64,000 bases of DNA from Betaproteobacteria bacterium (GTDB lineage: Bacteria; Pseudomonadota; Gammaproteobacteria; Burkholderiales; SG8-39), in NCBI GenBank assembly GCA_009693235.1, contig SHXR01000010.1, positions 1 through 64,000 of the forward strand, given 5' to 3'. Both the position numbers and the translations under genes were made by a program. Positions 1-64,000 of this stretch are shown in pieces; positions within the stretch are counted from its first letter, which is position 1; each line of letters begins with the position of its first letter. The notes below the pieces were generated by a model that saw nothing but the letters and a program-made list of their open reading frames with translations, had not been told where the DNA came from and ran no database searches.

Positions 1-1
1 T

Positions 2-577
2 CGCCGCCATGGGCGCGTGGGGCATCTGTTGCAGGGTCGGTTCAAGGCCATCCTGGTGGACAGCGACGCATACTTGCTGGAGCTGGCGCGCTACGTCGTA
101 TTGAATCCGGTGCGGGCGGGGATGGTGAAACGAGCGACGGACTGGGTGTGGAGCAGCTACCGTGCCAGCCTGGGCATTGCGCCGGCCGAGCCATTTCTGG
201 CGGTGGACGGGTTATTGGCGCAATTCGCAAAGCGGCTGAACGTGGCACGAAATCGCTACGCGCAATTCGTGGCCGAGGGGATCAAAGCGCCTTCGCCATG
301 GGCACAACTCAACGGGTAAGTATTTCTTGGCGATGAACAGTTTGTCGAGCAGATGCAGAAGCGCGCGGCGACCAGCCAACGCAAGGACGTGCAAATTCCA
401 AAGGCCCACCGGCGTGCGCCACCGCCATCGCTGACGCAAATCGAAAAATCGGCCCCCAACCGTGATGCCGCCATCGTACGGACGCATGCCACCGGCGCTT
501 ATTCATACCAGCAGATTGCTTCGCACTTTGGTTTGCACTTTACGACCGTTGGTAAGATAGTGAGAGGCGCGCGATGA
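2..577 (+). pseudogene. REP-associated tyrosine transposase (RAYT) remnant, 5' end outside window
   Basis: This is the C-terminal part of a Y1/IS200-like transposase of the RAYT type, a family of single-strand nucleases associated with REP palindromes. The frame is already open at the left edge, so the catalytic N-terminus lies outside the window. It starts RRHGRVGHLLQGRFKA, passes through the family block ARYVVLNPVRAGMV and is then cut by an in-frame TAA at 317-319. In the same frame the protein resumes as VFLGDEQFVEQM and ends with a helix-turn-helix-like tail (YQQIASHFGLHFTTVGKIV) at the TGA at 575-577. A single nonsense change therefore separates two halves that align with one family protein. 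An alternative is that a shorter protein ending at 319 is still made. Confidence 0.85.
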
Positions 578-615
578 GCGAGAGGACCTTATTCGATAGG
601 CTATTGTTCTAGACC

Positions 616-645
616 TGACCTCGGACCCTAGTGACCCCGGACCCT
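616..645 (+). repeat. Short direct repeat behind the transposase
   Basis: TGACCTCGGACCCT (616-629) is followed by TGACCCCGGACCCT (632-645), two 14-mers differing at one base with a 16-bp period. They sit 38 bp after the end of the transposase frame. Related GACCTGACCC-like strings often flank genes of this family, so this may be an element end, but no matching copy is seen on the other side because the window starts inside the gene. Confidence 0.45.
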
Positions 646-658
646 CTACTGCCGATCC

Positions 659-680
659 GCGCGGCGAGGGTGTGCCGCGC
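659..680 (-). terminator. Possible hairpin downstream of miaA
   Basis: GCGCGGC (659-665) and GCCGCGC (674-680) form a 7-bp perfect stem with an 8-nt loop, 20 bp beyond the miaA stop on the minus strand. No run of U follows, so it may only slow or stabilise the transcript end rather than act as an intrinsic terminator. Confidence 0.25.
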
Positions 681-700
681 GAGCGCGTGGTTGCAGCGGA

Positions 701-1651
701 TCAGGAGGGCGTGCTCCAGTGTTCGCGAACGAGCCGGAGCGCGGTTTCGTCCAGCGCCGGTGCCAGACAGTCGAGGGTTGTCACGTTGGCCATGCTGCGC
801 AACCAAGTGAGTTGTCGTTTGGCGAGTTGGCGCGTCGCGGCGATGCCTTTCTCGCGCAGAGTTGTGCGATCGATGGTGCCATCGAGAAATTCCCATGCCT
901 GCCGATAGCCGACCGCGCGCATCGATGGCAGCGCACTGTGCAGGGGGTATTTTTCCTTCAGGTGGCGCACTTCTTCGACCAGGCCTGCGTTCAACATCGC
1001 GTCGAACCGCTGGGCGATTCGTTGATGAAGGAGCGAACGGTCGGACGGCACGAGCGCGAGCACATCGATGTCGAGCGCGGGCGCATCCGGTGCGCGCTGC
1101 ATGAAATGCGCCGACATCGGTTCGCCGCTGATGCGAAATACTTCGAGTGCGCGCTGAATGCGTTGCGAGTCGCTGGGGGAGAGGCGGGCGGCGGTGTGCG
1201 GATCGATGCGAGCCAGTTCCGCGTGCACTGCCGGCCAGCCGTGGCGAAGCGCTTCCTCGTCGATCGCCGCGCGGACCGATGCGTTGGCACCCGGTAAGGG
1301 CGAGAGTCCCTCCCGTAATGCCTTGATGTAGAGCATCGTTCCGCCAACGAGCAACGGCAGGCGATGGCGGCCGTGGATCTCGGTCATCAACCGCAGTGCA
1401 TCGGTGCGAAACCGCGCTGCGGAGTAGCTCTCGGTTGGGTCGATAATGTCGATGAGATGGTGTGCCACTGCTTCGCGTTCGGCCTGCGTTGGTTTGGCGG
1501 TGCCGACATGCATGTTGCGAAAGACCTGCGCCGAATCGACTGAGATGATCTCGACCGGGAAATGTTTGGCGATGGCCAGCGCTAGGCGCGATTTGCCGCT
1601 GGCGGTCGGGCCGAGTAGGGCTATTGCACGCGGGAATTGTTTAGCGACCAC
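701..1651 (-). CDS. miaA: tRNA dimethylallyltransferase MiaA
   Basis: Transfers the dimethylallyl group to A37 of tRNAs reading UNN codons. The Walker A motif GPTASGKS lies near the N-terminus and is followed by the DSAQVF substrate loop; the remainder matches MiaA throughout. I place the start at the GTG at 1651 (VVAKQFPRA), which gives 316 residues, the usual size; the frame stays open further upstream to 1708 but only inside mutL. It overlaps the mutL stop by 11 bp, so the two are probably translationally coupled as the last genes of ybaK-mutL-miaA. The usual neighbour hfq is not downstream; a transposase remnant lies there instead. Confidence 0.95.
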
Positions 1652-3392
1652 GCATGAACAGCCGATCAAGATCGGCCATCGACATCTGATACCACGTCGG
1701 CCGGCCATGATTGCAGTTGCCGGCCCGTTCGGTTTCTTCCATTTCGCGGAGCAACGCGTTCATTTCGGCGATCGACAATTGCCGGTTCGCCCGCACCGCA
1801 CCGTGACAGGCCATGGTGGAAAGCAGTTCGTCTTGCCGCTGGCTTAAAACCTGCGAAATTCCGTAATCGCGAATGTCTTGCAGCAATGCCCGCGCGAGGG
1901 CCGGAACATCGTCGTCGATCACCAGTGCCGGCGCGCCGCGCACCACGAGCGTCGTCGGCGAAACCGGCGCGATCTCCAGGCCAATCGAAGCAAGGGCCGC
2001 CCGATGTTCTTCGGCGGCGGCCACTTCGAGCAGATCGGCTGTAAACGTAATCGGAATCAACAGCGATTGAGCGGTCACCTTCTGTTGGGCCAGCGTTGTC
2101 TTCAATTTTTCATAGAGGATGCGTTCATGCGCGGCATGCATGTCGACCTGCACCAAGCCCACTTCGTTCTGCGCGGGCACATAGATGCCATGCAGTTGCG
2201 CGATCGCATAACCAAGCGGACGCGTGGCGTTTTCGGTGGGCTGCGGGCGTGGCGTTCCAAGTAAGGCGGTCGCGTTCTCCGATCGATCGCGGATCGCCGA
2301 GATCATCGCCGTATAGGCGGCCACCGGCTGCACCACGCCGAGCTCGCCCTGCATTGGCCGGTACGGCGTGAAGGTGTTGGCCGGTAGCGCGCTTGGGGGC
2401 GCCTGCCGTCCGGTCACCGCAAGGGCTTTGCTCAAGGCGCGCACGATGAACTGGTGCACCGCGCGACTATCGCGAAAGCGCACCTCCGTTTTCGCCGGAT
2501 GCACATTGACATCGACAGCAGACGGATCGATATCCAGAAACAGGGCGAACGCAGGAAAGCGATCGCCATGCATGACATCGGTATAGGGATCGCGCGTCGC
2601 ATGGGCGAGCAACTTATCGCGCACGAAGCGGCCGTTGACATAGGCGAACTGGTGGTCACGATTGCCGCGTCCCACTGCCGGGTCACCGGCGAAGCCGTAC
2701 AGCCTAAGCCCTGCGATCGACTCATCGACCGGCCGGCAACCTTGCGCGAAGGTCTCGCCCAGGATGGCGGTTGCCCGTGTAAGCGCTTCGCCGCGTGGGA
2801 AATGCGCGGTGACCCGTCCGTTATGGCGTAGCGACATCGCAACATCATGGCGAGCGAGTGCGATGCGATGGAACGTCTCGGCGCAATGGGCGTACTCGGT
2901 GGCTTCCATGCGCAGAAACTTGCGACGCGCCGGCGTATTGAAATACAGGTCGGCGACATCGATGGTCGTACCCTGCCCATGCGCGGCGGGCTCGACGGCC
3001 GTTGGTGGGCCGCCTTCTGCTTGAATGGTTGCACCGTGGGGTGTAGTGGCTGTTCGCGAGCAGAGCGTGACCCGCGCCACCGAGGCAATCGAGGCCAGCG
3101 CTTCGCCGCGAAAACCGAGCGTTGCGACGCGTTCCAGATCCGCGAGCGATGCGATCTTTCTGGTGGCGTGACGTGCTAGCGCAAGGGCTAGTTCATCGCG
3201 GGCGATGCCACTGCCATCATCGGTGACCCGGATGAGTTTGATGCCGCCTTCAACGAGCGTCACGCTGATGCTCTGGGCGCCAGCGTCGAGCGCGTTTTCC
3301 AGCAACTCCTTCAATACCGAAGCGGGCCGTTCGACGACTTCCCCAACGGCGATTTGGCTGATCAGCGTATCGGGCAGCAAACGAATCGTCAT
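1641..3392 (-). CDS. mutL: DNA mismatch repair protein MutL, endonuclease type
   Basis: Mismatch repair matchmaker and ATPase of 583 residues. The N-terminal GHKL ATPase motifs are all visible: [17 protein letters not shown] and GFRGEALAS. The C-terminal dimerisation domain carries [12 protein letters not shown] (encoded at 2109-2144), which fits the metal-binding endonuclease signature DQHA-x2-E-x4-E except for Q to M, together with ACHGAVRAN and CNHGRPT near the end. This suggests a MutL that nicks DNA itself, as in bacteria without MutH. The ATG at 3392 overlaps the TGA of the upstream ybaK-like gene (ATGA), indicating coupling; miaA follows with an overlap. Confidence 0.97.
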
Positions 3393-3886
3393 GTCTCGGC
3401 CACGGCGACAATTTCTGCGTTGGTGATGCGCACCAATTCGTTTGGCGTCAAGCGAAACACGGTATGCGGATGACCGGCTGCGGCCCAGATTTCATCAAAA
3501 GCGAAGAGCGATCGTTCGACCGGGCGGCGAAGCGGTTGGGAGTGTCCTACCGGCGCGACGCCGCCGATTACAAATCCGGTCTTGTCACGAACGAAGTTGG
3601 CGTCCGCTTTGCCGACCGGCTCGGCTGTCACCGCGACCAAGCGTTTCATATCCACGCGTTTTGCCCCGCTGGAGAGCACCAGCAGTGCTTGATCGGAGGC
3701 CATGAGACGAAACACCAGCGAGTTGGCGATTTGTGCCACCTTGCAGCCCAGGGCATCGGCCGTCATTTGTGCGGTGCGCGTCGAATCGGACAGGACAACG
3801 ATGCGATCGACCAAGCCCTGTGCGCCAAGTGCGTCGCGCACGCGTACGACACTTGCATGTTGCTCGATGGCGGCAGGTTGAGACAA
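3389..3886 (-). CDS. YbaK/EbsC family aminoacyl-tRNA deacylase
   Basis: Member of the YbaK/ProX family, which hydrolyses mischarged tRNA such as Cys-tRNA(Pro). Family blocks visible are IANSLVFR, SGAKRVDMKRL, FVIGGVAPVGH and the closing FDEIWAAAGHPHTVFRLTPNEL. The frame stays open to 4027, but homology begins at SQPAAIEQHASVVRVRD; I therefore choose the TTG at 3886, giving 165 residues. No strong ribosome site is visible, so the start is uncertain by a few codons. First gene of the ybaK-mutL-miaA run, joined to mutL by an ATGA overlap. Exact tRNA specificity cannot be read from the sequence. Confidence 0.85.
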   Translation of the reverse strand: MSQPAAIEQHASVVRVRDALGAQGLVDRIVVLSDSTRTAQMTADALGCKVAQIANSLVFRLMASDQALLVLSSGAKRVDMKRLVAVTAEPVGKADANFVRDKTGFVIGGVAPVGHSQPLRRPVERSLFAFDEIWAAAGHPHTVFRLTPNELVRITNAEIVAVAET

Positions 3887-3942
3887 GGGCAGTACACGGT
3901 CTGGAAGGAGAAGGGCGCGCGGATTATAGCCGCCGGGCCCGC

Positions 3943-3948
3943 TACAAT
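3943..3948 (+). promoter_or_regulatory. -10-like element for dedA operon
   Basis: TACAAT lies 28 bp before the dedA ATG in the 90-bp gap between the divergent ybaK and dedA genes. No convincing -35 box is seen, so this is a weak promoter call. Confidence 0.4.
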
Positions 3949-3976
3949 AGCGCCTACCTCTCGATTCGAATCGATC

Positions 3977-4621
3977 ATGGAATATCTTGCTTTCTTTTGG
4001 GATGTCGTCGTGCATCTCGACCGGCACCTGGCGAGTTTGCTTGCCGAGTACGGCACCTGGGTGTACGCACTCTTTTTTCTGATCATTTTTTGCGAGACCG
4101 GCCTCGTCGTCACGCCGTTTCTGCCCGGCGATTCGCTTCTATTTGTTGCCGGCGCCTTGTGGGCGGCGAGCGATATGAACATTCATGCGCTGGCGGTCAC
4201 CATTGTCGTCGCGGCCTTCTGCGGCGACAACGTCAACTACTTTATCGGGCGCAAACTCGGCCCGCAGGTGTTTCGCTGGGAGAGCTCGCGCTTCTTCAAC
4301 CGCGCGGCGTTGGATAAGACCCATGCGTTCTACGAAAAGCATGGCGGCAAGACGGTCATCATGGCGCGTTTTATTCCACTGGTTCGCACGTTCGCGCCCT
4401 TTGTGGCGGGCATCGGCAAGATGTTCTATCCCCATTACATTCTGTTCAGCATCGTGGGTTCGTTTCTTTGGGTCGCCATTCTTGCGTACGGTGGGTATTT
4501 CTTTGGTAATGTGCCGCTCGTGAAGAATAATCTGTCGATGGTGATTGCCCTCATCGTGATTGTTTCGGTTGCCCCGATCGCCATTGAATATCTGCGCACC
4601 AAGATGCGTTCGGCACCATGA
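3977..4621 (+). CDS. DedA family membrane protein
   Basis: Inner-membrane protein of 214 residues in the DedA (SNARE-associated) family, implicated in undecaprenyl-phosphate or phospholipid flipping and membrane energisation. Family blocks FCETGLVVTPFLPGDSLLF, GDNVNYFIGRKLGP and ARFIPLVRTFAPFVAGIG are present, the last carrying the conserved arginines needed in characterised members. The frame is open far upstream, but the ATG at 3977 (MEYLAFFWDVV) is where the family starts. Its stop overlaps the start of the CoA-transferase (ATGA), so it leads a plus-strand operon of acyl-CoA genes that sits between mutL and amiC. Confidence 0.93.
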   Translation: MEYLAFFWDVVVHLDRHLASLLAEYGTWVYALFFLIIFCETGLVVTPFLPGDSLLFVAGALWAASDMNIHALAVTIVVAAFCGDNVNYFIGRKLGPQVFRWESSRFFNRAALDKTHAFYEKHGGKTVIMARFIPLVRTFAPFVAGIGKMFYPHYILFSIVGSFLWVAILAYGGYFFGNVPLVKNNLSMVIALIVIVSVAPIAIEYLRTKMRSAP

Positions 4622-5766
4622 TGAAGGGTGAACAGGACGTTGCATTGCCGCTCGCCGGTCTGGTGATGGTCGAGCTTGGCTCGAGCGTGGCGGCGCCGTT
4701 CGGCGCGCAGATTTTTGCCGACTTGGGCGCCGTCGTCCTCAAGGTGGAGACCAAGGAAGGTGGCGACGATGCGCGCTCCTGGGGGCCGCCGTTTTGGCAT
4801 GGGGCGGGTGCGGCTTTTCAGACTTTGAATCGGAACAAATTTTCCGCTGCGCTCGATCTGAAAAATACCGCTGAGCGCGATGCGTTGGTGCGCTTCATTA
4901 TCGAACGCGCCGATGTGGTGCTGCAGAACATGCGCCCAGGGCTGGTCGACAAGCTGGGCTTGGATGCCAAGACGCTGCGTGCCGCCAAGCCATCGCTGGT
5001 GTATTGCAATCTGGGTGCATTCGGCTCCAAAGGCCCAATGCGCCAGCACCCTGGTTACGATCCGCTCATTCAGGCGTTTGCCGGATTGATGAGCGTGACC
5101 GGCGAAGAAGGCCGTCCGCCGGTGCGCGTGGTGCCCTCGATTATCGATATGACCACCGGTATGTGGTCGGTCATCGGCATCTTGTCCGCGCTCCGGCAAC
5201 GCGACGCGACCGGCGAGGGCTGCACCATCGACACCTCGCTGTTTGAGACCGGCCTTGCATGGATGAATTTTTCCGTGGCGAATTATCTGGCCAGCGGCAA
5301 GGTCCCGCGTCGCACCGGCACCGAGGCGGCGATGCTGGTGCCGTACAAAGCATACCAGGCGAGTGATGGGTATATGGTCATCGCAGCAGGGAATGACGGT
5401 CTGTTTCGGCGTCTAACTGAGGCGCTCGGGCATCCCGAGTGGGCCACCGACGTGCGGTTCAAAACCAATCCGGATCGTGTTCACCACCGCGAAGCGATCA
5501 ATCGGCTTATCGACGAGGTGCTCGCTACCGACACCCGCGCGCATTGGACGGCAGCGCTCGAACAGGCGGGCGTACCCTGCGGGCCGCTGCAAACCACCGA
5601 TGAAGTCGTGACGCATCCGCAAACCGAGGCGGTGGAAATGCTGCAATCGACCCCCGATGGCAAGATGCGCTTTGTCGGTATACCGATTCGCTTCGACGGC
5701 GAGCGCCCGGCCATGCGGAGCGGCCCGCCGACGCTGGGCGAGCACACCGGCGAAGTTCTGCGCTGA
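4618..5766 (+). CDS. CaiB/BaiF family (family III) CoA-transferase
   Basis: Transfers CoA between a CoA thioester and a free carboxylic acid. The 382-residue protein begins with the family hallmark LVMVELGSSVAAPFGAQIFADLGA, shown here in part, and has the YDPLIQAFAGLMSVTG block that carries the catalytic aspartate, plus NRNKFSAALDLK. The start overlaps dedA by 4 bp, and enoyl-CoA hydratase and acyl-CoA dehydrogenase genes follow. I infer that the three enzymes activate a carboxylic acid as its CoA ester and begin its beta-oxidation; the substrate is unknown. Confidence 0.92.
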   Translation: MMKGEQDVALPLAGLVMVELGSSVAAPFGAQIFADLGAVVLKVETKEGGDDARSWGPPFWHGAGAAFQTLNRNKFSAALDLKNTAERDALVRFIIERADVVLQNMRPGLVDKLGLDAKTLRAAKPSLVYCNLGAFGSKGPMRQHPGYDPLIQAFAGLMSVTGEEGRPPVRVVPSIIDMTTGMWSVIGILSALRQRDATGEGCTIDTSLFETGLAWMNFSVANYLASGKVPRRTGTEAAMLVPYKAYQASDGYMVIAAGNDGLFRRLTEALGHPEWATDVRFKTNPDRVHHREAINRLIDEVLATDTRAHWTAALEQAGVPCGPLQTTDEVVTHPQTEAVEMLQSTPDGKMRFVGIPIRFDGERPAMRSGPPTLGEHTGEVLR

Positions 5767-5794
5767 ATGGCCCGCGCCTCAATTTTCCAACCCG

Positions 5795-6598
5795 ATGCTA
5801 ACCCCGATGACAAAGTTCGAAACGCTGAAAGTTGAACGCCAGGCAGGCGGTCTGATGCTGGTGACCTTGAACCGCCCCGACGTACGAAACGCCACCAACA
5901 CGCAAATGGGCCGGGAACTGCGCGAACTCTTCGTACCGCTCAAGTTCACGCCGGGTGATGTGCGTTGCGTGGTCATCACTGGTGCGGGCGATAAGGCGTT
6001 CTGTGCCGGTGGCGACCTCAAAGAACGCAACGGCATGACCGATGAGACATGGCGTCTGCAGCATGCGATTTTCGAGGAAGCGTTCTACGCCATCATCGAT
6101 TGCAGCGTGCCGGTGATCGCCGCGGTGAATGGCGCGGCGTTCGGCGGTGGCCTGGAGATGGCGCTTTGCTGCGATTTCATCTACGCAGTAAAGGGCGTTC
6201 GCCTTGCATTGACCGAAGTGCGCTTAGGGATCATGCCGGGTGGCTGCGGTACGCAAAACCTGCCGCGCGCGGTCGGTTCGCGCCGCGCCAAGGAACTGAT
6301 CCTCACCGCGCAGCCGTTCACCGCCGAACAAGGCTATGAGTGGGGTCTGGTCAATCAGTTGTGCGAGCCTACTGAGCTCATGCCTGCGGTGCAGGCCACC
6401 GTCGAACGGATCTGCGAGAACGCGCCGCTCTCGGTGCGGCAGGCGAAGAAATCGATCGACTATGGCATGCAGATGGACATTCATTCGGCCATCGTCTTCG
6501 AAGTGCAGGCGTACGAGCGCATGATCAGCACCGAAGATCGGCATGAGGGCGTGCGCGCCTTCAACGAAAAACGCAAACCGAATTTCAAGGGGCGATGA
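5795..6598 (+). CDS. Enoyl-CoA hydratase/isomerase family protein
   Basis: Crotonase-fold enzyme of about 265 residues, probably hydrating an enoyl-CoA. The oxyanion-hole blocks GDKAFCAGGDLKE and AVNGAAFGGGLEMALCCDF and the TEVRLGIMPGGCGTQNLPR block are present. Two ATGs (5795, MLTPM; 5807, MTKFETL) are possible and neither has a clear ribosome site; the frame open upstream to 5657 lies inside the CoA-transferase and is not used. The gap to the upstream gene is about 30 bp, and the next gene starts directly after its stop. Confidence 0.92.
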   Translation: MLTPMTKFETLKVERQAGGLMLVTLNRPDVRNATNTQMGRELRELFVPLKFTPGDVRCVVITGAGDKAFCAGGDLKERNGMTDETWRLQHAIFEEAFYAIIDCSVPVIAAVNGAAFGGGLEMALCCDFIYAVKGVRLALTEVRLGIMPGGCGTQNLPRAVGSRRAKELILTAQPFTAEQGYEWGLVNQLCEPTELMPAVQATVERICENAPLSVRQAKKSIDYGMQMDIHSAIVFEVQAYERMISTEDRHEGVRAFNEKRKPNFKGR

Positions 6599-7783
6599 GT
6601 GGCGAACGATGCGGCAATGATTTCGATCCCGTTTGGCAATGATCATCCGGAGATTCGCGATGCGATCCGCGCCATCTGCAAGAATTTTCCTGCTGCCTAT
6701 TGGCGCAAGCTCGAAGATGCCGATGAGTACGCCGAAGAATTCGTGCAGGCGCTCACTGAAAGCGGCTATCTTGCCGCGCTGATCCCGGAAGAGTACGGTG
6801 GGTCGGGCCTGCCGGTGCGGGCGGCCGGCGTGATTCTCGAAGAGATCCACGTATCGGGCTGCAACGCGGCGGCTTGCCATGCGCAGATGTACATCATGGG
6901 CACGGTGCTCAGGCACGGCAATGCCGATCAGAAGCGCCGTTATCTGCCTGGCATTGCCAATGGCAAGTTGCGCTTGCAGGCGTTCGGTGTATCGGAGCCT
7001 ACGACCGGTTCTGATACCACGCGATTGAAGACCCGCGCGGTACGGGACGGCAGCCACTACATCGTCAACGGTCAGAAGATCTGGACCAGCCGCGCCCACA
7101 AATCCGACCTGATGCTGTTGCTGGCGCGGACCAAGGCGCTCGAAGAATGTACCAGCCGCTCCGATGGCCTGTCGGTGTTTCTGGTCGATATGCGGGAAGC
7201 GGTCGGCAAAGGCCTGACGCTTCGTCGCATCGATACCATGGTGAATCACCAGACCAATGAAGTGTTCTTCGACAACCTCCGTGTGCCCGTCGAAAACCTG
7301 ATCGGTGAGGAGAACCGCGGCTTTCGCTACATCTTGGATGGCATGAATGCCGAACGCATTCTCGTGGCCCATGAGTCATTGGGCGATGCGCGGTTTTTCA
7401 TCAATAAGTCGGTGGAATACTCGAAGCAACGCGTCGTCTTCAATCGACCGATTGGCCAGAACCAAGGCGTGCAATTCCCGATTGCGCGGTCCTATGCCGA
7501 ATGGAAAGCGGCCGATCTGATGGTGCGGACCGGCGCGGCGTTATTTGAAGCGGGGCAGCCCTGCGGCGAGGAAGCAAACATCGGCAAGCTGCTGGCAGCA
7601 GACGCCGCCTGGAATGCCGCGGAAGCCTGCATGCAAACCCATGGTGGCTTCGCTGTGGCCCGCGAATTCGATGTCGAACGGAAATGGCGGGAATGCCGAT
7701 TGATGCAGATCGCGCCGATCTCCACCAACCTGATTCTCAGCTACATCGGCGAGCACGTGCTTGGCATGCCGCGTAGCTACTGA
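6599..7783 (+). CDS. Acyl-CoA dehydrogenase
   Basis: FAD-dependent dehydrogenase of 394 residues that introduces the alpha-beta double bond into an acyl-CoA. The signature AFGVSEPTTGSDTTRLKT, the middle beta domain (VNGQKIWTSRAHKSDLM) and the helical C-terminal block ending SYIGEHVLGMPRSY are visible. I use the GTG at 6599, directly after the hydratase TGA, because AAGGGG lies at a good distance upstream; an ATG at 6617 is the alternative. Last gene of the dedA-led operon. Its 3' end overlaps the convergent amiC gene by 47 bp. Confidence 0.93.
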   Translation: MANDAAMISIPFGNDHPEIRDAIRAICKNFPAAYWRKLEDADEYAEEFVQALTESGYLAALIPEEYGGSGLPVRAAGVILEEIHVSGCNAAACHAQMYIMGTVLRHGNADQKRRYLPGIANGKLRLQAFGVSEPTTGSDTTRLKTRAVRDGSHYIVNGQKIWTSRAHKSDLMLLLARTKALEECTSRSDGLSVFLVDMREAVGKGLTLRRIDTMVNHQTNEVFFDNLRVPVENLIGEENRGFRYILDGMNAERILVAHESLGDARFFINKSVEYSKQRVVFNRPIGQNQGVQFPIARSYAEWKAADLMVRTGAALFEAGQPCGEEANIGKLLAADAAWNAAEACMQTHGGFAVAREFDVERKWRECRLMQIAPISTNLILSYIGEHVLGMPRSY

Positions 7784-9215
7784 TCGTCGCATGCGGTGAG
7801 GGCGGGGCGGCGAGCGTCGAGCGACTGCCGTTCGGATCGGCCGCGACATAGCGCTTAATGCCGCTCACGATCGCATGGGCCATGCGGTCCTGGTGCGCGT
7901 TGTCGCTCAGTTTGCGTTCTTCATCCGGATTGGTGATGAACGCGGTCTCCACGAGAATCGACGGAATATCGGGGGCCTTCAGCACCGCAAAGCCGGCCTG
8001 CTCGACCTGCTGTTTGTGCAGGGTATTGATGCCGCCGATTTCACGCAATACCGAGCGGCCGAGTTTCAAGCTGTCATTGATGGTCGCGGTCTGCGAGAGG
8101 TCAAGGAGCGTCTGGGCGACATGCCGATCCCGGCTGCCAAGATTCACGCCACCGACCAGGTCCGCCTCATTTTCGCGTTTGGCGATCCAGTTGGCGGCCA
8201 CACTGGTTGCGCCGCGCTCCGATAAGGCGAAGACGGACGATCCGCGCGCATTGGGATGCACGAAAGCGTCGGCATGGATCGAGACAAACAGGTCGCCGCG
8301 CACGCGACGGGCTTTTTCGACGCGCGCTTGCAGCGGCACAAAATAATCATCGTCGCGTGTGAGGACCGCGCGCATGTTCGGTTCGGCGCCGATTATCGCG
8401 GCCAGTCGTTTGGCGATCGCCAGCGTCACGTTCTTTTCCCATGTACCGCGGGCACCGCGCGCACCGGGATCTTCGCCGCCATGTCCGGCGTCGACAACCA
8501 CGGTGAACGTTCGCGATGGCAGTGGCTTCGGTCCACCTTTACCTGCTTGTACGTTGGGCGCCGTACGGGTGTGCTCGCGCGCTTTCCCATCGGGCTTGGC
8601 CACCGGCATTTCGGTGGCTGGCGGAGGGGCGGCGGTGTCAGCCCGCGGGGCAGGTGCAGACGTGGCGGGTGGCGCCGGCTCAGGCGCGGCGCTTTTTGCA
8701 TCGTTCGCCTGCAGATCGAACCGCTGGTCGCTTTTTTGCAACAGCGCGAGGAGCGGATCGGGTGGATTCAACGGAAAGATATCGATCACCAAGCGATGGC
8801 CATAGTCGCCGAACGGCTTCAAGGAGAAGACCATTGGTTTTACCGTTGTCTTGAGGTCCAACACGACCCGGACGATGTCGGGTTTGAATTGGCCGGTTCG
8901 CACTGCGCGAATATAAGGGTCGTCGACATTGATTTTGCCGTCGATCTCACGCCTGAGACTGGCATGATCGACGTTCGACAGATCGAGGACCAATCGATCC
9001 GGATCGGCAACAAAACTCATCGTGTAGGCGATCGGATTGTTCGATTCAATCGTTACTCGCGTGTATTCCTGCGCCGGCCATGCGCGCACCGCTTTCACGA
9101 TTTCCATCGCGTGCAGCGGCCATGCGAAGGCGCATAACGCTGCGAAGAGCGCGTACGCAATCACGTAGCGCGCGCTACATTGGGGGGCAGATTGCGTTCG
9201 AGTTGCAGCCGACAC
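7737..9215 (-). CDS. amiC: N-acetylmuramoyl-L-alanine amidase AmiC, periplasmic
   Basis: Cell-wall hydrolase acting at division. An N-terminal signal peptide (hydrophobic core VIAYALFAALCAFAWPL, cleaved after HA) is followed by an AMIN domain (roughly residues 36-150), a low-complexity Ala/Pro linker and the zinc amidase_3 domain with VVDAGHGGEDPGARG, VSIHADAF and the VETAFITNPDEE glutamate block. I choose the GTG at 9215 because GAGG precedes it by 6 bases and it supplies positive charges ahead of the hydrophobic core. The alternative GTG at 9164 overlaps the tsaE TGA (GTGA) but gives a charge-free leader. Cotranscribed with tsaE. Confidence 0.93.
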   Translation of the reverse strand: MSAATRTQSAPQCSARYVIAYALFAALCAFAWPLHAMEIVKAVRAWPAQEYTRVTIESNNPIAYTMSFVADPDRLVLDLSNVDHASLRREIDGKINVDDPYIRAVRTGQFKPDIVRVVLDLKTTVKPMVFSLKPFGDYGHRLVIDIFPLNPPDPLLALLQKSDQRFDLQANDAKSAAPEPAPPATSAPAPRADTAAPPPATEMPVAKPDGKAREHTRTAPNVQAGKGGPKPLPSRTFTVVVDAGHGGEDPGARGARGTWEKNVTLAIAKRLAAIIGAEPNMRAVLTRDDDYFVPLQARVEKARRVRGDLFVSIHADAFVHPNARGSSVFALSERGATSVAANWIAKRENEADLVGGVNLGSRDRHVAQTLLDLSQTATINDSLKLGRSVLREIGGINTLHKQQVEQAGFAVLKAPDIPSILVETAFITNPDEERKLSDNAHQDRMAHAIVSGIKRYVAADPNGSRSTLAAPPSPHATISSYAACQARARRCS

Positions 9216-9643
9216 TGATTGCCTCGTTCTGTTGCCGCTTCGATGGTGACGTCACGTCCCTCTGCTGAGACAACGAATGTTAGCCAGAGGTCGGCGCCGG
9301 GTAATTGCGCGAGCGCTTTTTCCGGCCATTCGATGAGAGATATTGATCGACCTTCAAAATACTCGCGAAAACCACTCTCATCCCATTCTTCAGGGGTTTT
9401 GAGTCTATACAAATCAAAGTGATAAAAGTTTAACCTAGAAAGGACGTAAGGTTCAATCAGGCTGAAAGTCGGGCTTTTCACTGCGCCGGTATGGCCAAAG
9501 CCGGCAAGTAGGCCACGCACCAAGGTGGTCTTGCCCCCGCCTAGCGGTCCTGACAGGTAGATGATGCATCCTGGCTCGATGAAGCGTGCGAGCGCGGCGC
9601 CGAGCGCGCGCGTGGCCGATTCGTCGGGAAGATGCAATAGCAT
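9161..9643 (-). CDS. tsaE: tRNA threonylcarbamoyladenosine biosynthesis ATPase TsaE
   Basis: Essential P-loop ATPase partnering TsaB and TsaD in making t6A37 of ANN-decoding tRNAs. The Walker A GPLGGGKTTL, SPTFSLIEPY, FYHFDLYRL and LIEWPEKA blocks are diagnostic. The ATG at 9643 (MLLHLPDESATRALG) gives 160 residues, the normal size; ATG at 9664 and the open frame to 9766 are alternatives that would overlap the divergent queG. It is the first gene of tsaE-amiC, and its 3' end overlaps the amiC start. Confidence 0.95.
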   Translation of the reverse strand: MLLHLPDESATRALGAALARFIEPGCIIYLSGPLGGGKTTLVRGLLAGFGHTGAVKSPTFSLIEPYVLSRLNFYHFDLYRLKTPEEWDESGFREYFEGRSISLIEWPEKALAQLPGADLWLTFVVSAEGRDVTIEAATERGNQCRLQLERNLPPNVARAT

Positions 9644-9656
9644 GATGGGCGGATGA

Positions 9657-10799
9657 ATGTGCATGTCGAATAGCGAAACACCAGAGCGAACCTTGATCGA
9701 TTCGATATCGAATGCCTCCGCGGCACGCTCCGACCTGGATCTTACGTCGCTTGCGACAGCGATCAAAGTATGGGGCCGCGATGCGGGCTTTCAGGCGGTC
9801 GGCATCGCTGATGTGGATCTGCGCGATGCCGAACCGGGACTGATCGCCTGGCTCGAAGGCGGCTGTCACGGCACGATGGACTATATGGCGCAGCATGGTA
9901 CGCGCCGGTCGCGACCGGCGGAACTGGTGCAAGGTGCGATCCGTGTTATCTCAGCGCGCATGGACTATCTGCCCGACGCATCGTCTGCTGAGGTGGTGTT
10001 GGCCGATGGCAACAAAGCATTCATTGCGCGTTATGCGCTCGGCCGCGACTATCACAAGGTATTGCGGCAACGACTCCAGCAGTTGGCGAGCCGGATCGAG
10101 CGCGCGATCGGCCCGTTTGGCCATCGCGTCTTCACCGATTCAGCGCCCGTCATGGAAGTGGAACTCGCGAAGAAAGCGGGCATCGGCTGGCGAGGCAAAC
10201 ACACACTCCTCTTGTCGCGGGATGCCGGTTCATATTTCTTTCTCGGCGAAATCTATGTGGATTTGCCGCTGCCGGTTGATGCCCCGACGACCGAGCATTG
10301 TGGCTCCTGCTCGAAGTGCATCGATGCATGCCCCACCGGTGCGATTACCGGCCCGTATCGACTGGACGCCAGACGCTGCATTGCCTATCTCACCATCGAA
10401 CTCAAGGAGAGTATTCCGATCGAGTTGCGGCCCTTGATCGGCAATCGCGTCTATGGCTGCGATGATTGTCAGATGGTGTGCCCGTGGAACTCGTTTGCGA
10501 AGGTTTCTGCCGAGCCTGATTTCCAAGTGCGCCATGGTCTCGATGCGGCCACGTTGGTGGAACTCTTTGCCTGGACCGCGGCGGAATTTCAGGCGCGGAT
10601 GGCAGGTTCGTCGATTTATCGGATCGGCTATCAACGGTGGCTGCGCAATCTTGCGGTCGGGCTCGGTAACGCACCGACCGGCGATGCCGTGCTCAAGGCG
10701 TTGCATGCCCGGACGGACGACCCATCTCCCTTAGTGCGGGAGCATGTTGCCTGGGCGCTGTCCCGTCACACAGACACGATGGTAAAGTCAGCGGAATGA
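9657..10799 (+). CDS. queG: Epoxyqueuosine reductase QueG
   Basis: Final enzyme of queuosine synthesis, reducing epoxyqueuosine in tRNA with cobalamin and two [4Fe-4S] clusters. Both cluster motifs are visible: CGSCSKCIDACPTGA and CDDCQMVCPWN. The N-terminal part includes AVGIADVDL and the DYHKVL block, and the C-terminus is a HEAT-like segment. ATGs at 9657 and 9663 are both possible. Divergent from tsaE with only about 13 bp between start codons, so the promoters of both genes must lie within each other's coding sequence or leader. Confidence 0.95.
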   Translation: MCMSNSETPERTLIDSISNASAARSDLDLTSLATAIKVWGRDAGFQAVGIADVDLRDAEPGLIAWLEGGCHGTMDYMAQHGTRRSRPAELVQGAIRVISARMDYLPDASSAEVVLADGNKAFIARYALGRDYHKVLRQRLQQLASRIERAIGPFGHRVFTDSAPVMEVELAKKAGIGWRGKHTLLLSRDAGSYFFLGEIYVDLPLPVDAPTTEHCGSCSKCIDACPTGAITGPYRLDARRCIAYLTIELKESIPIELRPLIGNRVYGCDDCQMVCPWNSFAKVSAEPDFQVRHGLDAATLVELFAWTAAEFQARMAGSSIYRIGYQRWLRNLAVGLGNAPTGDAVLKALHARTDDPSPLVREHVAWALSRHTDTMVKSAE

Positions 10800-10814
10800 T
10801 CTTTGGAGAAGGCA

Positions 10815-12059
10815 ATGTCAAGCGTAGCCGTACCGGAACGAGAGTGGCCAGCGGAAGGGACCAGCCGCGCCCCCTATTGGGTATTCCATGACGCCGAGAA
10901 TTACGCGCGCGAACAGGAGCGCATCTTTCGCGGGCCGGTCTGGCATTTCATCGGCCATGACGCCGAGGTGCCCGAGCCCGGTTCATTCAAAAGCACCCGT
11001 ATCGGCGATTCGCCGGTCCTCATGGTGCGCGATGAAGAAGGGCAGTTGCGCGCCATACTCAATCGCTGTGCGCATCGCGGCAATCTCGTCTGCATGAAAG
11101 AAATGGGCAAGATCGATGAGCTGTACTGCGTCTACCATGCCTGGATCTACGACTTGAAGGGCAATCTCAAATCGGCGGCGTTTCGACGCGGCTTGAAAGG
11201 CGAGGGTGGCTTGCCGGCCGATTTCCAGCTGGCCGATCACGGCCTCAAGAAACTCCGCTGTGAATCATTCTGCGGCCTGGTCTTCGCGACCTACGACAAC
11301 ACGATCGCGCCGCTTGCGGAATGGCTGGGCGAGATCGGCAACGGCATTCGCCGCGTCATCAGGAAGCCCATCAAGATTCTCGGCTATGACACCCAGCGGA
11401 TCGGTGCGAACTGGAAGAACTATCACGAGAATCCACGCGATTCGTATCACGCCAACATCTTGCATTCGTTCTACGGCACCTTCGGCATGTCGCGCCAATC
11501 GCAGGAATCGAAGATGTTTATCGATGCAAGTGGCAGGCATCAGTATTTTTATACCAAGCCAGGTACCGAGAAGGTCACCACCGACTACCAGGAAACCGCA
11601 TCGAATCTGCGTTCGCATAATGAGAAGTACCGCCTCGAAGACACGACGCTCCTCAAATGGGAAGATGAAATCGGCGATGGCGTGAGCATCCAGATCCTAT
11701 CGGCGTATCCCACGTTTGTGTTGCATCAGATCGGCAATAGCATGGCCACGCGCCAACTGGTGCCAAATGGCCCGCTGAGTTGCGATCTGCACTGGACGTA
11801 TTTCGGTTTTACCGATGACACGCCCGCGATGCATGACATGCGTCTGATGCAAACGAATCTGGTGGGCTCAGCGGGGCTGGTTTCGATGGAAGATGCGGCG
11901 GTGTGCAACATGATCCGTCGTGCCACCGGTGGTTCGCTCGACGACGCGTCGATCATGCAAATGGGCGGCAAGGACCTGGAAAGCGGCGGCAGCTCGAAAT
12001 TGTCCGAGCGCGGGCTGCGCAATTTCTGGCATACCTATCGTCTCGATATGGGGTTGTGA
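10815..12059 (+). CDS. Rieske aromatic-ring-hydroxylating oxygenase, alpha subunit
   Basis: Catalytic subunit of a ring-hydroxylating (or related N/O-dealkylating) oxygenase, 414 residues. The Rieske [2Fe-2S] ligands appear as CAHRGN and CVYHAW spaced as in the family (CxH...CxxH), and the mononuclear iron site as HANILH after DSY, with an aspartate in MEDAAVCN near the C-terminus. The ATG at 10815 has GGAGAAGG just upstream; an in-frame TTG at 10803 is rejected. The beta subunit gene begins one base after the stop. No ferredoxin or reductase gene is adjacent, so electrons must come from elsewhere. Substrate unknown. Confidence 0.93.
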   Translation: MSSVAVPEREWPAEGTSRAPYWVFHDAENYAREQERIFRGPVWHFIGHDAEVPEPGSFKSTRIGDSPVLMVRDEEGQLRAILNRCAHRGNLVCMKEMGKIDELYCVYHAWIYDLKGNLKSAAFRRGLKGEGGLPADFQLADHGLKKLRCESFCGLVFATYDNTIAPLAEWLGEIGNGIRRVIRKPIKILGYDTQRIGANWKNYHENPRDSYHANILHSFYGTFGMSRQSQESKMFIDASGRHQYFYTKPGTEKVTTDYQETASNLRSHNEKYRLEDTTLLKWEDEIGDGVSIQILSAYPTFVLHQIGNSMATRQLVPNGPLSCDLHWTYFGFTDDTPAMHDMRLMQTNLVGSAGLVSMEDAAVCNMIRRATGGSLDDASIMQMGGKDLESGGSSKLSERGLRNFWHTYRLDMGL

Positions 12060-12060
12060 G

Positions 12061-12543
12061 ATGGCCTCAATCGATGAACAATCATTGCGCGCCATTGAGT
12101 TCCTGCTTTACGAATGGGCACGTACGATCGATGAAGGTCGCCTGGAATCGCTCGCCGAATTGCTGATCGAGCGGGGCGAGTACAAGGTGGTGTCCCGCTT
12201 CAACGTCGATCGAGGATTGCCGGTTGCCCTCATCCACACCAAGTCGCGCGCCCAGTTGCGCGATCGCATCACCTCGATGCGGGTGGCTAACGTTTATGAA
12301 CCGCACAACTATCGACATGCTGTTTCGGGGGTGCAGGTGATCGGTGCGTCGAATGGCGTCTACGAGGTGCGTGCGAACTACACCGTCATTCGCATCATGG
12401 ACCACGATGGTTCGATGGCGTTATTCGCGTGTGGCCAATACCAAGACAAGGTGGTGTTCGAGGGCGGCACCGCGCTGTTCCAGCAGCATCAGGTGACGTA
12501 CGATTCGCGCGCCATCGATACCTTGCTCGTGCTGCCACTGTAG
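12061..12543 (+). CDS. Aromatic-ring-hydroxylating oxygenase, beta (small) subunit
   Basis: NTF2-like structural subunit of 160 residues that pairs with the alpha subunit upstream. The family pattern is seen in the acidic N-terminal helix (EFLLYEWARTIDEGR), the middle block RDRITSMRVANVYEPHNYRH and the final strands ending DTLLVLPL. The ATG lies one base after the alpha-subunit stop, so the pair is translated together. It ends 5 bp before the convergent EamA gene. Confidence 0.9.
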   Translation: MASIDEQSLRAIEFLLYEWARTIDEGRLESLAELLIERGEYKVVSRFNVDRGLPVALIHTKSRAQLRDRITSMRVANVYEPHNYRHAVSGVQVIGASNGVYEVRANYTVIRIMDHDGSMALFACGQYQDKVVFEGGTALFQQHQVTYDSRAIDTLLVLPL

Positions 12544-12548
12544 CGGCG

Positions 12549-13502
12549 CTAGCGCGCCCGCGTGGCGAGCGTGATGCCAAGAAAAATCAAGGCCGCGCCA
12601 AACCAATGAAAGGCATAAAGCTCTTCGCCCAGTAATAGGACGGCTGCCGTGACTGAAAACACCGGTAACAGATAGCCGAACGCCGAGGCCCGTCCTGGTC
12701 CGACTGCCAACACCGCGCGGTTCCAAAACAAATTGGCGATGAGGGACGGGAACAAAGCGAGGATGAGCAGCGACCCCACTAGCCCTGCGCTCCACTGCAC
12801 CGGGCCTGTTACGGCAGCCTCGATCGCAAGCATGGGAAGCAGCGATACGACGCCGCCGATCATCATCGTGGCAAGCGAGGCCATCTGCGACAGATGGGCC
12901 GACCAGCGCCGCAATAGATTAGTGAAGACGCCCCAGATCGCACACGCGATGATGATGGAGAAATCGCCCGGGCTTAAGCGGAATTCCAGGAGGGTCGCGA
13001 GTTCCCCTTTGGTCACGATGCAAATCACCCCGAGAAAAGAGGTCATCACGCCGGCCAGGCGCCCCGGCGACAGCCGTTCATGGGCCAGCGGAATCGCCAA
13101 GAGGATCGTGAGAATCGGCGTCACCGCGCTCAACAGGCTCGCGCTGGTGACGGTGGTGTGATGAATGCCGATGTAGGCGAATGCGGAATTCAATCCGCAT
13201 GAAAAGGCGCCAAGAATGAAGAGCTGCCACCAATGGCTGCGAATTTGCGGCCATTCCCTAATTAGTGCGCGCGCCGCGAAGGGCAGCAGCATCATGAGTG
13301 CAAACAGCCACCGATAGAATGACATCATCACCGGTGGCATCTGATCGCGATAGGCGGCGACCATGATGTAGTTGAGCGACCAGAATAGCGAAGTCATCAC
13401 CAGGAGCAGGTAGGCCTGATGATCGGTGATGCGGCGGGGCGAATTCAATGGAAGCGTCGGTTCGGAGCGGCGTTCAGTGCGATGCGACCACGGACTGGTC
13501 AA
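12549..13502 (-). CDS. EamA/DMT family transporter
   Basis: Drug/metabolite-type membrane transporter with about ten hydrophobic helices in two EamA repeats; conserved blocks include LFWSLNYIM near the first helix, SLLSAVTPILTILLA in the first repeat and FLGVICIVTKGE. The start is uncertain: the TTG at 13502 is the longest, and a TTG at 13448 (LNSPRRITDHQ) would remove the polar N-terminal 18 residues. A TACAAT box lies a few bases upstream of 13502, which would leave almost no leader for the long form and slightly favours the shorter one. Substrate unknown. Confidence 0.88.
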   Translation of the reverse strand: MTSPWSHRTERRSEPTLPLNSPRRITDHQAYLLLVMTSLFWSLNYIMVAAYRDQMPPVMMSFYRWLFALMMLLPFAARALIREWPQIRSHWWQLFILGAFSCGLNSAFAYIGIHHTTVTSASLLSAVTPILTILLAIPLAHERLSPGRLAGVMTSFLGVICIVTKGELATLLEFRLSPGDFSIIIACAIWGVFTNLLRRWSAHLSQMASLATMMIGGVVSLLPMLAIEAAVTGPVQWSAGLVGSLLILALFPSLIANLFWNRAVLAVGPGRASAFGYLLPVFSVTAAVLLLGEELYAFHWFGAALIFLGITLATRAR

Positions 13503-13514
13503 TCAAGCATGCGC

Positions 13515-13520
13515 ATTGTA
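13515..13520 (-). promoter_or_regulatory. -10-like element for the EamA transporter
   Basis: Reading the minus strand, TACAAT occurs 13 bp upstream of the longest possible start. The -35 region is poor (TAAAGA at about the right spacing). Confidence 0.35.
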
Positions 13521-13574
13521 ACGACCGTCCTGTATTCTCTTTATTCTGTTTACATGCTTTTTTCGGATTGCCGG

Positions 13575-14396
13575 ATGGAACGTCTAGTCGGTTGGTGCTT
13601 TTTTATCCTGACGGGCGTGGCGAGCGCGATGCCGGCCCATACGCCGGTGCCAGGCGGCATCGCGATCGTGCGACTCGGAGCGGCCTCACACGCGACCGAA
13701 TCACCAGCGATTCACTTTCAAGGCCGCCGGGTGCTCGTCGTGCGCAACGCCAACGATTGGTTGGCAATCGTCGGTATTCCACTCGATACCAAACCGGGCA
13801 CGGCGACGCTGGAGGTCGAAGGGTCGGGCGAGCGGCCACCGGTCACGCATTCTTTTGTCGTCGCGGCGAAGCAATATCCGGTGCAAAAACTCACCATTTC
13901 CGATCATCGCAAGGTGGATCCCCAGCCCGAGGACATGAAGCGAATCCTTCGCGAACAGGAGGTGATCACGAAGGTGCGCACCCACTGGGCACCCGGGGAG
14001 GCGGTGGATCTTGCGTTGATGCTGCCGGCGGACGCGCCGCTGTCTAGCCGCTTTGGACTGCGCCGCGTGTTGAACGGCCAGTCGCGCAATCCCCACAACG
14101 GCCTCGATCTGGCAGTCCCGCGCGGTACACCGATTCGCAGCACGGCGGCGGGCAGCGTGACCTTCGCGGGCGATTTGTTTTTTGCCGGCAAGACAGTGTT
14201 CGTCGATCACGGTCAGGGTCTCATTTCGATGTATGCCCATCTGGATGAAATCGGTGTGCGCGTTGGCGAGCAACTCGCGCGCGGACAGCGGCTTGGTCTG
14301 TCCGGCATGACCGGGCGCGTGACCGGCCCCCATCTGCACTGGACTATCTACCTGAACGGTACGGCGGTCGATCCGGAATATTTCATCCGGCCATGA
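13575..14396 (+). CDS. M23 (LytM) family peptidase, exported
   Basis: Peptidoglycan endopeptidase candidate of 273 residues. The zinc site is intact: NPHNGLDLAV provides H-x3-D and GPHLHW provides HxH. The preceding segment (roughly residues 30-130) resembles the beta-rich domain of other exported M23 enzymes. I choose the ATG at 13575 because MERLVGWCFFILTGVASA is a good signal peptide; ATGs at 13509 and 13554 would place extra residues before it. Divergent from the EamA transporter, and followed by a truncated methyltransferase gene. Confidence 0.88.
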   Translation: MERLVGWCFFILTGVASAMPAHTPVPGGIAIVRLGAASHATESPAIHFQGRRVLVVRNANDWLAIVGIPLDTKPGTATLEVEGSGERPPVTHSFVVAAKQYPVQKLTISDHRKVDPQPEDMKRILREQEVITKVRTHWAPGEAVDLALMLPADAPLSSRFGLRRVLNGQSRNPHNGLDLAVPRGTPIRSTAAGSVTFAGDLFFAGKTVFVDHGQGLISMYAHLDEIGVRVGEQLARGQRLGLSGMTGRVTGPHLHWTIYLNGTAVDPEYFIRP

Positions 14397-14434
14397 GCGC
14401 CGGCGCGTTTGAATTCGTTGGAGGTAGTCAGCCA

Positions 14435-14806
14435 ATGCATCGACCAACCACTACTGCCATGGCAGCCTGTGCACTCTTCGCGGCCTCCTTGCTCGCCGGC
14501 TGCGCGCAGACCGACGCCATCAGCACGAGCTACGAACCGGAGATCGGTCAGCTCGGCAAAGACTCGGTATGGGCGCCGACACCCGATCGCTTGATCGTGC
14601 GCATGTTGCAGATGGCCGATACGGGAACAAATGATGTGGTCATCAATCTTGGCTCGGGCTATGGCCGCATTCCCGTCACCGCCGCCAAACGATTTGGTGC
14701 GGGCGGCACCGGGGTCGAGTTCGATGCCGATCTCGTCGCCTATTCGAATCGTCTTGCCGCGCGGAACGGCTGCCGTAACGCGCGACGCCCTGAGCTACGT
14801 CATTAG
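14435..14806 (+). pseudogene. Truncated SAM-dependent methyltransferase with lipoprotein signal
   Basis: The first half of a class I methyltransferase preceded by a lipoprotein leader (LLAGC, Cys at residue 23). After the leader come KDSVWAPTPDRLIVRML and the SAM-binding glycine motif VINLGSGYGRIPV, then VEFDADLVAYSNRLAARNG. The protein then ends in an unrelated tail ([11 protein letters not shown]) at 123 residues, about half the normal length, lacking all later substrate-binding motifs. GGAGGT sits at a good distance from the ATG. The end overlaps the convergent ettA stop by 12 bp, suggesting that a deletion removed the 3' half. No remainder is visible nearby. Confidence 0.75.
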
Positions 14807-16468
14807 CGGCCGATAGCGGATGCGCTGCGGCTTGTCGGCGTCATCGCCCAGGCGTTTGCGCCGATCGACGAGGTAATCGTCGTAGTTGCCCTCGAACCAC
14901 ACTACCTGGCTGTCGCCCTCAAACGCGAGGATGTGGGTGGCGATGCGATCGAGGAACCAGCGATCATGCGAAATCACTACCGCGCAACCCGGAAAATCGA
15001 GCAGCGCCTGTTCGAGTGCACGCAAGGTTTCCACATCGAGATCGTTGGTCGGTTCATCCAATAGCAGCACGTTGCCGCCGTTCTTCAACAACTTGGCTAG
15101 ATGCACGCGATTGCGCTCGCCGCCAGATAACTCGCCCACCAGTTTTTGCTGATTGCCGCCTTTGAAATTGAAGCGACCGACATAGCCCCGGCTCGGTGTC
15201 TGGTAGTTGCCGACCTGAATCATGTCGGAGCCACCAGAAATTTCCTCAAATACGGTTTTCGAATCATCGAGTGAATCGCGACTTTGGTCGACATAGGAAA
15301 GCTTCACCGAATCGCCATGCCGCAGCTCACCGCCATCGGGTTTTTCCTGGCCGGTCAGCATGCGAAACAACGTTGTCTTGCCCGCGCCATTGGGGCCGAT
15401 AACACCCACGATGCCACCCGGTGGCAGCTTGAACGACAAACCGTCGAACAACAGCTTGTTGCCGAACGCCTTGCGTAGATTGGTCGCTTCAATGACGAGG
15501 CCACCTAGGCGAGGGCCCGGCGGAATGTAGATCTCATTGGTTTCATTGCGCGCCTGGAATTCGGTGGAAGCCAGTTCGTCGAAGCGCGCGAGGCGTGCCT
15601 TACTCTTGGCTTGGCGCGCTTTCGGATTGGTTCGCACCCATTCCAATTCCTGCCGCATGGCTTTCATGAGGGAGGCTTCCTGCTTGGCTTCCACCGCGAG
15701 GCGTTGCTCCTTCTGTTCGAGCCATGAGGAGTAGTTGCCTTCCCATGGAATGCCGTGACCGCGATCGAGCTCGAGAATCCAGCCGGCCACGTTATCCAGA
15801 AAGTACCGATCATGGGTGACGGCGATGACGGTGCCCGGATAGCGCTCCAGAAATTGTTCCAGCCATTGCACCGACAGCGCATCAAGGTGATTGGTGGGCT
15901 CGTCAAGCAGCAGCATGTCCGGTTCCGACAGCAACAGGCGACACAGCGCGACCCGGCGGCGTTCGCCGCCGGAAAGCTTATCGACCTTCGCATCCCACGG
16001 CGGCAAACGCAGCGAATCGGCAGCGATATTGAGCCGCCGCTCGATCTCCCAGCCTTGCACGGCGTCGATCTTGGCTTGCAGATCGCCTTGCTCTTCGAGC
16101 AGCTTGTTCATTTCCTCATCGTCGAGGGGCTCGGCAAATTTGTCGCTGATCGCATTGAAGCGATTGATGAGGGCAAGAATGCCGGCGACGCCTTCCTCGA
16201 CGTTGCCGCGGACATCCTTGTCCGGATCGAGTTCCGGCTCCTGCGAGAGCATGCCGATGCGCATGTTCGGATGTGGGATCGCCTCGCCATCGAACTGCAT
16301 ATCGATCCCTGCCATGATGCGAAGCAGACTCGATTTGCCCGATCCGTTGAGCCCCAGCACGCCGATCTTGGCACCTGGAAAGAAATTGAGGGAAATATTC
16401 TTGATGATGGTGCGTTTGGGCGGGACAACCTTACTCACGCGACGCATCGTGTAGGCGTATTGGGCCAT
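14795..16468 (-). CDS. ettA: Energy-dependent translational throttle protein EttA (ABC-F)
   Basis: ABC-F ATPase of 557 residues that binds the ribosomal E site and gates early elongation according to ATP level. Two ATPase domains are visible with Walker A motifs GLNGSGKSS and GPNGAGKTT and signatures [15 protein letters not shown] and [15 protein letters not shown], each followed by [11 protein letters not shown]. The linker and arm lie between ([16 protein letters not shown]). There are no membrane segments. A tRNA-Thr gene lies just upstream on the same strand. Confidence 0.96.
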
Positions 16469-16517
16469 GGGTTCCGGGTCTGCGGCGAAAGCCGCTTCAA
16501 TGACGAATGAAAAAAAT

Positions 16518-16592
16518 TGGTGCCGCTTGTCTGGATTGAACAGACGACCTACCGCTTACAAGGCGGTTGCTCTACCACTGAGCTAAAGCGGC
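16518..16592 (-). tRNA. tRNA-Thr (anticodon UGU)
   Basis: Read on the minus strand, the acceptor stem GCCGCTT pairs perfectly with AAGCGGC. The D arm is GCTC-AGTGGTA-GAGC, the anticodon stem ACCGC/GCGGT closes the loop CTTGTAA with anticodon TGT, the T arm is GTCTG-TTCAATC-CAGAC, and the discriminator A is followed by encoded CCA (16518-16520). It reads ACA threonine codons and lies 49 bp upstream of ettA on the same strand. Confidence 0.97.
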
Positions 16593-16633
16593 GGGGGGCC
16601 GGGTGCACCGTGTGTGCGTCTGGCAAAGACAGA

Positions 16634-16639
16634 ATTATA
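16634..16639 (-). promoter_or_regulatory. -10 box of tRNA-Thr
   Basis: A perfect TATAAT read on the minus strand, 42 bp before the mature tRNA 5' end. TTGCCG at 16660-16665 could be a -35, but the spacing of 20 bp is long. Confidence 0.5.
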
Positions 16640-16728
16640 GGGAATCCCATCGCTTCGATCGGCAATCCCGGTAAACAATCGGGATCTGCTTCGAAATGCG
16701 CCCTCATCTGCCGTTAAGGCGGGCCTGA

Positions 16729-16759
16729 TTGAAGGGATTTCGCAATGGGCTCTTATAAT
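16729..16759 (+). promoter_or_regulatory. Sigma70-like promoter for surE-pcm-nlpD
   Basis: TTGAAG (16729-16734) and a perfect TATAAT (16754-16759) with 19-bp spacing. It would start transcription about 195 nt upstream of surE. Confidence 0.5.
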
Positions 16760-16961
16760 GCCAGGATCGAAATGAACGATATCGCGCAGATGGCGGCAGT
16801 GATAGGGTGGCTAGGCAGCGAGGGATCGGTTGGAAAACGAGGGGAAACATCCTCTCATACTCCCCTAAGCTTGGGCCGTTTTGTGTCATGTTGAAGCGGC
16901 CTCTAAGGGTTCTCGGGTTGATAGCGCAGCGCGCCGATCGCCTGTCAACGAAGGTACAACG

Positions 16962-17705
16962 ATGCGCATCCTGGTGAGCAATGACGATGGTTACTTCGCG
17001 CCGGGCATTCATGCCCTGGTGGACGCGCTCTCGCCGATTGCCGAAGTCACCGTCGTCGCGCCGGAACGCGACCGCAGCGGTGCCTCCAGTTCGCTGACGC
17101 TGGATCGTCCGCTCACTATTCGCCGTACTGACAACGGGTTCTACTGCGTCAATGGCACGCCGACCGATTGCGTTCATGTGGCGGTGTCCGGATTCTTGTC
17201 AGAATTGCCGGATATGGTCGTCTCGGGGATCAATCTCGGACAGAATATGGGTGATGACACGCTTTATTCGGGGACTGTCGCGGCTGCCACCGAGGGCTAT
17301 CTGCTTGGCATTCCGTCCGTCGCCGTATCGCTCGCCACCCGCTCAGCGCAGTATTTGCCGAGCGCGGCCCGCTTGGTGCGGGAATTGATCGAGCGGTTCC
17401 GGCGCGCGCCGCCCGGGGAGCCGGTGCTGCTCAACGTCAACATTCCGGCGGCGCACTACGATACATACGGCGCACCGGAAGTGACCCGCCTTGGCAAGCG
17501 TCACAAAGCCGAGTCGGTGATCAAGACCACCAGCCCGCGCAACGAGACGCTGTATTGGGTGGGTGCGGCCGGTCCCGCCGCGGATGCCGGACCCGGTACG
17601 GATTTTTATGCGGTGGCGGCCGGGCGTGTATCGGTGACCCCATTGCAGATCGATCTCACCCATCGCGAGCAGATGCCACTGGTGCGGGAGTGGCTGGCCC
17701 GATGA
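16962..17705 (+). CDS. surE: 5'/3'-nucleotidase SurE
   Basis: Metal-dependent nucleotidase/exopolyphosphatase of stationary-phase survival, 247 residues. It opens [16 protein letters not shown] with the DD metal ligands, then [16 protein letters not shown] and [30 protein letters not shown] and the typical closing [23 protein letters not shown]. The ATG at 16962 is where the family starts; the frame open to 16881 is leader. The stop overlaps the pcm ATG (ATGA). First gene of surE-pcm-nlpD. Confidence 0.97.
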
Positions 17706-18388
17706 CCGCCAGACCGTTTTCCATGGGATCAAGCGGGGAGCCCGGTGCCGGTATCGGCATGACATCGCAGCGTACGCGGGATCGCATGGTCCAGCGCTTG
17801 CGCGAAAAAGGCATTACCGATCAGGTCGTCCTCGATGCCATGGCGCGGGTGCCGCGGCACTTGTTCGTCGATGAAGCGCTCGCATCCAGGGCGTATGAGG
17901 ATGTTGCACTGCCGATCGGCTTCGAGCAGACGATTTCGCAGCCCTATGTCGTGGCAAAAATGCTGGAAGCCATTCGTGGCGGCAATCCGATTGCGCGGGT
18001 TTTGGAGGTTGGAACGGGGTGCGGCTATCAGGCGGCTGTTTTGGCCGCGGTAGCGCGTGAGGTTTTCTCGATTGAGCGCATCAAAGCTTTATTGGAACGC
18101 GCACGCGCGAACTTGCGTCCGTTACGCTTGCCTAATCTTCGCCTCAAGTATGGGGATGGCCAATTGGGGCTCGCTGAAGCGGCGCCGTTTGATGGCATTG
18201 TGGTGGCGGCCGCAGCGGCATCGATGCCTCGCGAGTTGGCGGATCAATTGAATGTCGGTGCTCGCATGGTGTTGCCGGTGGGTACCACCTCGCAACAGCT
18301 CATCGTCGTCGAACGTACCGCTACGGGATTTACCGAGCGAAAACTGGATCTGGTCCGCTTTGTGTCATTGCGGACGGGGAGGGAATAG
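17702..18388 (+). CDS. pcm: Protein-L-isoaspartate O-methyltransferase
   Basis: Repairs isoaspartyl residues by SAM-dependent methylation, 228 residues. Motifs include [32 protein letters not shown] and the SAM-binding block [16 protein letters not shown]. The ATG at 17702 overlaps the surE stop; a second ATG at 17762 ([10 protein letters not shown]) would give a shorter form nearer the family minimum, so the first 20 residues are uncertain. The stop overlaps the next gene start at 18388. Confidence 0.96.
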
Positions 18389-19302
18389 TGCTTAGCGTTG
18401 CAAGGATATTGCGCATCGGTGTCGTAGGCATGATGGCTTTGGTGGTCGCGGCCTGCGGAAGCAGCGTGCCCGCGTCGATTGCAGATCGCAAACCGGGCGT
18501 GGCATCGCCCGCATTGCCGCCTTCGGCAGCAACGAAGCCTGCCACGCCCGTTCCGGTGACCCCACCCGTTGCCGTGCCGCAGGTTCCGACCGAGCCGCAG
18601 GTCGAAGTGAAACCGATCGCCGCACCGCCCACCATCGAAGCGCGACCGATTGAAGTGCGGCCAATCGAAGTGCGACCGCCCACCGCGCCGGTGCCTGTTC
18701 CGGAGACAGCACCGCCCGCGATCCCCGCACAGAAACCATCGGCAGCGAGTCTACGCGCCGAACTGAAAACCGAACCACGCGCATTCAAAGCGCCTTACAG
18801 CGATGAAGCGCTCGCGGCAATGCAGCGTGGGGACGGTCGCGAGGCGTCCAAACCGGAGGCGCGCGCACCCGCGACCGAGGTCAAGCCACCGCCCGTGACG
18901 ATCGCCAAGCCCGAAGCCGTACCCGTCGATCCAGATGCAGTTGATTGGATGTGGCCAACCGGTGGCCGTGTGATCGAATCCTTCGAAGCCAACGCCAAGG
19001 GCCTCGCCATTGCGGGTCGGCTAGGCGATCCGGTGATGGCGGCCGGCGGTGGCCGCGTCATTTTTATCGGGAACGGCCCGCCCGGTTACGGTCAGCTCGT
19101 GATCATCAAGCATAACGATACGTTCATTTCTGCCTACGCCCATAACAGTCGCATCCTGGTGAAGGAAGGCGCTGCGGTGAAACGCGGGCAGAAAATTGCC
19201 GAGGTTGGCGCGAGCGACACGGACCGGCCGAAGCTGCACTTCGAGATCAGGCGTGCGGGTAAGCCGGTCGATCCGGCTGCACACCTGCCGGAGCGTCGCT
19301 AA
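18388..19302 (+). CDS. nlpD: NlpD-like lipoprotein with degenerate M23 domain, lacking LysM
   Basis: Envelope lipoprotein that by homology would activate a cell-separation amidase such as AmiC. The GTG at 18388 overlaps the pcm stop and has GGGAGG upstream. A lipobox VVAAC (Cys23) is followed by about 130 residues rich in Pro, Ala and Val with the tandem RPIEV repeats (residues about 89-97), then an M23-fold domain starting WMWPTGGRVIESF and ending LHFEIRRAGKPVDPAAHLP. As in NlpD, the H-x3-D zinc pair is absent, so it should be non-catalytic. The LysM domain usual in NlpD is not seen in the linker. rpoS does not follow. Confidence 0.88.
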   Translation: MLSVARILRIGVVGMMALVVAACGSSVPASIADRKPGVASPALPPSAATKPATPVPVTPPVAVPQVPTEPQVEVKPIAAPPTIEARPIEVRPIEVRPPTAPVPVPETAPPAIPAQKPSAASLRAELKTEPRAFKAPYSDEALAAMQRGDGREASKPEARAPATEVKPPPVTIAKPEAVPVDPDAVDWMWPTGGRVIESFEANAKGLAIAGRLGDPVMAAGGGRVIFIGNGPPGYGQLVIIKHNDTFISAYAHNSRILVKEGAAVKRGQKIAEVGASDTDRPKLHFEIRRAGKPVDPAAHLPERR

Positions 19303-19310
19303 GCAATCAC

Positions 19311-19430
19311 TGAACAAGGGGGCTTGTTGGGGATGAAGGCCCCCCCAACCCCTCCATTACCCCTCGTAACTCTCTGAAAAATTTGGTCACGCTGATTGCG
19401 CGAGATAGCTTAAACAGCGTTTCCCTAAGC
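19311..19430 (+). repeat. Dispersed 120-bp repeat, copy A
   Basis: This sequence matches the reverse complement of 47926-48043 over its whole length, from TGAACAAGGG through CCTCGTAACT-CTGAAAA to the hairpin arms ACGCTGATT (19389-19397) and AAACAGCGT (19412-19420). Similarity by eye is about four bases in five. It lies between nlpD and the convergent mltB; AACAAG/CTTGTT at 19313-19328 can form a further small hairpin. No open frame of note. Confidence 0.8.
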
Positions 19431-19487
19431 CTCACCGCGAAGCACAACGTCGCGTGGCGTCCCGCCTGCCCGATCGCTCTCCGCCGA

Positions 19488-20540
19488 TCACTGTCCCGGT
19501 GGTGGTACCGGCTGTATCGGCGGACTCATTTTCGCTTTCACCGCCTCAGCCAGCGCATTGACCGACATCGCATAGAAGCTCGATTGGTTGTAGCGCGTGA
19601 TGACGTAGAAATTCTTGAGACCGATCCAGAATTCCGACGGTTTGTTCGGTGTTTCGAACTCGATGAGGGCGCATAGCGCGTCTTCGTTGACGGGTTGGTT
19701 CAAGGCGGCTCCGTTCAACGTGATGCCGTATTGATCGAGTTCGCCGACTCGAAAGCGCGGCTCGATCCCGGCGGACAACGGCAGTTGGTGCGCCTCACCG
19801 GTCAAGCTGACCGGAAATGCAACCGGCTCATTGGGTTGCCAGCCGTGCTCGGAGAGGAAATTGCCGACACTGCCAATGGCATCGACCACGTTATTCACCA
19901 GATCGCGTCGCCCGTCGCCATCAAAGTCGATCGCATAGCGAAGATAGCTGCCGGGCATGAACTGTGGGATGCCAAGCGCACCGGCATAGGAGCCTTTCAG
20001 GGCTTCCACATCGGTGCCGGTTTCTTTTGCATAGACGAAAAAGTATTCCAGTTCGCTGCGGAAAAACGCGCCGCGCCGCGGGTAGTCGAACGCCAGGGTC
20101 GTGAGCGCATCGAGGACGCGCCATGAGCCGGTATTCTTACCGTAGTTGGTTTCAACACCGATAATCGAAACGATGATCTCCGGTGGAATGCCGAACCGTT
20201 CATGAGCGCGGACGAGCGCGGCCTGATTGGCCGTCCAGAATTGCACGCCCTCGTCAATACGGGAGGACGTCAGCGTGCGGCCGGCGTAGGCTTTCCAGGA
20301 TCGCTGGCTAGGCGGGAGCGGTTCCATCCATCTGACGATGGTCGCCTGATGCTTTGCCTGGCGCAGGGACTTCAGAATGCTGGCTGCTTCCAGCTTGTGG
20401 CGCTTGGCGATCTGATTGGCAAATTCAATCACTTCCGGCCGATCAGCGTAGGGGGTGCGCGCCGACGCTGCGCCGGCGATCGCAATGGCGAAGGCCGCAA
20501 GGAAAGCGCGAACGAACGGTGGGCGAATGGATGGCACCAT
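19488..20540 (-). CDS. mltB: Lytic murein transglycosylase B
   Basis: Periplasmic muramidase of 350 residues that cleaves the MurNAc-GlcNAc bond with 1,6-anhydro product. A signal peptide (AFLAAFAIAIAGAASA) is followed by the MltB catalytic domain with the glutamate in IIGVETNYGKNTG, the FDYPRRGAFFRSELEYF block and GSYAGALGIPQFMPGSYLRY. The C-terminus is rich in proline. No lipobox cysteine is present, unlike the E. coli lipoprotein form, so it is probably soluble periplasmic. Convergent with nlpD across the repeat. Confidence 0.94.
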   Translation of the reverse strand: MVPSIRPPFVRAFLAAFAIAIAGAASARTPYADRPEVIEFANQIAKRHKLEAASILKSLRQAKHQATIVRWMEPLPPSQRSWKAYAGRTLTSSRIDEGVQFWTANQAALVRAHERFGIPPEIIVSIIGVETNYGKNTGSWRVLDALTTLAFDYPRRGAFFRSELEYFFVYAKETGTDVEALKGSYAGALGIPQFMPGSYLRYAIDFDGDGRRDLVNNVVDAIGSVGNFLSEHGWQPNEPVAFPVSLTGEAHQLPLSAGIEPRFRVGELDQYGITLNGAALNQPVNEDALCALIEFETPNKPSEFWIGLKNFYVITRYNQSSFYAMSVNALAEAVKAKMSPPIQPVPPPGQ

Positions 20541-20645
20541 GGTGGCCTTTGCTTCCTGCTCCTCGTTGCTGAAGGACGGAGATTACTACGTGGGCCATGG
20601 GGAGGATTTGCGGAATGTCCTCAACCATCGTGCGAACCGATCGGA

Positions 20646-22577
20646 TTAGATATTCACTGACCGGATGGCGCGGGCCAAAGCGTTGATCGCCTGCTGGCCG
20701 CTTGCCTGTCCATAGCGTAATTCAATGTAAAGCGTCGCGACATGGTGGATGCTATCCAGCGCGTCGGGATGCGCACTGGCCGCGCGCCTTGCAAAATAGA
20801 GCGGCCCTTCGGCCGGCCCGCGGACCGTTCCCGCCATTGCCAAACGCCGGCAGAACTTGAGCCAAAGCCGCTTGATCGGATCGCGTGGCGGTCTGCTCCG
20901 CAAGATGAGCGCGGTGACGATGAGCAGCCCGATCGACACCGCGATGAAGGTGGCATGCAACAGCGTTTGCATCGATACGGAAGGCATCCCCAGTTGCTGC
21001 AACAAGCGCTGTTGCCGGATGGCATCGTAGCCGAGCACCCATTGATTCCAGTTGTTGAGCAGCGCTTCCCAGTTGTGGCGCAATCCCGCGAGAAACGGTA
21101 TATCGGGGCGGATCATGAAGGGCAGCGATTCCGAGAGCGGGACCGCGGCTGCGAGCCCGGCTTCGACGCGCGCCGGCGCTGCGCTCGCGGTGGGGTCGAT
21201 GCGTATCCAGCCGCTGTCTTCCAGCCAGACTTCTGCCCAGGCATGCGCATCGGCCTGACGCACCGTGACATTGCCATCGATCGGATTGATGGTGCCGCCT
21301 TGATAACCGGTCACGACGCGTGCCGGAATGTTGGCGGCGCGCATCAACACGACGAACGCGGAGGCAAAGTGTTCGCAGAATCCGAGTTTTGTCTCGAAAA
21401 GAAACTCATCCACCGTATGCCGTCCGAGCATCGGCGGTGCGATCGTGTAGCGAAGTCCCTGTGACGCAAAATAGACGGCGGAGCGCTCAATGATGGCGTG
21501 GTCGCTGCGGAGTTGCTGGCGCCACGCTGTACCGAGCGCGATCGCCTGCGGATTGAAACCCTCGGGGAGCGCAAGCGCGGCGCGCAGCTCCGTGGGAGTG
21601 GTGCCATCCCGCGTGCGGTACTGCAACGATGAACTGACCCGGTACCGTAAGCGGTTCCGAACGGCCTTGTTGGCGAGGAGCTGGTGGTCGGACGTCACAT
21701 AACTGCCAGGCGGCAGTTGCGTCGGCATCTCCAGCGCAAACAGCCAGTGTCGGTCATGCGGCTTGACGGTGACTTCATAGTCAACGCGCTGTCCCATCGG
21801 TACGGCGACATGGGTGGAGCTATCGATCTTGTCGTTGCCCGCCCAAGTGCGTCCATCGAACTTCGGGAACACCGGACCGCGCCAGTAGAGCAAGGAGCGA
21901 GGCGGTGGCGCTGCATCGAATTTGGCGCGAAACGCGATCGTATCGGACTGCGACAGCCGGCTCACCGTGCCCGGTGACATCGAATCGGAGAGACCGATGG
22001 TCGCGCCGCGGCTGAGATCGGGCAGCGCCCAGATCGGCCCATCGAACCGCGGAAACAAAAGAAACAGCGCAACGGCGATCGGTGCGCCTTGCGCCACCAT
22101 CCATGCACTCGCTTTGAATGTTTGCTGCCACGACAATTGCGATGCGTTGAAGCCCACTAGCGCTGCGGTGAGCACGATCACCGTGGCGGCCATATGCAAG
22201 CCGGTTGCCGGCGTCTGACTGAAAAAGAAATTGGTGAGCAAGAGAAAGTAGCAAAGGAACGTCACGACGACCGCGTCCCGTTCATTTCTCGTTTCCAGCA
22301 TCTTGAGGCCGAGGAAGAGGACGAGCATCGATACGCCGACATCGCGGCCGATCAGCGTCCGGTACTGGGTCTAGATGGCAAAGACACTGGCAACGACCAG
22401 CGCGAGCAGCAACCATTTACGCGGCAGCGGATCGCTGCGAACGGCCAGCCGGGTCCGCCAGATAATCATCGCCGCAACGATCACCACGATCCAGACGGGC
22501 AAGCGCGCGATTTGCGGCGCCAGCGCGAGCGCGATGCCGAACAGCAGAATTGAAAAGTTAGTGGCCGATACCGCCAT
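20646..22577 (-). pseudogene. tgpA: TgpA/DUF3488 transglutaminase-like membrane protein, interrupted by TAG
   Basis: Family members have about six N-terminal membrane helices, a periplasmic transglutaminase-like domain and a final helix. The ATG at 22577 overlaps the end of the DUF58 gene. Translation reaches ALVVASVFAI and meets TAG at 22371-22373; in the same frame the family block QYRTLIGRDVGVSMLVLFLG follows at once and continues through KMLETRNERDAVVV, the catalytic Cys region KLGFCEHFASAFVVLMRAANIPAR, the His in DAHAWAEVWL and Asp in WIRIDPTA. A single base change therefore splits an otherwise complete 643-codon gene. A shorter product starting at 22328 would lose the first helices. Confidence 0.85.
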
Positions 22578-23525
22578 CGAAAACCGCCAGTGCTTTGAGG
22601 CATTGATTGCGATGGCCAAGACCGCGACCGGGCTCAATATCCGTGTCGGGAATGGCCAGACCGTAACTCACCTGCGAGGCTTCCGCCTGGATGATCCAAC
22701 CTGCCAGGAGTGACAAGCGCGATTCGAGATCGAGACGCAGTGGCAGTGACGACCAAGCGAAGACGAGCTCGGTGGCACCCTGGGTTGAGAATTGCTTGGT
22801 CACCAATTCGTCTGACCGGGCCGTAATTTTCCAAGCGATATGCCGTGGGGAGTCACCCGGCTGGTAGGCCCGCAACGCGGCGAAGTCTTCGCCGCCCGCG
22901 CCGAGGTCGATGGCGTGACCGTCACGTGGCATCGGCAGTTCAGGCGGCAGCGGTGTGATCTCCGGGCGCGGATAGACGAGGACCTGCACATCGGGGTGGA
23001 TCGGACTCCAGGCGCGAAAAGCCCAAACGGATAGCGTGTCTGAACGGTCACCTTGCCAAGCGAAAGCCAACCGCGGTGCAATGCCGGTGCCACGATCGAT
23101 ACGGTTGCCCATCCCGCTTTACCAACATCAAAGCCCGCCACGCGATCGTCCCGTACTGCCTCGAGCGAATGACGCGCAAATGGATAGAGATTCTCGACGT
23201 GCATGATGAATTGCGTTTCGTCACCGGCAAACACCGGTTCCGATCGACCCATGGTGATGCGAAGGCCGATGACATTACGAAACGTATTGACGAGTCCGAC
23301 GATGGAAACGCCGGCCAGCAGAAAAGTGAGTGCAAAGCCAAGGCCAAGCGCGTAATTGGTCGAGCCCACCACCATCAGTATCAGTGCAATGCCGAAGGTG
23401 AAGCCATGTAAGGTCGGCAGGATAAACAACCGCCGATGCCGCAGTGTGATGGGCATCGCATCAATGCGCCGGCGCCGGGTGAGGAACAGGAACAATTCCG
23501 AGCGTTCGAGGAGGCGCCGGACCAT
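22558..23525 (-). pseudogene. DUF58 family protein, single frameshift
   Basis: DUF58 proteins form operons with MoxR ATPases and TgpA. An N-terminal membrane hairpin (RLFILPTLHGFTFGIALILMV in part) is followed by a beta-rich region ending TRYPFGLF; the DUF58 core then appears in the -1 frame as RAWSPIHPDVQVLVYPRP, GGEDFAALRAYQPGDSPRHIAWK. The break falls at an AAAA run (23017-23020; TTTT on the coding strand); one more T restores a single 322-codon frame. The start at 23525 (MVRRLLERSE) is my choice; the frame is open to 23615. It could be a sequencing error or real decay; both neighbours also carry one lesion. Confidence 0.82.
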
Positions 23526-23647
23526 TGTCTTCTCAGCTCTTTCGCCGGATTGCGAAGATAGTGTGGGATCGCCCTGATTACCCGGTCGAGCCCGCAATGA
23601 ATGCAATGTCGGCATCCTCTGCGCGGTGAGGGCGTGGTTGCCCGGCG

Positions 23648-24567
23648 CTATGGAATGCCGACGGCGTGGAGCATGCCCACGACCGACTCGGAGCTGGTGC
23701 GTTTCACGCCGTTTAATTTCGGCACGAGGCGATGACTGGCGATGCAGGGCAGCACCGCCTGTACATCTTCCGGGATCACTATGTCGCGACGTGCGAGCAG
23801 CGCCCAGGCCCGCGATGCGCTGAGGAGCGACAGTGCCGCACGTGGAGAAAGTCCTGCGGTGAATTCCGGTGCGCGGCGCGTGTGATCGACCAGCGCTTGC
23901 ACGTAATCGATAAGGGCCGGTGCGGCATGGACGCGTCTTGTAAGCGCCTGCATCTCCGCCAACTCACCGGGCTGCATGCAGGGCGTGAGGTTTTGCACCA
24001 GCTGCCGGCGTTCGACGCCTTGCAGCAATGCGCGTTCGGCGTCGCGGTCCGGATAACCGAGTTCGATGCGTATCAGGAACCGGTCCAGTTGCGACTCGGG
24101 CAATGGAAACGTGCCGATCTGATGCGACGGATTCTGGGTGGCAATCACAAAAAACGGTTCCGGCAGCGCCCGCGTTTCACCTTCCGCGGTGACTTGGTGT
24201 TCTTCCATCGCTTCGAGCAGCGCGCTTTGCGTTTTCGGCGTGGCCCGGTTCACTTCATCGGCTAGCACGACCTGCGAAAAAATCGGGCCGGGATGAAATT
24301 TGAATGAACCGTTGTTGCGATCGTAGACCGAGACGCCGACGATATCGGTGGGGAGCAAATCACTCGTGAATTGGATGCGATGGAAATCAAGGCCGAGCGA
24401 GCGCGCCAACACAGGGCGAGGGTGGTCTTGCCAACGCCCGGGACGTCTTCAATCAGCAAGTGGCCGCGCGCCAGAATGCAGGCGAGCGCGAGTCGAATCT
24501 GCTTTTCCTTACCGAGGATGACGCTGCCGGCTTGCTGAATTACGCGCTCGAGTGCGGCGACGGACAT
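23648..24567 (-). pseudogene. MoxR family AAA+ ATPase, single frameshift
   Basis: MoxR-type chaperone ATPase, first gene of the moxR-DUF58-tgpA operon. The ATG at 24567 begins [20 protein letters not shown] and runs through Walker A ([12 protein letters not shown]); the continuation [20 protein letters not shown] is in the -1 frame, followed by Walker [23 protein letters not shown], shown here only in part, sensor block FFVIATQNP and the lid. The join lies at about 24408-24414 and needs one added base, for example CTGGTG instead of CTGTG. The corrected protein would have about 306 residues, the normal size. Confidence 0.82.
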
Positions 24568-24751
24568 GATTGGGCGATGACAGGGGAGTGCAGGTGGTTA
24601 GTAGAAGAGGCCGTATCAACATGGCGCCAAACTGACCCATCTTAGCGGCGCATGAGCGGATCGCTTCCTTCATTTCGAAACCGATTCTAAGTGGGGCACG
24701 GTAAGATTCGACGCGGAACCTCCGAAAAATGCGCATTATGCGACAGCCCGT

Positions 24752-25675
24752 ATGCAAACCGCCTTGATCACCCATGCTGCATGCCTTCGCCACGATATGG
24801 GCGCGCAGCATCCCGAATGTCCGGCACGGCTCTCTGCCATCGAAGACCGCTTTATCGCGGTGGGGCTCGCATCCCTATTGGCGCGCTTCGAGGCGCCGCT
24901 TGCCACGCCGGAGCAACTGGAACGGGTCCATCCGGCCGGTTACATCGATGCGATTGAGGCGGCGGCACCTGCCAAAGGGCTGATTCATCTCGATCCGGAT
25001 ACCGCGATGAGTCCGGGGACGTGGGAGGCGTCGCTACGCGCGGCCGGCGCCGCGGTGCTCGCCACCGATCTTGTGATTGGGAAACAGGTCGCCAATGCGT
25101 TTTGCAGTGTGCGTCCGCCCGGTCATCACGCGATGCGCGCCCGCTCGATGGGGTTTTGCCTTTTTAACAATGTGGCCGTCGGCATCATGCATGCCATTGC
25201 ACACCATGGTCTTAAGCGGGTTGCGGTGATCGATTTCGATGTGCATCACGGCAACGGGACCGAAGATATTTTCTCAGGCGATGAGCGGGTCTTGATGGTG
25301 AGCACGTTTCAGCATCCGTTCTATCCCTACAGCGGTACCGAGGCGGTCGCCGCAAACATGGTGAACATTCCGCTGCCATCAGGCAGTGGCAGTCGCCCGT
25401 TCCGCGCCGCCGTCGACGATGATTGGATGCCGGCGCTTGAAGCCTTTGCGCCGGAAATGCTCTTCATTTCGGCGGGCTTCGATGCCCATGCCGATGACGA
25501 CATGGCGATGCTGCGCTTTGCCGATGCCGACTATCGTTGGGTCACCGAACGGCTGATGGGCGTTGCGGGCCGCTTCTCAGCGGGGCGCATCGTATCGATT
25601 CTCGAAGGCGGCTACGACCTTCCCGCGCTAGGGCGAAGCGCCGAGCAGCATGTGCGGGCGCTAGCCGGTTTGTAG
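24752..25675 (+). CDS. Histone deacetylase family (class II-like) amidohydrolase
   Basis: Zinc-dependent deacetylase fold of 307 residues, in bacteria acting on acetylated amines such as acetylpolyamines. Active-site elements are intact: the His pair in RPPGHHAM, metal ligands in DFDVHHGNGTED and GFDAHADDD, and the Tyr in EGGYDLPALGRS. The ATG at 24752 starts MQTALITHAACLRHDMG. Divergent from moxR across 184 bp, and overlapping convergent mnmH by 15 bp at its 3' end. The true substrate cannot be judged. Confidence 0.92.
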   Translation: MQTALITHAACLRHDMGAQHPECPARLSAIEDRFIAVGLASLLARFEAPLATPEQLERVHPAGYIDAIEAAAPAKGLIHLDPDTAMSPGTWEASLRAAGAAVLATDLVIGKQVANAFCSVRPPGHHAMRARSMGFCLFNNVAVGIMHAIAHHGLKRVAVIDFDVHHGNGTEDIFSGDERVLMVSTFQHPFYPYSGTEAVAANMVNIPLPSGSGSRPFRAAVDDDWMPALEAFAPEMLFISAGFDAHADDDMAMLRFADADYRWVTERLMGVAGRFSAGRIVSILEGGYDLPALGRSAEQHVRALAGL

Positions 25676-26740
25676 GGCTTGCGCGCGATTGGCGGTCAAG
25701 GCGAGGATGCTGCCGACCGCGGATTCGATCGCGGCCTGATCGAGATCGGACAAGATGATCGCTTCTGCATTGGGCAGTTGGCTGAAGTTGCGATCCATCG
25801 AGCTTTGGTAGGCCGGGTCGTAGTGGTTCTCCAGCATGTCCTGCACGAAGGCGGCCCAATCGCCCCGCTCACCGAGTGACTTCCAGCGATCGATGACCGC
25901 GCGTGGATAAAGCGTGGTGAGCATATCGAGGCGCGCATGCAACGCGGGCGGGTCATTGACGAAATGACGATACTCACGCAGCAGAAACGCCACCCGCGCG
26001 CCGACTGTTGCAGCGATCCGAATGCAAGGGGATTGACGCATCGTCGTCATCAACGCATCCGGAACGTGCAGCTCACCCACCTTCTTGCTTTCGGATTCGA
26101 CGAAGACCGGCCGCGACGGATCGAGTTTGCGCAATTGACCCCAGACCATTGATTCGAACCTGCGCTGCGGCGGTTGCGCCGATGCGAGCGGTAGTCCGAG
26201 CACCGAGCCGCGATGATTGGCCAACTGCTCCAGATCGAGGACCTGCGCACCTCGCCTAGCGAGCGCTTCCAGGATGCGGCTTTTGCCGCTGCCGGTTTCC
26301 CCGCACACCACGACATAGCGAAATTCCAGCGGTAGGGTTGCCAGTGCGGCAAGGACAGTGCGGCGGTAGGCCTTGTAGCCGCCGTCGAGGGTCGCGGCCT
26401 GCCAGCCGATCTCACGCAAGATATGTTTTAACGCGCTGCTTCGCTTGCCGCCGCGCCAGCAATACACGAGCGGACGCCATTCCTTTGGCCGCTTGGCAAA
26501 GTCCTGTTCGATATAACCGGCAATGCGCCTGGAAATGAGGGCGGCACCGCGCACTTTCGCTGCAAACGGGGAGACCTGTTTATGCAAAGTGCCGACTTCG
26601 GCGCGCTCGGCGTCGTCCAGCACCGGAAAATTCACCGCGCCGGGGACGTGATCGTCAGCGAATTCACTGGGCGAGCGGACGTCGATGATCTCATCGAAAA
26701 GACTCATCTCGGTCGTGGCGACAACGTCGGGAGATTTCAT
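25661..26740 (-). CDS. mnmH: tRNA 2-selenouridine synthase MnmH (SelU)
   Basis: Converts 2-thiouridine-34 of some tRNAs to 2-selenouridine using selenophosphate, by way of a geranylated intermediate. The 359-residue protein has an N-terminal rhodanese domain with the active-site loop YCWRGGKRSSA and a C-terminal P-loop domain (VCGETGSGKS). The ATG at 26740 opens MKSPDVVATTE. It is divergent from selD, which supplies its selenium donor, with 104 bp between the two starts, so they probably share a regulatory region. Confidence 0.95.
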   Translation of the reverse strand: MKSPDVVATTEMSLFDEIIDVRSPSEFADDHVPGAVNFPVLDDAERAEVGTLHKQVSPFAAKVRGAALISRRIAGYIEQDFAKRPKEWRPLVYCWRGGKRSSALKHILREIGWQAATLDGGYKAYRRTVLAALATLPLEFRYVVVCGETGSGKSRILEALARRGAQVLDLEQLANHRGSVLGLPLASAQPPQRRFESMVWGQLRKLDPSRPVFVESESKKVGELHVPDALMTTMRQSPCIRIAATVGARVAFLLREYRHFVNDPPALHARLDMLTTLYPRAVIDRWKSLGERGDWAAFVQDMLENHYDPAYQSSMDRNFSQLPNAEAIILSDLDQAAIESAVGSILALTANRAQALQTG

Positions 26741-26844
26741 TGCGGCTTGCAGGGGTAAGCGGACATGAACGCGTCGGGCGGGCAGATTCTATCTATATAA
26801 TCTGCGGACACCCTGCCACCCGCCATTCGCATACACCACTTACC

Positions 26845-27900
26845 ATGACTGCGCCCGAAAAACTTCCCGTCCGCCTGACCCAGTTCAGCCACGGCGGCGG
26901 TTGAGGCTGCAAGATTGCTCCGTCCGTGCTGTCGGAGATTCTTGCCAAGCTTCCCAACCGCATCCTGCCCAAGGAATTGCTCGTCGGCATCGAGTCGAGC
27001 GATGATGCGGCGGTGTATTGGTTGAACGACGAACAGGCGCTGGTCGCCACCACCGATTTTTTCACGCCGATCGTCGATGATCCGTTCGACTTCGGGCGCA
27101 TCGCCGCGACCAACGCGATCTCCGATATCTACGCGATGGGCGGCCGGCCGATCATGGCCCTTGCGCTGGTCGGCATGCCGGTCGACAAGCTGCCGGTCGA
27201 AGTCATCCAGCAGGTGCTCGCGGGTGGTGAATTCATCTGCGCCGAAGCAGGTATTCCGATCGCCGGCGGCCATTCGATCGATGCGCTCGAGCCGATCTAT
27301 GGATTGGTCGCGCTTGGCCTCGTGCATCCGAAGAAAGTGAAGCGCAATGATCGTGCGCAGGCGGGCGATGTGCTCATCCTTGGCAAGCCGCTTGGCGTGG
27401 GCGTGATGTCAGGCGCCATCAAGAGCGGCAAGCTTTCACCCGAGGGCTATCGCACGATGATCCGATGGACCACCAAGCTCAACACGCCCGGCACGCGCTT
27501 GAGCGACATCGAAGGCGTGCATGCGCTCACCGATGTCACCGGTTTTGGCTTGGTGGGTCATCTGCTTGAAATTGCACGGGGCTCAAAACTTCGTGCCACC
27601 GTCGAGTTCGACCGGCTTCCACTGATCGCCGAGGCCGTTGCATTGGCCAAGCAAGGCGTAAAGACCGGCGCATCCGGACGCAATTGGTCTGAATACGGCG
27701 CGCAAGTCACAACGCCCGCGGGGTTCGAGCCATGGCAACAAGTGCTGATGACCGATCCACAGACTAGCGGCGGCTTGCTGGTGGCGTGTACTGAGGATGT
27801 CGTCAATCAGGTGATTGCGGAGTTCATTAAAGACGGCTTCGCCGAAGCATGCCGCATCGGCAGGTTGGAGCGGGGGGCGGTGGGGATGGTCGTGACATAG
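26845..27900 (+). CDS. selD: Selenide, water dikinase SelD, selenocysteine-containing
   Basis: Makes selenophosphate from selenide and ATP for both selenocysteine and 2-selenouridine synthesis. The N-terminus reads MTAPEKLPVRLTQFSHGGG, then TGA at 26902-26904 (residue 20), then GCKIAPSVL. The family catalytic motif has Cys or Sec exactly here (GGC/U-GCK), with the essential Lys and the rest of the 351-residue protein intact: ESSDDAAVYWL, TTDFFTPIVDDPFDFGRIAA and DVTGFGLVGH. The TGA is therefore read as selenocysteine, supported by a hairpin just downstream. A naive annotation would start the gene at 26926 and lose the active site. Confidence 0.95.
26911..26943 (+). promoter_or_regulatory. Putative bacterial SECIS hairpin in selD
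   Basis: CTCCG (26918-26922) pairs with CGGAG (26933-26937) around a 10-nt loop TCCGTGCTGT, and below a small internal loop AAGA (26911-26914) pairs with TCTT (26940-26943). The apical loop begins 19 nt after the UGA, in the range used by SelB-dependent bacterial SECIS elements, and contains GU dinucleotides as expected. Confidence 0.6.
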
Positions 27901-27951
27901 AGGGGTCCTTCGCGCTTGCGAACCGCTGCCTCGTCATGCCGTCGCCATCCC

Positions 27952-27983
27952 TTGGCAAATTTCCTTGCCAAATTTTGCCAAAT
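27952..27983 (+). promoter_or_regulatory. Probable operator of the toxin-antitoxin operon
   Basis: TTGCCAAAT occurs twice with a 10-bp period (27965-27973 and 27975-27983), and TTGGCAAAT (27952-27960) is its inverted form, so TTGGCAAA and TTTGCCAA make a palindrome around the block. It ends 16 bp before the antitoxin ATG. Ribbon-helix-helix antitoxins bind such repeated half-sites one helical turn apart, so autoregulation is likely. Confidence 0.55.
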
Positions 27984-27999
27984 CCCCTAGTCTTTAGCC

Positions 28000-28251
28000 A
28001 TGAGTACGATGAATATCTCATTGCCGGAAGCGCTCAAGGATTTCATCGATGAGCAGGTCAACCAACGCGGTTATGGCACCAGCAGCGAATACGTTCGGGA
28101 GCTGATCCGTAGGGACCAGGATCGACTGCGGTTGCGTGGATTGTTGTTGGATGGTGCGGCTTCCGCTCCGGCAGCGCCTGCCGAAGCCGCCTACTTCGAT
28201 GCGCTGCGTAATCGGGTCCGCAGTCGAGTGAAGGCTCGCGCTCGCAAGTGA
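28000..28251 (+). CDS. ParD/CopG-like ribbon-helix-helix antitoxin
   Basis: Small antitoxin of 83 residues. The N-terminus MSTMNISLPEALKDFIDEQV followed by GYGTSSEYVRELIRRDQ is typical of ParD-type ribbon-helix-helix proteins, which bind the operator as dimers; the Ala/Pro-rich middle and basic tail would hold the toxin. Its stop overlaps the start of the toxin gene by 4 bp (GTGA), so the pair is coupled. Confidence 0.9.
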   Translation: MSTMNISLPEALKDFIDEQVNQRGYGTSSEYVRELIRRDQDRLRLRGLLLDGAASAPAAPAEAAYFDALRNRVRSRVKARARK

Positions 28252-28577
28252 AAGCGAAGCCCGTCGTGCCGCGAGAATTGGTCGGGCAGGACATCGATAG
28301 GGCGATCGAGCACTACCTGAATGAGAACGCCGCGCACGCGGCGCACGACTTCATCGATGCGTTGGAGCAGGCATTCAACCACTTCGGACGTCATCCAGCG
28401 ACGGGCTCACCGCGATACGCACACGCGTTGCACATTCCAGATTTACGGTGCTGGCCATTGACGCGCTACCCATACTTGGTTTTCTACATCGAGCGCAGTG
28501 ACCACGTTGACGTTTGGCGGGTATTGCACGCGCACCTTGACATCCCAGCGTGGATGAAAGCGCCGGACGACGTATGA
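28248..28577 (+). CDS. ParE/RelE superfamily toxin
   Basis: Toxin partner of the upstream antitoxin, 109 residues, starting with GTG at 28248. Family features are the helical N-terminal half (DIDRAIEHYLNENAAHAAHDF) split here for brevity, the block HPATGSPRYAH, LRCWPLTRYPYLVFYI and the last strand VDVWRVLHAHLDIP. The conserved ParE-type aromatic and arginine positions look intact. Members of this fold poison gyrase or cleave mRNA; which applies here cannot be read from the sequence. Confidence 0.88.
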   Translation: MKAKPVVPRELVGQDIDRAIEHYLNENAAHAAHDFIDALEQAFNHFGRHPATGSPRYAHALHIPDLRCWPLTRYPYLVFYIERSDHVDVWRVLHAHLDIPAWMKAPDDV

Positions 28578-28704
28578 CGCAGTCCTTTGCGCAGCGCTCA
28601 ATTGGCCGCAACGGCCAAGCAGCGGCAAGCGATAACATTGTCGCGACAGTCGTCGGAAGACGCTCAAGCGCGACGATGGACCACATCAAACAACATCAAC
28701 GCAC

Positions 28705-28941
28705 ATGACCAATCAACCCGCGCTTCGCTCCACGCTCACTTGCCCGCGCTGTGGCGCCGCAAGCGAAGAACTTATGCCCACCGACGCCTGCATGTACTTT
28801 CATGAACGCAAGAGTTGTCACGCGCTGCTGCGGCCAAACGCCGGCGATTGCTGCGTCTTTTTCTCGTTTGGTAGCGTCAAATGCCCGCCGATACAGTTGT
28901 CGGTGGATTGCTGCGTTCGCCCCTCGAACGCGTCGCGGTGA
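28705..28941 (+). CDS. GDCCVxC-domain protein with altered motif
   Basis: Small Cys-rich protein of 78 residues. LTCPRCGAASEELMPTDAC and the core GDCCVFFSFGSVKCPPIQ identify the GDCCVxC family, in which some members carry selenocysteine in the motif. Here the last motif position is Phe (GDCCVFF, codon TTC) instead of Cys, and the usual Cys pair in the middle is reduced to one (HERKSCHALL). The tail LSVDCCVRPSNASR after the core is not typical. Function of the family is unknown; a metal or redox role is only inferred from the cysteines. Converges on tesA, 11 bp away. Confidence 0.75.
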   Translation: MTNQPALRSTLTCPRCGAASEELMPTDACMYFHERKSCHALLRPNAGDCCVFFSFGSVKCPPIQLSVDCCVRPSNASR

Positions 28942-28952
28942 TCCATTCGCTG

Positions 28953-29591
28953 CTACTTTCGTACCATCGGCGCGAGTTCCTTCCACACCGTCTCGAGAAT
29001 GAGTGGTTGCGCGTCTGCGGTTGGATGAAGATTGTCCGACTGAAAGTACTGATTCTTATCGGCGATTACGGCAAGCAGGAAGGGCACCAGCGCAGTCTTG
29101 TACTGGCGTGCCAGTTCGGTGAATACGTTGGCGAATGCCTGCGTGTATTGCGGACCGTAGTTGGGCGGCATCTGCATGCCGACCAGCACGACGCGTGCCT
29201 TGGCGGACTGCGCGGCCTTGATGATGGCGGTCAGATTCGTTTTCAGCTGCTGAATCGGCAGCCCGCGCAATCCGTCATTGGCGCCTAGCGCAAGAACCAC
29301 GATATCCGGCTTATGTTGACTTAGCGTCCGTTCGATGCGTGTTGCACCGCCCGCGGAGGTTTCACCGCTGATCGAGGCGTTGGCGACGTTATAATGAATT
29401 TTCTCCTTCGCTAAGCGTTCGGCGAGCAGCGATACCCAGCCCTGATCGCGTGCCAGCCCGTAGGCGGCGGACAGGCTATCGCCGTAGACGAGTACCGTGC
29501 CGGCCGCTTGTGCCGTGCAGGTAAAGCTCCATACTATCCATACCAGTAAGCATTGCATCGACCATCGCACGCTCTTCATGCCATTCTTCAT
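28953..29591 (-). CDS. tesA: TesA-like arylesterase/lysophospholipase (SGNH hydrolase), exported
   Basis: Periplasmic SGNH esterase of 212 residues. After a signal peptide (SMQCLLVWIVWSFTCTAQAA) come block I YGDSLSAAYGL with the nucleophile Ser, Gly in block II, block III LGANDGLRG and the catalytic Asp/His in DNLHPTADAQ. Starts at 29591, 29579 or 29558 are possible; all keep the signal peptide core. Divergent from ybbA-ybbP as in other proteobacteria. Confidence 0.94.
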   Translation of the reverse strand: MKNGMKSVRWSMQCLLVWIVWSFTCTAQAAGTVLVYGDSLSAAYGLARDQGWVSLLAERLAKEKIHYNVANASISGETSAGGATRIERTLSQHKPDIVVLALGANDGLRGLPIQQLKTNLTAIIKAAQSAKARVVLVGMQMPPNYGPQYTQAFANVFTELARQYKTALVPFLLAVIADKNQYFQSDNLHPTADAQPLILETVWKELAPMVRK

Positions 29592-30297
29592 GTCATCTGG
29601 TCCTCAAAAAATGGTTGCAGCCGCCGGTCTCGGCAAATCGGTGCCGATTGCGCACTTGCCCGGTTCCGGCGCGAATGCGCATCGTACGCTTACGATTTTG
29701 CAGAACATCAACCTCGAAATATTGCAAGGTGAAGCGGTTGCGATTGTCGGGGCGTCCGGTTCCGGGAAATCGACCTTGCTTGGACTGCTTGCCGGCCTTG
29801 ACGTTCCAAGTGCCGGGACGGTGCGCCTGGAAAATGATGACCTGTTTCAGTTGGATGAAGACGGTCGTGCGCGCCTCAGAGCCGCAAAAGTTGGCTTTGT
29901 GTTCCAGTCGTTCCAACTGTTGCCCGCATTCACCGCGCTGGAAAATGTCATGTTGCCGCTGGAACTGGCCGGGCGGCCCGATGCGCGCAATGATGCGGCC
30001 GCCATCCTGACGCGTGTTGGCTTGGGCGAGCGGCTTGGCCATTATCCGAAATATCTTTCCGGTGGTGAGCAGCAACGGGTCGCCTTAGCGCGCGCCTTTG
30101 TCGTGCGTCCAAAGGTGCTCTTCGCCGACGAGCCCACCGGCAACCTCGATGCGCAGACCGGTGCGACGATTATCGATCTATTGTTTGAACTCAATGCCGA
30201 GCGCGGCACCACATTGATTTTAGTGACACATGATGAGGCGCTGGCTAAGCGCTGTGCACGCGCCGTGCGTTTGGTTGCGGGGTGCATCGCGCAATGA
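29590..30297 (+). CDS. ybbA: ABC transporter ATP-binding protein YbbA
   Basis: ATPase of an FtsX/LolCDE-like exporter or mechanotransmission complex, 235 residues. Walker A GASGSGKSTLL, the Q loop, the signature LSGGEQQRVALARAF and Walker B VLFADEPTGNLD are intact. Possible starts are the ATGs at 29578, 29590 and 29611; 29590 fits the family best, and its ATG interleaves with the tesA start (CATG). The stop overlaps the permease ATG. Confidence 0.93.
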   Translation: MSSGPQKMVAAAGLGKSVPIAHLPGSGANAHRTLTILQNINLEILQGEAVAIVGASGSGKSTLLGLLAGLDVPSAGTVRLENDDLFQLDEDGRARLRAAKVGFVFQSFQLLPAFTALENVMLPLELAGRPDARNDAAAILTRVGLGERLGHYPKYLSGGEQQRVALARAFVVRPKVLFADEPTGNLDAQTGATIIDLLFELNAERGTTLILVTHDEALAKRCARAVRLVAGCIAQ

Positions 30298-32768
30298 TCG
30301 GGCTGCGCTTTCTGTATCGGGACTGGCGCGCCGGCGAACTTGGCATTCTCGTCATTGCCATCGTCATCGCGGTCACCAGCATCACCTCCGTCTCGTTTTT
30401 CGCCGATCGCGTGAATCAGGCGCTGCTGCGTGATGCCCATCAGTTATTGGGGGGCGATGTGCTGTTGATCGCCGACCGGCCTTGGGACGGCGCCATTGAG
30501 CGTGAAGCCAGGGCAAGGGGATTGGCGGTGGCCACCAGCACCAACTTCATCAGCATGGCGCGCGCGGGTGACAGCGCGGAGCTTGCCGCTGTCAAAGCGG
30601 TATCAGAAGGCTATCCCCTGCGTGGTCGATTGCGGATTGCCGATGCACCGCTCGTCGGCGATCGCGAAACACGTGCCATTCCGGCGGCAGGCGTGGCATG
30701 GGTTGACGAGCGTTTGGTCGGCGCGCTTGGCATCGGCGCTGGTCAATCGCTCGAGCTGGGCAAGACTGGCCTCAAGATCGACGCCATCATCACCCAAGAG
30801 CCTGATCGCGGCGTGTCATTTTTCAACCTTGCACCCCGGGTGCTGATTAACCTTGTCGATCTCCCCGCCACCGGACTCATTCAAACCGGTAGCCGCGTTA
30901 CTTTCCAGATCTATGTCGCCGGCGAGCGGCCTGCGATCGAGTCGTTTGAAGCCTGGGCCAAAACCAAGCTCGATCGCGGTCAGAGTCTGCAAAGTCTGGC
31001 CAACGCCCGGCCGGAAGTGCGCGCTACGCTTGACCGCGCTGAGCAATTTCTCGGCCTCACTGCTTTGCTGGCGGTGATTCTTGCGGCGGTGGCAATTGGT
31101 CTGGGAACGCGACGCTATGTTGCGCGACACCTGGATGGCTACGCGGTCATGCGCTGTTTGGGCGCCACGCAGGCGCGGCTCTTTCGGCTGTGCATGAGCG
31201 AGTTCATCATCCTGGCACTGGTAGCGAGTCTAATGGGCTGTCTGCTTGGCTTGGCGGCGCAAGCGTTGATCGCCTATTGGCTGTCCGAATTGCTCGGTGC
31301 GTCGCTGCCCGGTCCGTCGCTCGCGCCAATGCTCCAAGGATTGGCGGCCGGGGTGCTGCTGCTGGTGGGTTTTGCAATGCCCCCTTTGCTTGCGCTCAAG
31401 AATGTACCGGCACCGCGCGTGATCCGACGCGATGCCGGTGCCCCGCATGCCGGCGCATTGGTAGCGTATGGCACGGCGTTGGTCGCACTCGCGTTGCTAC
31501 TCATCTGGCAGGCCGGTAGCGTGAAGCTCGGCCTCACCGTTCTCGGTGGATTTATTGGCGCCTTACTCGTGTTCGGGTTGGTGGCGTTTGTCGTAGTGCG
31601 CGGTTTGGCGCACGCGGCCAAGGTGTTGCCGTTATCGATTCGGTTCGGCATTGCCAACATGCGCAGGCGGGAACGCGCGAGCATCGTGCAAATCGTCGCG
31701 CTGGCGATTGGGTTGATGGCGATTCTCATGTTGAACTTCACCCGAGGCGATTTGATCGATGCATGGCGCGCCAAGACACCGACCGGCGCACCCAATCGAT
31801 TTGTGCTGAACATTCAGCCCGATCAGCTCCAACCGGTGCGTGAGTTCTTTACCGCAGAGCGTATGGCACCACCCGCGATCTACCCGATGGTGCGTGGCCG
31901 GCTGATTGCCATCAACGGCAATGCGATCGATGCCGATTCGCTCGACGAGCGCGGCAAGCGGCTGGTCGAGCGCGAGTTCAATTTGTCGTACCTCGAAACA
32001 TTACCCGCGCACAACCGGATAGTGAGTGGGCGTTGGTTTGACGAGGGTGATTTGAAGGCGGGCGCCGCCTCGATCGAAGAAGGGATCGCCAAGACGCTCG
32101 GCGCGAAACTCGGCGATGTGCTCACCTGGTCGGTCGCCGGGGAGAAAATCGTGTCGCCGATCACCAATGTGCGCAAACTCGATTGGGATTCGGTGCAGGT
32201 CAATTTTTTCGTCATCGCGACGCCCGCGCTGCTCACAGGTAGTCCCACCAGTTTCATTACCAGCATGCATGTGTCGTCCGCCGATGCGAACGCGATGAAC
32301 CGCCTGTCGAAGGCTTTTCCGAATCTGACCATCGTCGATATGAGCGCGATTTTGCGGCAAGCATTGAGTGTCGTGGAGCAGGTGGTGCGAGCGGTGCAGA
32401 TGGTGTTTCTGTTCGCGCTTGGTGCGGGCGTGTTGGTGTTGTATACCGCGCTCCTCGCCACCCAGGATGAGCGGGCGCAAGAGACCGCGATAATGCGCAC
32501 GCTCGGTGCCTCGCGCGCTCAGGTGCAGCGTGCCCAACGCATCGAGTTCCTCGCCATCGGCTTGATCGCGGGAATGCTTGCTGCCATTGGCGCGACGGCG
32601 ATTGAGGCGCTGCTCGCAGCACAGGTGTTCCAACTGACCCACACGATCAATCTTTGGATTTGGTTGGCGGGGCCGGCGGGCGGTGTGTTACTGGCGGGGT
32701 GGAACGCTTGGTCCGGTGCCAGGGCGGCCACGCGACTGCCGCCGGTCGTGTCGCTTCGTGAAATTTAG
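30294..32768 (+). CDS. ybbP: FtsX-like ABC transporter permease YbbP
   Basis: Inner-membrane permease of 824 residues with two FtsX modules. A first helix near residues 15-35 precedes a periplasmic domain, followed by a helical block around 265-330, further helices in the middle, a second periplasmic region and a closing helical block with the FtsX motif (QETAIMRTLGASRAQVQRAQ). The second domain repeats the ARLFRLCMSEF-like pattern. The ATG at 30294 overlaps the ybbA TGA. Coupled to ybbA and divergent from tesA; proposed to export or insert envelope lipids or proteins, unproven. Confidence 0.93.
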   Translation: MIGLRFLYRDWRAGELGILVIAIVIAVTSITSVSFFADRVNQALLRDAHQLLGGDVLLIADRPWDGAIEREARARGLAVATSTNFISMARAGDSAELAAVKAVSEGYPLRGRLRIADAPLVGDRETRAIPAAGVAWVDERLVGALGIGAGQSLELGKTGLKIDAIITQEPDRGVSFFNLAPRVLINLVDLPATGLIQTGSRVTFQIYVAGERPAIESFEAWAKTKLDRGQSLQSLANARPEVRATLDRAEQFLGLTALLAVILAAVAIGLGTRRYVARHLDGYAVMRCLGATQARLFRLCMSEFIILALVASLMGCLLGLAAQALIAYWLSELLGASLPGPSLAPMLQGLAAGVLLLVGFAMPPLLALKNVPAPRVIRRDAGAPHAGALVAYGTALVALALLLIWQAGSVKLGLTVLGGFIGALLVFGLVAFVVVRGLAHAAKVLPLSIRFGIANMRRRERASIVQIVALAIGLMAILMLNFTRGDLIDAWRAKTPTGAPNRFVLNIQPDQLQPVREFFTAERMAPPAIYPMVRGRLIAINGNAIDADSLDERGKRLVEREFNLSYLETLPAHNRIVSGRWFDEGDLKAGAASIEEGIAKTLGAKLGDVLTWSVAGEKIVSPITNVRKLDWDSVQVNFFVIATPALLTGSPTSFITSMHVSSADANAMNRLSKAFPNLTIVDMSAILRQALSVVEQVVRAVQMVFLFALGAGVLVLYTALLATQDERAQETAIMRTLGASRAQVQRAQRIEFLAIGLIAGMLAAIGATAIEALLAAQVFQLTHTINLWIWLAGPAGGVLLAGWNAWSGARAATRLPPVVSLREI

Positions 32769-32904
32769 CGTTACTGACCGTTGGTCGCCGGATCAGCGGC
32801 TTGAGCACAACGGCGATGATGCCAAACCGTTCATCGGTCATATCGCCTTTGCCCAACGACTCATTCCGCATACGATCGCTGCTTCCTTCCCGCACCTTGC
32901 GCTC

Positions 32905-33780
32905 ATGCGTCTTTCACTTCAGCGTTGGCATCACCAGCTTGGTGCGATCGCCCATTACGGTGCTCTTTCAACCGCTGTCACCGGCGCGATGGTGCTGGCC
33001 TGTTTTCTTGGGCTGCGCGCGCTCAGTGATTTCGAGGCGGCGGACCGCGCGCCGGTCGAGCAGATCCGGCAAGGACCTGACGCCGGCACCCGGTTCGACG
33101 CTGCGGTCGCGCAGCTGCAGACCGAAGGCCGCTTGGCGCTATCCGGGTCGGTCCTGACCTTGTTTGTGCTCGCGGTTGGCATGATCGGGCTGTCGCTGCG
33201 TGAGCGGCGTCGCAACATCTATCTCATGACACGGGTCGATGCGCTGATTCGCACCGATGGCGAAACCGGCGCGGCCAACCGGCGCACTTGGGAAGAACGT
33301 CTGGCCCATGAGCTCTTGCAATCGCGGCGGCTCGGCTATCCGATTACTGTTGCAATCGTCGAGATCGATCGCTTCCAGGAATTCACCGCTCAGCAAGGGC
33401 GCATCGCGGGCGACCGATTACTGGGCGCGCTCGCGGAAAGCTGGACTGCGATGCTGCGCAAAGGCGATCTGATGGGCCGTTTTGGCGGTGAGCGTTTTGC
33501 ATTGCTCTTACCCGGTTGCCCATCCAATCAAGCCGAGGCACTACTCATGCGGCTGCGCCGGCTTGTTCCGAGCGAACAAACGATCTCGGCCGGTGTCGCC
33601 GCATGGCATTGGCGGGAGTCCTCCGAGATGCTGCTTGAACGAACGTTCGACGCGCTGGATGGCGCCAAAGCCATCGGTGGCAATCACGTCGCGCTGTCGC
33701 AAAGCGCACCGCCGAATATCGAACGTCCTGCCCACCAGCGCGTCGCGCGCGTCGAGGCGGTCGAAGACGCCGCGGCCTAG
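32905..33780 (+). CDS. Membrane protein with degenerate GGDEF domain
   Basis: 291-residue protein with two hydrophobic helices (about 16-38 and 79-97) enclosing a short periplasmic loop, then a GGDEF domain from about residue 110. The active-site motif reads GGERF in place of GG[DE]EF, while the metal aspartate (VEIDRFQEF) and the inhibitory RxxD site (RKGD, exactly five residues before GGERF) are kept. It is therefore more likely a cyclic-di-GMP receptor than a synthase. I choose the ATG at 32905; the frame is open back into ybbP. A globin gene follows 85 bp downstream. Confidence 0.85.
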   Translation: MRLSLQRWHHQLGAIAHYGALSTAVTGAMVLACFLGLRALSDFEAADRAPVEQIRQGPDAGTRFDAAVAQLQTEGRLALSGSVLTLFVLAVGMIGLSLRERRRNIYLMTRVDALIRTDGETGAANRRTWEERLAHELLQSRRLGYPITVAIVEIDRFQEFTAQQGRIAGDRLLGALAESWTAMLRKGDLMGRFGGERFALLLPGCPSNQAEALLMRLRRLVPSEQTISAGVAAWHWRESSEMLLERTFDALDGAKAIGGNHVALSQSAPPNIERPAHQRVARVEAVEDAAA

Positions 33781-33783
33781 CTG

Positions 33784-33819
33784 CACCGCAGTCGGGCACC
33801 GCACCGCAGTCGGGCACCG
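33784..33819 (+). repeat. Tandem 18-bp repeat, two copies
   Basis: CACCGCAGTCGGGCACCG is repeated exactly (33784-33801 and 33802-33819), directly in front of the TACAAT box upstream of the globin gene. A regulator site or simple slippage duplication are both possible. Confidence 0.85.
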
Positions 33820-33825
33820 TACAAT
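33820..33825 (+). promoter_or_regulatory. -10-like element for the globin gene
   Basis: TACAAT begins immediately after the tandem repeat and 45 bp before the globin TTG start. The -35 position would fall inside the second repeat unit; no good match to TTGACA is seen. Confidence 0.35.
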
Positions 33826-33864
33826 CGGTGTTTTGATCGTGTTGGTCGTCGCGACCACCAGGCC

Positions 33865-34248
33865 TTGAAGCAAACTCCCTACGACATGCTGGGCGGTGAG
33901 AATGGTGTGCGCGCACTGGTCGATCGTTTCTACGATGCCATGGACACCGTGTCTGAGTATTGGGGAATTCGCAAGCTGCATCCGGCATCGCTACAAGGCT
34001 CGCGCGATAAGTTCTTCATGTACCTATCCGGATGGCTGGGCGGGCCACCGCTCTATGTCGAAGCATTCGGTCACCCGTTCCTCAGGGCGCGCCATCTGCC
34101 GTTTTCGATCGGCAACGACGAGCGCGATCAGTGGTTGGCCTGCATGCGTCAAGCGCTCGGTGGATCGAACGCTGACCCGGCGTTTCTCGAGCGTCTATTC
34201 GAAGCATTCACCCAAACCGCGAACCATATGCGCAATCGTGAAGGATGA
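33865..34248 (+). CDS. Group II truncated hemoglobin
   Basis: Small heme protein of 127 residues, a trHbO-like 2/2 globin. It opens TPYDMLGGENGVRALVDRFYDAMD (given in part), with the B10 Tyr in FYDAMD, the proximal His in GHPFLRARH and the G8 Trp in DQWLACM. The start is a TTG at 33865, accepted because the family begins within a few residues of TPYD and no other start fits. Such globins bind oxygen or NO, or detoxify peroxide; the role here is not evident. The next gene starts 8 bp after its stop. Confidence 0.9.
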   Translation: MKQTPYDMLGGENGVRALVDRFYDAMDTVSEYWGIRKLHPASLQGSRDKFFMYLSGWLGGPPLYVEAFGHPFLRARHLPFSIGNDERDQWLACMRQALGGSNADPAFLERLFEAFTQTANHMRNREG

Positions 34249-34255
34249 GACCGGT

Positions 34256-34723
34256 ATGAGCATTTCCCTGACGGTAAACGGCAAAGCGCATCGCGTCGAT
34301 GCGCCGGACAGCACACCGCTGCTTTACGTCCTACGCAACGACCTTGGTCTGAAAGGTACGCGCTTTGGTTGCGGCACCGGTCATTGTGGTGCGTGTCATG
34401 TGCTGCTGGATGGCCACACGGTCGCCGCATGCGACACGCCGCTTTGGTCGGCCGCGGGCAAGGCGGTGACGACCGTGGAAGGTCTGGCCGGAAACGGCGT
34501 GCCGCATCCCTTGCAACAAGCGTTTCTGGATGAGCAAGCTGCGCAGTGCGGCTATTGTGTGAGCGGGGTCATCATGACCGCGGCCGGGTTACTGTCCGCG
34601 AATCCTTCGCCAAGCGATGAAGACTTGCGCTGCGCACTCGATCGCAATCTTTGCCGTTGTGGTGCCCATACCCGCATGTTGCGGGCCATCAAGCAGGCGG
34701 CGGAGGCGATGCGTCATGGCTGA
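34256..34723 (+). CDS. Molybdenum hydroxylase small (2Fe-2S) subunit
   Basis: Electron-transfer subunit of a xanthine-oxidase-family enzyme of the isoquinoline 1-oxidoreductase type, 155 residues. The plant-type ferredoxin cluster is seen as GCGTGHCGACHVLLDG with AAC, and the second cluster as QCGYCVSGVIM and LCRCGAH. ATG at 34256 (MSISLTVNG). Overlaps the large-subunit start by 8 bp. No FAD subunit gene is present, which fits enzymes that pass electrons to cytochrome c. Confidence 0.93.
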   Translation: MSISLTVNGKAHRVDAPDSTPLLYVLRNDLGLKGTRFGCGTGHCGACHVLLDGHTVAACDTPLWSAAGKAVTTVEGLAGNGVPHPLQQAFLDEQAAQCGYCVSGVIMTAAGLLSANPSPSDEDLRCALDRNLCRCGAHTRMLRAIKQAAEAMRHG

Positions 34724-36866
34724 TCGACCGGTCGACCCGTTGCTTATCAAGCGCCCGGCTGACGCGCTGCCCGGCAGCCTGCAAAATAATCCGCGCTTGT
34801 CCGCCTGGATTCGCTTCGAGCGGAACGGCACGGTCAGCATTACCGGCGGCAAAGTGGAAATCGGTCAAGGGATCTTGACCTCGCTGGCGCAGATCGCAGC
34901 CGAGGAACTGGATGTCCGACTCGATCGTATTCGCATGCTTGCCGCGACGACGGCCACGAGCCCAAACGAAGGCGTGACGAGCGGCAGCCTGTCGATCCAG
35001 GATAGCGGCGCTGCGATTCGCTATGTGTGTGCCGAAGTACGAGCCATCCTGCTCGGTGAAGCTGCGGCGGAATTCGGCGTATCGACCGACCAGCTGAAAG
35101 TGACCGATGGCACCATTGCGATTGACGGTCGCGCCACGACCACGACCTATTGGGCGATTGCCACCGACGCATTGTTCGAGCGCAATGCAACCGCCAAGGT
35201 GGTCCCAAAAAATCCGTCAACCTATCAGATCGTGGGCAAGCCGGCTAAGCGGGTCGATCTCGCCGACAAAGTGCTGGGGCGCCCACGTTACGTGCACGAT
35301 GTGGTATTGCCCGGCATGCTGTTTGGGCGGGTGGTGCGTCCCAACCGACCGCGGGCGAAGCTCGAATCGTTCGACGCATCCCAGGCGATCGGAGGAACGG
35401 CGGTCCGCGATGGCAGTTTTCTTGGCGTGATTGCAGAGCGCGAGGAAGTCGCGATCAAAGCCGCTGAAAAATTGGCGGCGACAGCGCGTTGGTCTGGCGG
35501 CGTAACGCTGCCCGAAGCCGGACAGCTCGACGCCTTCATGCGCACTGCACGCTCGGAGGCAACCGTATTGATCGGTAAGGGGACACCTCCGGCCGAAGGT
35601 CGGGTGGTGCGCGCCTCCTATGCAAAGCCGTTTATCGCCCATGCATCGATCGGCCCGTCGTGCGCCATTGCACAATGGAATGGCGCGGGCGACAGCGCGC
35701 GGCTCACGGTTCATTCCCACACTCAGGGAATCTTCAATCTTCGCGCCGACCTCGCCAAGGCGTTGCGCATGCCCGAAGATCGCATTGTGGTCAATCATGT
35801 CGAAGGCGCCGGCTGTTACGGACACAATGCCGCCGATGATGTGGCGCTCGATGCGGCGTTGCTCGCGCGTGCTGCCAATGGACGCCCGGTGCAAGTGGTG
35901 TGGACGCGTGAGCAGGAGCTTGGCTGGGCGCCCTTTGGCTCAGCGATGGCGATCGATCTCCAGGCCACCCTTGATGCGAACGGTCGCGTCGTCGATTGGC
36001 GCCATGAGCTGTATAGCAATGGGCATAGCTCACGCCCAGGGCGCGATCCACGGCCAACCCTGCTGTCGGCGGGCTATCTTGACCCGCCTTTCGAGCTGCC
36101 AATCGCGATCGATATGCCGCTACCAAATGGGGGTTCAGAGCGGAATGCCGTGCCCGATTACGATTTCCCCTGCCAGCATATCTCCAAGCATCGGCTCCTC
36201 GAAATGCCGATTCGTGTTTCCGCCCTGCGTTCACTCGGCGGCTTCGGCAATGTGTTCGCCATCGAGTCGTTCATGGATGAACTTGCTGCCGCAGCAGGGA
36301 TTGAACCGGTCGCATTTCGATTGCAGCATTTGTCCGACCCGCGCGGGCGTGCGGTGATCGAGGCCGCGGCGAAGCGGGCTCGCTGGGATGGCTATCGGCG
36401 CGCCGAGGGTAGTGGGCATGGCATTGCCTTTTCCCGTTACAAAAATACCAGTGCCTATGCGGCAGTCATTGCGGAAGTGAGCCTTGAGCGCGAGGTGCGG
36501 GTGACGCGGCTCGTGTGTGCTGTGGATGTCGGGTTGGTGATCAACCCGGATGGCGTGATCAATCAGGTTGAGGGCGGTGCAGTGCAGGGAACGAGCTGGG
36601 CCCTCAAGGAAGCGGTGAAGTTTGATCGCGAACGGATCACCTCCACCAGCTGGGAGGATTATCCGATCCTCAAATTCAGCGAAGTGCCGGCGGTGGAAGT
36701 CGAACTGATCAATCGGATGGATGCACCGACCACTGGCGCGGGCGAGGCGGTGCAAGCACCGGTCGGTGCAGCCATCGCCAATGCGGTCGCGGATGCGTTG
36801 GGGGTTCGAATCCGAACGTTGCCCCTAACGGCCGAACGCATCCAGGCGGCCATCGCTGAGCAATAA
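34716..36866 (+). CDS. Molybdenum hydroxylase large (molybdopterin) subunit
   Basis: Molybdopterin-cytosine-dinucleotide-binding catalytic subunit of 716 residues. Early blocks GGKVEIGQGILTSLAQIAAEE and VTSGSLSIQDSGAAIRY (each given in part) match the family, as do VEGAGCYGHNAADDVALDA and the C-terminal GAGEAVQAPVGAAIANAV with the active-site glutamate region. There is no signal peptide or twin-arginine motif at the N-terminus (MADRPVDPLLIKRP). The ATG at 34716 overlaps the small subunit gene. It oxidises an N-heterocycle or aldehyde; the substrate cannot be assigned. Confidence 0.92.
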   Translation: MADRPVDPLLIKRPADALPGSLQNNPRLSAWIRFERNGTVSITGGKVEIGQGILTSLAQIAAEELDVRLDRIRMLAATTATSPNEGVTSGSLSIQDSGAAIRYVCAEVRAILLGEAAAEFGVSTDQLKVTDGTIAIDGRATTTTYWAIATDALFERNATAKVVPKNPSTYQIVGKPAKRVDLADKVLGRPRYVHDVVLPGMLFGRVVRPNRPRAKLESFDASQAIGGTAVRDGSFLGVIAEREEVAIKAAEKLAATARWSGGVTLPEAGQLDAFMRTARSEATVLIGKGTPPAEGRVVRASYAKPFIAHASIGPSCAIAQWNGAGDSARLTVHSHTQGIFNLRADLAKALRMPEDRIVVNHVEGAGCYGHNAADDVALDAALLARAANGRPVQVVWTREQELGWAPFGSAMAIDLQATLDANGRVVDWRHELYSNGHSSRPGRDPRPTLLSAGYLDPPFELPIAIDMPLPNGGSERNAVPDYDFPCQHISKHRLLEMPIRVSALRSLGGFGNVFAIESFMDELAAAAGIEPVAFRLQHLSDPRGRAVIEAAAKRARWDGYRRAEGSGHGIAFSRYKNTSAYAAVIAEVSLEREVRVTRLVCAVDVGLVINPDGVINQVEGGAVQGTSWALKEAVKFDRERITSTSWEDYPILKFSEVPAVEVELINRMDAPTTGAGEAVQAPVGAAIANAVADALGVRIRTLPLTAERIQAAIAEQ

Positions 36867-36962
36867 GAAACCTTCTGGTTACCCGGGCGGCGAGAGCAAG
36901 TCCGCAACGGTCGTCGAGGCCAGAGCGAGGCGACAGGTCCTGCGATACCATCGTATGCTGCG

Positions 36963-38798
36963 ATGAATACCGACACGACCCCATCTGCTTCCGCCTCTCG
37001 AACGCCGCACGATCGGGTGTCGTATTCCGATGCAAGCCGCACGCAGACCCGCTTTGCGCGCGAGGTCAAGGCCGATCAGCTGCGACTCTTTTGCCAGCAG
37101 GCAATCCGCATTCCCATCGGCGTCGCCTTTCTCGCCGGTTACATCATTCATTTGTTCTGGGATCTCGTCCGGCAAGATGTCTTGATCGGCTGGATCGTCG
37201 TACTTTGCGGGGCGCCGCTTTACCGCACCCGGCTTAGCAGGCTGTTATTGCGGCGCACCTTGACGAGTGAAGAAGTCGATCGATGGACGCGCTTCATGAT
37301 TGGCTTTGCGCTGGTCAATGGTGCTCTGGGCGGTTCGGCGGGATTGCTGTTTTTCCCCTCGGCACCGCTGCCTGAGAAGGCGCTCCTCACCATGGTCGTT
37401 GCCGCATGGTGCGCGGCCGCCATCGCCACCTCGGGCATGATGCCGAAGTCGTTTTACACGTTTGCCGTGCCATTGATGTTGCCGCTCACCGTCGGCTGGT
37501 GGAACCACCCCGAACACTGGTTCAATGCGGTGCTATTGGTGGCCTTTCTCGTCTATCTCGTTCTCTATGTGCGAGACAGTGGTCGCATGACAACCGACGC
37601 CTTGCATACGCGCTATGAAAATCTGGTGTTAGTCGAAGAACTGCGATCGAAACAACTAGAGACCGCAAGCGCCCGCGACCATGCGGAGTCGGCCGGCCGT
37701 TCCAAGACGCAGTTTTGGCCGCCGCGAGCCATGATCTTCGCCAACCCCTCACCGCGCTTGCGCTGTTTAATCGATTACTTGCCGATAAGGCGAAGGATCC
37801 CGAGATCCGGCGTCTTGCCGCGCACATCGACGCGTCGGTAACGTCCCTGGAAAGCCTGATGGCTGCGTTGCTCGACATCTCGAAGCTCGATGCGGGCACG
37901 ATCCAACCGCAGCGCGCGGTGATTTCGCTTGATGAGCTCTTCCGTCGCCTGGCAGTGCAGTACGGCCCGATCGCCGCCGAAAAAATCTGCAATTCACCGC
38001 CGACGCAACGGCCACCTGGGTGGATTCGGACCCTGTCATGCTCGAACGAATCGTGCGCAATCTCATCGAAAACGCATTGCGCTACACCCACGCAGGCCAC
38101 ATCACCTTGCGAGCAGTCCGCGCCGGCCACCAAGTCAAGCTGGAGGTCACTGATACCGGGGTCGGCATTCCAACCGATGAGCGAGCGCGGATTTCGAGGA
38201 GTTTTATCAGATCCGCGCCGGTGGCCGTGACGCCGGACAAGGATTGGGGCTTGGGCTTGCCATCGTGCGCCGCATGGCGAATCTGTTGGATTGCGTGGTG
38301 TCGGTGGCGTCGGTGGTCGGTGAGGGATCGACCTTTACCGTGATGATTCCGGCGGCCGAACGACCCGCCGGTGGCGATATAGAGAGACGCCGGCGCCCGG
38401 AACTTGCTGCAACCGATCTCACTGGACCGAAGATTCTCGTTGTCGATGATGAAGAAGCCATTGTCCTCGCGATGAAGGCGTTGTTGGAAAGCTGGGGTTG
38501 CGAAGTGCGCGAGAGTGGGTCGATGGCCGGTGCAATCGCCGCGTTGGAGGCAATGGGCGAACGACCGGACCTCCTTATCGTCTATTTTCGTCTGCGCAAT
38601 GGTGAAACCGGCATCGACATCGCGCGCATGGCGACGCTTCGCTATGGTCGCGTGCCGGCCATTCTGATCACCGGCGATACCGCACCGGACCGCTTACGTG
38701 AAGCGATGGAAAGCGGGCTGGGCTTGATGCATAAACCCGTGAACGCGGATGCGCTGCGGGAAAAGATAGAGACATTGTTGGAATTGCGGCAAGCATGA
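36963..38798 (+). pseudogene. Membrane hybrid histidine kinase-receiver, three frameshifts and lost phospho-Asp
   Basis: Once a sensor of about 612 residues with five or six N-terminal membrane helices (residues 45-200), a coiled linker, a kinase core and a receiver. The H box AAASHDLRQPLTAL, N box LIENALRYTH, G1 DTGVGIP, G2 GLGLGLAIVRRM and receiver KILVVDDEEAI are all visible but in shifting frames. Breaks lie at TTTT 37713-37716, A6 at 37980-37985 and TTT 38192-38194; adding one base in each run restores the family sequence. In addition the receiver phosphoacceptor aspartate is Tyr (LLIVYFRLR; TAT for GAT). The last defect is not a frameshift and suggests true loss of function. Confidence 0.85.
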
Positions 38799-38886
38799 GC
38801 GATGCAAGGGGAATGGGGAAGGTCCCTCTTCCCACGCAGCAATTCGATGAGTGCGGTCATACTGGTTTTATCGGGAGGAAGAAAAC

Positions 38887-39996
38887 ATGAAAGTAAAAGC
38901 CGCCGTTGCCTACGCAGCGGGTCAGCCACTGGTTATCGAAGACGTCGATTTGGCCGGTCCGAAGGCCGGTGAAGTACTGGTCGAAATAAAAGCCACCGGA
39001 ATTTGCCACACCGATGAATTCACTCGGTCAGGCGCCGATCCGGAAGGATTGTTCCCGGCGATCTTCGGTCATGAAGGGGCCGGCATTGTGGTGGACGTCG
39101 GTGCAGGCGTATCGAGCTTGCGCAAAGGCGATCATGTCATTCCGCTTTACACGCCGGAATGCCGACAATGCAAATCCTGCTTGTCGCGCAAAACCAATCT
39201 TTGCACGGCGATTCGCGGCACGCAGGGCAAGGGCGTGATGCCTGATGGCACCAGCCGTTTCTCGATCGGCGGCAAGGCCATTTATCATTACATGGGTTGC
39301 TCAACCTTCGCGAACTACACGGTGCTGCCGGAAATCGCGTTAGCCAAAATACGCGAAGATGCCCCGTTTGATAAGGTTTGCTACATCGGTTGTGGCGTCA
39401 CGACGGGGATCGGTGCGGTCATCAACACCGCGAAAGTTGAAGCGGGCGCGAATGTCGTCGTCTTTGGGCTAGGTGGTATAGGGCTCAACGTGGTGCAGGG
39501 CGCACGCATGGTGGGCGCCAATATGATCGTGGGCGTCGATGTCAACCCGGCGCGGGAAAGCCTCGCACGGCAATTTGGGATGACCCACTTCGTCAATCCC
39601 AAGCAGGTGCAAGGCGATCTCGTCGCGCAGCTGGTCGAGCTGACCGGCGGTGGAGCTGACTATAGTTTTGAATGCATTGGCAATGTCGATGTCATGCGCC
39701 AGGCATTGGAATGCTGCCATCGCGGCTGGGGTGTATCCGTCATCATCGGCGTGGCCGGCGCGGGCCAGGAAATCAAGACCCGACCCTTTCAGCTCGTCAC
39801 CGGGCGAACCTGGAAGGGCACGGCATTCGGCGGTGCGCGTGGCCGCTCCGACGTGCCCAAGATCGTCGATTGGTATATGGACAAGAAGATCAATATCGAC
39901 GCTTTGATCACCCACACCATGCCCCTTGCCGACATCAACCAGGCGTTCGATCTGATGCATGCGGGAATGTCGATCCGCAGCGTCGTGGTTTTTTAA
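38887..39996 (+). CDS. frmA: S-(hydroxymethyl)glutathione dehydrogenase (class III alcohol dehydrogenase)
   Basis: Oxidises the glutathione adduct of formaldehyde and reduces S-nitrosoglutathione; 369 residues, the family length. The catalytic zinc ligands are in [14 protein letters not shown] and the Cys of YIGCGVTTG; the structural zinc is held by [18 protein letters not shown] binds at [21 protein letters not shown] precedes the ATG at a good distance. No S-formylglutathione hydrolase gene follows; a carboxymuconolactone-decarboxylase-like gene does. Confidence 0.95.
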
Positions 39997-40031
39997 GCTT
40001 TTTTGACACAGTCCAACCAAGGAGAACAACA

Positions 40032-40475
40032 ATGGCAACTAAAGAGCGGAGCAAACAGTTCAAAGCGGGCCTCGCATTGCGGAAGAAAGTCGTCGGCCCG
40101 GACTATGTCGCAAAATCGCTTAAAAGCACCGATGAATTTTGGATGCCCTTCCAGGAACTCATTACCGAGCATGGTTGGGGCGCAGTCTGGACCCGGCCTG
40201 GCCTCACGCCCAAGATGCGGAGCATGTTCACGCTCGCGTTCTGCATTGCGCTTAATCGACCCAATGAAGTGAAGATTCATCTGCGCGGCGCGATCCGTAA
40301 CGGCGTAACACCGCTCGAAGTGCGCGAGTTGATCATCCACGCATTTCTCTATTGCGGCGGCCCGGCGTCGCTCGATGCATTCCATGTCGTCAAGAGCGCG
40401 CTGCCGGAAATCCTCGCCATGGAGAACAAGACGATGGAAGGCAAGAGCGCAGGGCGGGTGCGAAAAGCCAAGTAA
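40032..40475 (+). CDS. Carboxymuconolactone decarboxylase (AhpD-like) family protein
   Basis: 147-residue all-helical protein resembling 4-carboxymuconolactone decarboxylase (PcaC). The blocks LTPKMRSMFTLAFCIALN, VKIHLRGAIRNGVT and LIIHAFLYCGGPASLDAF match the family. The C-x2-C redox pair of AhpD is absent, so a decarboxylase or related lyase role is more likely than peroxidase. AAGGAG lies just upstream of the ATG. It is 35 bp behind frmA and may be cotranscribed; no other protocatechuate-pathway gene is near, so the substrate is open. Confidence 0.88.
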   Translation: MATKERSKQFKAGLALRKKVVGPDYVAKSLKSTDEFWMPFQELITEHGWGAVWTRPGLTPKMRSMFTLAFCIALNRPNEVKIHLRGAIRNGVTPLEVRELIIHAFLYCGGPASLDAFHVVKSALPEILAMENKTMEGKSAGRVRKAK

Positions 40476-40554
40476 TAGCGGCAAGTACCGCGGTCGATGT
40501 TCCGATCGCGGCGCCTGATACGACGAGCCCGCCGGGAGAGCGGGTCCTTGCTTG

Positions 40555-42246
40555 CTAGCTCGCCTGTCTGAGGGCCAGCACCGCCTGATTGCGCAGGGTC
40601 TTTAGCAGACTCAATTCGTGCGACCCGACGCGTAGGAGGGCCGGATCATCCACATCGGCATAGATCAGCCCGACCCGCTTGGTGGCAACCGTAATCGGCA
40701 AAAGGAGCATGCCGCGTGCGCTCATCCGCGTTCGGTACCATCCCGGAATGTAGGTGCGAATCTTCTCGGCATCGATGTCCTCGATCGACAGATCATTGCC
40801 GAGTCTGGCGGCAGCATGAAAGACGGTGCGGGTGCCATCGAGTGGGATCGCATAGGACTCTTTGACGAATGAGTCCGCGTCGCGACCGAATCCGAAGCGG
40901 CAGCGCATCGATTGGCGTGATACATCGATGATGAACAGCAAAACGCGCCGGAACGCGATCGCTCGAAAAAACGTATTGAGAATCACCGGCAAGACCTCGT
41001 TCAGCTTGAAGTCACTGGCGAGCGTGTTGGTGATGTCCTGAATGCCGACGACCAGCGTGGCATTGCGCGCGGTCTGGTCGGGTTGTGTGGCGTGCGTCAT
41101 TGCACCGTTTGGTGCGATGGAGGACGTGCCAGATGTTGTGTCGCGTGGCGCCGGCGCCAGCGCCAGTTTCCCAATAGCGGATGCAGTGGCTGCTTTCGGT
41201 GCGGATGAAGGAACCTCTTGAAGGGCCTTGGCTGAGAAGATCAGCGCGCTCTTGGATTTTTCGATACCGAGTGCATAGGCATCTCGTGCCAGCGCATTCA
41301 TGGTATCCTGGATCGTTGCGGTCAGTGCTTGTTGATTCAGCCCAACGGCCGCGTATCGATGCGCGATCGCACCAAAGCGCGCGGTGCGCTCCTTTTCGTT
41401 CGTTAGGCGAGCGGCGTCTGCAAGATCGTTCGATACTTCGGCGAGCAATCGCGTTCGCTGGTCGTTCGAGGATGGCAAGGATGTCGGGCGCTCGCCCGCC
41501 GGCTGCATGACATTGACGATGGTTTCCGGGAAGTTCCACGCTTTCGCGATCGCGGTGCCGATTTCTTCGAAGCCGAGGCCAAGGACTTCGTGGGCCGCGC
41601 ATGTTTCGTCGTAACCGGGTTTGCCCGACAAGTTCTCGATGGCAAGCGATTCCTCGCGCAAGAAAAAGCGCACGAGAAGCCGCCCCAGCCGCCGGAACAT
41701 GGCGCAAACAAAGGCTTCCTCGGCGTCCCGAATGCCAAATTTGTCGGCGAGGCCGCGGGCCGCAAGGCCGCTGAAGTAACAGGAGACGACCTCTTCTTGC
41801 ATGGCCGCGGCCTGCGTTCGATCGTGCAACTGATCCACCAGCGTGAATGATAGAGCGAGGTTGCGCACAGTGTTAAAGCCAAGGATGTCCACGGCGCGGG
41901 AGACCGTGGTGATCGAATCGTCGAATTGTCGGTAGGCGACTGCGTTGACGACTTTCAAGAGCCGGCTGGTCATCGATACGTCTTTCAAAATTGCGTTCGA
42001 TAGGACGCACGTGTGCTCGGTTTCGGTGCCGACGATCTTGTTGACCGACGTGAGCGTTGCGCCCAGTGCCGGGAAATCCCCTTTCTTTTGCAGACGTTCG
42101 AGCAGCCGTTCCAGTGTGGCAGCGCCTTCGCTGGCCGCTGGCGCGTCGCTCGATTCATGATGGACCGTGGTCGCTTGGCCACCGCCAGGCACGGGCGCGA
42201 TCTTGGAACGTTCGGCACGTTGGCCGCTCGCCTCGGCAGTTGACAT
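40555..42246 (-). CDS. HDOD and GAF domain signalling protein
   Basis: Soluble 563-residue protein. Residues about 45-250 form an HDOD domain (FPALGATLTSVNKIVG, LSNAILKDVSMTSRLLKVVN, SRAVDILGFNTVRNLALS), a catalytically inactive relative of HD phosphohydrolases used in signalling. A linker rich in Ala, Pro and Thr follows, then a GAF domain (about 400-560) with FRAIAFRRVLLFIID and KRVGLIYADVDDP. HDOD-GAF proteins commonly regulate motility or cyclic-di-GMP output. It stands alone on the minus strand between a CMD gene and an acyl-CoA synthetase. Confidence 0.88.
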   Translation of the reverse strand: MSTAEASGQRAERSKIAPVPGGGQATTVHHESSDAPAASEGAATLERLLERLQKKGDFPALGATLTSVNKIVGTETEHTCVLSNAILKDVSMTSRLLKVVNAVAYRQFDDSITTVSRAVDILGFNTVRNLALSFTLVDQLHDRTQAAAMQEEVVSCYFSGLAARGLADKFGIRDAEEAFVCAMFRRLGRLLVRFFLREESLAIENLSGKPGYDETCAAHEVLGLGFEEIGTAIAKAWNFPETIVNVMQPAGERPTSLPSSNDQRTRLLAEVSNDLADAARLTNEKERTARFGAIAHRYAAVGLNQQALTATIQDTMNALARDAYALGIEKSKSALIFSAKALQEVPSSAPKAATASAIGKLALAPAPRDTTSGTSSIAPNGAMTHATQPDQTARNATLVVGIQDITNTLASDFKLNEVLPVILNTFFRAIAFRRVLLFIIDVSRQSMRCRFGFGRDADSFVKESYAIPLDGTRTVFHAAARLGNDLSIEDIDAEKIRTYIPGWYRTRMSARGMLLLPITVATKRVGLIYADVDDPALLRVGSHELSLLKTLRNQAVLALRQAS

Positions 42247-42369
42247 GAAATTAGCCTTGAGTGGTCGGAAGCATGCAGGCTACGCTACCGGCCGGGCGAC
42301 TGAGGCGGCAATAAGCGGGCGATTATTTGGTGATTCTTCGCGCGATGATGACCGTGGCGCAGGGCGGGC

Positions 42370-43985
42370 TCATACGCGCGTTGATACGAACTGCTCGCGT
42401 AGTTTCACTTTCCAGAATTTTCCAGTCGAGGTCCGCGGAATTGCATCCAGCACCTCGATCCGATCCGGCAACTGCCACTTGATGAATCGCGTGGAGAGGT
42501 GTTCGCGCAGTTCTTCCGACGTGGCGCTTTGATTTGGCTTGAACACCACGCAGGCAAGTGGCCGCTCGGACCACTTAGCGTCCGGTATGGCGATCACGGC
42601 CGCTTCTTGGACTGCCGGATGCGCCATCAACAGATTTTCCATATCGACCGAGCTGATCCATTCACCGCCTGATTTAATGAGATCCTTGGCGCGATCGGTG
42701 ATGCGGACGTATCCGTTCGGATCGATCGATGCGACATCGCCGGTACGGAGGAATCCATCCGTGGTGAATTTGTCCGGGTCGCTTGGCACTTCATGATAGC
42801 TGCCGGTGATGAATGGGCCGCGGACCTGTATTTCGCCAACGCTCGTGCCATTCCAGGGTTGTTCTGCGCCGGCATCGTCGATCAGGCGGATGTCCATGAT
42901 CGGCACCGGCACCCCTGCCATCGCGTATTTGGCGAAGCGTGCTTCGCGATCGAGCGATTGCAGCTCCGGTTTGATGTAGGCCACGGTGCTCATTGGACTC
43001 ATTTCGGTCATGCCCCATCCCTGGTTGACCGTTGCACCGTGACGGGCATAGGCACGAATCAATGATTCCGGCACCGGTGCACCGCCTACAGTATCCGGAT
43101 ATTCGGCGGAAGCCGATAGCGGTCGGGGTTACTGTCGAGCAGATTCAGCATGGTGAGCCAGATGGTCGGCACGCCCAACACGTAACTCGGTTGTTCCTGA
43201 TTGAAGAGATCGAGCAGATCTTCCGGATGCAGATGCGGCCCAGGAAAGATCATCGTGATCCCACTCGTCACGCAGACATAGGGCAGTCCCCAGCAGTTCG
43301 CATGAAACATCGGCGTCACCGGGAGCACGCTATCGCTTGCCTTGAGACCCCAGTGATCAGGCTGATTGGCCATGAGCGTATGGATCACCGTCGATCGATG
43401 TGAATACACGACCCCTTTTGGTCGCCCGGTGGTGCCTGAGGTGTAGCACATCGAGACCGGATCATTCTCGTCATGCGGTGCGTACGCAAATGTCGTCGGC
43501 GCCGTGGCGAGCAAAGCCTCGTAGTCGATCAAGGGCGCACTCACTGGTTGTCCCGAAAACGGTACGACGATCACCTTTTCGAACGGTACGTGCCGGCTGA
43601 ATTGCTCGAAGAGCGGCAGCAGAATGTCATCGACGATGAGGAAACGGTCTTGCGCGTAGTTGGTGATCCAGGCGATCTCATCGGCGGCCAAACGAAGATT
43701 GAGCGTGTGCATGACGCCACCGGCGGCTGGTATGCCGAAGTAGCATTCGAGATGCGCGTAATGGTTCCAGCACAGCGTCGCGACGCGGTCGCCTTTTTTG
43801 AGACCGGCCGCCAGCAATGCGGCGGCTAGTTGGAGAGCGCGCCGGTGAAAATCAGCAAACGTATGCCGTACCAGTGGTTTATCAGGCAGGCGGCTGACGA
43901 TCTCCGATCGCGCAAACAACTTGCCTGCTCGTTCAAGAAACTGATTCAGCGACAGCGGTGTGCGCTGCATCGTCGATTGGATCAT
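42370..43985 (-). pseudogene. Medium/long-chain acyl-CoA synthetase, single frameshift
   Basis: AMP-forming acid-CoA ligase of about 539 residues. The N-terminal part has GLKKGDRVATLCWN, the AMP-binding P-loop YTSGTTGRPKGVVYSH and VLGVPTIWLTML, and ends PPNIRIL at a TAG (43086-43088). The next family residues, GGAPVPESLIRAY, are in the -1 frame and run through QGWGMTEMSP, TGDVASIDPNGYVRITDR and the catalytic Lys block PRTSTGKFWK. One extra base before the TAG (for example CTGGTAGGC) would rejoin the halves. The ATG at 43985 is chosen with GGGAGG upstream. Follows an SDR gene on the same strand. Confidence 0.83.
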
Positions 43986-44013
43986 TGCTCTCGCCCTCCC
44001 GATGCGAAGTGTG

Positions 44014-44751
44014 TCAGCCGACACTCATGTAGCCACCATCCACCGCCATCACGGTGCCGGTCATGTAGCGCGCCGCGTCCGAGCATAGAAACATGATCGG
44101 ATCGGCGATTTCCGCTGTATCGGCCCAGCGCGCCATCGGTGTGCGACTCATGATCATCGCGTTACGGGCGGAGTCTTCGCGGGCGCCGCGTGAGAGATTG
44201 GTCATCACCCATCCTGGGGCCACTGCGTTCACTCGAATGCCATCTGCGGCATACGCGGCCGCGAGCGATTGGGTGAGGTTGCGTACTGCGCCTTTCGAGG
44301 CCGAGTAAGCGGGCTGCTTGGGGCCGCCAAAGAACGACATGATCGAGGCGATGAAGATGATGGATCCTCTGGACGCCTTCAGCAACGGTCGCGATGCGGT
44401 GGCGACGCGCATGCCACCTGAGAGATTCACGTTCATCACCTGATCGAAGACTTCCGGATCGTGTTCGGCATCGCGTCGAATCATGCCGGCGCTATTGACG
44501 ACGAAGTCAAGCGAGGTGAGGCCGCCAATCATGGCGCGAATCGCCGCAGCGTTGGTGACGTCCAGCTTGCGAATATCGACGCCACTGAACGCTTGGTCGG
44601 CCGATGCGCCGGCGATTTCATCATCGGTCAGCCCGCACGCAATTACCCGTGCGCCATGCCGTTTGAATGCGAGGCTGGCGGCAGCACCGATACCGGATAC
44701 ACCGCCGGTGACGAGTGCGGTACGGCCGGAAAAATCGAACGAGAAATTCAT
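44014..44751 (-). CDS. Short-chain dehydrogenase/reductase
   Basis: NAD(P)-dependent oxidoreductase of 245 residues. It has TALVTGGVSGIGAAASLAF for the nucleotide, the NSAGM segment, the catalytic Ser in IASIMS and the YSASKGAV active-site Tyr-Lys, and closes GTVMAVDGGYMSVG. ATG at 44751 (MNFSFDFSG). The acyl-CoA synthetase gene starts 28 bp downstream, so an operon is likely; a role in acyl-chain or alcohol metabolism is only inferred. Confidence 0.92.
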   Translation of the reverse strand: MNFSFDFSGRTALVTGGVSGIGAAASLAFKRHGARVIACGLTDDEIAGASADQAFSGVDIRKLDVTNAAAIRAMIGGLTSLDFVVNSAGMIRRDAEHDPEVFDQVMNVNLSGGMRVATASRPLLKASRGSIIFIASIMSFFGGPKQPAYSASKGAVRNLTQSLAAAYAADGIRVNAVAPGWVMTNLSRGAREDSARNAMIMSRTPMARWADTAEIADPIMFLCSDAARYMTGTVMAVDGGYMSVG

Positions 44752-44901
44752 GGTGGACTCCGTAGCGGTTGGGATTGAGCGAGGTGCTCGCGCGCTGCGC
44801 ACGCCCCTGTTACCGTACGCCGATGGGTAGATCCGCTAGCGATCGGGGCGAAGCTGCGCGTTGCGTCATTATCGCAAGCAACGGCGGGCGGGCCTGGCGG
44901 C

Positions 44902-46188
44902 TTAGATCGGCTCGAGCGGGGTGCTTGGTTGCACCGGCTCGACGGGTATTTCCACAATACGCGTTTCGAAGAGCGGAATGATCTTTTCATTGATCTGGAC
45001 CGCACCCGCTGTCTTGGATCGCTTCGCAGGACCGGACACGACGCGTTTATTGATGTCGGCGGCGAGCCGCGCTGCTTCCTCTGGATTGGCAGCGACCACC
45101 GCTTTCTTAGACGCTGCAGGTGGTTTGGGATCCGACGGCGCAATGGCCGGTGTCGTCACCTGAATTTCGATGGTACGAAATTCGCCTGTCCAAGGTGTTT
45201 GGCCGGCATTGACGAACTGATGGGCGGCCGCATACGCGAGCACAGTGCCCGCAATCGTGGTGATCAGGACGGCCAGTCGAGAGGTTCGAACGCCCGTTCT
45301 GGAGTAAGGCTGTGCCGCCGGTGAGGGGATCGGTTGTGCGCCGAACGCGCTGCAAAGATCTTCCATCGTGACGGTGCGTCCCTGGCGGTCCAATGACAGT
45401 GCTTTCATCAGCACCGCATGTTGGTGACTCGTCAAGCTGTGCAGCGCGGCCGGACGCCAGCCGAACTGTTTGGCCATTTCGGCCGGACGGCCACGGTAAG
45501 GATGCATGCCGGCCAGCAGTTCGTAGGTAATGCAGGCGACCGTGAAGACATCGTCACGGTGATCGGCAGCGTCGCCGGCAAGCAATTCTTTGCTTCCATA
45601 CGGTGCGCCGGCGGACGTCACTTCAAGCGGTGCCGGCGACGGATTCGCATTCGTGGCAATAGGGGTCATCGTCCCCCAGCTCTGCAGCCGGGCGGCGCCA
45701 TCCGCGGTATTAATCAGTACGTTTTCCGGCGAGAGGCAAAGATGAAGAAAGCCTGCTTCATGGAGCGCAGCCACCGACCGGATCAAATCGCTCGCCATGC
45801 CATAACGGACCGCGCGTGGAAGGTTGGCCATTTCCGCTGCGGGGATGCCGGCTAGCGGCCGATCTCCCGACCACTCGAACACCATGTAGCGTCAGCTGGC
45901 GTCCCACCCGTGGTCGATCAGCGTTGGGAGACCGGCGCGCTGTTGATCGCGATGCGCAAGGAGCTGCAATTCAAGCGTGCGCTCAAATTCCGCGTCGGGG
46001 CTGCCACATTGGCGGAGCTGCCGGACGACAACGTGTGTCGCGGGCGCTACGGACGCAGGGTCGCTCCGTTGCTGGTCGTGACTCAGCCAAGTGGAGGAGT
46101 GAATACTCTCCTCCAGCGGGCGCACCAGCACAAAGCGATTCGCTACGATCGATTGTGGATCGACCGCAGCCCCAACTGCCCCTGGCAT
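44902..46188 (-). pseudogene. Membrane pseudokinase 1, interrupted by TGA
   Basis: Protein-kinase-fold sequence that lacks key residues: the loop HLCLSPENVLI stands where HRDLKPENI would be, the VAIK lysine position reads VVVRQLR, and DFG is replaced (RLQSWGT). A membrane helix (VLITTIAGTVLAYAAAHQF) follows near residue 325, then a periplasmic tail. Translation from the ATG at 46188 (AAAGGGG upstream; ATG 46212 is an alternative) stops at TGA 45892-45894 after DHGWDAS; RYMVFEWSGDRP continues in the same frame. About 429 codons in total. A restart at 45885 would give only the C-lobe, helix and tail. Confidence 0.72.
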
Positions 46189-46528
46189 TGCATACCCCTT
46201 TGTTAGCGGCATATTGGATTCGACCGGTAAGTGTGCCGCTCGCCTGTTTGCCGACCATTGCTTCACGCCCGCACATGACGCCAAGTGATGAGCGCCAAGC
46301 AATGCGTGGTCGAGAACGCTATGCGACCACAAACAAAGGGCTCACGAGCGCCCGTCACAAAAATTTACGTTTGGGGAGTACGATCGAGGGGTGTGCAGCA
46401 GGAAGGTCCGCCGCGACGACCCAGTCACTGCCATCGTAGGGCGCGATCGGTCGGGCAGCGGGTTACGGACGAGTGGGAGCGAGCGCCATCGGTGTTACAG
46501 AGGCATCGACGGGCGTGCCAGGGGCGCC
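46189..46528. other. 340-bp gap between the two pseudokinase genes
   Basis: No gene is recognised here. Reading the minus strand, an imperfect hairpin GGGCGCTCGTGAGCCC (46338-46353) followed by TTTGTTTG could end transcription of pseudokinase 2. The frames open on the plus strand have no recognisable protein content. If pseudokinase 1 started at 46212 the gap would be shorter by 24 bp. Confidence 0.4.
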
Positions 46529-47916
46529 TTAGCTACAGTACTGCCGCATGTACTCCTGCTCTTCGCGACGCAGGGGTTCTGGCGTGAAGGTGCGCTTGTC
46601 TAGCAGCGACGGACAATCGCAATTGGCGCAGGCGACCGCGCGAACGATGCCGACGCGGGCAAAGTCATCGAGGTTCTTTCTGGCCGCGGGCCCTGCTGCA
46701 GCGGTGCTGGAATTCGCCTCGATGCGTTCGATTTGCTGTGATGAAACAATGTGTTCTGCCGGCGCTAGGTTGTTGGCCGGCGACTCGCTGCACCGCGCGG
46801 TGGACCGCGCGGTGGGCCTTCCGACGGCAGGGGCGACGTTAAGCGGCTGGGCTGTGCTGCCTTCGCCTGCGGCGTGCACCACTACGGTTGGCTCCATCGG
46901 GATGGTCGATGGGGACGCCGCATCCCGGGCGGTCAAGGCGGCGAAGACCAACAGGAATGCCAGCACCGGAATCGCCACGAATCCGGCATGGGCTGGATTG
47001 CGCCGGAGCCCGGCCAACAGCGAAAGGACCGATCGTGGACGTCGGCCTCCCGCGAATGCTCGGGTGGCCGCATCAAGCGTCACATCGCGATTGGCATCGT
47101 TGAGTGCGAGGGTGCTGCTGATGGCGTGATTCTGGCGAACATTCAGCATGGGCGCGAACGTCGGCCGTAGACCGAGCACGCGAGCCTCAGAGGGCGAGTG
47201 CCCTGCAAAAGGATCGTCACCGGTCAGCAGCTCATAAGCGATGCGCCCGAATGCAAAAATGTCACCGCGTTGAGCGGGCGCTTCACCGCTTGCCGCTTGC
47301 GGGCTGGTATAGGCCGAGACCGTGGCCGATGCACTAGGCGTGAGGAGTGCCGCGACTTGATCGCTCGCCGCGGCGGGCAACATGTGGCCCCAATCGATCA
47401 GGCGCAGCGCTTTGCGGTCGTGTTGATAGAAGATCGTGGCCGGTGTCAGCGATAAATGGAGGAGGCCGCCCCATGCAGTTTGTTGAGTCCACGCGCCAGT
47501 TGGCGAATGAGACGCCGCCGCTCAGCCAACGATTTGTCGGCGACCGTACTGGCCATGACATGATCGAGCGGATCGCCGCCATGCCAGGTGAAGGCCGCGT
47601 AATACTGGCCGTGTTCATGGCCGAATGCGCTCAGCGTCGGTAATCCGGAAATCTTGCGGCCGCGCAGGCGCTCAAGTTGCTCTGCAAATTATGGGCTGCG
47701 ATCGAACAGCTCACCAAAGGGTCGATTGAAGAGTTTGAGGGCGACATGAGAGCGACCCGTTGCCTTGGCGTCCAAAGCAAGCCAGGTGGAGCCGCTTGCG
47801 TTGCGCGAAAGCAGCCGCTCCAGCGTGAAGCGCCCGAGGAATTCGGGTGCGTCATTGCGGCCGGGCATCGATGATGCGATGGCTCGTTGTCCGGGTCGGG
47901 TAGGTTCATGGTGCAT
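46529..47916 (-). pseudogene. Membrane pseudokinase 2, stop codon plus frameshift
   Basis: Paralogue-like neighbour of pseudokinase 1. It begins near MHHEPTRPGQ with a lobe containing FTLERLLSRNASGSTWLALD and VALKLFNRPF, is stopped by TAA at 47689-47691, resumes in frame as FAEQLERLRGRKISGLPTL and loses frame at CCCC 47467-47470 (GGGG on the coding strand); one more G gives LHGGGLLHLSLTPATIFY and LIDWGHM. HLSLTP replaces HRDLKP and DWG replaces DFG, so it was catalytically dead. A helix (FVAIPVLAFLLVFAALTA) and a tail with CANCDCPSLLDKRTF follow, ending in Cys-Ser. Start 47916 or 47868. Confidence 0.72.
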
Positions 47917-47925
47917 GGTGCATTC

Positions 47926-48043
47926 GCCTAACGAAACGCTGATTAAGCTATCGCGTGCAATCAGCGTAATCATACTTTTCAGGGAGTTACGAGGGAGCCA
48001 TGAAGGGGTTGGGGCCCTTTCATTCCCACCCCGCCCTTGTTCA
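47926..48043 (-). repeat. Dispersed 120-bp repeat, copy B
   Basis: Inverted counterpart of 19311-19430, lying just upstream of pseudokinase 2. The hairpin arms are perfect here: ACGCTGATT (47936-47944) and AATCAGCGT (47959-47967) with a 14-nt loop. The flank CCTCGTAACT-CCTGAAAA and the TGAACAAGGG end are also shared with copy A. Confidence 0.8.
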
Positions 48044-48050
48044 ATTGTTT

Positions 48051-49208
48051 CTAATAGCTGCGCGGCAAGCCCAGCCGCTCACTGATGAAATTCATGACCA
48101 TTTCATTGGATATTGGGCTGAATGGCCCCAATCTGCAATCACGAAATAACCGTTCGAGCGGCGATTCCTCAACCAGCCCGTAGCCGGCCAGCACCCGCAT
48201 GCATCGATCGGTCGCTCGGATCGCCGTTTCGGTCGCTGCCAATTTTGCCATCGCTGCTTCTGTCGTGCATTCTCGCTTATTACTTTGGAGCCATGCAGCT
48301 TTTGCGGTGAGAAGGCGAATTTGTTCAAGCTCGGTCGCGCTTTCAGCCAGTGGATGCTGCACCGCTTGAAACGCGCCGATTGAGCGGCCAAACGCTTGCC
48401 GGTCCATCGCATATTGCAGCGTCTGATCGAGCGCGGCACTGGTGATCCCGACGTACATGGCGGCACAGAGAATCCGCTCTTCGTCGAGGCTCGCGAGAAG
48501 ATGATACCAGCCGCGTCCCCGCTGGCCGACCACCGCATCGGCGGGCGCCTTCGCTTGGTCGAAGAAGACTTCACAGGTGCAGGCAGCGCGCATCCCCATC
48601 AATTCCAGTCGGCGGACCGCTACGGCAGGCTGTTGTCGGGGCGTGAGGACGAGCGATAGACCACGTGCGCGCTTGGTGCCTTCGGCCGGTTCGGTGCGGC
48701 ATAACACCAGGATTGCATCGGCATCGTCGGCGAAGGAGGTGAACAATTTCTGCCCGCTGATGGTCCAACCGTCGGCTTCCAGCGTCGCCCGGGTCGTTAA
48801 TCCCAGCACATCGGTGCCGCCGGCCGGTTCGGTCATGCCAAAGGACATCAGCCATTCGCCCGCCGCCAACTTTGGCAACAGGGTTTCCTTTTGTGCCTGG
48901 GTACCCGCTTCGCGGAGGATGCGCGCGGTCATCGAAATCAGCAGCCAGTCGGTCGCCATGGACGGGAACTGGCGCGACAGCTCCTCGACGAATACTGCTG
49001 CGAGCATTACATCAGCGCCGCTGCCGCCGTATTCCACTGGTACCGACAGACCCGCCCAGCCGAGTTCACCCATCCGTTTCCAGAGCGCGCGCGGAATCTT
49101 GCGGGCGCGATCCATCTCGCGGATCTTGCGCTCAGGCAACTCGCGCGCGAAAAACTGCCGCACGCTATCGCGCAGCATTTGATGTTCCGGAATCGGGTCG
49201 AAATTCAT
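48051..49208 (-). CDS. Acyl-CoA dehydrogenase
   Basis: FAD-dependent acyl-CoA dehydrogenase of 385 residues. It has WAGLSVPVEYGGSGADVML, the substrate/FAD block SFGMTEPAGGTDVLGLTTR, the beta domain DGWTISGQKLFTSF and the C-terminal YGLVEESPLERLFRDCRLGP, ending ISERLGLPRSY. Its start lies 12 bp after livG, so it is the last gene of the tonB-exbBD-livHMG run. By position it probably acts on the imported compound once it has been activated to a CoA ester. Confidence 0.93.
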   Translation of the reverse strand: MNFDPIPEHQMLRDSVRQFFARELPERKIREMDRARKIPRALWKRMGELGWAGLSVPVEYGGSGADVMLAAVFVEELSRQFPSMATDWLLISMTARILREAGTQAQKETLLPKLAAGEWLMSFGMTEPAGGTDVLGLTTRATLEADGWTISGQKLFTSFADDADAILVLCRTEPAEGTKRARGLSLVLTPRQQPAVAVRRLELMGMRAACTCEVFFDQAKAPADAVVGQRGRGWYHLLASLDEERILCAAMYVGITSAALDQTLQYAMDRQAFGRSIGAFQAVQHPLAESATELEQIRLLTAKAAWLQSNKRECTTEAAMAKLAATETAIRATDRCMRVLAGYGLVEESPLERLFRDCRLGPFSPISNEMVMNFISERLGLPRSY

Positions 49209-49220
49209 AATCGATCTGCC

Positions 49221-49988
49221 TCATTCAACCGGTGCAACTGCTTCGCCCAAATACACCTGCTGCACCGCGGGCATGGCGCGTACCGCTGCGGGTATCCCTT
49301 CGGCCAATACTGCGCCTTGATGCAAGACGGTGATCACGGTTGCGACCGCGAAGACCACGGCCATGTCATGTTCGGTGAAGATTACGGTGAGACCCAGTTC
49401 CCGGGCAAGGCTCCCCACCAGGTGAATGGATGCCAACCTTTCCTGCGCGGCCATCCCGGCGGTGGGTTCATCAAGCAGGAGAAGCCGCGGCTGACCGGCC
49501 AATGCGATCGCCAATTCCAGGCGCTTCTGGTCGCCATGCGAAAGCGTGCCGGCGATGCGGGTGCCGGTATCAGTGAGGCCGACTAGCGCCAGCAACTCGC
49601 GCACACGCGGCATGTTCATCGTACGCGCCTTGGGCCAGATGCTCCATGAGCGCCGCTCGCGGCCTGTGAGCGCAACTTGCAGGTTTTCCCGCACCGTCAA
49701 CTCACGAAAGATGCTCGTAATCTGAAAGGTACGACCAATGCCGATGCGGGCCAAGGCGTGGGGCGGCTGTCCGGTGATGCGCTCGCCCTGAAAAAAAACA
49801 TTTCCCGAGGTGGGTGGGAACAGCCCGGTGATGGTATTGAAGAAAGTGCTCTTGCCGGCGCCATTGGGGCCGATGACCGCGCGGAGTTCGCCGGGCGCAA
49901 CCGACATCGTCACGTTGGCCAGCGCCTGCACGCCGCCAAATTGCTTGCTGAGTCCATCGACGTGAAACAGGGCGTCAGCGTTTGCCAT
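49221..49988 (-). CDS. livG: Branched-chain-type ABC transporter ATP-binding protein LivG
   Basis: ATPase of a HAAT/Liv importer, 255 residues. Walker A GPNGAGKSTFF, signature LSHGDQKRLELAIALA and Walker B LLLLDEPTAGMA are present, with the LivG-type FFNTITGLFPPTSG segment. The start overlaps the end of livM. The second ATPase (livF) and the binding protein are encoded divergently 5 kb away. Confidence 0.94.
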   Translation of the reverse strand: MANADALFHVDGLSKQFGGVQALANVTMSVAPGELRAVIGPNGAGKSTFFNTITGLFPPTSGNVFFQGERITGQPPHALARIGIGRTFQITSIFRELTVRENLQVALTGRERRSWSIWPKARTMNMPRVRELLALVGLTDTGTRIAGTLSHGDQKRLELAIALAGQPRLLLLDEPTAGMAAQERLASIHLVGSLARELGLTVIFTEHDMAVVFAVATVITVLHQGAVLAEGIPAAVRAMPAVQQVYLGEAVAPVE

Positions 49989-50889
49989 CGCGAATTCTTC
50001 TCGTCATTCCCATGATGCCTTCTGGCATCATGAGCACCAACACCACGATGATCACGCCCATAATCAATGGCCAGTATTCAGTATGCCCGCTGATAACGAC
50101 TTCCAGCATCACATAGACCGCTGCGCCCACCATCGGACCGATAAAAGTGCGGAATCCCCCCAACACTGCCATCACGATCGGCGTCGCACTCGCTGTCCAG
50201 TTGAGCCAACCGGGAAAGACGTTACCGCTGGAAATCGCGAAGATCGCACCGGCCAGCCCGGCAATGGTCCCGGCCAGCACGAACGTCGCGAGCTGATGGG
50301 TCCGCACATTGATACCGACATACTCGACCCGCCTTGGATTGCCACGCAGCGCTTGCAGCGTCATGCCAAAGGGCGAGTGGACGATGCGGTGCATCAGCGC
50401 CAGCGCGACGATCACGATGATGAGCGCGAACCAATAGTAGTAGATCGGCTTGCTCAACGCGCCCGCGGCTTTCAAGCCGGTGATGCCGTCATCGCCGCCG
50501 GTGAGTCCGGTCGCCTTCAACGCGACGGTGTAGAGCAGCATCTGAAAGGCGAACGTCAGCATCGCGAAATAGATGCCGATCCGACGCACCGAAAAAAATC
50601 CGATGATGGCAGCGGTGATCGCCGACATCGCGAGCGCTGCCGGGAACGCAACGGCGAGCGGCAGGCCCCCATGCTTGACCAGAATGGCCACCGTGTAACC
50701 GCCCACCCCAAAGAATGCGGCGTGACCGAAGGACAGCATGCCGCCGTAGCCTAACAGCAGATTGAAGCTCACCGCATAGAGTGCAAAGACCAGCACTTCG
50801 ATCGCGATGAAGGTCCAGAAATCGGTCAAGCCAAGCGGCAAGGCGATCGCAGCGAGGATGGCGATGGCAAGAAGCGACGGCCGGTTCAT
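49975..50889 (-). CDS. livM: Branched-chain-type ABC transporter permease LivM
   Basis: Membrane permease of about 304 residues with eight or nine helices; the family block YAVSFNLLLGYGGMLSFGHAAFFG (given in part) and ALRGNPRRVEYVGINVRTHQL identify LivM. I use the ATG at 50889, 26 bp after the livH stop; a TTG at 50931 would add 14 polar residues and overlap livH. Neither has a strong ribosome site. Confidence 0.92.
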   Translation of the reverse strand: MNRPSLLAIAILAAIALPLGLTDFWTFIAIEVLVFALYAVSFNLLLGYGGMLSFGHAAFFGVGGYTVAILVKHGGLPLAVAFPAALAMSAITAAIIGFFSVRRIGIYFAMLTFAFQMLLYTVALKATGLTGGDDGITGLKAAGALSKPIYYYWFALIIVIVALALMHRIVHSPFGMTLQALRGNPRRVEYVGINVRTHQLATFVLAGTIAGLAGAIFAISSGNVFPGWLNWTASATPIVMAVLGGFRTFIGPMVGAAVYVMLEVVISGHTEYWPLIMGVIIVVLVLMMPEGIMGMTRRIRDGKR

Positions 50890-50914
50890 ATTGGCTTGGT
50901 CAATGGGGGGGTAG

Positions 50915-51838
50915 TTATTCCGGTGTGCCAAAGAGGCCCCATGGCCGCACGATCAATATGAAAGCCATCAAGGCAAACGTGAGCACGACCGCTGCCGAAG
51001 GAAATGCCAGGACGCCGAACGCATTCACGATCCCAACCAGGAGTGAAGCAACGAGCGCACCGCCAACGCTTGCCATGCCGCCGATGACCACGACGACGAA
51101 GGCGTCGATGATCACCTGCACATGCAATCCTGGGCCGACCGCGACGATCGGTGCTGCCAGGGCGCCGCCTAGTCCTGCCAATGCCGCGCCAAGAGCGAAT
51201 ACGCCGGTAAACAACGCCTTGGTATTGGTACCGAGTGCGCCCAGCATGTGGCGGTCCATGGTCGCGGCGCGCACGAGGATGCCCCAGCGTGTGCGATGCA
51301 GCACCCACCACAGTGCGATGGCGACCAACACGCCGAAGACGATAAGGAACATGCGATAGGTAGGAAACGTAACGCCGAACGCTTCGGTGCTGCCAGTCAG
51401 CAGACCCGGCACAGCAACCGCATGGTCTTCGCGGCCCCAGATGAGCTTGACCAGATCACCGACGATGAACACCAGGGCAAAAGTGAGCAGCAACTGAAAT
51501 TCATGCGCTGCTTGGTAGAGCGGGCGGAGCAATGCCATCTCCACCGCGGCGCCGAACGCAAAGAGTCCAACCGCACCGGCGATCAATGCGAGCACGAACC
51601 AGAGGCCACTTTCCGGGCCGAAGCCTGCGATAGTCAGTGCGAAATAAGCACCCAGCATGAACAGCACGCCATGGGCGAAGTTGACGATGCGGGAAACACC
51701 GAAGATCAAGGAGAGGCCGGCCGAAATCAAGAAAAGCAGCATGCCATTGGAAATGCCGGCCAACATTTGGCGCGCGACCACGACCGGGTTTTGTATCCAG
51801 CCGAAATGTTCGGTGAAGAATAGACCGATGGTTTCCAC
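50915..51838 (-). CDS. livH: Branched-chain-type ABC transporter permease LivH
   Basis: Permease of 307 residues with about eight helices. SAGLSLIFGVSRIVNFAHGV (given in part) and RAATMDRHMLGALGTNTKALF are typical of LivH. It starts 39 bp after exbD on the same strand, so transcription from tonB-exbBD probably continues into the transporter. Confidence 0.92.
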   Translation of the reverse strand: METIGLFFTEHFGWIQNPVVVARQMLAGISNGMLLFLISAGLSLIFGVSRIVNFAHGVLFMLGAYFALTIAGFGPESGLWFVLALIAGAVGLFAFGAAVEMALLRPLYQAAHEFQLLLTFALVFIVGDLVKLIWGREDHAVAVPGLLTGSTEAFGVTFPTYRMFLIVFGVLVAIALWWVLHRTRWGILVRAATMDRHMLGALGTNTKALFTGVFALGAALAGLGGALAAPIVAVGPGLHVQVIIDAFVVVVIGGMASVGGALVASLLVGIVNAFGVLAFPSAAVVLTFALMAFILIVRPWGLFGTPE

Positions 51839-51877
51839 TTGCGCCGTTGCCTAGGTAGACGGATTGAACCGCAGTAA

Positions 51878-52297
51878 CTAATTTTCGCGTGGATCGGTGA
51901 CAAAGCCAATGCGTGTGAGCCCCGCTTTCGCCGCTGCGGCGAGGATCCGTGCGACATGTTCGTAGGGCGCGGTGGCATCGGCGCGGATATGTACCTCGGG
52001 TTGGGGATCGCGCTTGGCGTTCTCCGTGAAGCGTGCCGCGGCTTCCGTTTGGGAAGTCGTCGCACCGTTCCAGAAGATTTCACCGGAGGCGCGAATGCCG
52101 ATTTGAATGTTCTCGGGTTGGGTGAGGTTCGGATGACTGGCCACCTTCGGCAAATCGATTTTCACCGCATGGGTGAGAAGCGGTGCGGTGACGATGAAGA
52201 TAACGAGCAGCACCAGCATGACATCGATAAGCGGAATCATGTTGATCTCCGCCATCGGCTGGGTGGTGCCCTCGCGATTGAAGCCGCCGAATGCCAT
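51878..52297 (-). CDS. exbD: ExbD/TolR family biopolymer transport protein
   Basis: 139-residue proton-channel subunit with one N-terminal helix carrying the essential Asp (IPLIDVMLVLLVIFIV) and a periplasmic domain ending RIGFVTDPREN. AGAGG precedes the ATG. Its gene follows exbB with 2 bp between stop and start. With TonB upstream, this is an Exb rather than a Tol system. Confidence 0.93.
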   Translation of the reverse strand: MAFGGFNREGTTQPMAEINMIPLIDVMLVLLVIFIVTAPLLTHAVKIDLPKVASHPNLTQPENIQIGIRASGEIFWNGATTSQTEAAARFTENAKRDPQPEVHIRADATAPYEHVARILAAAAKAGLTRIGFVTDPREN

Positions 52298-52299
52298 GG

Positions 52300-53040
52300 T
52301 CAGCCTCTTTCCGGCTTGGCACGGATTTGCGCACCACGGATGGTCGTTTCAGCCACGGTACTTGCGCGATGCCCGATCAACATGAAGGCAAACACCTCGT
52401 GGGCGAAGCTGTCGAGTTCGGCGAACACCAGGCGGTTGGAGCGCACCAATGCGTTGTAGCCAAGTACCGCCGGGATCGCCACGGCAAGACCACCTGCCGT
52501 CATGATCAAGGCTTCCCCAACCGGACCGGCAACCTTGTCGAGCGTGCCTTGGCCGCTCACGCCAATGGCAAGGAGCGCGTGATAGATCCCCCACACGGTG
52601 CCGAACAGGCCAACGAAGGGCGCGGCGGAACCCACTGAGGCGAGCACTGTCAATCCGGATTCGAGTCGCGCAGTGGTTTGATCAATCGCACGCTTGAGTG
52701 CGCGGGTGAGGAAATCATCGGGCGAGCCCGATTCGATGAGCCGTGCGCCACTCGCGCGATTGAGATGAGCAACCGCTGCGAACCCTTGTTGCATGAGCGA
52801 GGAGAACGGATCGCGCGCACCATGTGCACTGATGTGCGTCCGGACGGCATCGAGATCGGGCGCCTCCCAAAAGAAGCGGAGAAACGCATCGGATTGCCGG
52901 CGTCGCGTAAAGCTCTGATAGCCTTTGGTGAGGATGTAATACCAACTCGATAGCGACATGACGAACAGGACCACGAGGACGATCCAGCCGACCAGATCCG
53001 CCTGTGCGAGAAAATTGGCAATACCGCGGGAAGTATCCAT
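52300..53040 (-). CDS. exbB: ExbB/TolQ family proton channel protein
   Basis: 246-residue inner-membrane protein with three helices: one at residues 15-38, then after a cytoplasmic stretch two more in the MotA/TolQ domain (LTVLASVGSAAPFVGLFGTVWG and ALIMTAGGLAVAIPAVLGYN, given in part). With ExbD it uses the proton gradient to energise TonB. It sits 8 bp after tonB and 2 bp before exbD. Confidence 0.93.
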   Translation of the reverse strand: MDTSRGIANFLAQADLVGWIVLVVLFVMSLSSWYYILTKGYQSFTRRRQSDAFLRFFWEAPDLDAVRTHISAHGARDPFSSLMQQGFAAVAHLNRASGARLIESGSPDDFLTRALKRAIDQTTARLESGLTVLASVGSAAPFVGLFGTVWGIYHALLAIGVSGQGTLDKVAGPVGEALIMTAGGLAVAIPAVLGYNALVRSNRLVFAELDSFAHEVFAFMLIGHRASTVAETTIRGAQIRAKPERG

Positions 53041-53048
53041 AGCTATAA

Positions 53049-53801
53049 CTAATCCAGTTTGAAGACGACCGGTACCAATACCGAAGCGGCTATTGGTTTT
53101 TCACCTTGGCGGGCCGGTACAAATTTCCAGCGCTTGACGGTTTCAATCGCCACGTTGTCAAGCCGCGGGTAGCCGGATGTTGTTTCCAGCTCGACGCGAC
53201 TGGGGAGTCCATTTGGATCGACGAACACGCGCACCAATACTTTGCCCTGTTCACCGAAGCGCCGCGAAACCGAAGGATACGCCGGCGACGGATTGGATAA
53301 GTAAGCCGCATTGAAACCGGGAGCAGTGATGGGCACCGGTGGCGGCGCGGGCGCTAACAATGGCGAAGGCGGGGGCGGCACGGGCGGTGTAGGCGGCGCC
53401 GCCTCCACTGCCTTGGTGGGTTTTGCTTCGATGGGTGCCGGTGGCTCAGGCGGTGGTGCGGGTGCTTCGATGCGCGGCGGCGGTGCGCTTGGCGTGGGAG
53501 CCGTTGCCAAAATAGGCGGCGTGGGCGTGGGCGGCGGTGGGGGCGGAATCGTTTCGGTCGGTGGCGGGGGTGGCACCGGATTGTTCGTTTGCTTGGGCGG
53601 CTCGACCGCGAGCGGCTTCGGTACCTCCGGTACGATCATCCGGACAAACATCGGTGCAGCATCGGCAAGCATTTGTCGTGTTGGCTGATAGGAAAGAAGC
53701 AGGGCACCGGCGAGAACGTGAAGAAACCCCACCACCGCAATGACGGCGGGCGATAAACGCTCCTTCTCGAGCGCGTGAGGAAGGCGATGCATGGTAGCCA
53801 C
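53049..53801 (-). CDS. tonB: TonB energy transducer
   Basis: 250 residues: a short cytoplasmic N-terminus, one helix (VIAVVGFLHVLAGALLLSY), a long proline-rich periplasmic rod with PPPPP runs (residues about 70-170), and the TonB C-terminal domain with SNPSPAYPSVSRRFGEQGKVLVRVFVD (given in part) and RWKFVPARQGEKPI. First gene of the minus-strand run leading through exbBD to livHMG. No TonB-dependent receptor gene is in the window, and no clear Fur box is seen upstream. Confidence 0.94.
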   Translation of the reverse strand: MATMHRLPHALEKERLSPAVIAVVGFLHVLAGALLLSYQPTRQMLADAAPMFVRMIVPEVPKPLAVEPPKQTNNPVPPPPPTETIPPPPPPTPTPPILATAPTPSAPPPRIEAPAPPPEPPAPIEAKPTKAVEAAPPTPPVPPPPSPLLAPAPPPVPITAPGFNAAYLSNPSPAYPSVSRRFGEQGKVLVRVFVDPNGLPSRVELETTSGYPRLDNVAIETVKRWKFVPARQGEKPIAASVLVPVVFKLD

Positions 53802-53958
53802 AATGCAATGATAGCGCCCGGACCCGGCTCATTTCGTCTTCGCATGCCGGATAACCGTACTACACTACATGGAATGTGTTGTTTTCCACGCACGCAGCGT
53901 CAATCGCGAGCCATGCGCGGTACCTGCGAACCGATGCGATCTTGAAAAGGAGTCCGCC

Positions 53959-55188
53959 ATGTTGAACGTGATTCGTACCATCTTGATAGCCGGCACGGCC
54001 ATGCTATTTGCAGCGGGCGGCCCGGTCGTCGCGCAACAAAAAGGTGCTCCGATCAAGCTTGGCTTGATCGACATCTACAGCGGCGGGTTTGCCTTTATCG
54101 CCGATACCATCCGCACCGGCTTTCAGATCGCCATCGACGAAGCCAATGCCGCCGGAGGCTTGAATGGCCGCCAATTCCAATTGGTCACGGCCGACATGGG
54201 CCCCAGCGTTGAAAAGGCGGTCACCGAAGGCCGGCGCATGATTCTCGAGGAGAAAATCAAATTCGTCACGGTCGGCATCCATAGCGGCGCAGCGGTGGCA
54301 GTGGGCAATCTTGGCAAAGAGCATAAGGCGCTCATCGTCGGCGGCTTTGCCACCACCAAGCGTCTCACTGCCGAAGCCGGTCATCCCTACGTCGCGCGCG
54401 CGAATCTGTCGACGGTGGAAATCGGACGTGTGATGGCCGAACGTCTGAAGACCATGCCTGATATCAAGCGGGTGTCGCTGATCTCGCCTGACTATGAATA
54501 TGGCCAGCATTTCGCGGCTGATTTTGTGACGGCGATCAAAGTCACCCGACCCGATATCATCATCGTTCGCCAGGAATGGCCGAAGCTAGGCGCCGCTGAC
54601 TTCGGTGCACACGTTACCGCCTTGCAGGCGCAACCCACCGACATGATCGTGGCCGGTGTATTTGGCGCCGACCTCGTCAATTTTCTGAAAGCAGGCCGTG
54701 ACTTTGGTTTGTTGAAAGGCAAGATGCAGCTCTTCATCCATGGCGCCGATCTCGCGAAGCTCGGGGCGATGAAGGATTCCCTGCCGGAAGGCACGCTGAC
54801 GACGGTGTGGTATCCGTTCTACGCGATCGACAATCCGCGCTCCAAAGCGTTTGCCGCGGAAGTGGAAAAGCGGATGAAGACCTACGCGACCGGACCGGCA
54901 CCGGTCGGCTATACCGCGGGCCGCATGATCATCGAAGCGATCAAGAAAGCGGGCAGCGATGATGTCGATAAGGTCCGCGACCAATTGGGTAACGTGCAGT
55001 TCGAAGGCCCCACCGGCCTCATCAAGGTCCGTGGTTGCGACAACACCGCGCTCTACAACTTTTACGTCGGCAACATCAAACGCGACGCAAAATTCCCAGA
55101 TGGCATCGGCGTCGAGAACGTCAAGACCTTCAATACCGAAAGCGTGGTGCGCTCCTGCGTCGAGATCCTGCGGGTGCGAGGCGGCTAG
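53959..55188 (+). CDS. Branched-chain-type ABC transporter substrate-binding protein
   Basis: Periplasmic binding protein of 409 residues with a signal peptide (TILIAGTAMLFAAGGPVVAQ). The mature region begins KLGLIDIYSGGFAFIADTI and follows the Leu/Ile/Val-binding fold (FQIAIDEANAAGGLNGR; SLISPDYEYGQ). AAAAGGAG precedes the ATG at 53959. Such proteins in betaproteobacteria often bind aromatic or short-chain organic acids rather than amino acids. Divergent from tonB; livF is 21 bp downstream. Confidence 0.92.
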   Translation: MLNVIRTILIAGTAMLFAAGGPVVAQQKGAPIKLGLIDIYSGGFAFIADTIRTGFQIAIDEANAAGGLNGRQFQLVTADMGPSVEKAVTEGRRMILEEKIKFVTVGIHSGAAVAVGNLGKEHKALIVGGFATTKRLTAEAGHPYVARANLSTVEIGRVMAERLKTMPDIKRVSLISPDYEYGQHFAADFVTAIKVTRPDIIIVRQEWPKLGAADFGAHVTALQAQPTDMIVAGVFGADLVNFLKAGRDFGLLKGKMQLFIHGADLAKLGAMKDSLPEGTLTTVWYPFYAIDNPRSKAFAAEVEKRMKTYATGPAPVGYTAGRMIIEAIKKAGSDDVDKVRDQLGNVQFEGPTGLIKVRGCDNTALYNFYVGNIKRDAKFPDGIGVENVKTFNTESVVRSCVEILRVRGG

Positions 55189-55209
55189 GTCCAAGCTTCA
55201 TCGCTTGAC

Positions 55210-55923
55210 GTGCCGCTCCTCGACATCCGCAATCTCGCGACCGCCTATGGCGCGAGTCAAGTGCTGTTTGGCATCTCCCTCAGCGTTGAAGCGGGTGAGG
55301 TGGTTGCATTGCTTGGGCGTAATGGTGCCGGTAAGACCACCACTTTATCGAGCGTGATGGGGCTGGTACCGCCTCGGAGCGGCAGTATTCAATTTCAAGG
55401 CAAGGAGATGTTCGGCGCCGAGCCTTTTGAGGCCTGCAGGCTGGGGCTTGGATTCGTGGCCGAGGATTGTCGTTTGTTCACCGGCCTTTCCGTCGCCGAG
55501 AATTTCGAAGCGGCGCGTATGGCGCCACGGAATGGCGCCGTACGATTGCCTTGGGATGTCCGGCGTATCGTTGGACTATTTCCCGATGTACGCACCTTCC
55601 TCGAGCGGCGCGCCGGAGCGCTGTCAGGCGGGCAGCAACGGATGGTTGCGATCGCGCGCACGCTGATGGGGAATCCTGATCTATTGCTGCTCGATGAGCC
55701 GTCGGAAGGCCTTGCGCCGCTCGTCGTCGAGGCGCTGTTGAAATGCTTGAAGACGCTGAAGGCGTCCGGGGCGACCGTGCTCATCTCGGAGCAGAACCTG
55801 CGCTTCGCGATGGAACTTGCCGATCGCGTGTACATCATCGAGAAGGGCGAAATTCGCTATCACGGCACACCGGCGGAACTCGCCGCGCGGCCGGAGATCA
55901 GGCAGCAATATTTAATGGTCTGA
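55210..55923 (+). CDS. livF: Branched-chain-type ABC transporter ATP-binding protein LivF
   Basis: Second ATPase of the Liv-type importer, 237 residues, starting with GTG at 55210. GRNGAGKTTTLSSVMGL, the LSGGQQRMVAIARTLM signature and LLLLDEPSEGLAPL are intact; the last is the typical LivF motif. It completes the transporter with livHMG on the other strand. The acyl-CoA synthetase gene begins 13 bp downstream. Confidence 0.94.
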   Translation: MPLLDIRNLATAYGASQVLFGISLSVEAGEVVALLGRNGAGKTTTLSSVMGLVPPRSGSIQFQGKEMFGAEPFEACRLGLGFVAEDCRLFTGLSVAENFEAARMAPRNGAVRLPWDVRRIVGLFPDVRTFLERRAGALSGGQQRMVAIARTLMGNPDLLLLDEPSEGLAPLVVEALLKCLKTLKASGATVLISEQNLRFAMELADRVYIIEKGEIRYHGTPAELAARPEIRQQYLMV

Positions 55924-55936
55924 AGGGTTATTGCAT

Positions 55937-57481
55937 ATGAATTTGGCAGCAACGCTGACACAGGCCGCGGCGAAGTGGCCGAACAAAGAGGGCCTCGTCT
56001 TCGAAGGCCGGCGCTGGACCTTTGCGCAATGGAACCGTGCGGCGAACAAGGCGGCCCATGCGTTTGCCGCCCATGGCGTGAAGAAGGGCGATCGGGTTGC
56101 GATTCTCACCTGGAATCTGCCGGAACAGGTCATCGCTTTCTATGGGTTGATGAAGATCGGCGCGGTGCCGGTGCCGATCAACTACCGACTTGCCGCGAAC
56201 GAAATAAAATACATCGTCGATGACAGTGGTGCGCGCCTACTGATGTTTGAGGAGGTGTTGCGGGACAAAGTGGCGCCAATTGCGGGGAAGCTCGCTGTGG
56301 AGGCCTTGCTCTATGTGGGGGATCGCCCACAGGGTCGTGAGATGCCGTTCGACCGTTTCATCGCCCTGGGCGCGGAGACGGAGCCCGCGGCCGATGTTGG
56401 TTACGATGACGCGGCGTTTATTATGTACACATCGGGAACCACCGGCAAACCGAAGGGCGTGGTCCGCACCCATCTGCAGGAGTTGATGGGAAGCATGATC
56501 ATGGCGCTCGAATGCGGGTTTCGGCATGACGATGTGATTCTCAACAACAAGCCGCTTTTTCATATTGCGCAATTGCAGCTGCAATTCCTGCCGTTCGTGC
56601 AGATCGGCGGCAAGAATGTGCTGACCCGCGGTTTCGATGTGCATGAGACCTTGTCGTTGGTCGGCGCAGAAAAAATCACTTGCCTGCACGGCGTGCCGAC
56701 GCAGATGGTGATGATGGTGCAAGCGGATTTGTCGCAATACGATCTACGGTCGCTGCGTTGTGGGTTCTTTGGCGGCCAGACCCTCGCCGATGATGTCACC
56801 AGGAAATGCATGGCTCTCTTCCCCGATTACTTCGGCAACGTTTATGGCTCCACCGAAGCCTTGGCGGTGACAACCTGCGATTACCGCAAGTATCCGAATA
56901 AACTCGGCAGCGTAGGCAAGGCCGCCATCAATATGGATGTGCGGATCGTCAATGCCGATTCCGGCGATCCGAATACGATCTGCAAACCGGGCGAGATCGG
57001 GCAACTCATTGCGCGTGGCCCGAGTCTCTTGAAGGAGTACTTTCGCCTACCGGAGCGTACGGCGGCAGCCTTTCGTGAAGGTTGGTTCTACTCAGGCGAT
57101 GCGGCGTTCACCGATGACGAAGGCTTTATCACCGTCATGGGCCGCATGGATCACACCATCAAAAGTGGCGGCGAGAACATTCATCCATCGGAGGTGGAGA
57201 ACGTCTTATTCGAGCACCCCGGTATTGCCAACGCCGCAGCTGTGGGTCTGCCAAGCAAGCGCTGGGGCCAAGTGGTGGTCGCAGCGATCATCAAGAAGGA
57301 TCCAAACCTGGATGCGGCGACGCTCGACCAATTCTGTCGTGATAGCCCGAACCTGGCGGACTTCAAACGGCCGCGGCACTATTTCTTCGTCGATGAGATT
57401 CCTTCGAACCCGACCGGCAAAGTGGAGCGCGGAAAATTGAAAGATCGGCTGATGGTGATGATGAAGGAGCCGCTGGAGTAA
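55937..57481 (+). CDS. AMP-forming acyl-CoA synthetase
   Basis: 514-residue acid-CoA ligase. P-loop YTSGTTGKPKGVVRTH, the GSTEALAVT adenine-binding motif, YSGDAAFTDDEGFITVMGR and the catalytic Lys in PSNPTGKVERGKL are visible and uninterrupted. The ATG at 55937 is used; a TTG at 55931 is in frame but lacks support. Its place directly behind livF suggests that it activates the imported acid. Confidence 0.93.
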   Translation: MNLAATLTQAAAKWPNKEGLVFEGRRWTFAQWNRAANKAAHAFAAHGVKKGDRVAILTWNLPEQVIAFYGLMKIGAVPVPINYRLAANEIKYIVDDSGARLLMFEEVLRDKVAPIAGKLAVEALLYVGDRPQGREMPFDRFIALGAETEPAADVGYDDAAFIMYTSGTTGKPKGVVRTHLQELMGSMIMALECGFRHDDVILNNKPLFHIAQLQLQFLPFVQIGGKNVLTRGFDVHETLSLVGAEKITCLHGVPTQMVMMVQADLSQYDLRSLRCGFFGGQTLADDVTRKCMALFPDYFGNVYGSTEALAVTTCDYRKYPNKLGSVGKAAINMDVRIVNADSGDPNTICKPGEIGQLIARGPSLLKEYFRLPERTAAAFREGWFYSGDAAFTDDEGFITVMGRMDHTIKSGGENIHPSEVENVLFEHPGIANAAAVGLPSKRWGQVVVAAIIKKDPNLDAATLDQFCRDSPNLADFKRPRHYFFVDEIPSNPTGKVERGKLKDRLMVMMKEPLE

Positions 57482-57514
57482 GGATTTCAATCTATCTCAT
57501 TCTGGAATCGCAAG

Positions 57515-57594
57515 GGACGCAATGAAAAGCGACATTGCCAATCAGTTGTATCTAATTTGCGAACGTGACTAGCAATGAAAGTCGCTTTGCGTCC
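57515..57594. repeat. Imperfect inverted repeat downstream of the acyl-CoA synthetase
   Basis: GGACGCAATGAAAAGCGAC (57515-57533) is nearly complementary to GTCGCTTTGCGTCC (57581-57594), with a 4-nt bulge, across a 47-nt loop. It lies in the 155-bp gap before the LLM gene. It could be a transcript-stabilising hairpin or the footprint of a small mobile element. Confidence 0.6.
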
Positions 57595-57636
57595 TTTGCG
57601 GTTCAATCTAAATAGTCAGTAAGCAGGAGGAAGCGA

Positions 57637-58641
57637 GTGCGCCTTGGCTACGTAACCCCGTTCAGTCTCCCCGAGCACAGGCGTGTAACACTCGATTACG
57701 CCCGTATTGCCGAGGAGGGCGGCTATGAAGCCGTGTGGGTACCCGAAGCCTGGAGTTCCGATGCATTCACATTGCTCGGTGCAATCGCGAGCCACACTTC
57801 ACGATTGCAGCTCGCGACCGGCATCGTTAATATTTTTTCGCGCACGCCTTCGCTTCTCGCACAGACGTTTGCGACGCTGGATGAAATGTCGAATGGCCGC
57901 GCCATCGTGGGCCTGGGTACCAGTGGGCAACAGGTCGTTGAGCGCTGGCATGGCGTCCCATTCGACCGGCCGTTGCGCCGTATGCGTGAGGTGGTCGACA
58001 TTCTGCGTCTGGCGTTCTCGGGACAGCGCGTCGACTATGAAGGCGAATTCTTCAAGCTTTCAGGCTTCACCATGTTGATCAAGCCGGTCCGCGAACGGAT
58101 GCCGATTTATCTCGCGACCTTCAAACCGCAGTCGTTACGCATGACGGGCGAGATTGCCAATGGCTGGCTGCCAACGCATCTTTCGCTGGCGCACCTCCCG
58201 GCGATGCGGGCGGATCTCGCGGCAGGCGAAGCGAAGGCCGGCCGCTCAGTAGGCAGTGTGGATCTCGCGGCGCAGACCCTCACCGCAGTTAGCGACAATG
58301 GTGATGAGGCGCGCCTGCATTGCGCACAACATCTCGCCTATTACGTGGGCGGCATGGGCACGTATTACCATGAATTGATGCACGCCTACGGTTATGGCGA
58401 AGAGGCCGATCGTATTCAGTCGCGCTGGAAGGCGAAGGATCGCGAGGGAGCCGCGCGACAGGTCAGCCGCGCGATGTTGGATGCCCTGGTCATTGCCGGC
58501 ACACGCGACGAGTGCCTTGAAGCGATCGCCAAGCGAAAAGCGGCCGGGATCGAGCACATCGTGATTTTTCCGCCACATGGTGCGTCGGTCGCGGAAGTAA
58601 CAAGAACGATGACGGCCCTCGCGCCGGCAGCGCTTTCGTAA
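57637..58641 (+). CDS. LLM class flavin-dependent oxidoreductase
   Basis: 334-residue luciferase-like monooxygenase fold. It opens MRLGYVTPFSLPEHRRVTLD, with EAVWVPEAWSSDAFTLLG, the ATGIVNIFSRTPSLLAQ strand and LGTSGQQVVERWHGV. GTG start at 57637 with AGGAGG ideally placed. Members use F420 or FMN; which one cannot be told from the sequence. Its neighbours suggest a role in degrading the compound taken up by the adjacent transporter. Confidence 0.9.
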   Translation: MRLGYVTPFSLPEHRRVTLDYARIAEEGGYEAVWVPEAWSSDAFTLLGAIASHTSRLQLATGIVNIFSRTPSLLAQTFATLDEMSNGRAIVGLGTSGQQVVERWHGVPFDRPLRRMREVVDILRLAFSGQRVDYEGEFFKLSGFTMLIKPVRERMPIYLATFKPQSLRMTGEIANGWLPTHLSLAHLPAMRADLAAGEAKAGRSVGSVDLAAQTLTAVSDNGDEARLHCAQHLAYYVGGMGTYYHELMHAYGYGEEADRIQSRWKAKDREGAARQVSRAMLDALVIAGTRDECLEAIAKRKAAGIEHIVIFPPHGASVAEVTRTMTALAPAALS

Positions 58642-58733
58642 TGGCCGCGTAGCCATTCGTGCAAGGACGCGCCGGAGTATATTGCAGTCAAACGCCAGAT
58701 AGCGCACCCGGTATCAACCAAGGGAGCAACCCA

Positions 58734-59954
58734 ATGTCTTATCGTGACGCACTCAACATCCATGAACTGCAAGCGATGGCCAAGCGCCGTCTGCCCAATG
58801 GGGTCTACGGCTTTGTGGCGGGTGGTGTCGAGGATGATCACTCGCTGAGAAACAATCGCAACGTGTTTGAACGCATTCGGTTTCGCCCGCGTTCGCCGGT
58901 CGATGTGTCAAAGCGCTCGCAGGAAGTGGAGATCTTCGGCCGCAAGTTCGCTTGTCCGTTTGGCGTTGCGCCGATGGGCATTGCAGGCATGTTCCAATTT
59001 GACGCAGATCTCCAATTGGCGCGGGCCGCAGCGCGCATGCAAGTGCCGTTTACCCTCAGCAATATGTCCACGATTCCAATGGAGACGGTGGCCCAATCGG
59101 GTGGGCATGCGCGTTGGCTGCAAGCTTATATGGCCAATAATCGCGAGCAAGGTGCGAAATTTTCGCAGCGCGCGAGCGCGGCAGGTTATGAATTGCTGAT
59201 GATCACCACCGATGTTCCGGTGCAAGGCAATCGCGAAAACAATTTTCGTAACGGCTTCACCTTGCCGCTTGAAATAGGACCCCGGTTAATCTTCGAAGGC
59301 ATCACGCATCCGCGCTGGTCAACGACCGTCTTTGCACGCACGCTCATGAAGTACGGTGTACCGCGTCTTGAAAACACCGATCGTGCCGATCGCCCCACCA
59401 TTCTCAAGCAGCAGGAGAAAGACGTGCGTGGCCGGCGTGATTCGGTCGACTGGGAGTTCATCCGCTTCATGCGCGATCAATGGAAAAAGCCGCTGCTGGT
59501 CAAAGGCATTCTGCATCCTGCCGATGCCGAACTAGCGGTGCGCTACGGTTTGGATGGGGTCATCGTGTCGAATCACGGCGGCCGCCAACTGGATGGTTCG
59601 GTGTCGCCGATCGAGGTGTTGCCGGAGATTCGCGCAGCCGTCGGCAAGAAACTGAAGCTTGTCATGGACAGTGGGATTCGGCGCGGTACCGACATCATCA
59701 AGGCGCTCGCGCTCGGCGCCGATTTCATCCTGTGCGGTCGCGCCGCGATGTTCGGCGTCGCAGTGGGCGGTGCAGACGGCGCGGCGCATGCGCTGCAGTT
59801 ATTGAAGGCCGAGGTGGATCGCGACCTCGCGCAACTGGGCTGCCCCTCCATTGCGGAATTGAATCTGGATTTTCTCGATACACGCGATCTGTTCTATGGA
59901 CACACATGGGCAACGGAGTCGCAGGCGGCGAAGCCTTTGAAGGCGGTGGTTTAA
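58734..59954 (+). CDS. FMN-dependent alpha-hydroxy acid oxidase/dehydrogenase
   Basis: TIM-barrel flavoenzyme of 406 residues oxidising 2-hydroxy acids such as lactate, glycolate or mandelate. GFVAGGVEDDHSLRNN, the FGVAPMGIAGMFQFDAD block, ITTDVPVQGNRENNFRNGF, the catalytic His in SNHGGRQLDG and MDSGIRRGTDIIKALALGA match the family. AAGGGAG precedes the ATG at 58734. The amidase gene follows after 3 bp. Confidence 0.93.
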   Translation: MSYRDALNIHELQAMAKRRLPNGVYGFVAGGVEDDHSLRNNRNVFERIRFRPRSPVDVSKRSQEVEIFGRKFACPFGVAPMGIAGMFQFDADLQLARAAARMQVPFTLSNMSTIPMETVAQSGGHARWLQAYMANNREQGAKFSQRASAAGYELLMITTDVPVQGNRENNFRNGFTLPLEIGPRLIFEGITHPRWSTTVFARTLMKYGVPRLENTDRADRPTILKQQEKDVRGRRDSVDWEFIRFMRDQWKKPLLVKGILHPADAELAVRYGLDGVIVSNHGGRQLDGSVSPIEVLPEIRAAVGKKLKLVMDSGIRRGTDIIKALALGADFILCGRAAMFGVAVGGADGAAHALQLLKAEVDRDLAQLGCPSIAELNLDFLDTRDLFYGHTWATESQAAKPLKAVV

Positions 59955-59957
59955 TCG

Positions 59958-61241
59958 ATGACTGGTCTCAATTCGCTTGGCGCCTTGGATGCCGCAAGAA
60001 AAATCGCCCGGCGTGAGATTCGCTCTGAAGATCTGGTGCGCGCTTGCCTGGAGCGAATTCGCGAGCGAGATGCAGAGGTCGGGGCATGGGTGTCGCTGGA
60101 TGCAGAAGGCGCGTTGCAGGCCGCGCGCGAATGCGATCGCAATACGGTGGGTGGGCCCTTGCATGGGGTGCCGATCGGGGTCAAAGACATCATCGACACC
60201 GCCAACTTGCCGACCGAGTTCAATTCGCCGATCTATCGCGGCCACCAACCGCGTACTGATGCGAGTTGCGTGGCGATTGCAAAGAATGCGGGCGCGATTG
60301 TGCTCGGTAAGACGGTGACCACGGAATTCGCCTTTACGCATCCTGGGAAGACCCGCAATCCGCACCATCTCGCATACAGCCCCGGCGGATCATCGAGCGG
60401 TTCAGCGGCGGCAGTGGCTGATCGTATGGTGCCGCTCACAATCGGCACGCAAACGGGTGGATCGGTGATTCGCCCAGGTGCATTTTGCGGGGTCGTCGCG
60501 ATCAAACCAAGCTTTAACACGATCAATCGTGCCGGGGTGAAGTCGCAATCGGAATCACTCGACACCGTTGGCGTGTTTGGACGTTCGATCGAGGATGCGG
60601 GGCTGTTCCTCCATGCGTTGTCGGGGGTGCCTGCACCTGATTTCACGCCTTTGCAGTTCCTCACGCCTACGATCGGCATTTGTCGTACACCGCATTGGGA
60701 TCGGGCCGATAAGGCGATGCAAGATCGCCTTGAAGAGGTAGTCACTGCCCTCGCACGAGCAGGCGCCGTGATCTCCAACTATGCGCTCGACCGTTCATTC
60801 GAACACGTCTATGCCGATCAGGAAGTCACCCAGATGTACGAAGCGGTGCGCGCGTTTGCCTGCGAGTATTCGGTGCATCGATCGTTGGTGTCTGGCACGC
60901 TCCTTGCGCGTCTGGATGCGGCCGTCCACCACACCCGGGAGCGCTACAACATCGCGCAGCAGCGCGCGGCCGGTTATCGCGCGCGGATCGCGGCGGATTT
61001 TGACGCGTTCGACGCGCTGCTTACAATCTCGGCGCCAGGCGAAGCACCGCATGGCATTGCCACCACGGGAAACGCCGAGTTCAATCGGATCTGGACGTTG
61101 TTCGGCACGCCATGCGTGAACGTGCCGGCGGGCGTTGGTCCAAACGGATTGCCCTTGGGCGTGCAGGTCGTGGGGCCATACGGTGCGGACAATCGCACGA
61201 TGATGATTGCCGAGTGGGTGCGACGGACCCTAGACGTGTAA
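59958..61241 (+). CDS. Amidase signature family hydrolase
   Basis: 427-residue amidase. The Ser-cisSer-Lys triad is recognisable: Lys in PIGVKDIIDT, the Ser/Gly-rich YSPGGSSSGSAAAVAD and the nucleophile region TIGTQTGGSVIRPGAFCG. It would hydrolyse an amide to an acid plus ammonia, which fits a pathway together with the upstream oxidase. ATG at 59958, coupled to the previous gene. The substrate is unknown. Confidence 0.93.
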   Translation: MTGLNSLGALDAARKIARREIRSEDLVRACLERIRERDAEVGAWVSLDAEGALQAARECDRNTVGGPLHGVPIGVKDIIDTANLPTEFNSPIYRGHQPRTDASCVAIAKNAGAIVLGKTVTTEFAFTHPGKTRNPHHLAYSPGGSSSGSAAAVADRMVPLTIGTQTGGSVIRPGAFCGVVAIKPSFNTINRAGVKSQSESLDTVGVFGRSIEDAGLFLHALSGVPAPDFTPLQFLTPTIGICRTPHWDRADKAMQDRLEEVVTALARAGAVISNYALDRSFEHVYADQEVTQMYEAVRAFACEYSVHRSLVSGTLLARLDAAVHHTRERYNIAQQRAAGYRARIAADFDAFDALLTISAPGEAPHGIATTGNAEFNRIWTLFGTPCVNVPAGVGPNGLPLGVQVVGPYGADNRTMMIAEWVRRTLDV

Positions 61242-61378
61242 GGGCGGTGGCGTCAGTGCGACGTAGTGTGATGTGCCGATCGGCGATCGTGATGGCCTGC
61301 GATACGATGCGTTGCCACAGCATTGCCATAATGGCGTCACTTTCTTCCTGTTTAATTGTCCATCATAAGGTTTAAACC

Positions 61379-61406
61379 ACCGGCTTTAGCCGGTCAGCTT
61401 TAGCTG
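61379..61406 (+). repeat. Two adjacent hairpins with identical TTTA loops (IS200/IS605-end-like)
   Basis: ACCGGC-TTTA-GCCGGT (61379-61394) is followed at once by CAGC-TTTA-GCTG (61395-61406). Such GGCTTTAGCC hairpins are typical of the subterminal ends of IS200/IS605-family elements. They stand 31 bp in front of a terC gene that lacks its 5' half, so they may mark the scar of an insertion and deletion. No transposase is encoded here. Confidence 0.55.
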
Positions 61407-61437
61407 CGAAAATGTGTCGTACCAAGGGAGGTGCGGC

Positions 61438-61761
61438 ATGGAATACAGGTACGGTATGGTCGATGAGGTGGCCGTCATGATTGCAGCGGTCGTAGTGTCC
61501 GTGCTGTTGATGATGATGTTTGCCAAGAAAATCGGCGATGTTGTATCGGCGCATCCGACGATCAAAATGCTGGCGCTCGCGTTCCTGATCGTGATCGGTG
61601 TGGTGTTGGTGGCCGACGGCTTCGATCACCATGTCCCGAAGGGCTATGTGTACTTCGCGATGGCGTTCGCGGTGGCGGTCGAGGCGCTCAACATCCGCCT
61701 GCGCAAGCGTCCAGGCAAGCCGGTGCAGTTAAATGAGCCGTATGCACGCGATAAGAAATAG
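61438..61761 (+). pseudogene. TerC family membrane protein, only the C-terminal part
   Basis: 107 residues matching the end of TerC proteins: VDEVAVMIAAVVVSVLLMM, SAHPTIKMLALAFLIVIGV and ADGFDHHVPKGYVYFAMAF, then a basic tail. The N-terminal half with the acidic helices thought to bind metal is absent, and nothing related lies upstream. AAGGGAGG sits at a good distance from the ATG at 61438, so the short protein may be translated. The sharp start of homology next to the IS-like hairpins suggests a deletion. No Mn-sensing yybP-ykoY leader is seen. Confidence 0.72.
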
Positions 61762-61954
61762 AACCCGGGCATACGCAGTACCCGAATCAATGTTCGCATC
61801 GTCGATCGATCGTGCGCTGGTGGCTGCACCTGCTTGGCACCGAACAAGGTGCCGGCGGCGAATGCGTGAAATCTTGGCGATCAGGCCGTGAGCGTCCCCG
61901 CGGGCTGAATCCGGCGCAACGACTCGATGCCCCGCGGCATCCATTGCGGCGGGA

Positions 61955-62380
61955 TCAATGCGGCAACCGCACCTCGGCTGTTGCCTCCGCCACCACGCGA
62001 TCACCATTCATCAAACGCTGTGCGACGCTCACAATATCGAAATCGCCATTGACGCGGATGCCGGTCACTTCGCCAACGGCCACCAGATGATCGCCCGCGA
62101 AGGCCATCGACTTGTATTTGAGAGCGAGTCTGCGAATGAATGCCTGTGAACCCGCCCAATCGATGATCGCCTTGGCGAACACCGCGCCGTATTCCTGCCC
62201 GTCGATAACAACATTAGGCAGTTTGACCGATCGCGCGTAGTCGAGGTCATAGTGCAGGCGATGCCAGTCCCAGGTCGCAGCACCATAGGCGACGAGATCG
62301 ACGGTCGTAAAGGTGCGCTCTTGCATGGGGAGCGACTCACCAACCTTCAATGTCGACGCGGACAAGGTGGGCGCGCTCAT
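61955..62380 (-). CDS. MaoC-like acyl dehydratase (C-terminal type)
   Basis: 141-residue hotdog-fold protein. The hydratase motif appears as TWDWHRLHYDLDYA, giving the Asp-His pair of MaoC enzymes, followed by NVVIDGQEYGAVFAKAI. Its ATG overlaps the stop of the FAS1-like gene (ATGA), so the two are made together; paired hotdog proteins of this kind form one hydratase. Probably acts on the CoA thioesters generated by neighbouring genes. Confidence 0.9.
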   Translation of the reverse strand: MSAPTLSASTLKVGESLPMQERTFTTVDLVAYGAATWDWHRLHYDLDYARSVKLPNVVIDGQEYGAVFAKAIIDWAGSQAFIRRLALKYKSMAFAGDHLVAVGEVTGIRVNGDFDIVSVAQRLMNGDRVVAEATAEVRLPH

Positions 62381-62886
62381 GCGTTTTCTCCCGCGGGCTG
62401 CAGGGGCTGATAGACGAGCGTCTCGCGATTGATTGCCAACAGCTCATTGCCGTCCGCCGTAAATCGGGCCACCGATTGCACGAATAGTTGCGTGCCACCG
62501 CGCGATGACGCTCGCTCCTCGATATTTTCGAGTGTCCACGCGGCGGAAATACGATCGGTGGGCAGGATCGGGCGAGTGAATTCGTAATCATTGCCCGCGC
62601 GGATCTGGCGACAGCCTTCGATCGGCAGATGCCACTCGTGTCCGAAATAGCCATCGACATTCGCCGGCCGGTGCGCGTATTGGCAGGTTTCCACGACCAG
62701 CGTCGGCGGTGCGATCACCGATGGATAACCCGCTTGGCGTGCGTAACCGTCATCAGAGTAAAGCGGGTTGTAGTCACGTAGGGCGAGCGCAAAATAGCGA
62801 ATCGAGGCGCGGCTTAATTCTTCGCAGGCAGGATAGGTAATGGTGCGGCCGATCCAGGCTTTGAGTTCGTCGGTGAGAAGAGACAT
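62377..62886 (-). CDS. FAS1-like dehydratase (MaoC N-terminal type)
   Basis: 169-residue hotdog-fold partner of the MaoC-like protein. It opens MSLLTDELKAWIGRTITYPA, with the dehydratase region IRYFALALRDYNPLYSDDGYAR (given in part) and VIAPPTLVVETCQY. The ATG at 62886 is where homology starts; the frame is open upstream to 62979, inside the RidA gene. Together the two probably hydrate an enoyl-CoA. Follows the RidA gene after about 30 bp. Confidence 0.9.
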   Translation of the reverse strand: MSLLTDELKAWIGRTITYPACEELSRASIRYFALALRDYNPLYSDDGYARQAGYPSVIAPPTLVVETCQYAHRPANVDGYFGHEWHLPIEGCRQIRAGNDYEFTRPILPTDRISAAWTLENIEERASSRGGTQLFVQSVARFTADGNELLAINRETLVYQPLQPAGENA

Positions 62887-62915
62887 GAAGAATGGTGGGT
62901 CAAGTGGGCTGCAAG

Positions 62916-64000
62916 TTATTCGAGGATCGCGAATGGATCCACTTCGATCAGCATTTCCGGCCTGAGAAGCGCTTCGCAAACGAGCCCGGTCGAGGCCGGG
63001 TAGGGCTCCTTCATCAATTTCGTGCGCACGCTCGCCACGTCGCGGTATTGCGTGAGTGCATTGGGCGTCACATATTCAATGGTCTTGACGAGATTGCTTA
63101 CGGTGCCGCCCGCCGCCTCGATCACTTTGATCACGTTGTGGTAAGTGTACTCGGCTTGCGCAATCACATCGCCTTCATGCACGACGCGTTCGGTTGCCGG
63201 GTCGAGCGCGCCTTGCCCCGAAAGAAACAAGAGCTTCCCCGCTTTGACGCCCGGGCTGTACGTGAGTTTCTGGTAGCGATCCCAGCCGGGGTTGATGGCG
63301 ACGGGCTTGTCTCGTGTGGCGATGAAATCGTATTGAATCAATGCGTCGCGATGGCATAGCTTCGGCATTAGGATGCCGGCTGCGCCCGGATACACCGGCC
63401 CGAGAAATTCGCGTCGCACCCGCCCGGTAAACTTGTATTCGGCAAGGGCCGCCGGGGTGAGGTAGTCGACCGTCTTCACCACACGATCGAAGCCCAGTCC
63501 TAACGCGCCCAACATCCGCTTAGCCTTCTCGAAGATCGCACGAGTCTGGGCGACCACGTCACCCGCGCCGATGATGTTTCCTTCCGCATCGGTCGGTAGC
63601 ACGGTTGGAAGAAACACCACCCCCGTCGAATCGCGCGCCACCGGCATGCCAGAGCCCATGTTTGTCGCCGGGCCCACTGGTCCAGCGGTCACTTCGATCT
63701 CAATGAATGCCTCCGGCCGCAGTAAGGCGCGCACCGGCACGGTGTTGATCGCGGGTTGATGCGTGCCGAACACTTCTTCGCGCACCGCTTTGGCCTCGGC
63801 GTAACGCTCGATGCCTTCCGGCTTCACATATTCGACAACGCGAACCACATCGTCCATTGTCATACCCGCAGCATCGAGGATGGTTGCGATTTTTTGGTAG
63901 GCGGTGCGGACCTGTTCGGTCATGCCGCCTTTGACGACGATGCGCTTTAACGCCGGATCGAATTCAGACGCCGTATGTCCGGAGAGATAGACGCGTTCGC
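62916..64000 (-). CDS. Multi-domain RidA (YjgF/UK114) family protein, 5' end outside window
   Basis: The frame is open to the right edge and continues beyond it; the visible part has 361 residues. Three RidA folds follow each other: RVYLSGHTASEF to LLRPEAFIEIEVTA; VVFLPTVLPTDAEGNI to MPKLCHRDALIQYDF; and LLFLSGQGALDPATERV to ALLRPEMLIEVDPF. RidA proteins hydrolyse reactive enamine/imine intermediates using an Arg near the end of each fold. Here that position looks conserved in folds one and three (LLRPE) but is replaced in the second (MPKLCHRD). Upstream of the FAS1-like/MaoC pair and probably cotranscribed. Confidence 0.88.
   Translation of the reverse strand, partial: ERVYLSGHTASEFDPALKRIVVKGGMTEQVRTAYQKIATILDAAGMTMDDVVRVVEYVKPEGIERYAEAKAVREEVFGTHQPAINTVPVRALLRPEAFIEIEVTAGPVGPATNMGSGMPVARDSTGVVFLPTVLPTDAEGNIIGAGDVVAQTRAIFEKAKRMLGALGLGFDRVVKTVDYLTPAALAEYKFTGRVRREFLGPVYPGAAGILMPKLCHRDALIQYDFIATRDKPVAINPGWDRYQKLTYSPGVKAGKLLFLSGQGALDPATERVVHEGDVIAQAEYTYHNVIKVIEAAGGTVSNLVKTIEYVTPNALTQYRDVASVRTKLMKEPYPASTGLVCEALLRPEMLIEVDPFAILE

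Follow-up and report, generated by a model that had tools for sequence, protein, structure and literature searches.

Enzymes of the Rid fold have enamine, imine or enol-ether carbons as their targets. Proteins carrying three tandem RidA domains were named 3x-RidA in 2015 by Niehaus et al. and are supposed to be covalent trimers, EF_0115 being an example (PMC4433059). In the excerpts of the literature cited here, the arginine of RidA and of Rid1 to Rid3 is described as essential for imine hydrolysis (PMC4433059), its loss nearly abolishing activity (PMC4433059, PMC4960622); about 10% of RidA proteins have a serine at this position, and Rid4 to Rid7, which miss the arginine, are stated to have unknown functions (PMC4433059). 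A second reference point is provided by the heteromeric MaoC enzymes HadB/HadA and ChsH1/ChsH2, where one subunit is inert and, according to the cited excerpt, the inert partner binds the large acyl group (PMC11321319). A three-domain RidA protein, which the initial annotation of the present locus contrasted with the usual single-domain trimers, is thus not new in itself, since the 3x-RidA class had already been named (PMC4433059).

The gene studied here, hereafter 3x-Rid, lies on the minus strand at the end of the window, the whole stretch of 64,000 nucleotides of contig SHXR01000010.1 that was analysed. Its open reading frame, from 62916, is still open at the window end. The contig extends to 78323 and supplied the 5' end that the initial annotation had wished to see: the full gene covers 62916-64082, starts with GTG at 64082 and encodes 388 amino acids, so that the window (62916..64000) holds all of it but the last 82 nt at the 5' end (contig 64001-64082). 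In 8 of the 17 named relatives described below, the frame likewise has its first start codon at the residue that corresponds to this GTG. The Pfam model PF01042 matches the protein in three separate stretches (whole-protein E 5.8e-46), and a search of the bacterium's own genome places stretches of this type at 62925-63263, 63450-63623 and 63684-64025. The earlier statement that at least three RidA folds are fused therefore stands as regards the fusion, the count being exactly three rather than a minimum.

The three domains, all on the minus strand, differ in their sites. Rid domain 1 (63678..64000 and on to contig position 64082; residues about 1-135) keeps Glu128, the loop residue Arg122 and the pair Ser34-Gly35, and has Ile112 at the position of the conserved catalytic Arg105 of TdcF. 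Rid domain 2 (63309..63677; residues about 136-258) has a shortened N-terminal strand region and Leu-Pro in place of the Ser-Gly pair, with Ala234 aligned to Arg105 and Gln250 to Glu120. Rid domain 3 (62919..63308; residues 259-388) keeps Glu380, Arg374 and Ser-Gly and has Ser364 where Arg105 would stand. ALLRPE is found in both outer domains and domain 2 has KLCHRDALIQYD instead, in agreement with the initial observation that an LLRPE-type segment is missing from the middle domain only. That this segment is the usual one in RidA proteins is contradicted by the solved relative PH0854, which has VSRLPKDVLIEIE at this site, and by several single-domain and tandem sequences. Among the sequences listed, the L-x-R form is found in domains 1 and 3 and in 7/7 of the nearest single-domain relatives, and is absent from four other single-domain sequences, from the nine domains of the other tandem proteins of this genome (C94 and C91 types, see below) and from the divergent domain sL064.

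Site residues were compared in 20 homologues: the window gene, 17 named loci from a scan of a genome collection, and two further loci, L068 (genome G301) and L096 (genome G784). The 17 loci, 53-93% identical to the window protein in their best segment, were found with two domain 1 patterns, P[TKA][HR]FPWFD and SGHTASEF, a search that homologues without these motifs escape; L054 and L065, being duplicates of L070 and L080, were removed before counting, the L083 sequence starts 31 residues late, and a gene remnant in G358 (L100) was left out. When the arginine sites of each fold were aligned, as the initial annotation had proposed, the imine-hydrolase arginine was missing from 3/3 domains in 20/20 sequences: its position is occupied by valine (16), isoleucine (3) or leucine (1) in domain 1, by alanine (16), serine (2), glycine (1) or a gap (1) in domain 2, and by serine (17) or alanine (3) in domain 3. 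The Glu120 position reads Glu in all 20 domain 1 sequences, Gln in all 20 of domain 2, and Glu in 18 of domain 3, where it is Asp in L085 and lost in L068 (Ala). The Ser-Gly pair is present in domain 1 of all 20, a count partly forced by a search pattern taken from that domain; domain 2 has Leu-Pro (19) or Leu-Ala (1) and domain 3 Ser-Gly (18), Ala-Gly (1) or Ser-Ala (1). The loop arginine (LLR) is likewise present in 20/20 domain 1 sequences and in 18 of domain 3 (Lys and Asn once each), whereas domain 2 mostly has proline (15). Several of these exceptions come from L068, whose domain 2 has 88 letters against 111-128 elsewhere. The positions aligned with the Arabidopsis inter-subunit pair K136-E182 (PMC4960622, in the excerpt cited) read RE in 19 sequences and GE in one, KD in 19 and RQ in one, and KD in all 20, so the likely salt-bridge residues of the trimer are kept. 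As a pattern, the alignment suggests a trimer that is held together with unequal sites, domain 1 being constant, domain 2 uniformly changed and domain 3 mostly kept. The claim of altered sites was hence borne out by the missing arginine and the Glu/Gln/Glu asymmetry, but not in its coupling to the fusion, since the arginine is also gone from the outer domains and from the seven nearest single-domain relatives listed.

Two MaoC genes follow 3x-Rid on the same strand, as expected from the split MaoC-type hydratase noticed initially. MaoC-A (62377..62886, minus strand) encodes a HadA-like protein of 169 aa with the motif DYNPLY and no catalytic His; translation probably begins at the ATG at 62886, which opens the aligned and conserved MSLLTDEL, and not at the TTG at 62979 chosen by the ORF caller. 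MaoC-B (61955..62380, minus strand) overlaps it by 4 nt and encodes a HadB-like protein of 141 aa whose motif WDWHRLH contains the Asp and the His. This Asp/His dyad is present in MaoC-B and absent from MaoC-A in 19/19 alignment rows (L096 left out); the motif pattern itself counted 18/19 because L083 reads GGATWDWHRLH. The order Rid, MaoC-A, MaoC-B on one strand is found at 19/19 loci and also at L096, that is at 20/20, and the linkage holds down to 31% identity (L068). The gap between Rid and MaoC-A ranges from -4 to 29 nt at 18 loci and reaches 554 nt at L085 (Bradyrhizobium mercantei). There, the stretch L085:11132-11681 between Rid and MaoC contains what is left of a second Rid domain 3 and, apparently, of a MaoC-A start, and an IS110-type transposase lies in the vicinity. 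Conversely, MaoC-A (E up to 1e-12) occurs in 4 of the 399 genomes of the order, three of which have 3x-Rid; in the fourth (G358, L100), an in-frame remnant of Rid domain 3 adjoins MaoC-A. We consider the architecture of 3x-Rid and its linkage to MaoC as solid, and the constant pair of neighbours supports the dedicated pathway that the initial annotation had preferred over general imine clearance. Among the matches listed from open-licence papers, none described a Rid-MaoC module.

The fold was predicted with AlphaFold2 for an orthologue that is 93% identical to the window protein, within an alignment of 18. The model (pLDDT 91.6, pTM 0.91), which the initial annotation had suggested making, repeats the Rid strand-helix pattern three times, so that on the model the whole chain would consist of three Rid folds. 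The same annotation had tied its interpretation to the middle segment folding as RidA: modelled alone from the window sequence, domain 2 (pLDDT 81.6) does so, matching RutC with Z 16.0 over 113 residues (rmsd 2.5), and domain 3 matches RutC with Z 20.3. With the three PF01042 stretches, the protein thus shows the three tandem domains of 3x-RidA. The closest solved fold for the whole chain is the chorismatase 4bps (Z 26.8, 286 residues, rmsd 2.9, 17% identity), and ranks 1-6 of the Foldseek list are chains of the chorismatase entries 5a3k and 5ag3. The suggestion of a built-in pseudo-trimer gains support from the quality of the model and from a best whole-chain match in the PDB that is itself a single-chain protein; we infer that the 3x-Rid chain closes into one trimer.

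Orthologues of 3x-Rid are rare. Among the 399 genomes of the order, 11 give a match at E up to 1e-18, comprising the full-length form in two (the genome studied here and G170), a divergent 325-aa form in G301 and eight one-domain matches; among the 369 genomes of the class, G784 is the one match besides our own at E up to 1e-22. The taxon titles of the 17 named loci are Burkholderiales, Comamonadaceae, Polaromonas, Alpha-, Beta- and Gammaproteobacteria, Bradyrhizobium mercantei, one Deltaproteobacteria MAG, two uncultured bacteria and, for a MAG contig (L070), Klebsiella pneumoniae; this last label is probably wrong, as the contig belongs to the genus of the genome studied here. The form in G301 (L068:8913-9890) has a shortened middle domain and lacks the Glu of domain 3, and MaoC-A and MaoC-B still follow it. 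The initial annotation had also called for a survey of fused RidA proteins; besides the known 3x-RidA class, there are four 3x genes in the genome studied here. By alignment, the arginine is kept in all three domains of C94 (L015:9682-10929), in one of the three of C91a (L016:6902-8176), and in none of C91b (L016:12208-13536; three domains by alignment, two stretches by Pfam) or of the window gene. The three other genes adjoin importer genes, of the Liv type or of the NMT1 type with an M20 peptidase. A 410-aa 3x-Rid protein of 24% identity is encoded on a plasmid of Sinorhizobium sp. BG8 (L095:8923-10155), where the gene table has no entry; the surrounding 19 kb give no MaoC-A or MaoC-B match, and this protein is of another type.

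In a tree of the domains, based on a short alignment with 17 rows per domain, a branch separates each domain position from all other sequences (100/100, 100/100 and 100/98), and the window-type domains cluster with single-domain relatives without the arginine (99/94), apart from the C94 and C91 domains. L083, L068 and L096 are not in this tree under their orthologue names, domain 3 of L068 having been entered as sL064. This grouping suggests that the arginine was probably lost before the tripling, which probably happened more than once, and separate origins of the window-type and the C94/C91-type proteins are favoured. A single fusion origin of all 3x-Rid proteins is disfavoured by the tree, yet one clade of all 3x domains is not rejected by the AU test (p 0.085); the three window-type domains as a clade of their own are neither found in the tree nor rejected (p 0.403). 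A heterotrimer encoded by three separate genes in relatives was also considered and is rejected for the loci sampled: seven single-domain loci (L048-L053 and L055) hold one Rid ORF each, and a search of them at E up to 1e-6 detects neither a MaoC-A nor a MaoC-B homologue; L066, L067 and L069 give one Rid match each and no MaoC match.

Farther from the gene, the window contains an acyl-CoA dehydrogenase gene (48051..49208, minus strand), genes of a branched-chain-type importer (LivG, LivM and LivH type, 49221..51838, minus strand), two further genes of that importer, for its LivK-type binding protein and its LivF-type ATPase (53869..55923, plus strand), and an acyl-CoA ligase gene (55931..57481, plus strand). 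Between this group (48-57 kb) and Rid lie genes for a luciferase-like oxidoreductase, an FMN-dependent dehydrogenase and an amidase. Orthologues of the dehydrogenase stand beside 3x-Rid at 9 of the 17 named loci, those of the ligase at 8, a tandem alpha/beta hydrolase at 7 and a LivM orthologue at 6; these counts are lower bounds because of contig ends, and CoA-thioester genes are thus near 3x-Rid at about half of the named loci. LivH and LivK, near neighbours in relatives, are separated in the window by an ExbB/TolQ-type and a TonB gene (52300-53801). The two-domain hydrolase (L071:6303-8060; also L072, L073 and L080) lies in the operon of relatives and has the nucleophile elbows GRHTG and GHLGG or GHNGG, with the usual Ser missing; in our genome, which is 79% complete, it has no close homologue, the best being 29-32% identical over part of its length. 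Elsewhere the neighbours differ: those of L082 and L083 include a Rieske oxygenase and an isochorismatase-type hydrolase, those of L084 a PEP-mutase-like gene, and those of L085 an ABC importer of another kind as well as a phosphotriesterase-like gene. Only the three-gene core is therefore constant. NCBIfam cut-offs were reached by none of the two CoA ligases of the window contig, the acyl-CoA dehydrogenase and LivK (matches with E up to 1e-30), and for this reason we leave the pathway unnamed; the single protein in this comparison to exceed its cut-off was thiolase-like (L081:4453-5619), with 656.2 bits against 462 for a subfamily model.

Taken as a whole, 3x-Rid probably performs a dedicated step in the breakdown of a compound, and its neighbours point to a dedicated enzyme of CoA-thioester catabolism. 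Our working proposal, tentative and held at slightly less than even chances, is that a single-chain asymmetric pseudo-trimer forms a conserved module with a heterodimeric MaoC and acts in a beta-oxidation-like pathway. An imported acid would be converted into its CoA thioester and oxidised by the acyl-CoA dehydrogenase, MaoC would add water to the product, and the Rid pseudo-trimer would protonate or hydrolyse an enamine- or enol-type acyl-CoA intermediate. The module would comprise this pseudo-trimer, a HadA-like non-catalytic and a HadB-like catalytic MaoC subunit. Since MaoC-B has the dyad and MaoC-A lacks it, as in HadAB and ChsH1-ChsH2, the module may be a hydratase for bulky enoyl-CoA with a dedicated Rid-fold partner. 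One or two of the three inter-domain clefts would be catalytic, the Glu128 site of domain 1 being the constant one, and the classical arginine could be dispensable because the substrate carboxylate would be masked as a CoA thioester. Against this proposal count the variable wider neighbourhood, the changed domain 3 Glu in L068 and L085, the unnamed pathway, and the serine already known at the arginine position in about 10% of RidA proteins in the survey excerpt (PMC4433059). A more specific version, which we regard as possible though rather doubtful, makes 3x-Rid an additional catalytic lineage within the Rid fold, in which one cleft (Glu128 and the relocated loop Arg122) handles an acyl-CoA enamine or enol passed to or from the dedicated MaoC heterodimer; the other pseudo-sites would decay as in chorismatase, and the tandem form would have been reached separately from the C94/C91 type.

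The main rival is a purely structural role, in which the pseudo-trimer would serve the MaoC heterodimer as a subunit for structure or substrate handling, with no chemistry of its own. It would accord with the strict linkage to the MaoC genes, with the absence of the classical arginine from every domain, with the MaoC pair of L068, kept despite the short domain 2 and the lost domain 3 Glu, and with the inert partner domains that are usual in heteromeric MaoC enzymes in the excerpt cited (PMC11321319). Glu128 and the loop Arg122, however, are kept in 20/20 sequences, which is hard to explain without a working cleft, and we consider this role unlikely, while giving it real weight.

Far less probable is a relative of FkbO/Hyg5 that would act on chorismate or a similar enol ether. 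The whole-chain fold matches speak for it, as does the chorismatase model TIGR04444, which at E up to 1 matches 11 of 18 members (best 9.5e-7). Entries of the 5a3k, 5ag3 and 4bps type presumably use Hyg5 numbering. On that basis, the end coordinates (model residue 386 = chain residue 340, with an ungapped end assumed) would place Glu380 at 334, the number of the glutamate, Glu-334, that is essential in Hyg5 in the excerpt cited (PMC7170507). The first member nevertheless scores 17.4 bits against a TIGR04444 cut-off of 325, the glutamate kept throughout is that of domain 1 and not of domain 3, the neighbours are CoA-thioester genes, and a sequence-profile search of the PDB (56 sequences at E up to 10) retrieved no chorismatase although chorismatases top both fold lists. 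Least probable of all is an ordinary 3x-RidA that clears 2-aminoacrylate-type imines: TIGR00004 ('Rid family detoxifying hydrolase', cut-off 106.25 bits) is passed by the window fragment (121.4) and by L070 (128.2), but these scores are sums over three stretches, the arginine essential in the excerpts cited (PMC4433059, PMC4960622) is missing from every domain of all 20 sequences, no PLP enzyme was found among the neighbouring genes scanned, and the genome has other Rid genes, including C94 with the arginine in all its domains. Caution is thus needed where TIGR00004 labels such an Arg-less 3x-Rid a detoxifying hydrolase. As the 2015 survey stated the functions of Rid4 to Rid7 to be unknown (PMC4433059, excerpt), a gene-context clue is of value, and here an Arg-less Rid protein has the sharp and testable context of its MaoC pair at 20/20 loci; its built-in asymmetry, moreover, shows which sites of a trimer selection keeps.

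Compared with the described systems, each domain of 3x-Rid has the fold of single-domain RidA and RutC; these are separate chains that form trimers, whereas 3x-Rid is fused, asymmetric and devoid of the RidA arginine. The FkbO/Hyg5 chorismatases (4bps, 5a3k and 5ag3) are the closest solved whole-chain fold and are single-chain Rid-like pseudo-trimers as well, but share 15-17% identity with 3x-Rid, which stays far under the TIGR04444 cut-off and has its constant Glu in domain 1. HadAB and ChsH1-ChsH2 resemble the MaoC pair in having the dyad in one subunit only; the pair described here stays below the NCBIfam HadA and HadB cut-offs of 180 and 203 bits, with scores of 44.9 and 33.2, and is tied to the 3x-Rid gene. 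The nearest system is 3x-RidA, which like the window protein joins three tandem RidA domains in one chain and, in the survey excerpt, is supposed to be a covalent trimer (PMC4433059). The window protein differs by having the arginine in no domain, by its unequal sites and by its link to MaoC, EF_0115 being compared by architecture alone; it is a real, conserved and gene-linked variant of this known architecture.
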